Shown here: piece after piece, positions 1-40,491 of the stretch
Numbering within the stretch: the stretch's first letter is position 1
Layout: the number at the start of each line of letters is the position of its first letter
Source of the DNA: Elusimicrobiota bacterium
GTDB lineage: Bacteria > Elusimicrobiota > Elusimicrobia > UBA1565
Length of the DNA stretch: 40,491 bases
Direction: 5' to 3'
NCBI GenBank assembly: GCA_016218495.1
Contig: JACRDU010000004.1
Location: forward strand, 1 to 40,491
Made by a program: the position numbers and the translations under genes
Notes under the pieces: model-generated
What the model was told of the DNA's origin: nothing
The model's database searches: none
Seen by the model: only the letters and a program-made list of their open reading frames with translations

Positions 1-2
1 CC

Positions 3-1391
3 GCGGCCCAGGCCGTCGCCGCGGCTGCCGCCCCGGCCGCCCGGGCGGAGGCCCTCCCCATCAAGGCCGCCGGGACCGTCGCGGCCGTTTCCGCTGCGGC
101 CTCCGCGCAATCCCGCGAGGAGCGCGCCGCGCCCGCCTCGGCCGCGCGGGATTCCCTGCGCTGGTCGGCCGCCTTCGACGGCGCCGCGGCCCGGCCGCGC
201 TCAGACGACGCGGTGCCCGCGGCCCCCACAGCCGCCCGGCGCCCCGCCCTCCTGCATCCCGCCGCCGCCGCCCTGGCGGTGCCCGCCGGACTCAAGTTCC
301 TCGCCCCGGCCCTCCCCTACGCGGGAGGGCTCGGCGTCCTTGCCGGCACCTGGCTGGCCATCCGCGGGATGAACCGCTTGCTCGGCGCGGCCGCCAAATG
401 GCGCGGCTGGGACCCGGCCACCGTCGTCGTGGCGCGCCTGGGCGGCGAAGTCGCGCTCTGGGCCGCCGGCGGCAGCGTGGCGCTGCGGGTCATGGGCTCG
501 GACTGGACCACGGTCTTCGCCAGCCTGGGCATCGGCGGCCTGGCCGTGACCCTGGCCACCAAGGAGTTCCTCGGGAACCTCATGCGGGGCATCATCCTGA
601 TGGTGGACAGCCCCATCCGCATCGGCGACCGCATCCTGGTGGGCGACAAGGCCATGCGGGTCGTCGACATGACCTTCCGTTCCGTCGTCCTCGAGGAGAG
701 CCCCGGCGAATTCACCTTGATGACGTATTCCAGCCTGGCCTCCCAGGCCTTCACCGTCCTGGAGCGGACCGCCGCGGACGCCCCCTCCGCGGCACAGCAG
801 CCCCCGTCGGCGCCGCGCCGGGGCGCAGCCTTCTGGGCGGTTTCCGCCGCGGTCCTGGCAGGCGCCGCCGCGCTGGGCTTCTGGTTCCCGACGGCCCAGC
901 CGTACCTCTATGCCTCGTCCATCCTGGGCGCCACCGCCCTGCTCGAGCGCCTCGCCATGCGCGGCCTGCGCGCGCTGGCGGACCGCCGGGGCTGGAGCGC
1001 CACCGGCTCGGCCGTGACCCGCCTGGGCGCGTCGCTGGCGCTCTACGCCGCCGGCGTGCTCGGCGCGCTCGCCATGGCCGGGGTCCCCTGGAACGTCCTC
1101 CTCGGCGGGGCGACCGTCGTCGGCGTGGCCCTGAGCGTGGCCGCTTCGGACATCATCTCCAACCTCCTGCAGGCCGTCTGGCTTCTCCTGTCGCGCCCCT
1201 TCCGGGTCGGCGACCGGGTGGCCGTCGGCAAGGCCGAGGGCCGGGTCGTCGACATGACCCTCCGTTTCGTCGTCTTGGAGGCCGAGCCGGGCGCCGATGG
1301 CGCCGCACGCCAGGTCTTCGTGCCGTATTCCGTCGTCGCCGCGGGGCCCTTGCGGGTCTTTCGGGACTATCCTACACGGCGACGCCCCTAA
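3..1391 (+). CDS. MscS-like mechanosensitive channel protein with duplicated core (5' end outside window)
   Basis: Predicted inner-membrane protein of the small-conductance mechanosensitive channel family. The frame is open from base 3 with no stop; the first in-window start candidate is GTG 213 (392 residues from there). The 70 codons before it encode an Ala/Pro-rich stretch with the same codon bias, so the true start is probably upstream. Counted from GTG 213, two MscS-type units follow each other: residues 75-175 ([23 protein letters not shown]) and 270-375 ([23 protein letters not shown]). Each has a Gly/Ala-rich pore helix followed by the beta domain. Neither unit has the usual C-terminal alpha/beta vestibule domain. 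The protein ends 24 bp before typA. The family call is firm; how the two units assemble is unknown. Confidence 0.85.
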
Positions 1392-1415
1392 GGGCGCCTC
1401 GCCCCACCGAGAACC

Positions 1416-3239
<1,824 letters not shown>

Positions 3240-3240
3240 G

Positions 3241-3251
3241 TTTGCTATAAG
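3241..3251 (+). promoter_or_regulatory. Extended -10 promoter for the GalT-like gene
   Basis: TTTGCTATAAG lies just after the typA stop. It has the TGn extension before a TATAAG hexamer (3246-3251) and no recognisable -35 box. The predicted start is near 3258, giving a leader that begins with the perfect inverted repeat GGCGCC-GGA-GGCGCC (3258-3272), followed by an AAGGGGG ribosome-binding site and ATG 3284. Confidence 0.55.
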
Positions 3252-3283
3252 GTCACCGGCGCCGGAGGCGCCAAGGGGGTCTC

Positions 3284-4267
3284 ATGCCTGAGTTCCGACA
3301 GAACCTGGCCACCAAGGACTGGGTCGTCATCGCCAGCGAGCGTGCGGCGCGTCCCGAGGACTTCCGCCGTCCCCCGCGCGCGCCCTCCCCGAAGGACGGC
3401 TGTCCGTTCTGCCCGGGAGGAGAGGCCCACAAGGCCGCGGCGTCCTTCGAGCTGCCCGCCGGGAAATCCTGGAAGGTCCGGGTCATCCCCAACAAGTTCC
3501 CCGTCCTCGTCCCGACCTCGCCGGCTCCCAAGGCCCGCCATCCCCTGTACCGCTCCCTCCCGGGGGAGGGGCTGCATGAGATTATCGTGGACACCCCCGA
3601 CCACGAGGCCGACCTGGCCGACATGCCGGAAGCCCATGCCCGCGAGCTGGCCGGCGTCTGGCGCGAGCGCTTTCGCTCGGCTTCGGCCAGCGACCGGGTG
3701 GCGATGACCGTCCTCTTCAAGAACTACGGGCCGGGCTCCGGAGCCTCCATCCACCACCCGGTGACCCACGTGGTCGGCTCCAGCGTGGTCCCGTCCCACA
3801 TCCGCCACCGCATGGACGAGGCGGCCCGCTACTACGACTCGGCCGGCTCCTGCGTCTTCTGCCGGATGTCGGAGGCGGAGCAGGAGGACAAGTCCAGGGT
3901 GGTCGAGGAGAACGACCACTTCGTGGCCTTCGTCCTCTACGCGGCGCTCTCCCCGTTCCACATCTGGGTGCTCCCCAAGCGCCACATGGCCTCCTTCTCC
4001 GACATGAACGAGAAGGAGCTCTCCAGCATCGCCGCCATCCTGCAGCGCCTGGCGCGCCGCCTGCGCGCCGCGCTCGGGGACCCGTCGTTCAACTTCGTGG
4101 TCCAATCCGCCCCGCTCGACCGGGGCACGACGGAGGCCTACCACTGGTACCTGAGCCTGGTCGTGCGTGTCGGCGGCGGCTCGGGCTTCGAGATGGGCTC
4201 GGGCATCTTCACGAACACCGTCGTGCCCGAAGAAGCGGCCCGCTTCCTGCAATCCGCCAAGGTCTAG
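3284..4267 (+). CDS. GalT-like nucleotidyltransferase (HIT superfamily) with altered active-site motif
   Basis: Resembles galactose-1-phosphate uridylyltransferase, which exchanges UMP between UDP-glucose and hexose 1-phosphate. The 327 residues keep both halves of the fold: CPFC (40-43), NKFP (70-73), HEIIVDTPDH (98-107), a second pair CVFC (190-193), and LPKRH (230-234). The catalytic motif, normally H-P-H-x-Q/H, reads HPVTH at 158-162, so Val sits where the uridylylated histidine is expected. The usual C-terminal YHWH reads YHWY. It may therefore use another histidine (157 or 162), have another substrate, or be inactive. ATG 3284 follows a good AAGGGGG site, and the stop abuts the asnB start with no gap. 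Confidence 0.75.
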   Translation: MPEFRQNLATKDWVVIASERAARPEDFRRPPRAPSPKDGCPFCPGGEAHKAAASFELPAGKSWKVRVIPNKFPVLVPTSPAPKARHPLYRSLPGEGLHEIIVDTPDHEADLADMPEAHARELAGVWRERFRSASASDRVAMTVLFKNYGPGSGASIHHPVTHVVGSSVVPSHIRHRMDEAARYYDSAGSCVFCRMSEAEQEDKSRVVEENDHFVAFVLYAALSPFHIWVLPKRHMASFSDMNEKELSSIAAILQRLARRLRAALGDPSFNFVVQSAPLDRGTTEAYHWYLSLVVRVGGGSGFEMGSGIFTNTVVPEEAARFLQSAKV

Positions 4268-6187
4268 ATGTGCGGCATCGCCGGGCTGCTGGGGCCGCAA
4301 GGACGCCTCGACCCCGAAGATGCGCGGCGCCGCCTCGAGGCGGCCGGAGCGGCCCAGGCGCACCGCGGCCCCGACGCCTCCGGAGTCGTCTACCTCCCGG
4401 ACCACGGGCTCGGTCTGGCGCACCGGCGCCTCTCCATCCTCGACCTTTCCGCGCGCTCCGACCAGCCGCTGGCCTCCCATGACGGCAGGTTCCTCATCTG
4501 CTACAACGGCGAGGTCTACAACTACCGCGCGCTGCGCGCCGAGCTGACGCAGCGCGGCGCCCTGCTGCGCACGGACGGCGACACGGAGGCCGTCATCGAG
4601 GGGGTGCGCGCCTGGGGGGTGGAAGGCTTCCTTTCGCGCGCGGCGGGGATGTTCGCCTTCGCCCTCTACGACCTCAAGGAGCGCCGGCTCGTGCTCGCCC
4701 GCGACCGCGCCGGGAAGAAGCCGTTGTATTATGCCGCGGGACCCGGCGGGCTGGTCTTCGCCTCGGAGCTGGCCGCGCTCTGGCGACTGGACCCGGACCG
4801 CCGGACCCTGGACCCCGAGGGCCTCGACGCCTGGCTGGCCCTGCGCTTCTCCCCCTCGCCTTCCACGCTCTGCGCGGGGGTGAAGAAGCTCCAGCCCGCC
4901 CATTGGCTCGAGGCGCGCTCGGGCGAAGCCCCCATCGTGCGCCGCTATTGGAGCCCGCTCGGGCGCAGCCGGCCCCCCGGGGAGCTCCTCGACCGGGTCG
5001 ACGCCGCGTTGGCCACGGCGGCCCAGCGGCGGCTGGTCAGCGATGTGCCGGTCTGCCTGTTCCTGTCCGGAGGCCTGGATTCCAGCCTGGTCGCGTCCTA
5101 CCTGGGCGCGGCGGGGCAGGGGCTCACCGCCTACTCGGTCGGCTACGAAGACCTGCCGGCCTACAACGAATTCCACTATGCGAAGGCGGTGGCCGCACGC
5201 CTCTCCTTGGACTATCGGGAGGTCCTCGTGCCGTCCGCCGCCGCGCTCGACACCCTGCGCGACGATTCCCTGGTGCTCGACGACCCCGTCTCGGACTGGG
5301 TCTGGGTGCCGCTGCACGAGCTGAGCCGGCGCGCCCACGCCGACGGATTCAAGGTGGTCCTGATGGGCGAGGGCTCCGACGAGGTGTTCTTCGGCTACGA
5401 CGTCATGCTCAAGGGCCTGCGCCAGCTCGAACGCTGGACGCGGCCCGCCTGGCGCGCCCTGGCGAAGGCCGGCAGCGCGGCCCTGGGCCCGGTCACGCGG
5501 CGCTCGCGGCGGGGGCACAGCCGCTTCGACCTCTGGCGCAGGGCCGCGGCGGGCGAACCGGTCTATCTGGGCAGCTCGGTGGGCTTCCCCCTCTCCCAGC
5601 GCCACCATGTGGCCGGCCCGCGCCTGCGCGAGGCCGCGCCGGCGGACGCGGGGACCGCATTCGTCTCGCGGCTCTACGCCGAGTTCGCCGCGGGCGCCGC
5701 CGACCCCAAGGACCGTGCCGCCCTCGTCTCCTACGTCGAGTTCAATTCGAAGATGACCGAGGTCCTGCTGCAGAGGGTCGACCGGGTCACGATGCGCCAC
5801 TCGCTCGAAGCCCGGGCCCCCTTCCTCGACCATGAGCTCGTCGAGCTGGCCTTCTCCATCCCCGAGGCGGAGAAGATCCCCGGCCGCCGCCTCAAAGGCC
5901 TGCTCAAGGAGCTGGGCAGGCGCCGCCTGCCGGCCGAGGTCGTCGACCGCCCGAAGATGGGGTTCTCCTTCCCGTTCAAGGAATGGCTGCGCGGCCCTCT
6001 GGCGCCGGCGGTGACGGAGTGCTTCGCGGACTCGCGCCTCTTCTCGGACGGCTGGGTGGACGGGGCGTTCGCGCGGCGCCTCCTCGCCCAGCACCGGCGC
6101 GGCCTGGCCGACCATGCCCCGCGCGTCTGGGCGCTCTATTCCCTCGCCCGCTGGTACGACCGCTGGATCGTCGGGGGCCGGCGGTGA
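4268..6187 (+). CDS. asnB: Asparagine synthase (glutamine-hydrolysing) / amidotransferase
   Basis: Class II glutamine amidotransferase fused to an ATP-dependent synthetase, 639 residues. The N-terminus MCGIAG places the nucleophilic Cys at position 2, so the ATG that directly follows the upstream stop is the right start. The glutaminase half includes HRGPDASG and YNGEVYNY. The synthetase half has the ATP pyrophosphatase loop SGGLDSS near residue 268, GEGSDEVFFGY, and the C-terminal PKMGFSFP segment. It may make asparagine or, given its pairing with a glycosyltransferase, amidate a sugar or cell-surface substrate. The sequence alone does not decide between these. It overlaps the next gene by 4 bp (GTGA). 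Confidence 0.93.
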   Translation: MCGIAGLLGPQGRLDPEDARRRLEAAGAAQAHRGPDASGVVYLPDHGLGLAHRRLSILDLSARSDQPLASHDGRFLICYNGEVYNYRALRAELTQRGALLRTDGDTEAVIEGVRAWGVEGFLSRAAGMFAFALYDLKERRLVLARDRAGKKPLYYAAGPGGLVFASELAALWRLDPDRRTLDPEGLDAWLALRFSPSPSTLCAGVKKLQPAHWLEARSGEAPIVRRYWSPLGRSRPPGELLDRVDAALATAAQRRLVSDVPVCLFLSGGLDSSLVASYLGAAGQGLTAYSVGYEDLPAYNEFHYAKAVAARLSLDYREVLVPSAAALDTLRDDSLVLDDPVSDWVWVPLHELSRRAHADGFKVVLMGEGSDEVFFGYDVMLKGLRQLERWTRPAWRALAKAGSAALGPVTRRSRRGHSRFDLWRRAAAGEPVYLGSSVGFPLSQRHHVAGPRLREAAPADAGTAFVSRLYAEFAAGAADPKDRAALVSYVEFNSKMTEVLLQRVDRVTMRHSLEARAPFLDHELVELAFSIPEAEKIPGRRLKGLLKELGRRRLPAEVVDRPKMGFSFPFKEWLRGPLAPAVTECFADSRLFSDGWVDGAFARRLLAQHRRGLADHAPRVWALYSLARWYDRWIVGGRR

Positions 6188-7326
6188 GGCCCCGCATCGC
6201 CATCGTTTCGCGCTGGGCCCACGGCGTGACCGGCACGACGACGACCCTGCTCGAGCACGCGCGCCGGCTGGCGGCCGGGGGCTGGGAGGTGCACCTCTAT
6301 TCCGAGAAGGTCGACGCCGGGCGCTTCGCCTCGGCGGGAGCCGAGCCCCACATCGTGCCCCGCCTTCCGTTCGGCGGCTTCCTGAAGCGGCGGGCCTTCG
6401 CCTGGAAGGTCGGGCGCGAGCTGGAGGCGGAGGGGTTCGACGTGGTCTTCGGGCACGGGGACGGCCTGCGCCAGGACATCCTGAGCCTGCACAACTGCGT
6501 GCACGCCGCCGCCCAGGCCGTGCACGGCAGGGGGCCCGGGCTCTTCTCCGGGGTCGCGCTGCTCCACGCGCGCCAGCTGCGCGGCCGCCTCTTCAAGAGG
6601 ATGATCGCGAACTCGGGCCTCACTAAGCGCGACATCGTCGCCCGCTTCGGGGTGCCGGAGGAGCTCATCACGGTCATCTATCCCGGCTATGACCCGGAGC
6701 GATTCAACACCTCCGGCCGCGACGCCCTCCGCTCAGGGGTGCGCGAACGCGCCGGGGTACGGCCGGGCGAACTGCTGGTGGGCCTCATTACCTCAGGGGA
6801 CTTCGCCAAGCGCGGCGTCGCGCCGTTCCTGCAGGCGCTCGGTCGCCTCCCGGAGGGGCTCAAGACGCGCGCCCGGGTCCTCGTCGTGGGCGCGGAGTCC
6901 CGCCTAGGGCCCTATCGCCGGATGGCGGCGGAGTCGGGCTTCGCGGAACGCGCCGTCTTCCTCCCTCCCGAGAGGGAGGTCCAGCGCTTCTTCCACGCCC
7001 TCGACCTCTATGTGCACCCCGCCCTGTTCGAGGAGTTCGGGCAGAGCGTGCAGGAAGCGATGGCCTGTGGCGTGCCGGTGCTGACCAGCCGGCGAGTCGG
7101 CGCGGCGGAGCTCTTCGGGCCCGAGGCCGCCGGCGAGGTGCTCGACTCGCCCGAGCCCGAGGGATTGGCCGCGGCGCTGGCCGGCCTCCTGGAGAGCCCG
7201 GAGCGACGCGCCCGGCTGGCCGAGGCGGGGCTCAAGGCCTGCGCGGGGAACACCTGGGACAGGAACTTCGAGCGGACCTATGCCGTCATCGAGGCGGTGC
7301 GGCCAAGGCCCGCGCGGCCTGCGTGA
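6184..7326 (+). CDS. GT4-family glycosyltransferase
   Basis: GT-B fold glycosyltransferase, 380 residues, probably using a nucleotide sugar at the inner face of the membrane. The start is GTG 6184, in a GTGA overlap with asnB. The frame is open further upstream but that part lies inside asnB and has no homology-like sequence. The N-terminal domain begins RPRIAIVSRWAHGVTG. The C-terminal domain has the family signature HPALFEEFGQSVQEAMACGVPVL, with the E-x7-E pair near the donor site. The acceptor is not predictable. Its last 41 bp overlap the convergent end of cstA. Confidence 0.88.
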   Translation: MRPRIAIVSRWAHGVTGTTTTLLEHARRLAAGGWEVHLYSEKVDAGRFASAGAEPHIVPRLPFGGFLKRRAFAWKVGRELEAEGFDVVFGHGDGLRQDILSLHNCVHAAAQAVHGRGPGLFSGVALLHARQLRGRLFKRMIANSGLTKRDIVARFGVPEELITVIYPGYDPERFNTSGRDALRSGVRERAGVRPGELLVGLITSGDFAKRGVAPFLQALGRLPEGLKTRARVLVVGAESRLGPYRRMAAESGFAERAVFLPPEREVQRFFHALDLYVHPALFEEFGQSVQEAMACGVPVLTSRRVGAAELFGPEAAGEVLDSPEPEGLAAALAGLLESPERRARLAEAGLKACAGNTWDRNFERTYAVIEAVRPRPARPA

Positions 7327-8935
7327 GCACGACCAGCCCGAGCACAAGCAGGGCCGCCGCCGTCGTGCCGACCGGGTCCAGATAGCGGCCCGCGGCGAAG
7401 GACCGCCCCGCTATAGTCCATAGCGAACAGACCGTCACCGCCGACATGAACAGGCAGGGCAGCCCCGTCACCCACCACGCCCGCCCTTCCTGCTTGAGCC
7501 ACACGGTCACCCCAGCCAGGGATAGCGCGGCCAGGAGCTGGTTCGAGGCGCCGAAGGCGGGCCAGAAAAGCTTCCACAGCGGAACGGCCTTGCCGGCCGA
7601 GTCGGTGAAGGTCATGAAGACGGCCGCCGCCGGCACGGCCAGGGTGGCGAAGGTGGCGAGGAGCGCCCCCGTCCTCCCCGTCAGCCCCGTCAGCTCCTGC
7701 ACGAGGTAGCGGCCCAGGCGCGTGGCCACATCCAGGGTGTCGTAGATGAAGGTGGCGAAGGCCAGCTTCCCGAAGGTCACCCCGGCCGCGAAAGGAATGC
7801 CGAAGAGCCCCATGAAGTGCGCCAGCCCACGCGCGTAGATTTCATCCGGGCCGAGGCCCGCCTCCACCGAGCCGGGCGCGCGCAGCATCAGGGTGGCCAA
7901 GGCCACCACGGCGACCAAGCTCTCGAGCAGCATCCCGCCGTAGCCCACGGTCACGGCGTCGGTCTCCTTCGAGAGCTGCTTGGAGGTCGTGCCGGAGGCC
8001 ACCAGGCCGTGGAACCCCGAGCAGGCTCCGCAGGCGATGGTCGTGAAGAGCAGCGGGTACAGGGGCGGGGGCTCAGGGGTCGGGTTCCACGCCGGCCATT
8101 GGGGCGCCGTTCCTCCGAGGAGCAGGCCGCCGATGCCCACGGCGAAGGTCGAGTAGAGGATGACTCCCCCCAGGTAGCCGCGGGGCTGCAGGAGGAGCCA
8201 CATCGGCAGCAGCGATGCCGCGAAGCAATAGGCCAGGATGAACAGGTCCCAATAGCGGGCCTGCGCGGCGGCGTCCCCGGGCATGCGGATAGGGGCCAGC
8301 TGTCCCGCCCAGATGGCGAGGAAGACGGCGGGGACGAACACGGCGCTGGCCGTTCTGAGGCCTAGGCCCTTCCTGGTCATGGCCCAGCCCATCAGCATGG
8401 CCAGGGCCAGGTAGAGCAGCGAGGAGGTGGCCACGCCGGGGCCGAAGTTCTCGGCGCCGAGCTGGGGGCGGTCGACGAAGGCCGCGGCGGTCAGGTCGGC
8501 GAAGACGATGACGACATAGACCAGGCTGACCCAGATGAACAGGGAGAAGAGGGCCGCCGTGGTCTTGCCCAGGCGCAGGCGGACGACCTCGCCTATGGAC
8601 TTGGCCCCGTGGCGGACCGAGGCGGCCAGGCAGGCGAAGTCGTGGACCCCGCCGATGAAGACGGCACCGACGATGATCCACAGGAGGCTGGGCGCCCAGC
8701 CGTACTGCCCCCCCGCCAGGATGGGCCCGGCGATGGGCCCCACCGCCGCGATGGCGGCGAAGTGCTGGCCGAGCAGGATGGGCGGGCTCGTGGGCACATA
8801 GTCCTGCCCGTCGTTCACGGCGCAGGCGGGGGTCTCCGCCGTGTCGGAGAGGGCGAAGGCCCGGCCCAGCCAGCGTCCATAGAAGCGGAAGGCCAGCGCG
8901 TAGGCGGCGATGGCGGCGAGGGCGGCCCAAATCAT
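7286..8935 (-). CDS. cstA: Carbon starvation protein CstA family transporter
   Basis: Multi-pass inner-membrane protein of the CstA family, whose characterised members import pyruvate or peptides during carbon limitation. The 549 residues correspond to the shorter family type (E. coli CstA is about 700). The N-terminal signature is clear: AVNDGQDYVPTSP, LLGQHFAAIAAVGPIAGP and GWAPSLLWI. More than ten hydrophobic segments follow, including SGFHGLVASGTTSKQL. ATG 8935 overlaps the stop of the upstream DUF6483-like gene by 4 bp (ATGA), so the two are probably translated together. The 3' end overlaps the opposite-strand glycosyltransferase by 41 bp. Confidence 0.93.
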   Translation of the reverse strand: MIWAALAAIAAYALAFRFYGRWLGRAFALSDTAETPACAVNDGQDYVPTSPPILLGQHFAAIAAVGPIAGPILAGGQYGWAPSLLWIIVGAVFIGGVHDFACLAASVRHGAKSIGEVVRLRLGKTTAALFSLFIWVSLVYVVIVFADLTAAAFVDRPQLGAENFGPGVATSSLLYLALAMLMGWAMTRKGLGLRTASAVFVPAVFLAIWAGQLAPIRMPGDAAAQARYWDLFILAYCFAASLLPMWLLLQPRGYLGGVILYSTFAVGIGGLLLGGTAPQWPAWNPTPEPPPLYPLLFTTIACGACSGFHGLVASGTTSKQLSKETDAVTVGYGGMLLESLVAVVALATLMLRAPGSVEAGLGPDEIYARGLAHFMGLFGIPFAAGVTFGKLAFATFIYDTLDVATRLGRYLVQELTGLTGRTGALLATFATLAVPAAAVFMTFTDSAGKAVPLWKLFWPAFGASNQLLAALSLAGVTVWLKQEGRAWWVTGLPCLFMSAVTVCSLWTIAGRSFAAGRYLDPVGTTAAALLVLGLVVLTQAARALAAPPR

Positions 8936-9366
8936 ACGGCGGGGGGCACGGAGTCCAAGGCCGCGGCGGCTCCGTCTGAGAGCGCGGCGCGGTCCACGGC
9001 GGCCAAGCAGGCCCTGAAGCGCGCGCTGGCGGCTACCGCGGCCTTGCGGCCCTTCGCCGCCGAGCGCAGGTAGAGCTCGACGGCCTTCAGGCGGGATTCC
9101 GCGTCATCGCCGCCCTCGGCCAGCAGCTCGGCGGCGAGGAAGCACTTGCCCGAGGCCTGGCCCTCGTCGAGGCTGAGCAGGTCCCCCAGGTCCTGAGCGG
9201 AGAAGGCCAGCAGCATCCGCCCGTCGATGTTGAGCAGTTCCCGGCAGCCTTGCTCGATGACCTGGGGCGCGTCGCGGAGCCTGTCGGCCTGGCGCAGGCC
9301 GGCCAGCTTCTTCATGACGGGCCCGGCCCTCTCGATGAGGTTCAGGAACCAATCGCGTTTTATCAC
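8932..9366 (-). CDS. DUF6483-like protein upstream of cstA
   Basis: A small soluble helical protein of 144 residues, of unknown function. The opening MIKRDWFLNLIERAG and the later LLNIDGRMLLAFSAQDLGD resemble the DUF6483 family, which has no assigned activity. I chose GTG 9366 because it gives the family-like MIKRDW start. A longer reading to 9396 would run through the -10 box. Translationally coupled to cstA. The C-terminal half is Ala-rich and helical, with tetratricopeptide-like character (AAELLAEGGDDAESRLKAVE). A role in cstA regulation or partnering is inference from position only. Confidence 0.65.
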   Translation of the reverse strand: MIKRDWFLNLIERAGPVMKKLAGLRQADRLRDAPQVIEQGCRELLNIDGRMLLAFSAQDLGDLLSLDEGQASGKCFLAAELLAEGGDDAESRLKAVELYLRSAAKGRKAAVAASARFRACLAAVDRAALSDGAAAALDSVPPAV

Positions 9367-9372
9367 GCGGAG

Positions 9373-9378
9373 AGTATA
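9373..9378 (-). promoter_or_regulatory. -10 box, possible leaderless promoter of the DUF6483-like/cstA pair
   Basis: TATACT on the minus strand ends 6 bp before GTG 9366, which would place the transcription start at the start codon. It lies within the small palindrome GAGAGTATAGCTCTC (9370-9384). No good -35 box is visible. Confidence 0.4.
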
Positions 9379-9390
9379 GCTCTCTGCGTC

Positions 9391-9419
9391 TTGCACGCGC
9401 AGGGCTTCCAGACGATACT
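9391..9419 (+). promoter_or_regulatory. Sigma70-like promoter of the diiron oxygenase gene
   Basis: TTGCAC (9391-9396), a 17 bp spacer, then GATACT (9414-9419). The hexamer ends 7 bp before ATG 9427, so the mRNA would be leaderless or nearly so. Together with the opposing TATACT box, this makes the 60 bp gap a divergent promoter region. Confidence 0.45.
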
Positions 9420-9426
9420 TGGGGGC

Positions 9427-10323
9427 ATGGAGTCCTCCCTTTCGCGGGAAGTGGGGCCGGAGGCGGCGGCGCGCATCGAGTCGCTCATCGCCGCGGCCGA
9501 GGGCAAGCGCTTCGACCCCGCCTCGCTGGACTGGTCGGTCCCGCTCGACGACGCCGCGTGGTACATGGCCGAGGAGTGGCTGCCGCTGGTGGGGACTCCG
9601 GAGTACCAGCGCCTACCCCCCGAGGAGCGCCGCAGGCTGTCGCGCCATGAGGCCGCGGCGATGCTCGGCACGGGGGTGTGGTTCGAGAACCTGCTCATCA
9701 ACGCCCTGGCCCGCCACGCCTACAACCTCACGGTGGACGACCCGCTCTTCAGGTTCCTGCTCCTCGAGGTCGAGGAGGAGTGCCGGCATTCCAACATGTT
9801 CGGCGAGTTCATCCGCCGCTCCGGCACCCCCCCATACCGCCCCTCCTGGTGGCTGCGCCTGCAGGGGAAGGGCTACTGGCTCATCGGGTCGCGCTGCGTC
9901 TTCTATTTGTCCATCCTGGGCACCGAGGAAATCCTGCACGGCATGACCGACGCCACCTGGAAGGCGGAGGCGACGCATCCCGCGCTCAAGGCCATGATGC
10001 GCCTGCACACCATCGAGGAGCAGCGCCATATGGCCTTCGCGCGCGAGTACCTGCGCGCGGTCTTCCCGAGGCTGGGCCTGCTGGGGCGCTGGTATGCGCG
10101 CCTGTTCGTGCCCATCGTGGTCTACACCGTCGTGCAGGCCTGCGTCGACCCCGAGGTCTACCGTACGCTGGGCATCCCGGGCGGGTTCCGCGCGGCCTGG
10201 CAGAACCCCCGCCGCCGGGCCCGGGTCAAGAAGGACCTGGCCCGCTTCCATGCCTTCTGCGCGAGCATCGGCATGGCCCCCCCCGCCACCGCCCCCCTCT
10301 GGCGGATCCTAGGGCTGGCCTAG
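9427..10323 (+). CDS. AurF-family diiron oxygenase
   Basis: Non-haem diiron oxygenase related to p-aminobenzoate N-oxygenase AurF, 298 residues, mostly helical. The AurF seven-ligand pattern can be traced: E87 (WFEN), E118 and H121 (ECRH), E167 (GTEE), H194, E198 and H201 (HTIEEQRH). The spacings 167-194-198-201 match the 196-223-227-230 spacing I recall for AurF. ATG 9427 is preferred over an in-frame upstream start near 9250, which would lie antisense inside the DUF6483-like gene. The substrate is unknown. It is convergent with the CFA-type methyltransferase, with 20 bp between the stops; that space holds only a short GGGGC-TGT-GCCCC hairpin. Confidence 0.82.
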   Translation: MESSLSREVGPEAAARIESLIAAAEGKRFDPASLDWSVPLDDAAWYMAEEWLPLVGTPEYQRLPPEERRRLSRHEAAAMLGTGVWFENLLINALARHAYNLTVDDPLFRFLLLEVEEECRHSNMFGEFIRRSGTPPYRPSWWLRLQGKGYWLIGSRCVFYLSILGTEEILHGMTDATWKAEATHPALKAMMRLHTIEEQRHMAFAREYLRAVFPRLGLLGRWYARLFVPIVVYTVVQACVDPEVYRTLGIPGGFRAAWQNPRRRARVKKDLARFHAFCASIGMAPPATAPLWRILGLA

Positions 10324-10343
10324 TCGGGGCTGTGCCCCCCCCG

Positions 10344-11516
10344 TCAGGGCTTCTCGCAGAGGACTTGTTTCAGGACGGAGATGTAGCCGTCGAGCTCGGA
10401 GGCGAAGGTCAGGTAGAGGTGCCAGGAGCGCTCGATGGTGGGCGTGATCATGTGCCGGGTCTTGGGCAGGTTCTCCACGTACGCCTTGTACCAGTGGCGC
10501 AGGGTCTTGGCATAGTGGCCGTAGCGGAAGTAGACCTTGCGCACCAGGAAGCCGGTCTCCTCCATCATCTGCAGGTGGGCATGGATGGGGAACTGGTAGT
10601 GGTCCGGGAAGACGTAGCGCTGGCTGAAGGTCCCGGAGATGGTCGAGTAGTTGTCGAGGCCGTACTTGTTGGCCATCGGCACGATGCCGTGCATCCAGAA
10701 CTTCCCGCCGCTCTTGAGCAGGCCGAAGACATGCTCGTAGTAGCGGCGGATCTCGGACTTGTCCAGATGCGAGACCATCCCGCAGGTGTAGATCTTGTCG
10801 AATGAGCCGTCGGCGGGGAGCTCCATGTAGTGCATGCGCTTGAGGTTCTTGGAGAAGCCGTGCTCCACCTGGTTCTGGGAGAGGGTGATGCCCAGCGTGT
10901 TCTTGAGCCCGAACTCGGTCTCCGCCAGGTGCACCTGGTAGCCGTACCCGCAGCCGATATCGAGGAACTTGTCGCCGGGCTGCAGGTCCAGCTCCACCAG
11001 CGCGTCGCGGAACTTGCGGTGCTGGGCGTCGGCCAGCGGCTCGTCCGAAGGGAACTCCTGCTTCATCGGGTCCTTCCACATCGCGCAGGAGTAGGCCTTG
11101 GTCTTGGGGTCGAGGTAGGAGAGGATGAAGTCGTTGGGCAGGTCGTAGTGGGAGGAGACCGCGACCAGCTTGCGCCGTATGCTCGACGGGAAGAGGCGCG
11201 TGTAGGTGTACTTGAAGCGCCGCCACATGTCCACGCCCCAGAGCGCCTGGCTCGAGACATGGCGGCGCACGCCCACGATGCCGTATATGTCGCCGTGCAG
11301 GTCGACGTCCCCGTTCACATAGTCGTCGAGGAAGCTGGGGATGTTGCCGGCCGCAAGCTTGGCCATGGCGCCGGCGGACTTCACCTCGATGGCGCTGCGC
11401 TCGGCGCCCGAGCCGAAAGAGCGGCTCTCCCCCCCGTAGGAGACCCGGATGGACCAGGGGAGGGTGGGGTACATCCCCTGCAGGCGGCTCTGCGCGGCGT
11501 CGAGAAGGTGGCTCAT
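10344..11516 (-). CDS. Cyclopropane-fatty-acyl-phospholipid synthase family methyltransferase
   Basis: SAM-dependent enzyme of the CFA/mycolic acid methyltransferase family (390 residues), which acts on unsaturated acyl chains of membrane phospholipids. Family marks: SSHYDLPNDFILSYLD, KAYSCAMW, the SAM loop FLDIGCGYGYQ, GITLSQNQ, and a C-terminal WYKAYVEN segment. The N-terminal 90 residues match the lipid-binding extension of bacterial CFA synthases. ATG 11516 is chosen; a TTG at 11537 would place the start codon upstream of the -10 box. Whether it makes cyclopropane rings or methyl branches cannot be told. It lies downstream of the lgt-like gene on the same strand but has its own promoter. 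Confidence 0.88.
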   Translation of the reverse strand: MSHLLDAAQSRLQGMYPTLPWSIRVSYGGESRSFGSGAERSAIEVKSAGAMAKLAAGNIPSFLDDYVNGDVDLHGDIYGIVGVRRHVSSQALWGVDMWRRFKYTYTRLFPSSIRRKLVAVSSHYDLPNDFILSYLDPKTKAYSCAMWKDPMKQEFPSDEPLADAQHRKFRDALVELDLQPGDKFLDIGCGYGYQVHLAETEFGLKNTLGITLSQNQVEHGFSKNLKRMHYMELPADGSFDKIYTCGMVSHLDKSEIRRYYEHVFGLLKSGGKFWMHGIVPMANKYGLDNYSTISGTFSQRYVFPDHYQFPIHAHLQMMEETGFLVRKVYFRYGHYAKTLRHWYKAYVENLPKTRHMITPTIERSWHLYLTFASELDGYISVLKQVLCEKP

Positions 11517-11523
11517 GGGCGAG

Positions 11524-11552
11524 ATTGTAGCCCGCAAGCGTTCATAAGTCCA
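11524..11552 (-). promoter_or_regulatory. Promoter of the CFA-synthase-like gene, possible leaderless start
   Basis: On the minus strand TGGACT (11547-11552), a 17 bp spacer, and TACAAT (11524-11529). The hexamer ends 7 bp before ATG 11516. The -35 element overlaps the 3' end of the lgt-like gene. Confidence 0.5.
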
Positions 11553-12384
11553 GATAGGGGCTCTCGAGGCGCTCGTCTTGGACCCGCAGCCCGCGGCGCC
11601 GCAGCGCCCAGACGGCGACGGCGATGCCGCCCAGCGAGACCCATTGCGAGGGCGAGAGCAGGGAGGAGAGCAGGCCGCCGCGGTCGTCGCCCCTCAGGGT
11701 CTCCACGGCGAAGCGCAGCGCGGAATAGCCGCCGAGGTAGAGGAAGAAGGCCGTCCCCTGGCGCAGGGTCTTGGCCCGGATGCGCGGCATGACGGCCATG
11801 GCCAGCAGGAGGCCCAAGGCCAGCTCCCCCGCCGCCTCGTAGAGCTGGGTGGGATGCAGGCGGACCCCCAGCAAGGCGGGGTCCATGTCGGCCGCCGGGC
11901 TAGTGAATGCCACTCCCCAGGGCAGGTCGGTCGGCCTCCCATGGCAGCAGCCGTTGAGGAAGCAGCCGATGCGTCCCAGCCAATGCCCTAGAGCCGCGGC
12001 GGTCACGCAGTAGTCGGCGATGGGGAGGTAGGCCCGGGGGCGAGGCAGGCGCCGGGAGTTCATGAAGACCTGGTACAGGCGCCCGGCCGCCATCGTGCCC
12101 AGGACGGAGAACCAGTAGACCCAGCCCGTGCGCCAGTCCAGGAAGGCCCGGGGGGTCTCCCGGAAGAAGTCCCACTCGACGATGAAGAAGCCCAGCTTGC
12201 CGCCAAGCAGGCCTCCCAGGATCAGCGTGTACATCATCCGCCAGAAGTCCGGCCAGGTGTCCTCGGGACGGGCCACGTGGTTGCGCCAGCGCATCAGCCA
12301 CAGCACGCCCACCGCGCACCCGGCGACGATGCAGAGGCCGTAGGCGTCCAGGCGCAGCCGGCCCAGGGACATGACCGGATGCAT
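11542..12384 (-). CDS. Prolipoprotein diacylglyceryl transferase (Lgt) family protein, divergent
   Basis: Polytopic membrane protein, 280 residues, of the Lgt family, which moves diacylglycerol from phosphatidylglycerol to the lipobox cysteine of prolipoproteins. The best-preserved block is GRIGCFLNGCCHGRPTDLPWG, followed by HPTQLYE, both typical of one large Lgt subfamily. However, the region that normally reads F-H/Y-G-G-L contains YWFSVLG, so the HGG motif with the essential histidine of E. coli Lgt is gone. It may be a paralogue with another job. ATG 12384 overlaps the upstream stop (TGATG). The frame continues upstream but only as a shadow of the preceding gene. Confidence 0.78.
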   Translation of the reverse strand: MHPVMSLGRLRLDAYGLCIVAGCAVGVLWLMRWRNHVARPEDTWPDFWRMMYTLILGGLLGGKLGFFIVEWDFFRETPRAFLDWRTGWVYWFSVLGTMAAGRLYQVFMNSRRLPRPRAYLPIADYCVTAAALGHWLGRIGCFLNGCCHGRPTDLPWGVAFTSPAADMDPALLGVRLHPTQLYEAAGELALGLLLAMAVMPRIRAKTLRQGTAFFLYLGGYSALRFAVETLRGDDRGGLLSSLLSPSQWVSLGGIAVAVWALRRRGLRVQDERLESPYLDL

Positions 12385-12698
12385 CAGCGCGCCGCCAGCC
12401 GCGCCGCATCGGAGAGGACGCGGACCATGACCGCGATGGACGCCCCGCAGAGCAGGGCCAGCCCCCAGCGCCGCTTGGCGGCGCAGGCCAGCAGGGCGGC
12501 CAGCGCGATCCCTGCCGGCCCCCAGAGGAAGACGGGGCGGGGGCCGCGCAGGAGGACCGCCTGCACGCCCGACAGGAGCAGCAGCGCCATGAAGCCCGCC
12601 ATCGCGACGGCGGCCGCGACGCGGTACATCCACGAACGATAGCGGGCTTTGAGGGCCAGGACCTCGTCGTCGCTCAGGGGCGTGAGGTCGGCGGGCAA
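12384..12698 (-). CDS. Small membrane protein, unknown function
   Basis: 104 residues with a short cytoplasmic-type start (MPADLTPLSDDEVLALKARYRSW) and three hydrophobic segments at about 25-50, 56-72 and 78-96. No family recognised. It sits between the DUF350 gene (3 bp gap) and the lgt-like gene (TGATG overlap), so co-translation with both is likely. No Shine-Dalgarno-like sequence is obvious before ATG 12698. Confidence 0.65.
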   Translation of the reverse strand: MPADLTPLSDDEVLALKARYRSWMYRVAAAVAMAGFMALLLLSGVQAVLLRGPRPVFLWGPAGIALAALLACAAKRRWGLALLCGASIAVMVRVLSDAARLAAR

Positions 12699-12701
12699 GG
12701 C

Positions 12702-13238
12702 CTAGTCCACCATGCGCAGGGTGCCCAGCGTCGGCTGGGGGATCAGGGACTTGCTCACCGAGCCCACGCCCTGCTGCATGAAGGAGGCAACGATGAGGAC
12801 GACCGCCGCCATGATGATGGCCACCGCCGTGTTGCCGCGCTCGATCTCGACCGCCTCGTCGATGGTGGTGTTGACCCGCTGGAACGCCTTGAGCGCGATC
12901 TGGACGGTGCCGACCGAGAGCAGGAATCCCAGCAGCAGGTGCCCGGCGGCGTAGGCCAGCAGGGAGAAGAACCCGTGGCCGCCGTCCCCGCTCGTCATCC
13001 CCACGGTGAGGATGCTGACGACGGGGTAGATGGTCTCGCGCATCACCAGGGCCGCGGCATAGGTCAGCGAGCCCAGCAGGATGGCGACGGCGGTGTTCCC
13101 GCGCACGATCTCGGCCTCGGCGTCGTATTCCGTGGTGAAGCGGATGAAGCTCTTGTAGCTCCAGAACACCGTGAAGATGGAGAGGGTCAAGGACAGGGCG
13201 AATTCCGCGAGACTGATCAGCAGTCGGGTCAAGAACAT
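12702..13238 (-). CDS. DUF350 family membrane protein
   Basis: 178-residue inner-membrane protein with a visible internal duplication. The segment EAEIVRGNTAVAILLGSL in the first half matches EAVEIERGNTAVAIIMAA in the second, the hallmark of DUF350. The function of the family is not established; members often accompany envelope-stress or potassium-related genes. Four to five transmembrane segments are likely. The gene starts 16 bp after the transglutaminase-like gene ends and 3 bp before the next small gene, consistent with one operon. Confidence 0.85.
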   Translation of the reverse strand: MFLTRLLISLAEFALSLTLSIFTVFWSYKSFIRFTTEYDAEAEIVRGNTAVAILLGSLTYAAALVMRETIYPVVSILTVGMTSGDGGHGFFSLLAYAAGHLLLGFLLSVGTVQIALKAFQRVNTTIDEAVEIERGNTAVAIIMAAVVLIVASFMQQGVGSVSKSLIPQPTLGTLRMVD

Positions 13239-13254
13239 GGGTTCCTCTGGGCGC

Positions 13255-14340
13255 TCATAGGCTGATGGGTTGGATGCGGAAGTCCTGTCCGGAATCGAGG
13301 TAGGCCTGGGTCTGGTCGCCGACGGTCCCCGGCGCGATCCAGGCCGGCCCGGCGGATTCGATCATCACGTAGGGCAGGCCCTTGTATTCGAGGTAGACGT
13401 CGCCGCTGCGCGGGATGCGGTGATAGGCCATCAGGTAATGCCCCGGGATGCCCAGCCCGACCATCTTGATGTTGGGCCAGCTCAGGAGGATGGAGGCGAT
13501 GACGGCCGTCTTCGTGTCGCAGTCTCCCTGCCCGAGGATGAGGGTCTGCGGGGGCGGCATCGCCCCTCCGATGACGCGCGAGCCCTCCTTCGTGTCGGGC
13601 ACCTCGTAGCGCAGCGAGGTCTGCACCATCGCGGTGACGGCGCCCACGAGGTCTTCCGCGTCGTAGCCCTTCTCTTCGCTGACTTCGGCGAACGCCTGGG
13701 CCAGCGGACGCACGCGCCTCCAGTTGCGCTTGGCCAGCCCCGGGATGTCGGCCTTGACGACGCCTTCCTTCGCGAAGCGGAAGCCGGCCTTGGTGTAGAT
13801 TTCCATGCGCCGGCGCCGGTATTCGGCCGACAGGCCGGCCAGGGCCTTCTCGAGGTCGGCCTGGACCTTCTTGTTGATGTCGTTGATGAAGCGGATTTTC
13901 GCTTCCAGCTGGGCCCGGTTGTCCGCCTTGACCTCGCCCTTGACGTACTTCTCGTCGGCTTCGGCGGCGGCCTTCTCCTGGGCGTTCTTGTACCAGGCAT
14001 CCAGGGCCTTGAAGTCGTCCTCCCGGAAGCCGAACTCCTTTATGGCCTCGGCCACGGCCTCGGAGTTCAACTCGGTCTCCACGGTGAGGACGTCGGAATT
14101 GAAGTTCTTGAAGCCGTAGGACAGCGAGTAGCCGGCGTGCACGCGCTTGATGCGGGCGAAGGGCACCCCGCCCGAGCTCCGGGCCTTCTGCGGGGACTTC
14201 TCCGGCGGGGTGAACTCCCTGAGCTGGCCGAAGCCGCGGGGGGTGAGCTTCTGAGCGGCCCGCCCCTCGAAGGTCCAGGTGGTCACGGCGAGGAACGCAT
14301 AGCAGACCACCGCGGGAGCGGCCCAGGTCCTATCGTTCAT
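13255..14340 (-). CDS. Secreted transglutaminase-like protein
   Basis: 361 residues with a short hydrophobic start (AAPAVVCYAFLAVTTWTF) that may be a signal peptide or anchor. A helical, Lys/Glu-rich central region of about residues 60-200 is followed by a transglutaminase/papain-like core: GDCDTKT with Cys274, then GHYLMAY with His301 and an acidic residue in YVMIES (about 328) as a likely third member. Such domains act as cysteine proteases or amidases outside the cytoplasm; the substrate is unknown. The start at ATG 14340 is supported by the adjacent -10 box. It is 35 bp downstream of the PorV-like gene. Confidence 0.78.
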   Translation of the reverse strand: MNDRTWAAPAVVCYAFLAVTTWTFEGRAAQKLTPRGFGQLREFTPPEKSPQKARSSGGVPFARIKRVHAGYSLSYGFKNFNSDVLTVETELNSEAVAEAIKEFGFREDDFKALDAWYKNAQEKAAAEADEKYVKGEVKADNRAQLEAKIRFINDINKKVQADLEKALAGLSAEYRRRRMEIYTKAGFRFAKEGVVKADIPGLAKRNWRRVRPLAQAFAEVSEEKGYDAEDLVGAVTAMVQTSLRYEVPDTKEGSRVIGGAMPPPQTLILGQGDCDTKTAVIASILLSWPNIKMVGLGIPGHYLMAYHRIPRSGDVYLEYKGLPYVMIESAGPAWIAPGTVGDQTQAYLDSGQDFRIQPISL

Positions 14341-14347
14341 CCGGGGG

Positions 14348-14353
14348 ATTTTA
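14348..14353 (-). promoter_or_regulatory. -10 box, possible leaderless promoter of the transglutaminase-like gene
   Basis: TAAAAT on the minus strand (within TGTTGTAAAAT) ends 7 bp before ATG 14340. It could start a separate transcript for the downstream DUF350 and lgt-like genes. No clear -35 is seen. Confidence 0.45.
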
Positions 14354-14375
14354 CAACAATGCCGCGCAGGCGGCG

Positions 14376-15542
14376 CTAATATATCCAGCCCGGCGCCAGC
14401 CGGCGGTTCTCGGGGACCTCGCGGCGCGGGCGCGCCGGCTGGTCGATGAAGTCGGGCTTCTTGTCCTCGATGCCCTTGAGGTCTTCCCGCTCGGGCATGC
14501 TCTCGATGAAGGGCTTGCGCTTCTTCTCGCGTTCGCGCTCGGGCACGCGGCCGAAGCGCCAGATGAAGGCGAACCGGTGCGTGTCGGACAGGGAATCCGT
14601 CATGCCCCAGGCGTAGTCCACGCCCAGGGAGCCGAACGAGCCGCCCATCCCCACCGTGAACCCGGCGATGTCGTCGTTGAGCCGGTAGCCGAAGCGCACG
14701 GCGAAGCGGCGCAGCGTGGTGTACTCCGCGCCGACCATCCCGCGCCAGGCGCGCTCGCGCGCGAGGTAGGAGGCGTCGCCGACGAAGGTCACCTCCTGGC
14801 GCGCCGGCAGGGTCAGGGTGTCGGGCAGCAGGGGCTTCCAGGCCACGCCGGCCCGGTAGGTCAGCGGCAGCGGGTCCCCTTCGGAGATGAAGGTCATCTT
14901 CTGGCCGATGTTGAGGATGGAGGCTCCCAGGGAGATGCCCGGCTCGGGGGCGCGCACGAGGTAGCCCAGGTCTCCGGCATAGGCCGTGGCCCGGTAGGCC
15001 TCCGCGAGCGTGGAGCGGATCCACTTCCCGCTCAGCCCCAGGTAGTGCTCGACCCGGACGGAATCGTTCTTCACCGGGACTTCGAAGGCGGCGACCCTCT
15101 CGGAATAGGCCAGCGAGGCCACGAAGTCCGAGCCGGCCTCGCGGACCTCGGTGGAGGCCAGGGAGCCGTTCGGGTTGAGCCTGTTGATCTCGATGTCGCC
15201 GTGGGAGGCCATCAGGACGCTGCCGGCGACGGCGGTGTAGCCCTCCCCGATGAGGCCGGAGAACGGAATCGGCCCGCCCAGCCCGAAGTGCTGGAGCCCC
15301 TGGTCGTCGATTCCCTTCAGGTACATGAAGGAGGCCTCGCGGGAGGACATGATGCTCAGGCCCGCCGGGTTGTAATAGAGGGCGCTGAGGTCCGAGGCCA
15401 GCCCGGTGAAGGCCGAGCCCATGCCCGAGGCGCGCGCCCCCATCGGAATCTGCAGGACCGGCGCGGCGGTGGTGCCGACGTTCTCGGCGCGCGCCGGGAG
15501 GGCGGAGAGCAAGGCCGCCGCCGCCAGGGCCGGGAGCCTCAT
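14376..15542 (-). CDS. PorV/PorQ family outer-membrane protein
   Basis: 388 residues with a signal peptide (MRLPALAAAALLSALPARA) and a beta-barrel-like sequence of the PorV/PorQ (UPF0164, FadL-like) family. Typical early marks are QIPMGARASGMGSAFTG and ALYYNPAGLS. In Bacteroidetes, PorV is the outer-membrane shuttle that collects type IX secretion substrates. Here the upstream gene encodes a protein with a type IX-like C-terminal domain, and the two overlap by 4 bp (ATGA). The last 55 residues are charged and Pro-rich (about 335-388) and probably periplasmic. The family call is good; a true type IX role is inference. Confidence 0.85.
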   Translation of the reverse strand: MRLPALAAAALLSALPARAENVGTTAAPVLQIPMGARASGMGSAFTGLASDLSALYYNPAGLSIMSSREASFMYLKGIDDQGLQHFGLGGPIPFSGLIGEGYTAVAGSVLMASHGDIEINRLNPNGSLASTEVREAGSDFVASLAYSERVAAFEVPVKNDSVRVEHYLGLSGKWIRSTLAEAYRATAYAGDLGYLVRAPEPGISLGASILNIGQKMTFISEGDPLPLTYRAGVAWKPLLPDTLTLPARQEVTFVGDASYLARERAWRGMVGAEYTTLRRFAVRFGYRLNDDIAGFTVGMGGSFGSLGVDYAWGMTDSLSDTHRFAFIWRFGRVPEREREKKRKPFIESMPEREDLKGIEDKKPDFIDQPARPRREVPENRRLAPGWIY

Positions 15543-18500
15543 TTGACCACCACGATCTTCTTGGTCTCTTCGAGGCCCGGGGCCTCGATATGCAGCAGGT
15601 AGACCCCGCTGGCGACGCGCTGGCCGATGCTGTTGACGCCGCTCCAGTCCACGGCGCCCTTGCCCGCCGGGCGGTCCTCGTCGAGCAGGGTGGCCACCTG
15701 CTGGCCGGCGATGGTGAAGAGGCGAAGGCGGACGTGGCCGGCGCCCTGGGTCTCCCACTTGATGGTGGCCTTCTCGCCCACGGCCGGATTGAAGAGGTTG
15801 TTGTACGCCGTCATGCTCGTCCCGGCCGCGGTGAGCGCGAGGGCGGTCGACTCCCCTAGGGTCTGGGTGTGTCCGAGCAGGGACACTCCGAAGACCTCCA
15901 GATGGACGGTGCCGACGGCGGGATAGCGGGAGGTGAAGCTGTTGGCCAGGCGAACGCGGCCGGCGACGCTCCCCGCCGCGCTCGAGGAGGAGACCAGGGT
16001 CAGGTAAGGGGAGACCTCGTCGGTCCGGGTGCCGGCGAGCACCGCATGGTTGTGGTCGCGCAGCTGGGCGTAGCTGAAATGGTAGGCCTGGTCCCTGACG
16101 AAGGTGGAAACCACGACGCTGAAGTCGATGGAGTCGCGGTCGAAGGACGCCGCCACGATGCCCGCCGCCACCGGACCTCGGGGGTAGGACGCGCCCAGGG
16201 AATAGAAGCGCGTGGAGCTGTTGTTGGAGACGGCCGACTCGTCGCCCTGCGGGGCCGAGACCAGCAGATAGAACTGGTTCGCCGCCGGGTTGTCGTAGTT
16301 GAGCGTCACGGTGCGGTTCGAGCTCAGGCAGTTCGTCTCGGGGCAGTTGCCCCCCAGGGTCGGATTGACGTCCAGCGTGGCCACCTGCGTCGCGACCACG
16401 TTGTAGGACCGGTCTATAAGGGTCAGGGCGAGCGCGCTGTATGTCCCCGGCGAGGAGGCGCTCTCCGGCATCGTCAGCGAGAGGGTCATGCGCCCGGGCC
16501 CCGCGCCGAGCGCGAAGTAGTCGAGGTCACCCGCGGGATAGACGCGCCCGACGACGGCCGACGCGGTGGTGATGTCCACCGCGGAGGCCATGCCGTCGTT
16601 GGGTTCGTAGGCGTCGAGGTCCCCCGTCCCCGTCGTGATGCCGTGGTCGGCGAAGCGCGCCTGGATGAGGCCGTCCTGCGAGCTGTTGGCGCCGCAGGCC
16701 GGGACCGCCGCCGCCGAGCGCGCGCTGAGCGCCAGCATCGCCCGCTCGAAATCGGCGAAGCTGTCCGGGTAGTAGAAGAGCGCGCCGAAGGTGAGCCTGT
16801 CGGCGCACTTGCGGCCGTTGGCGGCGCCGAGGGTGGTGATCATGCCCTGCCTGATGGCCCACAGCGACTGGCTGACCATCCGGGAGTCCTCATGGATGGT
16901 GCCCGACCAGTTGGTGGGATACAGGACGCAGGCCGTCCTGGCGGGGCAGTCGAGCTCGCGCAGCGAGCCGTGGCCGAAGGTGGCCGCTGTGTAGCCGCCG
17001 ATGGTGGACAGGTCCAGCGAGCTGGCCGCGAAATAATCCGCCAGGGCCTCGCTGATGGCGCCGAACTGCCCGAAGTTCACGATGGGGAAGATCTGGTCGA
17101 CGACGAAATGGGTGTATTCGTGGCGCACCACCGTGGCGTCGAAGGCGAACCCGTTGTTGACGTCCCCGATGGTGAGGTTCTGGTGGACCGGGTCGTAGAA
17201 GGCGTTGGCCAGGTTGGGGCCGGCCCGCGCCATCACCGGCACGACCTTGTCGATCGGGGCGGCCCGGCCGACGTTCGGCCCGCTGCCGCCGTCGTCGCCG
17301 GTGAAGTAGTCGTGCATCAGGTTCAGCTGATAGAACAGGTTCGCCTCGTCGAGGCGGCCGTCGAAGGAGTTGGCCGTCGTCCAGGTGAAGGTGGCGGTGG
17401 CGTTGTTCGGGATGGCGCGGTTGCTGTCGAGGGTCAGATAGCTGGACACCGAAATCGAGTAGCCGGAACGCTGGCCGGCGGCGTTCGCCTTCAGCCGCAA
17501 CTTCAACTCCTTGCCCGGGACGGCGGCCGCCCTGATGCTGTTCCTCTGCCCGATGTAGGTGGCCACGGCGAAGCCGCGTTTGTCGAGGACGGCGACCTGG
17601 TCGTTGTCCGAGATCGACAGGTCCCCGTCGGTGAGCTCGAAGGCGCCCACGTCCAGCGAGGCGAAGACCGGCATCACCTTCATCACGTTGGGGAACTCGG
17701 CGATTATGGCGGTCGTCTTGGCGCTGTCGTTGGGATAGGGGTGCTCCGATTCCTGGGGCGTCGCGAAGGTGGTCCAGACGCCCCCCCCGTTGTCGTAGTG
17801 CGCCGCCGGGCCGTTCCAGTTGGCGACGGCCACATACGGCCCCTGGAGCTGGGTGGAGATCTTGCCCGCCGTCTGCGAGCAGAAGAAGCCGTTGGCGTCG
17901 GTCAGCGAGTAGGTCGTGTGGTCCACGACGTACACTTCTTGGTTCCTGAAGGGCCGGGAGGCGGGGACCGTCTGGCGGCCCGGGTCGATGTCGTAGACCA
18001 GTCCGCGCACGGTGCCCGAGGTCAGGCAGGACTGGAAGCGCAGGTCGTTGTAGCGCATCAGGATGCGGCCGTCGTCGGCGGCGACGTAGTAGACCCAGCT
18101 CCCCCCGGCCTCGGCGCGGAACTTCCAGGCCAGCACGGGTGGGCCGCCGGCCGGCGGCGGGAACCAGACCAGCCTGCCTCCGGCCGGGGCGGCCCCGCCG
18201 AGGTCGGCCGCGGCCCGGAAGGCGGCCTGGGCCTCCCCGAGCGCCGGCACCGGGGAGCCGCGCACGTCCGCGCGGAAGGAGGAATCGAAGCCGAGGACCT
18301 CTCCGGACTCCTCGATGTGCACCTTCACCGCCGCCAGCTCCACCGGCACGCCGTCGACGATCTGTTCGAACAAGAGGTGATGGACTCCCATGTGGGTCCG
18401 CGCCGCGGCGAGGCGCAGCTGCTCGGGGCGGATGCCCAGGCTCGGCCCCTTCTCGGCCAAGAAGGCGTCGGCCGCCTCCTTGGCGCTCAGGCGCGGCCCG

Positions 18501-18730
18501 ATGGCGGAGCCCGGGCCGATCCCCTGGGCCCCGAACTTGAGGTTCCAGCGGCCGCGGTGCGAGCTGTTGAACCCGCGCAGCTGCTCCCCCACCTGCGCAT
18601 CGGAGGGCCGCGACGGCGGCGCGGGCGGGGCGTTCAGGCCGAAGCGGCGGGCGTCGGACTCGGCGTGGGGGCCGTTCATGACCGCCGCGGCGGGCACGGA
18701 CAGCAGGAGGACCAGCCCGAGCCCTTTCAC
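15539..18730 (-). CDS. Secreted gluzincin metalloprotease with FTP, PPC-like and C-terminal sorting-type domains
   Basis: 1063 residues. Order: signal peptide (KGLGLVLLLSVPAAAVM), an FTP/PepSY-type propeptide at about 80-230, and a thermolysin/fungalysin-like catalytic region with H537-E-Y-T-H541. E561 lies 20 residues on, in EALADYF, the M4 type of spacing. A pre-peptidase C-terminal-like domain follows at about 705-800 (EPNDGMASA, GDLDYFAL). The last 85 residues look like a FlgD-Ig/type IX sorting domain: NLFNPAVGEKATIKW, RLRLFTIAGQQVATL, ending VASGVYLLHIEAPG and a basic tail. GTG 18730 overlaps the stop of the HEAT gene (GTGA). Predicted to be cell-surface or secreted; the substrate is unknown. 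Confidence 0.87.
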   Translation of the reverse strand: MKGLGLVLLLSVPAAAVMNGPHAESDARRFGLNAPPAPPSRPSDAQVGEQLRGFNSSHRGRWNLKFGAQGIGPGSAIGPRLSAKEAADAFLAEKGPSLGIRPEQLRLAAARTHMGVHHLLFEQIVDGVPVELAAVKVHIEESGEVLGFDSSFRADVRGSPVPALGEAQAAFRAAADLGGAAPAGGRLVWFPPPAGGPPVLAWKFRAEAGGSWVYYVAADDGRILMRYNDLRFQSCLTSGTVRGLVYDIDPGRQTVPASRPFRNQEVYVVDHTTYSLTDANGFFCSQTAGKISTQLQGPYVAVANWNGPAAHYDNGGGVWTTFATPQESEHPYPNDSAKTTAIIAEFPNVMKVMPVFASLDVGAFELTDGDLSISDNDQVAVLDKRGFAVATYIGQRNSIRAAAVPGKELKLRLKANAAGQRSGYSISVSSYLTLDSNRAIPNNATATFTWTTANSFDGRLDEANLFYQLNLMHDYFTGDDGGSGPNVGRAAPIDKVVPVMARAGPNLANAFYDPVHQNLTIGDVNNGFAFDATVVRHEYTHFVVDQIFPIVNFGQFGAISEALADYFAASSLDLSTIGGYTAATFGHGSLRELDCPARTACVLYPTNWSGTIHEDSRMVSQSLWAIRQGMITTLGAANGRKCADRLTFGALFYYPDSFADFERAMLALSARSAAAVPACGANSSQDGLIQARFADHGITTGTGDLDAYEPNDGMASAVDITTASAVVGRVYPAGDLDYFALGAGPGRMTLSLTMPESASSPGTYSALALTLIDRSYNVVATQVATLDVNPTLGGNCPETNCLSSNRTVTLNYDNPAANQFYLLVSAPQGDESAVSNNSSTRFYSLGASYPRGPVAAGIVAASFDRDSIDFSVVVSTFVRDQAYHFSYAQLRDHNHAVLAGTRTDEVSPYLTLVSSSSAAGSVAGRVRLANSFTSRYPAVGTVHLEVFGVSLLGHTQTLGESTALALTAAGTSMTAYNNLFNPAVGEKATIKWETQGAGHVRLRLFTIAGQQVATLLDEDRPAGKGAVDWSGVNSIGQRVASGVYLLHIEAPGLEETKKIVVVK

Positions 18731-19911
18731 CGGGAGGGCCTCTTCGGGGTCTTCTGGAGCACGCGGACCAGGGCGGCCGCGGCGCGCACGCGCACCCGCA
18801 TCTCCGCGTCGTCGAGGGCGGTCTCCAGGTCCTCCAGGGCGGCCTTCTCGGCGGCCTGGTCCGCGCCGGCGATGGCCCGTCCGGCGGCGGCTTCGAGGAC
18901 CTCCACGGCGAGCAGGCGGGTGTCGGCGTCGGGCTGGTAGAGCGCCCGGCGGGCCGGGGCGAGGTCTACGGTCTCCCCGAGCCGAGCCAGCCCGGCGACG
19001 GCCAGGAGCTCGATGTAGACGTTCGAGGCCTGGCGCTTGGCCTTCTCGAGGTACTGCACGGCCCCCGGGACGCCCAAGCGGCCGAGCGCGGCGACGGCCT
19101 TGGAGCGCACCAGCTCGTTCTGGTCCTTCACCCCGCCCAGGAGCTCGGGCAGGACCAGGGGGCTCCCCGACTCGCCGAGGGCCCCCATCACCGCGGCCCG
19201 GACCTGATAGACCGTGTCCTCGGCCAAGGGCTTGAGCAAAGCGACGACGGCCGGGGTCCCCACGCCGGAGAGCGCCTCGACGGCCTTGGTCCGCAGCGCC
19301 GGGTCCTGGGAGGCCAAGGCCGACGAGAGGCGGCCCATGGCGGCCGAGTCGCCGAGCCGCGCCAGGCCCGCCGCGGCGGCGTCGCGCACGGCGGCGTCCG
19401 GGTCCTCGGCGGCCTTGCGCAGGGTGGGGAGGGTCTCGGGCACCTTCATGCCGGCCAGGGCCTGTATGGCCCAGGCCCGGGTCTTGTTGCGCGCGATGGA
19501 GCGCATCTCCTCGAGCGCTCCGAGCGCCCCCTCGGCGGCGGCCGGGCCGGGGGATTCCAGGACGACGGCCTCCACCGCCTTGACCCCGCTGGGGTCGGAG
19601 AGCTCGAGCAGGCTGCCGGCGGCGGCGATGCGGACGTACGCGCTGGGGTCCTTGAGGGCGCGCTGGAGCACGGACTTCGCCGCGGGGTTGCCGATGGGCC
19701 CCCACTGCTCCGCCGCCATCACCCTCACCTCGGAATCCTCATGGACCATGGCTTTGTGCAGGAGCCCCAGCGCCTTGGCGCCGAGCGCGGAGCGGGCCTC
19801 CTCCGCCGCTTTGGCGGAAGGGCCCGACGCCGCACAGGCGCAGGGGACTGCCCACAACAGCAATGATAGGAGGGCTACGGGGAAATTTGATTGCGGGATT
19901 GTTAATCGCAT
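18727..19911 (-). CDS. Exported HEAT-repeat protein
   Basis: 394 residues: an N-terminal signal peptide (MRLTIPQSNFPVALLSLLLW...ACA) followed by about ten HEAT/PBS-lyase-type helical repeats of roughly 31 residues. Examples of the repeat core are DSEVRVMAAEQWGPIG, DAAVRDAAAAGLARLG and NELVRSKAVAALGRLG. Such repeats usually form a binding scaffold with no catalytic activity. The start is only 12 bp after the tRNA-Arg 3' end and has no clear ribosome-binding site, so its mRNA probably begins at the tRNA promoter. Translation into the metalloprotease is coupled by a GTGA overlap, which suggests a partner role. Confidence 0.8.
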   Translation of the reverse strand: MRLTIPQSNFPVALLSLLLWAVPCACAASGPSAKAAEEARSALGAKALGLLHKAMVHEDSEVRVMAAEQWGPIGNPAAKSVLQRALKDPSAYVRIAAAGSLLELSDPSGVKAVEAVVLESPGPAAAEGALGALEEMRSIARNKTRAWAIQALAGMKVPETLPTLRKAAEDPDAAVRDAAAAGLARLGDSAAMGRLSSALASQDPALRTKAVEALSGVGTPAVVALLKPLAEDTVYQVRAAVMGALGESGSPLVLPELLGGVKDQNELVRSKAVAALGRLGVPGAVQYLEKAKRQASNVYIELLAVAGLARLGETVDLAPARRALYQPDADTRLLAVEVLEAAAGRAIAGADQAAEKAALEDLETALDDAEMRVRVRAAAALVRVLQKTPKRPSR

Positions 19912-19923
19912 CGAAAGGATGTC

Positions 19924-19995
19924 TGCGCCCGACAGGACTCGAACCTGTATCAGCGGTTCCGAAGACCGCTGCTCTATCCGTTGAGCTACGGGCGC
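19924..19995 (-). tRNA. tRNA-Arg (anticodon TCG)
   Basis: 72 nt cloverleaf: acceptor GCGCCCG/CGGGCGC, D arm GCTC-AACGGATA-GAGC, anticodon arm GCGGT-CTTCGGA-ACCGC with anticodon TCG, a 4 nt variable loop, T arm ACAGG-TTCGAGT-CCTGT, and discriminator A. The next bases are GAC, so CCA is not encoded and must be added by nucleotidyltransferase. Confidence 0.97.
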
Positions 19996-20013
19996 ATCCT
20001 TACCGGCGGGGGT

Positions 20014-20042
20014 ATTGTAGACAGGGCCCTCCCGACGGTCAA
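20014..20042 (-). promoter_or_regulatory. Sigma70-type promoter of tRNA-Arg
   Basis: TTGACC (20037-20042), exactly 17 bp, then TACAAT (20014-20019) on the minus strand, the closest match to the bacterial consensus in the window. It lies 18 bp upstream of the tRNA and immediately after the SDR gene stop. Confidence 0.75.
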
Positions 20043-20044
20043 TA

Positions 20045-20845
20045 TCAGGGCTGTTTCGCGGCCTCCGCGGGCGCGTCCGCCGGCCGTTTCGAGCGTTCCA
20101 GGCGGGCGGCGATGCGGTCGTAGGCCCAGCCGGGGAGGTTGTGCAGGAGGTACATGACCGGCAGGGAGAGCTGCCAGGGGAAGTGCACGAGCCGCCGGCC
20201 CTCGGCGATGCCGCGGATAATGCGCCGCGCCCCGTCCGGGGTATCCAGCAGGAAAGGCATCTGGGCGGGGTTGTTCCGGTCGGTGAGCTCGCTCTTGACG
20301 AAGCCGGGGCAGACGGTGACCACGCGGACCCCGGCCGGGCGCAGGTCGATGCGCGCCGATTCCAGCATCGTGTTCAAGGCCGCTTTGCTCGCGCAGTACG
20401 AGCCCCGCGAGGGCAGGCCGCGGAAGCCGGCCAGGCTGGAGACGGCCGCCACCGTCCCCGAACCAGCCGCCACCATGTCGGGGATGACGGCCTCCATCCA
20501 GTAGGCCACGCCGAACAGGTTGGTGGCGATGGTCGAGGTCAGGTTGGCGGCGGAGAAGGCCTTCGCGTTGTTCTTGTCCCCCCCGCCGGCGTTCAGGACG
20601 GCCCAGTCCAGCCCGCCCCAGGCCTCCTTGATGAGGGCGTAGTGGGCCTTCACGGCGTCAGGGTCGGAGACCGAGCCGAGCAGCTCCAGAGCGGTGCCGC
20701 CGGCCTGGCGCACCGCGGCCGCCGCCTCCTTGAGCTGCGGCTCCCTCCGCCCGGTCAGGGCCACGCGCCAGCCCGCGCGCCCGAGCTGGACGGCGATTTC
20801 TCGGCCAAGGCCCGAAGTGGCCCCGGTCACCACCGCTCGCTTCAA
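20045..20845 (-). CDS. Short-chain dehydrogenase/reductase
   Basis: 266-residue Rossmann-fold NAD(P)-dependent oxidoreductase of the classical SDR family. Nucleotide-binding TGATSGLG is near residue 8, NAGG near 87, the catalytic Ser in AVSSLAG, and YCASK supplies Tyr and Lys. The C-terminal tail (LPVMYLLHNLPGWAYDRIAARL) is amphipathic, as in membrane-associated SDRs. The substrate is unknown. I take the start as TTG 20845, which makes a TTGA overlap with the ygfZ stop and places MKRAVVTG correctly; longer reading would run antiparallel to no known family inside ygfZ. Operon with ygfZ. Confidence 0.88.
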   Translation of the reverse strand: MKRAVVTGATSGLGREIAVQLGRAGWRVALTGRREPQLKEAAAAVRQAGGTALELLGSVSDPDAVKAHYALIKEAWGGLDWAVLNAGGGDKNNAKAFSAANLTSTIATNLFGVAYWMEAVIPDMVAAGSGTVAAVSSLAGFRGLPSRGSYCASKAALNTMLESARIDLRPAGVRVVTVCPGFVKSELTDRNNPAQMPFLLDTPDGARRIIRGIAEGRRLVHFPWQLSLPVMYLLHNLPGWAYDRIAARLERSKRPADAPAEAAKQP

Positions 20846-21834
20846 AGCGGGAGCTCCGTCAGCACGGCGTCGACCACGGCCGCGCCGGCGCGCACCCGCA
20901 GGCGCTTGCCTTTGACGAGCCCGGCGTCCTTCAGGACAGCCAGCGCCATCGGTCCCGAAAGCGTCGGGGACGGGGCCACGCTGCCTATGCGTCCCAGCAC
21001 CGTGCCGTCCGCCGACTCGACCGGGTCTCCCGGGGCCGCGGGCTGCCCCAAGCGCAGCCCCACCAGGCGGCGGTTCACATGGCCGCGGTCCTTGAGGCGC
21101 GCCATGACCTCCTGCCCGAGGTAGCAGCCCTTGGCCGGGTGGACCGCGCGCTCCAGCCCCAGCTCCTGGGGGAAGCAGTCCGGCCCGGCCTCGGGGCCCC
21201 AGGCCGGGGCGCCGGCTTCCAGGCGCAGGGATTCGAGCAGGGCGGGCGGGCCTTCGAGGGCGCCCGCCGCCTCCAGCGCACCCCGCACGGCGCCGTCGAA
21301 GCGTTCGGCTCCGTCGGGCGGTGAAACCAAGAGGAGGGCGTCGGGGCCCGAGAAGAATTCCGACAGGGCCCAGGCCGTCCCGGCGGCGGTGGCCACGCGG
21401 CGGGCTCCGTCGGGACCGGGGTCGGCGGGGCGGCCCGCAAGGGCCTCCAGGACGGAGGCCCGGCGCGGACCGAACACCAGCCAGGCTCCGCGCTCCCCGA
21501 CGGGGGCTTCGATCGTGCAGTCGGCCAGCGGGGACATCGCGGAGAGGACCTCCAAGGCCGCCGGGACGGCCTGCGCCGGCCCGACCAGCAGGTGTTCGTC
21601 GTCGAAGGCGTAGACGGAGAGCGGGGCCGTCAGCTTCCCCTGCGCGCTGAGCAGGCAGGCCGGCCTTCCGCGGCCCTCTTCCAGGGACTTGACGTCGGCC
21701 GACAGCAGGCCGTGCAGGAACCCCGCGCGGCCCTTCCCCCGCACCAGGAGCAGGCCGGGGAGCGGGATGCGTACGGCCGCGGCGCCCTCTCTTGCGGCGG
21801 TCCAGGACTGTTTGAAGTCCGATATGCCCGTCAC
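20842..21834 (-). CDS. ygfZ: YgfZ/GcvT-like folate-binding Fe-S cluster assembly protein
   Basis: 330-residue member of the YgfZ/CAF17 family, which helps repair or insert [4Fe-4S] clusters using a folate-binding GcvT-type fold. The diagnostic motif KGCYLGQEV is present with its conserved cysteine at 237, followed by RGHVNRRLVGL. The length matches E. coli YgfZ (about 326). GTG 21834 is supported by a TAACAT box 6 bp upstream. It is divergent from the yebC-like gene across a 54 bp gap and overlaps the SDR gene by 4 bp. Confidence 0.88.
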   Translation of the reverse strand: MTGISDFKQSWTAAREGAAAVRIPLPGLLLVRGKGRAGFLHGLLSADVKSLEEGRGRPACLLSAQGKLTAPLSVYAFDDEHLLVGPAQAVPAALEVLSAMSPLADCTIEAPVGERGAWLVFGPRRASVLEALAGRPADPGPDGARRVATAAGTAWALSEFFSGPDALLLVSPPDGAERFDGAVRGALEAAGALEGPPALLESLRLEAGAPAWGPEAGPDCFPQELGLERAVHPAKGCYLGQEVMARLKDRGHVNRRLVGLRLGQPAAPGDPVESADGTVLGRIGSVAPSPTLSGPMALAVLKDAGLVKGKRLRVRAGAAVVDAVLTELPL

Positions 21835-21840
21835 CCGGCG

Positions 21841-21846
21841 ATGTTA
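21841..21846 (-). promoter_or_regulatory. -10 box, possible leaderless promoter of ygfZ
   Basis: TAACAT on the minus strand ends 6 bp before GTG 21834. It lies 8 bp from the opposing TACAAT box of the yebC-like gene, so the two promoters overlap. Confidence 0.35.
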
Positions 21847-21849
21847 CCA

Positions 21850-21860
21850 TTTGTTACAAT
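21850..21860 (+). promoter_or_regulatory. Extended -10 promoter of the yebC-like gene
   Basis: TTTGTTACAAT: TGT extension plus TACAAT (21855-21860), with no evident -35. The predicted leader of about 22 nt contains GGAG before ATG 21889. It may drive the whole ruv-queA run. Confidence 0.55.
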
Positions 21861-21888
21861 AACGGCATCCCTCGTACGGAGAAACGCC

Positions 21889-22638
21889 ATGGGTGGACAC
21901 TCGAAGTGGGCCAACATCAAGCACCGCAAAGGTGCCCAGGACGCCAAGAAGGGCAAGGTCTGGACCAAGCAGGTCCGTGAGATCACCATCGCCGCCAAGA
22001 TCGGCGGGGGCCTGGTCGAGAACAACCCGCGCCTGCGCAAGGCCATCGACGACGCCCGCTCCACGAACATGCCCGCCGACAACATCAAGCGGGCCATCCA
22101 GAAGGGCACCGGGGAGATCCCCGGCGTCCAGTACGAGGAGCTGACGATGGAGGGCTACGGAGCCGGCGGCGTCGCCATCTTCGCGGAAGGGACCTCCGAC
22201 AACCGCAACCGCACCACCAACGAAGTCCGCCGCATCTTCGAGATGAACGGCGGGAACATGGGCAGCCAGGGCTGCGTGGGCTTCCTGTTCGAGCGCCGCG
22301 GCGTCATCACCGTCGCCCGCGACGCGATGAGCGAGGACGCGATGATCGAGCTGGCGCTGGAGCTCGGGGCCGACGACGTGAAGACCGACGACTCCGGCTT
22401 CGAGGTCCTGACCGCCCCCGCGGCGCTGGACGCCGTGAAGGACGGCCTGAAGGCCAAGGGCGCCGCCGCCCGCTCCGCCGAGGTCGCCATGGTCCCCAAG
22501 ACCCTGGTGGCCGTGGACCGGGCCGGCGCGGAGAAGAACCTGAAGCTCATCGAGGCGCTCGAGGAGCACGACGACGTCTCCAACGTCTACGCCAACTTCT
22601 ACATCCCCGACGAAGTGATGGCCGCGCTGGACAAGTAG
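21889..22638 (+). CDS. YebC/PmpR family protein
   Basis: 249 residues, full length for the YebC/PmpR (TACO1) family, whose members act as transcription regulators or as factors that help ribosomes at polyproline stretches. The start MGGHSKWANIKHRKGAQDAKKGKVWTK and the central GYGPGG-like GYGAGGVA and NRNRT match well. ATG 21889 follows GGAG at 7-8 bp. The ruvC-adjacent position is common in many phyla. The stop TAG shares its G with the ruvC GTG (TAGTG). Confidence 0.95.
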   Translation: MGGHSKWANIKHRKGAQDAKKGKVWTKQVREITIAAKIGGGLVENNPRLRKAIDDARSTNMPADNIKRAIQKGTGEIPGVQYEELTMEGYGAGGVAIFAEGTSDNRNRTTNEVRRIFEMNGGNMGSQGCVGFLFERRGVITVARDAMSEDAMIELALELGADDVKTDDSGFEVLTAPAALDAVKDGLKAKGAAARSAEVAMVPKTLVAVDRAGAEKNLKLIEALEEHDDVSNVYANFYIPDEVMAALDK

Positions 22639-23153
22639 TGCCCAAAGTCCTGGGGGTGGACCCGGGCGTCTCGGAGACCGGCTGGGCCGTGCTGGAGCCC
22701 GCCCCTCCCGGCGCGCGGCTGGTCGAGGCCGGGTGCATCCGCACCTCGCCGCGCACCCCCCTGCCCGACCGCCTGCGCCTCATCCACCGCGCCCTCGCCG
22801 AGGTCGTGGGACGGCACGCCCCCGCCGCGATGGCCGTCGAAGAGATGTTCTTCCTGAAGGCGGCCCACACCATCCGCGCCACCCTGCAGGCCCGCGGCGT
22901 CATCCTGCTGGCGGCGGCGGACGCCGGGATGGAGGTCCGCGAGTACAACCCGCGCCAGGTGAAGATGGCCCTGACCGGCTCCGGGGCGGCCCCCAAGGCC
23001 CAGATGCAGCGCATGACCCAGGCCGCGCTGGGCCTGGCCGAGCCGCTGCGCCCCGACGACACCGCCGACGCCGCCGCCATCGCCCTTTGCCACATCCGCG
23101 CCGGCCGGGCGCGGGGCCTGCGGGTCCTCGCGCGCCTGGGAGGAGGATCGTGA
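22638..23153 (+). CDS. ruvC: Holliday junction endodeoxyribonuclease RuvC
   Basis: 171-residue resolvase that cuts four-way junctions within the RuvABC complex. The RNase H-like acidic site is present: Asp8 in GVDPG, Glu68 in AVEEMFF, and the C-terminal DDTADA cluster. ETGWAVLE and KMALTGSGAAPKAQM are also characteristic. The start GTG 22638 overlaps the stop of the yebC-like gene by one base. Its end carries the ruvA ribosome-binding site AGGAGG at 23141-23146. Confidence 0.95.
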   Translation: MPKVLGVDPGVSETGWAVLEPAPPGARLVEAGCIRTSPRTPLPDRLRLIHRALAEVVGRHAPAAMAVEEMFFLKAAHTIRATLQARGVILLAAADAGMEVREYNPRQVKMALTGSGAAPKAQMQRMTQAALGLAEPLRPDDTADAAAIALCHIRAGRARGLRVLARLGGGS

Positions 23154-23764
23154 TCGCCACCCTGCGCGGCAGCGTGCTGGAGGCGGGCCCGTCCCGGGTC
23201 GTCCTCGAGGCCTCCGGCGTCGGCTATGAGGTCTCCGTCACGCCGCACACGATGGCGCGCCTGGGCGCTCCGGGCACGGAGGCCCTCCTCCACATCGCGG
23301 AATCGATGGCCCTCTACGGGGGCGGCACCACCCTCTACGGATTCCTGTCGCGCGAGGAGAAGTCCCTGTTCTCCGCCTTCCGCGACCTGCCCGGGGTCGG
23401 GGCCAAGAAGGCCCTGGAATCCCTCGACAAGGCCTCCCGCTCCCTCCCCGAGTTCCGGCGCGCCATCGCTTCGGGCGACAGCGCGGCCCTGGTGAAGGTC
23501 TTCGGCTTCTCCCGCAAGACGGCCGAGAAGCTGGTCGCCGGGCTCAAGGACGAGCTCGGCCCCGGGTCCTCCGACTCCGCCCCCTCCATGCCGGAGGCCC
23601 CGCTGCCGGAATCCGGGCCGCTGGCCCGGGCGCTGGAAGCGTTGGCCGCGCTCGGCTACCGTCCCGCCGAGGCGCGCCTGGCCCTGGACTCCATACGGCG
23701 CGACCTGGCCGGCAGGGAGGCTCCCGTCGAGGAGCTCCTGCGCCTGGCCCTGAGGCGCCTGTGA
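23150..23764 (+). CDS. ruvA: Holliday junction branch migration protein RuvA
   Basis: 204 residues. An OB-fold N-terminal domain ([13 protein letters not shown]), helix-hairpin-helix motifs ([19 protein letters not shown] and the second HhH), and a C-terminal RuvB-binding domain at about 150-204 are joined by an acidic Ser/Pro linker. It binds the junction and guides RuvB. GTG 23150 is fixed by the AGGAGG site at 23141-23146 and by the GTGA overlap with ruvC. A longer upstream reading in this frame is a shadow of ruvC. Confidence 0.93.
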
Positions 23765-24786
23765 GCCGCGAAGAGAGCCCGCTCAGCGGCGCGCCGCTCA
23801 AGGACGAGGAGCCCTACGACAGGGCCCTGCGCCCCAAAACGCTGGCCGAGTTCGTCGGCCAGGACAAGCTCAAGGAGAACCTCAAGGTCTTCATCGAGGC
23901 GGCCCGCCGCCGCAAGGAGCCCCTCGACCACTGCCTCTTCTACTCCCCTCCCGGCCTGGGCAAGACCACGCTGGCCTCCATCCTGGCCCGGGAGCTCGGC
24001 GTCAACCTGCGCACCACCTCGGGCCCCATCATGGAGCGGGCCGGCGACCTGGCCGCGCTGCTCACCGACCTGACCGAGGGCGACGTGCTCTTCATCGACG
24101 AAATCCACCGCCTGAACCGCCTCGTCGAGGAGTCCCTCTACCCCGTGCTCGAGGACTTCACCTTTTACATCCAGACCGGGAAGGGGCCGATGGCCTCCAC
24201 GGTGAAGCTGGCCGTGCCGCGCTTCACCTTGGTCGGGGCCACCACCCGCGCGGGCCTGCTCACCGGCCCCCTGCGCGACCGCTTCGGCATCGTCGGCCAC
24301 CTGGGCTTCTACTCGCTGGGCGAACTGACCGCCATCGTGCGCCGCTCTGCCGGCCTGCTGGGCGTCAAGGCGGACGCCGGGGGCTGCGAGGAGGTGGCGC
24401 GCCGCAGCCGCGCCACGCCGCGCATCGCCAACCGCCTGCTCCGGCGCGTCCGGGATTTCGCTGAGGTCCAGGGCACCGGGGCCATCGACCGCGCGGCCGC
24501 CCGCTCCGCGCTCGACCAGCTCGAGGTCGACCATCATGGCCTCGACGTGCTCGACCGGCGCTTCCTGCGCGCGCTGACCGAGAAGTTCGGCGGCGGGCCC
24601 GTCGGCGTGGAGACGCTCTCGGTCGCCGTCAGCGAGGAGGTCGACACCCTGACCGACGTCGTCGAGCCCTTCCTCATCCAAGCCGGCTTCCTGCAGCACA
24701 CTCCCCGGGGCCGCATGGCCACGCGCCTCGCCTTCGACCACCTCGGGGTGAAGCCCCCGGCCCGCCTCGGCGAACTCTTCGCATGA
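23761..24786 (+). CDS. ruvB: Holliday junction branch migration ATPase RuvB
   Basis: 341-residue AAA+ motor that drives branch migration. It has the RuvB-specific start [18 protein letters not shown], Walker A GLGKTT (in [11 protein letters not shown]), Walker [13 protein letters not shown], sensor [10 protein letters not shown] and the winged-helix C-terminus ending [10 protein letters not shown]. All catalytic parts are present. GTG 23761 overlaps the ruvA stop (GTGA), and the stop overlaps the next gene (ATGA). Confidence 0.97.
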
Positions 24787-25949
24787 GGCGCCTGGCGTCT
24801 GCGCTCCTCCTCGCGGCGGCGGGGTCGGCCTTCTCCGCCTCGGCCGAACCGGCCTCCGCGCGCTTCGCCGACCGCATCATCGCCGTGGGCATCCTGGCGA
24901 AGGTCCCGTCGGTGGTCTTCCGCGTGAGCGGGGCGTTCCAGGCCATCGACCAGTCCAACGGCGAGCTGATGGCGGTGGCGGAGGGGCGCGACTACAAGGT
25001 CGAGGCCGAGGCCGGGGCGGACGGGAAGGCGCGGCTCCTCTTCGGCCCGCATCTGCTCGGCGGGGCGGCCCGCCTCCTGCCCGGCCGCGGGGACGAGTTC
25101 GTCACCATCGGCGACAGGAAGTACCGCGGCAACCTGGTCTTCCGCCCCCATGCCGACGGCACGCTGACGGTCATCGATGAGCTCGGCATCGAGGAGTACC
25201 TGTTCGGCGTCCTGCCCCACGAGATGAGCCCGGACTGGCCCGCGGAGGCTCTGAAGGCCCAGGCCGTCGTCTCCAGGTCGTTCGCCCTGGCCAGCCTGGG
25301 GCGCCACGAGGAGGCCGGCTTCGACCTGACCGACGACGACCGCAGCCAGCTCTACACCGGCCTGACCACGGAGTCCGAGCGGGTCCGCGCCGCGGTCCGC
25401 GCCACCTCGGGCGAGGTGCTCAACTTCGCCGGACGGAGCTTCCAGCCCTACTTCCATTCCACCTGCGGCGGCCATACCAGCGATTCCTCCGAGGTCTGGG
25501 GGGGCGCCAAGGCCAAGCCCCTGCGCGGGGTCAAGGACGCCTGGTGCAAGCGGTCCCCGCACTACCGCTGGGACGCCTACCTGCCCAAAGAGGACATCCT
25601 GGCCGGGCTCAACCGCAACGGGATGCCGGCCGGCCGCATCGACGACATCCGGGAAGGCGCCCGCGGGGCGGGCGGCTTCCTGAAAGACCTCCGGCTCAAG
25701 ACGGACGGCTCCTGGGAGCGGGTGGGGGCCAACCAGTTCCGCCTCTGGATGGGCGTGCAGCAGCTCAAGAGCGTGCGGCTCGACTCGGTGCGCCGCCTGC
25801 GCAAGGGCTTCGAATTCTCCGGGCGCGGCTACGGCCACGGCGTGGGCCTGTGCCAATGGGGGGCGCGCGGTCAGGCGGAAGCGGGCCGGGGCTACCGCGA
25901 GATCCTGTCCTTCTACTTCCCCGGAGCCTCCGTGGGCCGCGCACCGTGA
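24783..25949 (+). CDS. SpoIID/LytB domain protein, predicted peptidoglycan lytic transglycosylase
   Basis: 388 residues with a signal peptide ([20 protein letters not shown]). The SpoIID/LytB core carries the catalytic-type Glu in [18 protein letters not shown], then [19 protein letters not shown], and near the end [17 protein letters not shown]. SpoIID of Bacillus cleaves glycan strands stripped of side peptides. In non-sporulating diderms the domain is thought to act in wall remodelling or division. Start overlaps ruvB (ATGA) and stop overlaps queA (GTGA), so it is embedded in the DNA-repair/queuosine operon. Confidence 0.9.
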
Positions 25950-26998
25950 CCGGCCTCCCGCGCACGGACTTCGAATTCGAGTTCCCCGAAGACCTGGTGG
26001 CCGACGGGCCGGCGGCCGAGCGCGACGCGTCGCGCCTGCTCGTGCTACGCCGCTCGGGCGGGCTGGAGCACTGGGTCTTCAAAGACCTGCCGGACCTGCT
26101 CTCTCCCGGCGACTGCGTCGTGCTGAACCGCTCCAAAGTCCTTCCGGCCCGCCTGGCCGGGCGCAAAGCCACCGGTGGGGCCGCCGAGCTCCTGCTCATC
26201 GCCGAACTGGCCCCCGGGCTGTGGTCGGCTCTGGCCACGGGGCTCAAGCCGGGGGTGGCGGTGGACTTCGGCGGAGGCGTCTCAGGCACCGCCGAGGAAC
26301 GCGCCGGGGACGGCGCCTGGCTGGTGCGCTTCTCCACCGAGGACATGCGCCCCTTCCTGGAGACCAACGGGCTTCCCCCCCTGCCCCCCTATATCCGTTC
26401 CCGACGCAAGCGCCAGGGGCTGGCCGACAGCGTCCCTGGGGACCTGGCGCGCTATCAGACCGTCTACGCCCGGGAGCGGGGCTCGCTGGCGGCGCCCACG
26501 GCCGGGCTGCATTACACGCCCGAGCTCTTGGCGAAGCTGCGCGAGCGCGGCATCACCGTGGCGGAGGTCATCCTCCATGTCGGCCTCGGCACCTTCCGCC
26601 CCGTCGTCGCGGAGGATGTCTCGGAGCACGAGATGCTCCCGGAGCGCTATGAGGTGCCCGAAGCCGCCGTCGCCGCCCTGCGGGCGGCGAAGACGGCCGG
26701 AGGCCGAATCGTCGCCGTCGGCACGACGGCCACCCGGACCTTGGAAACGGTGTTCGCCAACGGCCTTGCCCAGCCGCCTGCCGCCCCCCTGTCCGGGGAG
26801 GCTTCCCTATATATACTCCCCGGCTACGAGTTCAAGGCCGTCGACGCCCTGCAGACCAACTTCCACCAGCCCGCCTCCACCCCGCTCCTCTTGACCTGCG
26901 CCTTCGCCGGGAAGGAGCGCGTCCTCGCCGCCTACCGCGAAGCCATCGCCCAGCGCTACCGTCTTTTCTCATACGGCGACGCCATGATAATCCTGTGA
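25946..26998 (+). CDS. queA: S-adenosylmethionine:tRNA ribosyltransferase-isomerase
   Basis: 350 residues. QueA moves the ribosyl part of SAM to preQ1 in tRNA, making epoxyqueuosine. Family blocks are clear: CVVLNRSKVLPARLAG, TVYARERGSLAAPTAGLHYT, EVILHVGLGTFRPV, ERYEVPEAA, VGTTATRTLE, and the C-terminal TNFHQPASTPLLL and YGDAMIIL. GTG 25946 overlaps the previous stop. The gene is followed after 7 bp by the first inverted repeat, and tgt, the enzyme acting before it in the pathway, comes next. Confidence 0.97.
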   Translation: MTGLPRTDFEFEFPEDLVADGPAAERDASRLLVLRRSGGLEHWVFKDLPDLLSPGDCVVLNRSKVLPARLAGRKATGGAAELLLIAELAPGLWSALATGLKPGVAVDFGGGVSGTAEERAGDGAWLVRFSTEDMRPFLETNGLPPLPPYIRSRRKRQGLADSVPGDLARYQTVYARERGSLAAPTAGLHYTPELLAKLRERGITVAEVILHVGLGTFRPVVAEDVSEHEMLPERYEVPEAAVAALRAAKTAGGRIVAVGTTATRTLETVFANGLAQPPAAPLSGEASLYILPGYEFKAVDALQTNFHQPASTPLLLTCAFAGKERVLAAYREAIAQRYRLFSYGDAMIIL

Positions 26999-27005
26999 CG
27001 CCCAT

Positions 27006-27090
27006 GGTGCCAGGGGACAACTGTCGCAACTTTCGCAACTCTTTTTATCCCCGGCAGTTGCGTCAGTTGCGACAGTTGTCCCCTGGCACC
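27006..27090. repeat. Long inverted repeat, copy 1 (35 bp arms)
   Basis: Arms 27006-27040 and 27056-27090 pair over 35 bp with only two mismatched positions, around a 15 nt loop. The outer ends are GGTGCCAGGGGACA and its complement. The inner part of the left arm holds TCGCAACTT at 27024 followed by a near copy at 27033 (9 bp period). It starts 8 bp after the queA stop. The same architecture recurs at 33513-33583. It resembles REP-type palindromic elements; no transposase is in the window. Confidence 0.9.
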
Positions 27091-27119
27091 GGCTGGGGCG
27101 GATACTGGGGGGTTCCTCG

Positions 27120-28250
27120 ATGGGACAGCACTTCGCCATAACCGCCCGCGACGGCCGGACCCGGGCCGGCGTCCTCAAGACCCGCCACGGCGAGGTGGAG
27201 ACCCCGGTCTTCATGCCCGTGGCCACGCAGGGCTCGGTGAAGGCCCTGGCCGCCGACGACCTGCTGGCGCTGGGGCCGCGCGCCATCCTGGCCAACTCCT
27301 ACCACCTGGGCCTGCGCCCCGGCCCCGAGGTCATCGAGGAGGCCGGGGGGCTCAACCGCTTCATGCGCTATGACGGCGCCATCCTCACCGACTCCGGGGG
27401 CTACCAGGTCTTCAGCCTGGCCGACCTGCGCGAGCTCGACGACAAGGGCGTGCTCTTCAAGTCCCACCTCGACGGCTCATCCAAGTTCCTGACCCCGGAG
27501 AACGTCATCGAGCTGCAGGCGCGCCTGGGCTCGGACATGTGGACGACCCTCGACGAATGCCCCCCCTACCCGTGCACCGAGGAGGTTGCGCGCAAGGCCC
27601 TGGAGCGCACGATGCGCTGGACCGACCGCTCGGTGGCGGCCTTCAAGCACGAGGACCAGCGCACCGGCGGCGGGCACCTCTTCTTCCCCATCCTGCAGGG
27701 CTCGGTGCACGGTTCGCTGCGGCGCCTGGCGGCCCAGCACATCGTCACGGCCGGGCCCGACGGCGTGGCCATCGGCGGCTTCTCCGTGGGCGAGGACAAG
27801 GAGCAGACCTGGGCGGCGCTGGCCGAGGCCTGCGAGGCCCTGCCCGAGCACCTGCCCCGCTACCTGATGGGGATGGGGGCTCCCGAAGACCTGTGGAACG
27901 CCGTCGCCGTCGGGGTCGACATGCTCGACTGCGTCTGGCCCACGCGGGTGGCGCGCAACGGCCTGGTCATGACCTCGCGCGGGCGCATGAACATCAAGAA
28001 CGGCTCCTTCCGCTCCGACCAGGGTCCGCTGGACCCCGACTGCGCCTGCTCCACCTGCCGGACCTACACGCGCGCCTACCTCTGCCACCTCTACCGGGCG
28101 GGGGAGCTGACCTCGCACCGCCTGCTCACCATCCACAACATCCATTTCAACCTCGCCATCATGGACCGCATCCGGACGGCCGTCCGGGAAGGGCGCTTCG
28201 AAGCCGACCGGAAGGCCTTCATGGACAAATACAAGGGCGGTATTTGCTAG
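27120..28250 (+). CDS. tgt: tRNA-guanine transglycosylase
   Basis: 376 residues. In bacteria it exchanges G34 of GUN-anticodon tRNAs for preQ1. Marks: LANSYHLGLRPG, DSGGYQVFSL, the segment MGMGAPEDLWNAVAVGVDMLDC with the catalytic Asp, and zinc ligands in CACSTC with the later TIHNIHF histidine. ATG 27120 is preceded by a GGGGGG stretch. A possible weak -10 (GATACT, 27101-27106) sits between it and the inverted repeat. The stop TAG (28248-28250) forms part of the yajC -10 element. Confidence 0.97.
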   Translation: MGQHFAITARDGRTRAGVLKTRHGEVETPVFMPVATQGSVKALAADDLLALGPRAILANSYHLGLRPGPEVIEEAGGLNRFMRYDGAILTDSGGYQVFSLADLRELDDKGVLFKSHLDGSSKFLTPENVIELQARLGSDMWTTLDECPPYPCTEEVARKALERTMRWTDRSVAAFKHEDQRTGGGHLFFPILQGSVHGSLRRLAAQHIVTAGPDGVAIGGFSVGEDKEQTWAALAEACEALPEHLPRYLMGMGAPEDLWNAVAVGVDMLDCVWPTRVARNGLVMTSRGRMNIKNGSFRSDQGPLDPDCACSTCRTYTRAYLCHLYRAGELTSHRLLTIHNIHFNLAIMDRIRTAVREGRFEADRKAFMDKYKGGIC

Positions 28251-28253
28251 AAT
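28243..28253 (+). promoter_or_regulatory. Extended -10 promoter of yajC-secD-secF
   Basis: TTTGCTAGAAT: TGC extension and TAGAAT (28248-28253), overlapping the tgt stop codon. A leader of about 31 nt follows with a CAGGAG ribosome-binding site before ATG 28291. Confidence 0.55.
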
Positions 28254-28290
28254 CCACGCTGATTTTGACGGCAATTATCAGGAGAAACGC

Positions 28291-28605
28291 ATGAACCCCG
28301 CGGCGTCACCGAACCCCCTGGCCGGCTTCGTCCCCCTCATCGCCATGGTGGGCATCTTCTACTTCCTCGTCATCCGCCCCCAGCAGAAGCAGCAGAAGGA
28401 GCACGAGTCCATGCTCGGCGGGCTCAAGAAGGGCGACCGCGTGCTCACCTCCGGCGGGTTCTACGCCACCATCGTCAACGTGCGCGCCCAGGACCTCGAG
28501 GTCCGCCTCGGCGAGATGAAGGTCCTCATGGCCCGCTCCGCCGTCTCCAAGCTGGCCAACACCCCCGAGCTCGCGTCGACGCCCGAGCACGCCGAGAAGG
28601 CCTGA
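28291..28605 (+). CDS. yajC: Preprotein translocase subunit YajC
   Basis: 104-residue single-pass membrane protein of the Sec holotranslocon. It has a hydrophobic segment at about residues 10-26 (LAGFVPLIAMVGIFYFLVIRP), the QQKQQKEHESML basic/polar stretch, and the soluble domain starting LKKGDRVLTSGGFYATI, which is diagnostic. An AGGAG site lies 7-8 bp upstream. Two bp separate its stop from secD. Confidence 0.95.
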   Translation: MNPAASPNPLAGFVPLIAMVGIFYFLVIRPQQKQQKEHESMLGGLKKGDRVLTSGGFYATIVNVRAQDLEVRLGEMKVLMARSAVSKLANTPELASTPEHAEKA

Positions 28606-28607
28606 AC

Positions 28608-30020
<1,413 letters not shown>

Positions 30021-30028
30021 GGGACACC

Positions 30029-30997
30029 ATGGAATTCTTCACACAGAAGACCCAGTTCGACTTCATCGGCAAGCGCTTCGTCTCCTACGCGCTGTCCGGC
30101 GCCCTCATCGCCGTCGCCGTCGTCTCGATGGCCACGAAGGGCCTCAACTACTCCATCGACTTCGTCGGCGGCAACGTCGTCCTGCTCAAATACCAGCAGC
30201 CCCAGGACATCGCCACGCTGCGCTCCGCGCTCGAGAAGGCGGGCTATCCCGACGCGGTCCCCCAGCAGTTCACCGGGACCAACTCCTTCAACATCCGCAT
30301 CAAGGCCCGGGCCGACGCGGACGCCAAGACCGTCGAGACCTTCCTCGATAAGCTGCGCGCGGCCGACGCCGCACACACCTTCAGCGTGGAGTCGCAGGAG
30401 TTCGTGGGCCCCACGGTCGGCAAGCACCTCGGGCGCCAGGCCCTGTTCGCCGTGGTCTTCTCGCTCTTGGGCATCGTCGTCTATGTGGCCTTCCGGTTCT
30501 CGAACCCGGTCTGGGGCCTGGCCGGCGTCGTCGCCCTGGGCCACGACGTGCTGGCCACGGCCGGCCTCATCAGCGTGCTGGGGCTCGAGTTCGACCTGAC
30601 CTTGGTGGCGGCGCTGCTCACCCTGGCCGGCTTCTCCATCAACGACACCATCGTCATCTTCGACCGCATGCGCGAGCGCATGACCATCCACCGCCGCGAG
30701 CCGCTCAGCGAGACCATCAACGTCAGCGTCAACGAGACGCTGTCGCGGACCATCATCACCTCGCTGACGGTGTTCCTCACGGTGCTGACCCTGCTCTTCT
30801 TCGGGGGCTCGGTCATCCACGATTTCGCCCTGGCGATGACCTTCGGCGTCTTCGTCGGGTCGTATTCGACCATCGCCATCGCCACGCCGCTGGTGTTCGA
30901 ATGGGAGACCCGCGGCGGGCCGCAGAAGCACGCGGCGGCGCCGCATGAGGCGCTGCCGCATGCCGGCAAGACCGGCGGGAAGCGCCACCGGGGTTGA
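30029..30997 (+). CDS. secF: Protein translocase subunit SecF
   Basis: 322 residues. N-terminal membrane segment, the short periplasmic domain starting IDFVGGNVVLLKY, and five membrane segments including LAGFSINDTIVIFDRMRERM, the SecF signature. The C-terminal tail is His/Ala-rich and hydrophilic. ATG 30029 lies 8 bp after the secD stop. The stop falls in the loop of a 6 bp GC stem (CCGGGG-TTGA-CCCCGG, 30988-31003) that lacks a T tract. Confidence 0.96.
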   Translation: MEFFTQKTQFDFIGKRFVSYALSGALIAVAVVSMATKGLNYSIDFVGGNVVLLKYQQPQDIATLRSALEKAGYPDAVPQQFTGTNSFNIRIKARADADAKTVETFLDKLRAADAAHTFSVESQEFVGPTVGKHLGRQALFAVVFSLLGIVVYVAFRFSNPVWGLAGVVALGHDVLATAGLISVLGLEFDLTLVAALLTLAGFSINDTIVIFDRMRERMTIHRREPLSETINVSVNETLSRTIITSLTVFLTVLTLLFFGGSVIHDFALAMTFGVFVGSYSTIAIATPLVFEWETRGGPQKHAAAPHEALPHAGKTGGKRHRG

Positions 30998-31019
30998 CCC
31001 CGGGCGGCGGGAGGCCTGC

Positions 31020-31601
31020 GTGAGGAAGATCCGGGACTTCAACATGCGCCTGCCGTTCAAGGAGATCCGCCGCCGCGCGCTGCGCGGCGCCGAGGCTCCG
31101 CCGGCGGGTTTCGACGACGCGCGCCTCATCGCCCTGCTCGACCGGGCCGAGAAGGGCCTGAAGCCCTCCGTCCTCTTCGAGTCCTACGGCCCCGACTCCC
31201 CGGAGACCGCCGCCCTCTCCCCCGTGCCCGGCCTGGCCCACACCGTCGCCGTGGCCACCCTGGGGCCCGCCTTCCCGCTCATCCTCGACGAGCTGCGCAC
31301 CGAGCACGCCGGGGCCGCCAAGGCCCTGGAGGCCGCCGCCAACGTCGCCGGCGAGCGCGCCGTCCAGTTCGTGCTCTCGCTGATCAAGGACGAGGTCGAG
31401 GACGAGCGCTGCGAGCTCTCCCCCATCCATTACATCGAGGACCCGGAGGCGCTGGGGACGGTGCTGGCGAAGCTCGACGGCTCGAAGATCCGGGTCTCGC
31501 TCGAGGCGGGCCGCCTCAGCCCCGCCCATTCGCGCGCCTTCTGCGTGAGCTGGATCGCGCGCAAGGGCCGCCGGGGCGCGAAGGCCGCGCCCAAGAAGTA
31601 G
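31020..31601 (+). CDS. Predicted stand-alone MetH activation-domain-like protein
   Basis: 193 residues, soluble, no membrane segment. The pattern HTVAVATLGPAFPLILDEL, then ANVAGERAVQFVLSLIK, LSPIHY, KIRVSLEAGRLSPAHS and a final CVSWIARK resembles the vitamin B12-dependent methionine synthase activation domain. It is divergent and the resemblance is judged by eye. If so it could serve a partner cobalamin enzyme elsewhere. GTG 31020 is selected by a GGGAGG site at 31009-31014. An in-frame start further upstream (30945) would overlap secF by over 50 bp. No B12 gene is adjacent. Confidence 0.55.
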   Translation: MRKIRDFNMRLPFKEIRRRALRGAEAPPAGFDDARLIALLDRAEKGLKPSVLFESYGPDSPETAALSPVPGLAHTVAVATLGPAFPLILDELRTEHAGAAKALEAAANVAGERAVQFVLSLIKDEVEDERCELSPIHYIEDPEALGTVLAKLDGSKIRVSLEAGRLSPAHSRAFCVSWIARKGRRGAKAAPKK

Positions 31602-31608
31602 GCTCTCC

Positions 31609-32241
31609 TTGGAGCTCCTGCGCGCGGCCGTACCCTACGCGGCCTACGCGTTCGTCTCCGCCGTCGGGCTCACCGCGCGCCTGCAGGTCGAAGGCTCCGA
31701 GCACCTCGAGGAGGCCCGCCGGGCCGGCGCTTTCATCTACGCCTTCTGGCACCAGCGCCAGGTCTTCTTCACCTGGACGCACCGCGACTGCGGGGCGACG
31801 GTGCTGGTCAGCCGCAGCAAGGACGGCGAGCTCATCGCGCGCACCATGGAGCTCTCGCGCATCGGGGCGGCGCGCGGCTCCTCTTCGCGGGGCGGGGCGG
31901 CCGCCGCCAAGGTGCTGGCCGACCTGCTCGCCCAGGGGCGCCCGGTCGGCATCACCCCCGACGGCCCCAAAGGGCCCGCCCGCGAGGTGAAGGCCGGCGT
32001 CATCGCCCTGGCCCGGCTCTCGGGCGCCCCCATCCTCCCCCTCTCCTGCGCCACCAGCCGCCGCATCGTGCTGGCCAAGTCATGGGACCGCTTCCATGTC
32101 CCGCTGCCCTTCGCCCGGGCGGCGGTGGTGCACGAGCCGCTCATCCGCGTGGCGCCGGGAGACGACGAGGCGGGGAAGGCCCTGGAGCTCAAGGCCGCTC
32201 TCGACCGGGCTACCGAGGCGGCGGACCGGCTCGTCGCGTGA
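31609..32241 (+). CDS. DUF374 family lysophospholipid/lipid A acyltransferase-like protein
   Basis: 210-residue membrane-associated protein of the DUF374 family, distant relatives of LpxL-type acyltransferases. It has a hydrophobic N-terminus (RAAVPYAAYAFVSAVGL), YAFWHQRQVFF with the conserved His, SRSKDGELIARTMELSRIGAARGSSSRGG, and the core ITPDGPKGPAREVKAG. Expected to acylate a lipid A precursor or lysophospholipid at the inner membrane; the exact substrate is unknown. The start is taken as TTG 31609, with no good Shine-Dalgarno. It overlaps waaA by 4 bp, which supports a lipopolysaccharide role. Confidence 0.85.
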   Translation: MELLRAAVPYAAYAFVSAVGLTARLQVEGSEHLEEARRAGAFIYAFWHQRQVFFTWTHRDCGATVLVSRSKDGELIARTMELSRIGAARGSSSRGGAAAAKVLADLLAQGRPVGITPDGPKGPAREVKAGVIALARLSGAPILPLSCATSRRIVLAKSWDRFHVPLPFARAAVVHEPLIRVAPGDDEAGKALELKAALDRATEAADRLVA

Positions 32242-33509
32242 TCCTGCTCGGGCTGTATCAGCTGCTCTATCCTCTCGTCGTCTTCGCCGCGCTGGCGCGG
32301 GTGGCGCGGGCGCGGCGCTGGGGTGCCTTCCGCGAGGGCCTCGCCGACGCCGCCGAGCGCCTCGGCCGGCCCGTCTTCCCCTCTTCAGGCGCTCCCGTGC
32401 TCTGGGTGCACGCGGCCTCCGTCGGCGAGGTTACGGCCCTGCGCCACCTGCTCACACGCTGGGGCCACATGCGCGTCGTCGTCACCTGCATGACGGCCGC
32501 CGGGCGCGAGAAGGCGCGCGGCCTGCCGGGCGTCTCGGCCGCCTTCCTCGCCCCCGCGGACTTCTACCCCTGCGTGGCCTCCTTCCTGACGCGCGTGCGG
32601 CCGGCCGCCCTCATCAACGCCGAGAGCGAAATCTGGCCGATGACCCTGGCCGCCGCGGCCGGGCGCGGCGTCGGCATCGGGCTGGTGAACGCCTGCCTGA
32701 GCGAGCGCTCCGCCGCGCGCTGGGCGTTCGGCGTTGGCCTCTCCCGCAGAGCCCTGGCGGGCGTCCGCCGCGCCGCCTACCAGACCGAAGAGGACCGCGC
32801 GCGCTTCGAGGCGCTGGGGGCCCCGCGCGACGCGGGCTGCGTCACCGGGAACACGAAATACGACCTGAAGCCGCCGGCCCCCGAGGCCGTCGCCGCCGCC
32901 AAGGACCGCGTGGCGACCCTGTTCGGAGCGGCCCCGCTGTGGACGGCCGGCAGCACGCGCCCGGGGGAGGAATCCCTGGTCCTGGAGGCCCACCGCAAGG
33001 CCGCCGCCCGGGTCCCCGGCCTGCGCCTCATCCTCGCCCCCCGCCATACCGAACGGGCCTCCGAACTGGCTGCCCTGCTCAAGGAGTCGGGGCTTTCCTT
33101 CGTGCGCTGGTCCGAGCTGCTCCCCTTTGCGAACACCCCCGAGGTCCTCCTCGTCGACACGATGGGCGCGCTGGGGGCGCTCTACGGCCTCGGGGCCGCG
33201 GCCTTCGTCGGAGGGACCTTGGTCCCCGGGTCCGGCGGGCATAACGTCCTCGAGCCCGCGGCGGCCGGGGTGCCCGTCTTGTTCGGCCCGCATATCGAGG
33301 CCGTGCGCTACGAGGCCCGCGCCCTCCAGCTGCGCCAGGGCTGCGTCCAGGTCGCCGATGCCGACGCCCTGGCCGAGGGACTGGTCGGGCTCCTCGAAGA
33401 CCCCGTCCGGCGCCAGGCCGTGGGCCGGGCGGCCAAGGCCACCGCCGAGGCCTTCCAGGGCGCCACCGACCGGGCCTTCGACTGGTTGCTCCCCATCTGC
33501 AAAGCTTGA
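32238..33509 (+). CDS. waaA: 3-deoxy-D-manno-octulosonic acid (Kdo) transferase
   Basis: 423-residue GT30 enzyme that adds Kdo to lipid IVA at the inner membrane. An N-terminal membrane anchor (LLGLYQLLYPLVVFAAL) precedes HAASVGEV with the catalytic Glu, ESEIWPM, TGNTKYD, AGSTRPGEE, and the CMP-Kdo site LVPGSGGHNVLEPAAAGVPV. All conserved blocks are present. GTG 32238 makes a GTGA overlap with the DUF374 gene. The second inverted repeat begins 4 bp after its stop. Confidence 0.96.
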   Translation: MILLGLYQLLYPLVVFAALARVARARRWGAFREGLADAAERLGRPVFPSSGAPVLWVHAASVGEVTALRHLLTRWGHMRVVVTCMTAAGREKARGLPGVSAAFLAPADFYPCVASFLTRVRPAALINAESEIWPMTLAAAAGRGVGIGLVNACLSERSAARWAFGVGLSRRALAGVRRAAYQTEEDRARFEALGAPRDAGCVTGNTKYDLKPPAPEAVAAAKDRVATLFGAAPLWTAGSTRPGEESLVLEAHRKAAARVPGLRLILAPRHTERASELAALLKESGLSFVRWSELLPFANTPEVLLVDTMGALGALYGLGAAAFVGGTLVPGSGGHNVLEPAAAGVPVLFGPHIEAVRYEARALQLRQGCVQVADADALAEGLVGLLEDPVRRQAVGRAAKATAEAFQGATDRAFDWLLPICKA

Positions 33510-33512
33510 ACC

Positions 33513-33583
33513 GGTGTCAGACATTCGAAACTTTCGAAACTTCAATAGTTAGGAAGTTTCGAAAGTTTCGAATGTCTGACACC
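33513..33583. repeat. Long inverted repeat, copy 2 (31 bp perfect arms)
   Basis: Arms 33513-33543 and 33553-33583 are exact complements over 31 bp with a 9 nt loop (AATAGTTAG). Outer ends are GGTGTCAGACA and its complement. Inside, TTCGAAACT occurs twice in tandem (33524 and 33533, 9 bp period), as in copy 1 but with A in place of C at the variable position. The region is far richer in A+T than the flanking genes. It lies 4 bp after the waaA stop and ends 23 bp before the next -10 box. Confidence 0.93.
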
Positions 33584-33600
33584 ATTACACCATTACGGGG

Positions 33601-33611
33601 ATTGCTATAAT
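33601..33611 (+). promoter_or_regulatory. Extended -10 promoter of the glycosyltransferase cluster
   Basis: ATTGCTATAAT: a TGC extension with a perfect TATAAT (33606-33611); no -35 consensus. The 37 nt that follow contain an 8 bp stem (33618-33625 with 33637-33644) ending 4 bp before ATG 33649, plus a 4-codon ATG frame (33635-33649) whose TGA overlaps that ATG. Confidence 0.65.
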
Positions 33612-33648
33612 CTCCGTACGCGCGCGGGCGACGCATGCGCGCGTCCTG

Positions 33649-35184
33649 ATGGAACAGCCCAAAATACTGGTCCTGAGGCTCTCTTCGCTGGGCGATGTGG
33701 TGCTGACCGCCCCGGTCTACCGCAATTTGAAGGCGCATTGGCCGCAGGCCGAAGTGACGGTGATGGTCAAGCCCCAGTTCGCCGCCGTCCTGGCGGGCAA
33801 CCCCTGCGTGGACCGGGTCCTGCCCTACCGCGGCTTCCTGAGCGCCCTGCGCGCGGTCCGGGACGGCGGCTTCACGCACCTCCTGGACCTGCACGGCACC
33901 GGGCGGACGGTGCTGCTGCGCCGCCTGAGCGGGGTCCCCGTCCAGGCCGCCTACCGCAAGCACGCCCTGGCCCGCCGCCTCTACGTCCTCTTCCGCTGGT
34001 CCTCCCCGGCCCTCTCGAAGCATACCTTGGAGCGCTACCTCGAGGCCCTGGTCCAGTGGGGGGTCCCCGTCGTCCACCGGGAGCTGCGCCTGGGCGACTA
34101 CGGCTCGGACAAGGCGCACCGGCCGGCCGCCCAGCCCAGCCGGGTGCTCATCATGCAGACCTCCTTCCTGGGCGACGCCCTGCTCACCGTCCCGCTGGCC
34201 CGCCGCGTGAAGGAGGTCATGCCCGGGGCGCGCCTGAGCGTGCTCACCCGCCCCGACACCGCCGCCGTGTTCAAGGGCTGCTCCGCCGTCGACGAGGTGC
34301 TCCTCGACGACAAGCACGGCGCCCATCGCGGCCTGCGCGGCCTGCTGGCGGCCGGCCGCGCCCTGCGCGCCGGCGGCTTCGACCTCGCCCTCGTGCCGCA
34401 CCGCAGCCTGCGCACGGCCTTGGTGGCCTGGCTCTCGGGCATCCCGCGCCGCATCGGATTCGCGGCCAGCTCGGGCGCCCCGCTCTTCCACGAGACGGTG
34501 GCGTTCCCCTGGGGCGCTCCAGAGGCCGAACGGAACCTCGCCCTGCTGCTGCCGCTGGCCCCCGGCATCAAGGCCGAGCCCGGCGACTCCCTCTACCTGG
34601 CCAAGGACGGGGGCGTCCCCGAGGCGCTCAAGGAGCGCCTGCGCTCCGCCGGGGTCGCCGACGCGGACGTCCTCGTCGGCATCCACCCCGGCTCGGTCTG
34701 GCCCACCAAGCGCTGGCTGCCCGAGCGCTTCGCGGCCCTGGCGGGCCGCCTCTCGCGCGAGGCCGGCGCCAAGGTCATCCTGCTGGGCGGCCCGGGAGAC
34801 AAGGCCCTCAGCGCGGGCGTGGCCGCCGGCGCCGGAGTCCCGGTCCTGGATTGGACGGGACAGACCACCCTGCCCGAACTCATCGCCCTGACCGCGCGCT
34901 TGAACCTGCTCGTCACCAACGATTCCGGGCCGATGCACGTGGCGGCGGCCCACGGCGTCCCCGTGCTGGCGCTCTTCGGCCCCACCACCAAGGAGCTGGG
35001 CTTCTTCCCCTACGGGCAGGGGCACCGGGTCCTCGAAGCGGACTTGAATTGCCGCCCCTGCGGCCTGCACGGGTCGCGGGCCTGCCCCGAGGGACATTTC
35101 CTCTGCATGCGCCTCATCACCGTCGAGGCGGCCTTCCAAGCCGCGCGGGAGCTGCTCGGGACCGGGACGGAGGCTGCCGCGTGA
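33649..35184 (+). CDS. GT9 heptosyltransferase-like protein with an extra N-terminal GT9 half
   Basis: 511 residues, against about 330-350 for a usual GT9 enzyme. Residues 8-160 look like a GT9 acceptor-side Rossmann half on its own (LRLSSLGDVVLTAPV with Asp16). Residues 165-511 form a complete GT9 protein: LIMQTSFLGDALLTVPL (Asp176), HPGSVWPTKRW, and VTNDSGPMHVAAAHGVPVLALFGPT for ADP-heptose-type donors. A C-terminal CRPCGLHG...CPEGHFLC cysteine region is typical of heptosyltransferases. Probably adds heptose to the inner core. It opens a new transcription unit and overlaps the next gene by GTGA. Confidence 0.88.
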   Translation: MEQPKILVLRLSSLGDVVLTAPVYRNLKAHWPQAEVTVMVKPQFAAVLAGNPCVDRVLPYRGFLSALRAVRDGGFTHLLDLHGTGRTVLLRRLSGVPVQAAYRKHALARRLYVLFRWSSPALSKHTLERYLEALVQWGVPVVHRELRLGDYGSDKAHRPAAQPSRVLIMQTSFLGDALLTVPLARRVKEVMPGARLSVLTRPDTAAVFKGCSAVDEVLLDDKHGAHRGLRGLLAAGRALRAGGFDLALVPHRSLRTALVAWLSGIPRRIGFAASSGAPLFHETVAFPWGAPEAERNLALLLPLAPGIKAEPGDSLYLAKDGGVPEALKERLRSAGVADADVLVGIHPGSVWPTKRWLPERFAALAGRLSREAGAKVILLGGPGDKALSAGVAAGAGVPVLDWTGQTTLPELIALTARLNLLVTNDSGPMHVAAAHGVPVLALFGPTTKELGFFPYGQGHRVLEADLNCRPCGLHGSRACPEGHFLCMRLITVEAAFQAARELLGTGTEAAA

Positions 35185-36245
35185 GGGTGCTGCACGTCGA
35201 CGACGAGCCCTACGATTCCGGCCTGACCCAGTACGCGCTGCGCGCCGCGCGCGGGATGAAGGCGGGAGGGCATGCCGTCGCCTTCTGGGGCCTGAACGGC
35301 GCGCCCCCCCTAGACGCAGCCCAAGCCGCCGGCCTGGAGACGACCGGCTTCCGCCAGCCCTGGCTGGAGCTGGGCGTGCTGCGGCGCGCGCTGGCGGCCT
35401 TCGCCCCCGACGTCGTCGCGGCGCACACGGGCTCCGCCCATACCTTGGCCGCCTTCCTGTGCGGGCGCCGCGGCCCCGCCGTGGTCCGGACCCGGGGCGA
35501 CTCGCGCGCGCTGAAGCGGCGTCCGGGAGCGGGCCTGCTCTGGTTGCGCACGCGCGCCTTTATCGCCGCCAACGCCCGCATCCAGGCCGACTTCGACGCG
35601 CGCTTCGGCGACTTCAAGGTCCCCTCCGCCGTGGTCTACGAGGGGATGCCCGACCCGGGCCGGCCCGCCCCGCCTCCCGGCGGCTCCCCCGTCGTCGGGG
35701 TCGTGGCGCGCCTGGACCCCGTGAAAGGCCACGCCTCCCTGCTCGAGGCCTTCGGACGGCTCTGCCGGGCCCTGCCCGACCTGCGCCTGCTCGTCGTGGG
35801 GCGTTCCGAGAACGTGGCGGCCAAGGACCTCTCGGAGCGCGCCGCCCGGCTGGGCATCGCCGACCGCGTCGTCCTGGAGGGCCGCGTCCCCGACGCGCTC
35901 GACTTCATGAGGCGCTGCCACATCGGCGTGGTCGCCTCGCTGGGGTCGGAGGCGGTCTCGCGGGCGGCGGTGGAGTGGATGGCCTTGGGCCGCCCGTTGG
36001 TGGCCACCACGGTCGGCTGCCTGCCCGAATACGTGGAGGACGGCGTCACCGGACGCCTGGTCGAGCCGGGAGACGCCGCCGCGCTGGCCGAGGCCCTCAA
36101 GGGCCTGGCCGAGGACCCCCTGCTGCGCGAGCGCATGGGGCGCGCGGGGCGCGCGCGCTACGAACGGATGTTCCGCCTCGAGCGGTTCGTCGCGGAGACG
36201 GAAAGGATCTATGCCGGAGCGATTGACGGTCTATCACCTCGATAG
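35181..36245 (+). CDS. GT4-family glycosyltransferase
   Basis: 354 residues with a GT-B fold. The N-terminal half starts VLHVDDEPYDSGLTQYALRAARGM. The C-terminal half has GVVARLDPVKGHASLLEAF, RVVLEGRVPD, and GSEAVSRAAVEWMALGRPLVATTVGCLPEYVEDG, the GT4 donor-binding signature. The acceptor is probably a lipopolysaccharide core or O-chain sugar, inferred from the cluster. GTG 35181 overlaps the previous stop. The last 35 bp overlap the following gene in another frame. Confidence 0.9.
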   Translation: MRVLHVDDEPYDSGLTQYALRAARGMKAGGHAVAFWGLNGAPPLDAAQAAGLETTGFRQPWLELGVLRRALAAFAPDVVAAHTGSAHTLAAFLCGRRGPAVVRTRGDSRALKRRPGAGLLWLRTRAFIAANARIQADFDARFGDFKVPSAVVYEGMPDPGRPAPPPGGSPVVGVVARLDPVKGHASLLEAFGRLCRALPDLRLLVVGRSENVAAKDLSERAARLGIADRVVLEGRVPDALDFMRRCHIGVVASLGSEAVSRAAVEWMALGRPLVATTVGCLPEYVEDGVTGRLVEPGDAAALAEALKGLAEDPLLRERMGRAGRARYERMFRLERFVAETERIYAGAIDGLSPR

Positions 36246-37347
36246 CGAGAAGGGGCTGCGCGGAGGCGAGCGCCAGCTCCTCTATCTCGCCGCCCATCTG
36301 CGCCGCCGCGGACACGAGAACATCGTCGTCTGCCGGCGGGGAGAGGCCTTGTGCGCCGAGGCCTCCCGGCAGGGCTTCGCGGTGATGCACCTCCCCTTCC
36401 TGGGCGAGTGGGACCCGGTGTCGGCCTGGCGCCTGGCGCGTGCCTCGGCCGGAGGGCATTCCATCCTGCATGCCCACACGGGCCACACCGCCGCCCTGGC
36501 CTGCCTGGCGGCGCGCTTCGGCGGGGCGCCTTGGGTCGCGCACCGCCGCGTCGACTTCCCGGTCTCGGGCCCGTCGGCGCGTTTCAAGTACGGCTCCGCC
36601 GGAGCCGTCATCGCCGTCTCCGACGCCATCCGGGGCATCCTCGAGAGCGCCGGCCTCGGGCCCGGCCGGACCTGCGTCGTCGCCGACGCCCTGCCCTGCG
36701 GCCCCGACGAGGAGGCCCTCTGCGGCGCGGCCGCGCCCTGGGGCCCCAGCCGCGACCGCGCGGCCCTGCGCTCCCGGCTGGCGGCCGAGGCCGGCTTCTC
36801 CCCGGAGCACCTGTGGGTCGGCAACCTGGCGGCGCTGGTGCCGCACAAGGACCAGGCCAACCTCGTGCGCGCCGCCGCCCTCGTCGTGCGCAGGGAGCCC
36901 CGGGCGCGCTTCCTCATCCTGGGGGCCGGCCCCCTCGAGGGGACGCTCAACGGGCTGGCCGAGTCCCTCGGCGTGCGCGGGGCGGTGCGCCTGCTGGGAC
37001 GGCGCGACGACGCGAGGTCCTGGCTGCAGAGCCTGGACCTCTACTGCCAGCCCTCCTGGGGAGAGGGCCTGGGCTCGGTGCTCCTGGAGGCCATGGCCTG
37101 CCGCGTCCCCATCGTCGCCACGACCGCCGGAGGCATCCCCGAGGTCGTCTCCGACGGGCGCAGCGCCCTGCTGGTGCCGCCCCGCGACCCCGCCGCCCTG
37201 GCCGCCGCCATCGTCTCCGCGCTCCAGGACAAGGCGGCCTCGGCCCGGCGCGCAGAGGCGGCGGCCGGAGACCTTGAACGCTTCTCCGTCGCGAAGACCG
37301 GCGACGCCGTCCTGGGAATCTACGCCCAGGCGCTGGGGGCGGGATGA
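36211..37347 (+). CDS. GT4-family glycosyltransferase
   Basis: 378 residues. N-terminal VYHLDSEKGLRGGERQLLYLAAHL with the Gly-rich acceptor loop, HAHTGHTAALACL, then VGNLAALVPHKDQANLVRAA, VRLLGRRDD, and PSWGEGLGSVLLEAMACRVPIVATTAGGIPEVV. This is a standard GT4 layout. ATG 36211 is preferred despite the 35 bp overlap because the first beta strand would be lost with any later start; AAGGA precedes it. Overlaps the GT2 gene by 4 bp (ATGA). Confidence 0.9.
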   Translation: MPERLTVYHLDSEKGLRGGERQLLYLAAHLRRRGHENIVVCRRGEALCAEASRQGFAVMHLPFLGEWDPVSAWRLARASAGGHSILHAHTGHTAALACLAARFGGAPWVAHRRVDFPVSGPSARFKYGSAGAVIAVSDAIRGILESAGLGPGRTCVVADALPCGPDEEALCGAAAPWGPSRDRAALRSRLAAEAGFSPEHLWVGNLAALVPHKDQANLVRAAALVVRREPRARFLILGAGPLEGTLNGLAESLGVRGAVRLLGRRDDARSWLQSLDLYCQPSWGEGLGSVLLEAMACRVPIVATTAGGIPEVVSDGRSALLVPPRDPAALAAAIVSALQDKAASARRAEAAAGDLERFSVAKTGDAVLGIYAQALGAG

Positions 37348-38114
37348 AGCTCAGCGTCTGCGTCATCGCCAAGGACGAGGAGCGCGACCTCCCCGGACTG
37401 CTGGAGAGCCTGGAGCCGCTGCGCACGGCCCTCGGCCCGGAGTTCGAGGCCGTCGTCCTCGACAGCGGATCCTCCGACGGCACGATGCGGGCCGCCGCGG
37501 GCTGGGGCGCGCGCGTCTCGTCGCGCCCCTTCGACGACTTCGCCGCGCAGAAGCAGGCCTGCGTGGACCGTGCCTCCGGAGACTGGGTCCTCTCGCTCGA
37601 CGCCGACGAGCGGCTGAGCCCGGAAGGTTCGGCGCTCGTCCTGCAGGCCCTTTCCCAGGACCCGCCGGAGGCCGGCTTCTCCCTGCCCTTCGACGTGGAG
37701 TTCATGGGCCGCGTCCTGCGCTGGGGCGGCCTGGGCGGAGAGCGGCACCTGCGCCTGTTCCGGCGCGCGAAGGGCCGCTTCGGCGGCGAGCACCTGCACG
37801 AGGGCGTGTCCGTGGCCGGGCCCGTGGGCCGGCTGGAAGCGCGCGTCCTGCATCGGCCCTACCGCGACCTGGGGGAATACCTCGCGAAGATGGAGGAGTA
37901 CACGGCCCGCGCCGCCCGCCGGCGCTGGAAGGCCGGCCGGCGGCCCTGCTGGACCGACCACCTGCGCCCGTTCTGGGAGCTTTTCGTCCGCCTCGTGCTC
38001 AAAGGCGGCGTGCTCGACGGCCGTCCCGGCGTGTCCTGGGCCATGCTCTCGGCCTTCCACACCTGGCTCAAGTACGCGCGCCTCTCGGAGATGGCGCGCG
38101 CGGAGGAGCGGTGA
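37344..38114 (+). CDS. GT2-family glycosyltransferase (WaaE/LgtF-like)
   Basis: 256-residue GT-A fold enzyme. LSVCVIAKDEERDLPGLLESL, VVLDSGSSDGT, and the donor/metal motif LSLDADERLS are typical of the WaaE/LgtF subgroup, which adds glucose to the first heptose of the core. Two conserved His/Arg blocks follow (GERHLRLFRRAKGRF, HLHEGV). No membrane segment is evident beyond a hydrophobic C-terminal helix. ATG overlaps the upstream stop, and the end overlaps the deacetylase start (GTGA). Confidence 0.9.
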   Translation: MKLSVCVIAKDEERDLPGLLESLEPLRTALGPEFEAVVLDSGSSDGTMRAAAGWGARVSSRPFDDFAAQKQACVDRASGDWVLSLDADERLSPEGSALVLQALSQDPPEAGFSLPFDVEFMGRVLRWGGLGGERHLRLFRRAKGRFGGEHLHEGVSVAGPVGRLEARVLHRPYRDLGEYLAKMEEYTARAARRRWKAGRRPCWTDHLRPFWELFVRLVLKGGVLDGRPGVSWAMLSAFHTWLKYARLSEMARAEER

Positions 38115-38914
38115 CGGCCGGCTGGCTGGGCCTGGCGGCCGCGGCGGCCGCGGCCGGCGCCTCGGCGCGCTGGAACTGGTGGCGCCCGCGCCTGCCGGGC
38201 ATCCCCGTCCTGATGTACCACCGGGTCGGCACGCCGCCGGCCGCCAGCCGCCTCAAGAAGCTCTGGGTCGCCCCCGCCGACTTCAAGCTCCAGCTGCAGC
38301 GCCTGCTGGCGCTCGGCTACGAGCCGGTGGCGGCCGAGCGCCTCGGGGAGCCCGACTCGCTGCCGCCCAAGCCCGCCGTGGTCACCTTCGACGACGGCAC
38401 GGCGGACAACCTGGAGGCCGCCTTCCCCATCCTCACATCGCTGGGGGTCAAGGCCACCATCTTCCTCGTCGCGGGCTGGATGGGGCGCCGCAACGGCTGG
38501 GAGGACCCGGCCGACGAGCCCTGGCAGAGGACGCTGTCCTGGGACGAGGCCCGGGCCATGCAGGCCGGCGGCCTGGTCTCCTTCGGCTCCCATACGATGA
38601 CGCATCCGGACCTGCGCGCCCTCGACGAGGAGGCGCTGGCCTGGGAGCTCTCCGAGTCCAAGCGCCGCATCGAGTCCGAGCTGGGCCGCCGCACGGGCGC
38701 CTTCGCCTATCCGTACGGGGCGGGGGCCTACGACGCGCGCGTGCGCTCGGCGGTGCGCGCCGCCGGCTACCTCTGCGACTTCGGCGTCAAGCAGGGCCTG
38801 GCTCCCGACGGCTGGAGGCCCGAGGCGGGCCCCCTCAAACGCCTGCTGGTGCGCCGCGACGACTGGATGCTGGACTTCGAGCTCAACATCTCGCGCGGGA
38901 AGGCCCGCCTGTGA
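38111..38914 (+). CDS. Polysaccharide deacetylase family protein
   Basis: 267 residues. A short N-terminal membrane segment (WLGLAAAAAAAGASA) precedes a NodB-homology domain: VLMYHRVG, metal and base motif TFDDGTADN, the HxxxH pair in SHTMTHPDL, and AYPYGAG. This is a carbohydrate esterase family 4 type enzyme that removes N-acetyl groups from sugars in the periplasm or at the inner face. Within the cluster it could deacetylate a core amino sugar or a lipid-linked precursor. GTG 38111 overlaps the GT2 stop. Confidence 0.9.
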   Translation: MTAGWLGLAAAAAAAGASARWNWWRPRLPGIPVLMYHRVGTPPAASRLKKLWVAPADFKLQLQRLLALGYEPVAAERLGEPDSLPPKPAVVTFDDGTADNLEAAFPILTSLGVKATIFLVAGWMGRRNGWEDPADEPWQRTLSWDEARAMQAGGLVSFGSHTMTHPDLRALDEEALAWELSESKRRIESELGRRTGAFAYPYGAGAYDARVRSAVRAAGYLCDFGVKQGLAPDGWRPEAGPLKRLLVRRDDWMLDFELNISRGKARL

Positions 38915-39948
38915 GCCTGGGGACGCCCAAGAGCATCCTGGTCGTCATGCTGCGGCGCATCGGGGACGTCATCCTCACCACGCCCGCCCTGCGCGCCCTG
39001 CGCAAGCTCCACCCGTCGGCTCGCATCGACATGCTCGTCGAACCGCCCTGCCACGAGGTCCTGCTGGGCAACCCGGACGCCAGCCGCGTCCTCCTCTACG
39101 GGAGCGCTCCCGTGAATTATCTATACTGGCTCCTCCGAGTGAACCGCGAGCGCTACGATTGGGTCGTGGACTTCATGGGCAACCCCCGGACGGCGGCCCT
39201 GACGGCGGCGAGCCGGGCGCCGGTCCGGGCGGGTCCCGCCCACGTCTCGCACCGCTGGGCCTACACCCATCCGATGGCGCAGTCGGCCGACCGGGCCCGC
39301 TACAGCGCGCTCGAGAAGATCCTGATGCTGCGCTCCCTGGGCCTCGACGCCGACGCCTCGGACTACATGCCGCGCATGAGCGCCGACGCCGAATCCGAGG
39401 AGTTCGCCAACGAGTCCTGGCGGCGCATGCGCTTGCCGCCCGGCCCGGTGGTGGGGCTGGTCCCGGCCTCCCGGCGCGAGACGCGGCGCTGGCCGGCCCA
39501 GCGCTTCGCCGAGCTCGGTCGTCTGCTGCGCGACCGGCTCGGAGCCCGCCTCCTGGTCTTCTGGGGGCCCGGGGAGGAGGCGTTGGCGGGCGCGGTACGT
39601 GACGGCATCGGCACGGCGGCCGTGCTCTCGCCCCGCACCGGCTCGGTGCGCCAGCTGGCCGCTCTGCTCGGGCGCTGCGCCCTGCTCGTCACGAACTGCA
39701 ACGGGCCCAAGCACATCGCCGTGGCCCGGGGCATCCCCACCGTGACGGTGCACGGCTCCAGCGACCCGGACGCGTGGAACCCGCCGGACTCCCCCCTCCA
39801 CGCCGTCGTGCGGCGCTCCGAGCTGACCTGCATCGGCTGCCGCTCGAACACCTGCCCGACGCGCATCGAGTGCCTGAGCGAGCTGGCCGCGGACCGGGTG
39901 TTCGCCGCCTGCGAACGGCTGTTGCGAACCCCGGCGGGGGAGCCGTGA
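38911..39948 (+). CDS. GT9-family heptosyltransferase-like protein
   Basis: 345 residues of normal GT9 length. VVMLRRIGDVILTTPALRALRKLHP is the acceptor-domain start. GLVPASRRETRRWPAQRFAELG and VTNCNGPKHIAVARGIPTVTVHG (in place of the more common NDSGPMH) form the donor site. The C-terminus has CIGCRSNTCPTRIECL, a four-cysteine cluster. Probably ADP-heptose or a related donor to the lipopolysaccharide core. GTG 38911 and the stop overlap both neighbours by 4 bp. Confidence 0.9.
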   Translation: MSLGTPKSILVVMLRRIGDVILTTPALRALRKLHPSARIDMLVEPPCHEVLLGNPDASRVLLYGSAPVNYLYWLLRVNRERYDWVVDFMGNPRTAALTAASRAPVRAGPAHVSHRWAYTHPMAQSADRARYSALEKILMLRSLGLDADASDYMPRMSADAESEEFANESWRRMRLPPGPVVGLVPASRRETRRWPAQRFAELGRLLRDRLGARLLVFWGPGEEALAGAVRDGIGTAAVLSPRTGSVRQLAALLGRCALLVTNCNGPKHIAVARGIPTVTVHGSSDPDAWNPPDSPLHAVVRRSELTCIGCRSNTCPTRIECLSELAADRVFAACERLLRTPAGEP

Positions 39949-40491
39949 AGCCCCAGCAGGCCCGCGAGAACCTGCGCCGGAGCTGGTGGGGCCGCGCGTC
40001 CCTCGTCGTGCTGTCCTGGTTCTATGGCGCCGGCTTGGCGCTGCGCGACGCGGCCTACGCCGTCGGCCTCCTGCGCTCCAGCCATGTGGGGCGCCGGACG
40101 GTCTGCATCGGCAACCTCACCGTGGGCGGGACCGGCAAGACCCCTGCCGTGCTGCTGGCCGCCCAGGTGCTGCGCAAGCACGGGCTCAAGCCCGCCATCC
40201 TGAGCCGCGGCTACGGCCGCAGCGCGCCCGGCCGCGACGTGCAGGTCCTGCTCGACCAGCGCGAGGCGCCGTGGCAGGAGACGGGCGACGAGCCCTGGAT
40301 GATGCACCGGGCGCTCAAGGGCCTGGGAGTGCCCATCCTGGTCTCGCCGGACCGCGTCGCGTCGGCCCGGACCGCGGTTCGCTACTACGAGCCCGACGTC
40401 ATCATCCTCGACGACGGCTTCTCCCACCGCCGCCTCGGACGCGACGCCGACATCGTCTTGATCAATGCTCTGGACCCTTTCGGCGGGGGGC
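39945..40491 (+). CDS. lpxK: Tetraacyldisaccharide 4'-kinase, cut by the right edge
   Basis: The first 182 codons of LpxK, which phosphorylates the 4' position of the lipid A disaccharide at the inner membrane. A hydrophobic N-terminal helix (about residues 18-42) is followed by the P-loop GNLTVGGTGKTP, then SRGYGR, TGDEPWMM and ILDDGFSHRRLGRD, all LpxK signatures. GTG 39945 overlaps the GT9 stop (GTGA). The remaining part lies beyond base 40491. Confidence 0.96.
   Translation, partial: MKPQQARENLRRSWWGRASLVVLSWFYGAGLALRDAAYAVGLLRSSHVGRRTVCIGNLTVGGTGKTPAVLLAAQVLRKHGLKPAILSRGYGRSAPGRDVQVLLDQREAPWQETGDEPWMMHRALKGLGVPILVSPDRVASARTAVRYYEPDVIILDDGFSHRRLGRDADIVLINALDPFGGG

Follow-up and report, generated by a model that had tools for sequence, protein, structure and literature searches.

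The window, by which we mean the whole 40,491-nucleotide stretch of DNA analysed here, belongs to a MAG of an Elusimicrobiota bacterium (4.15 Mb, 165 contigs, 95.4% complete; G000 below) and carries on its minus strand, in this order, a HEAT-repeat gene, a metalloprotease gene, a PorV-family gene and a gene of unassigned family (Table 1). Reading of the junctions revealed that the first three genes are joined by 4-nt overlaps: the protease starts with GTG, so that GTGA is common to the HEAT-repeat stop and the protease start, and ATGA joins the protease to the PorV gene. A sequence-only reading had already described a 1063-residue metalloprotease with a C-terminal sorting domain, followed across a 4-nt overlap by a PorV-family gene, in a block with a HEAT-repeat gene, and the coordinates, junctions and profile matches all bear this description out; its statement that the window holds no further T9SS gene is true among the genes scanned. 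The ATGA overlap suggests translational coupling of protease and PorV, but an overlap alone is weak evidence for pairing, because the HEAT-protease junction has one too and the pairs of a phylum-wide sample (see below) lack it. A transglutaminase-like neighbour had also been proposed; GDC and GHY motifs (GDCDTKT, GHYLMAY) can be picked out by eye in the product of the gene after porV, and the identity found no support from any Pfam or PDB match. This product is 43% identical over 221 aa to a homologue beside the protease-PorV pair of another genome, G089 (L161). Farther along the window, positions 11542-12633 encode an Lgt-like protein (PF01790, 1e-43) that scores below every equivalog cut-off and has a DUF350 gene and a cyclopropane-fatty-acid synthase-like gene close by.

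Table 1. Genes and features of the minus-strand block (window coordinates)
Feature	Position	Strand	Evidence or remark
HEAT-repeat protein	18727..19911	-	PF13646, 6.4e-50; N-terminal hydrophobic/signal-like stretch
Cargo: 1063-aa secreted gluzincin (M4/M36-like) metalloprotease, FTP propeptide and C-terminal T9SS-type sorting domain	15539..18730	-	
Zinc-metalloprotease active-site motifs HEYTH (residues 537-541) and EALADYF (561-567)	17030..17122	-	
Type A-like CTD (sorting domain), Lys near C-terminus (KKIVVVK)	15542..15820	-	
ATGA overlap, protease stop TGA / PorV start ATG	15539..15542	-	Junction read
PorV-family outer-membrane barrel, partner of the protease	14376..15542	-	NF033709, 132.7 bits
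Secreted-type protein, unassigned family	13255..14340	-	35 nt downstream of porV; G089 carries a homologue at this place too

The protease has Pfam matches to FTP (1.6e-6), Peptidase_M4_C (0.003) and FlgD_ig (1.3e-5), matches bacillolysin/thermolysin in the PDB at 1.9e-5 and 7e-5, and has orthologues in three other genomes. Compared with the T9SS-dependent M36 metallopeptidases of NF038113 and with thermolysin and bacillolysin (M4), it is alike in the FTP propeptide, the HExxH gluzincin motifs and the C-terminal T9SS domain, whereas its NF038113 score (20.5 bits) lies far under the cut-off of 885 and its M4 similarity is weak. Its last 90 residues match both TIGR04183 and FlgD_ig, with a TIGR04183 score of 21.3 bits for the CTD, just under the 23-bit cut-off, and of 25.4 bits, above it, in the genome scan; the CTD was also matched by our A2 and A4 profiles. 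An AlphaFold2 model of the domain (pLDDT 88.9) predicted a seven-stranded Ig-like beta-sandwich. The best PDB matches of the CTD profile were PorU (7e-11) and PorZ (1e-10), with FlgD weaker at 2e-6, and a fold search with the model returned PorZ best, FlgD and other Ig domains following close behind. Nearly all type A CTDs have a Lys near the C-terminus (PMC10994853), and 25 of 29 CTDs had it here, with Arg in three. The domain thus has the TIGR04183-type, seven-stranded Ig-like sandwich and the C-terminal Lys of type A CTDs, and not the TIGR04131/CHU_C match and PorP/SprF carrier of type B, since it matches TIGR04183/FlgD_ig and its partner belongs to the PorV family.

The assignment of the partner itself (15542-14376) to the PorV family is firm on profile and predicted-fold grounds. 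Its NF033709 score stands against a cut-off of 90, and our A3 PorV profile matched the F. johnsoniae PorV chain 6h3i_F at 1.7e-40 versus 2.7e-7 for TodX. With the AlphaFold2 model (pLDDT 85.4), the two top Foldseek matches were 8gl6_F and 6h3i_F, both F. johnsoniae PorV, ahead of FadL.

A scan of the MAG with NF033709 returned 27 PorV-family matches, an approximate count because PorV fragments sit at contig ends (C110, C154, C32 and C119), where repeats in PorV genes probably break the assembly. TIGR04183 gave 18 matches, 12 of them over the cut-off, and our A2 model, which was built from the TIGR04183 domains of this genome alone, blind to PorV neighbours, found 22 CTD-ended proteins once internal domains had been removed, so the count of other CTD proteins called for by the sequence-only reading revealed several cargo candidates in one genome. 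Reading of the junctions showed a PorV gene directly downstream, on the same strand, of 19 of the 22 CTD-ended genes. The binomial chance of such adjacency is ~4e-38 (27 PorVs in ~3,700 genes, the gene number being assumed), which together with the genome-wide recurrence rules out coincidence. With this model, 15 of 21 and 16 of 20 PorV genes in two further genomes of the order proved to have a CTD-ended gene directly upstream, and over the three genomes this was the case for 50 of 62, leaving 12 PorV genes with no CTD upstream; a few CTD proteins of the MAG (C35, C127) have no adjacent PorV. In about 39 of the 50 pairs a possible PorV start overlaps the cargo stop by 4 nt. A phylum-wide sample, comprising the one top-scoring PorV of each of 30 genomes, had a CTD-ended gene upstream in 16 cases, in pairs without the 4-nt overlap, so by gene order the pairing is phylum-wide and the overlap looks like a trait of the window's order. 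Other cargo in the MAG is mostly long and of extracellular type, including subtilases and proteins with fn3, Kelch, laminin-G, carboxypeptidase-regulatory or NHL domains. Two large cargo proteins end in near-alike CTDs (G000:C127:11898-12197 and C119:2873-3172); the C119 gene is followed by a PorV gene, and the C127 gene, across an ATGA overlap, by a large secreted-type ORF and no PorV.

Protease and PorV are found together in three other genomes. The window's protease is paired with the closest PorV in G089 (57% and 53% identity, respectively), in G190 (44% and 46%) and in G071 (36% and 40%), and between G000 and G089, 10 reciprocal-best pairs are common out of 12 PorV and 11 CTD pairs. PorV and CTD distance matrices of 49 pairs were correlated (rho 0.32, p<=0.0005), also inside each genome, and within genomes the closest PorV paralogue also had the closest CTD in 18 of 49 cases, where 3.2 were expected and 1,000 shuffles gave 12 at most. 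In the PorV tree, ortholog groups span three genomes, and the window's group joins one made up of C60, C110 and C30 (the last from G190) together with one orphan PorV of G190 (support 100/99); sequence searches with the window's CTD place the CTDs that partner C60, C110 and C30 next in similarity. On these comparisons, the protease-PorV pair and other pairs are inherited as units. Such co-divergence is consistent with a carrier specific for its neighbouring cargo, and falls short of proof because shared inheritance alone could yield part of it. Two PorV groups with no CTD neighbour are kept in all three genomes of the tree and, by analogy with Fjoh_1677 of F. johnsoniae, which serves orphan cargo (PMC12618676), may serve orphan cargo as well. 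One well-conserved orphan group (G000:C7:26103-26924, G089:C119:44187-45017 and G190:C9:204035-204859; L220, L184 and L203) is a candidate for a general PorV that would serve partnerless CTD proteins.

The earlier reading had also asked for a search for SprA and core T9SS genes, and a SprA homologue was present in 161 of 199 genomes of the phylum and in 7 of the 8 genomes of the window's family, including both other members of its genus. All of these fall below the curated cut-off (best 84.5 bits versus 200); where complete, they are mostly about 1,750-2,100 residues long. A profile of five sequences from the phylum matched F. johnsoniae SprA (6h3i) at 1.4e-29, and the relatives retrieved with a SprA profile built on the phylum are nearly all from Elusimicrobia or Elusimicrobiota. 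Two different models gave no SprA match in the window's own MAG, where the SprA_N Pfam model, uninformative here, had no match either. In the reduced family f10, most genomes with no SprA match have few PorV and CTD matches or none, as expected if these parts work together, and the exceptions, G048 and the window's genome, are probably due to gaps. The combination that the earlier reading took as fatal to its idea, absence of SprA and core genes together with no other CTD protein, is therefore not what we found. The GldM part of the search came back empty: TIGR03517 matched in 0 of 60 genomes, a result obtained with no known-GldM genome as positive control. As for the PorU sortase, the NF033707 matches listed all start at model position 861 or later, in the C-terminal CTD part, so that apparent matches in 42 of 60 genomes are CTD-only, and the two long ones that we read are CTD cargo proteins with no protease domain. 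Because PorU and GldM were not found, the system here is not a canonical complete T9SS, and in the matter of energy source and cargo processing this counts against the model proposed below. No report of a T9SS in Elusimicrobiota was found in the literature searched, which covered papers outside subscription.

In Bacteroidota, one and the same PorV serves the type A CTDs, whereas type B CTDs have cognate PorP/SprF shuttles that are encoded just downstream and also anchor the cargo (PMC12618676, PMC9143113). The Elusimicrobiota system resembles the type A T9SS of F. johnsoniae and P. gingivalis (SprA/Sov-PorV; PDB 6H3I, 8GL6) in its SprA homologue, PorV-fold barrel, seven-stranded CTD, conserved C-terminal Lys and large surface cargo. 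It differs in that the single PorV gives way to some 27 PorV-family genes in the window's genome, most of them coupled to one cargo each, as well as in the PorU that was not found, the GldM that went undetected in a search run with no positive control, and a SprA under the curated cut-off. Type B pairs such as SprB-SprF and Fjoh_3952-Fjoh_3951 are alike in that the carrier gene directly follows the cargo gene and that a genome has many paralogous pairs, with some orphan carriers and some orphan cargo (PMC12618676, PMC9143113), but the Elusimicrobiota pairs combine type A-like CTDs (TIGR04183/FlgD_ig) with carriers of the PorV/PorQ family, not of PorP/SprF. Judged by sequence, type A-like CTDs and PorV carriers here appear to follow type B logic.

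Taken together, the pairing, its recurrence and co-inheritance, the homology and predicted folds of PorV and CTD, and the conserved SprA support, with reasonable though not high confidence, a model in which Elusimicrobiota have a divergent type IX-like system and every CTD cargo is co-produced with a PorV-type barrel of its own. This strengthens the earlier idea of a dedicated cargo/shuttle unit, which fits most PorV genes and the co-divergence of the pairs, with specificity in each pair presumed. The signal sequence suggests that the protease would reach the periplasm through Sec, and its CTD would then enter the SprA-like translocon. If the homologous SprA-PorV-CTD complexes of known structure (PMC10994853) are a guide, the co-made PorV would dock at SprA, bind the CTD at the SprA pore via its loops and carry the cargo out, after which it would probably hold it at the surface of the cell, like SprF/PorP with type B cargo in Flavobacterium. 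Translational coupling would make carrier and cargo 1:1, and it is because of this coupling, and because no PorU was seen, that we propose each PorV to carry, and probably also to keep, its own cargo.

A tentative alternative is that the barrel serves mainly as a surface anchor after export, like PorP for PG1035 or SprF for SprB, instead of shuttling cargo to another site. Without a PorU sortase the route of covalent anchoring to LPS may be absent, the stop/start coupling suggests 1:1 synthesis, type B shuttles of F. johnsoniae that are not recycled are believed to be produced in stoichiometric amounts (PMC12618676), and proteins of the PorP type serve as anchors for their cargo (PMC9143113). 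This argument proceeds, however, from an absence and from gene order only, and since anchoring and shuttling are not exclusive it overlaps with the model of a co-made carrier. Less probable, and in our view rather unlikely, is a T9SS-like system with interchangeable PorV copies, in which pairing only secures enough PorV and any PorV carries any CTD. Known type A CTDs do have one PorV in common and bind it at a plastic, mostly hydrophobic site (PMC10994853), co-inheritance could by itself produce the distance correlation, and both the partnerless C35 and C127 proteins and the two conserved orphan PorV groups would fit. Against it, the window's PorV has only ~24-34% identity to the other PorVs of its genome, a divergence well beyond what dosage would require, and nearest PorV and CTD paralogues agree well above the shuffles.

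PorV is a relative of FadL, the barrel has weak Toluene_X and UPF0164 matches, and FlgD-type Ig domains are structurally close to the CTD, so that the genes could be read as coding for FadL-like porins that take hydrophobic compounds, next to secreted proteins whose C-terminal domains are of the ordinary FlgD/Ig type; this reading is very improbable, being ruled out by the profile search, in which PorV beats FadL/TodX by 33 orders of magnitude, and by the fold search topped by PorV chains, while PorU and PorZ CTDs outscore FlgD and SprA is conserved in the phylum. It is just as improbable that the window's organism has lost SprA, as its lack in G000 with both models might suggest, and that the pairs are relics, since both congeners have sprA and G000 still encodes 22 intact CTD proteins and some 27 PorVs. 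In several members of the phylum (L043, L031, L037, L240 and others) sprA is flanked by divergent lptG-lptF on one side and by a comF-like gene on the other, a neighbourhood also found in the order and in a congener, and LptF and LptG had no match in the window's genome either, although control genomes did match. Because lptF and lptG are missing too and both congeners keep sprA, an assembly gap most likely accounts for the absence of the sprA block, and true loss is less likely.

The model of co-made cargo and PorV extends the T9SS to a phylum for which the literature searched holds no report, and one whose SprA is missed by curated models. A bolder form of it, which we put forward as a possibility somewhat short of even, is that a dedicated PorV exports each type A-like cargo and stays as its permanent surface anchor, with neither PorU nor a GldLM motor. 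If PorU and GldLM are truly absent, the question is what powers and processes export, and the lack of a GldLM motor would imply another energy source for SprA-dependent export; if the dedicated anchor is real, the 'one cargo, one carrier' logic would hold on the PorV branch as well. The current view is that one PorV serves all type A cargo and that specificity belongs to type B cargo with its SprF-like shuttles. PorV as a family of tens of cargo-matched carriers would instead offer naturally occurring pairs whose covariation may reveal the code of CTD-PorV recognition.
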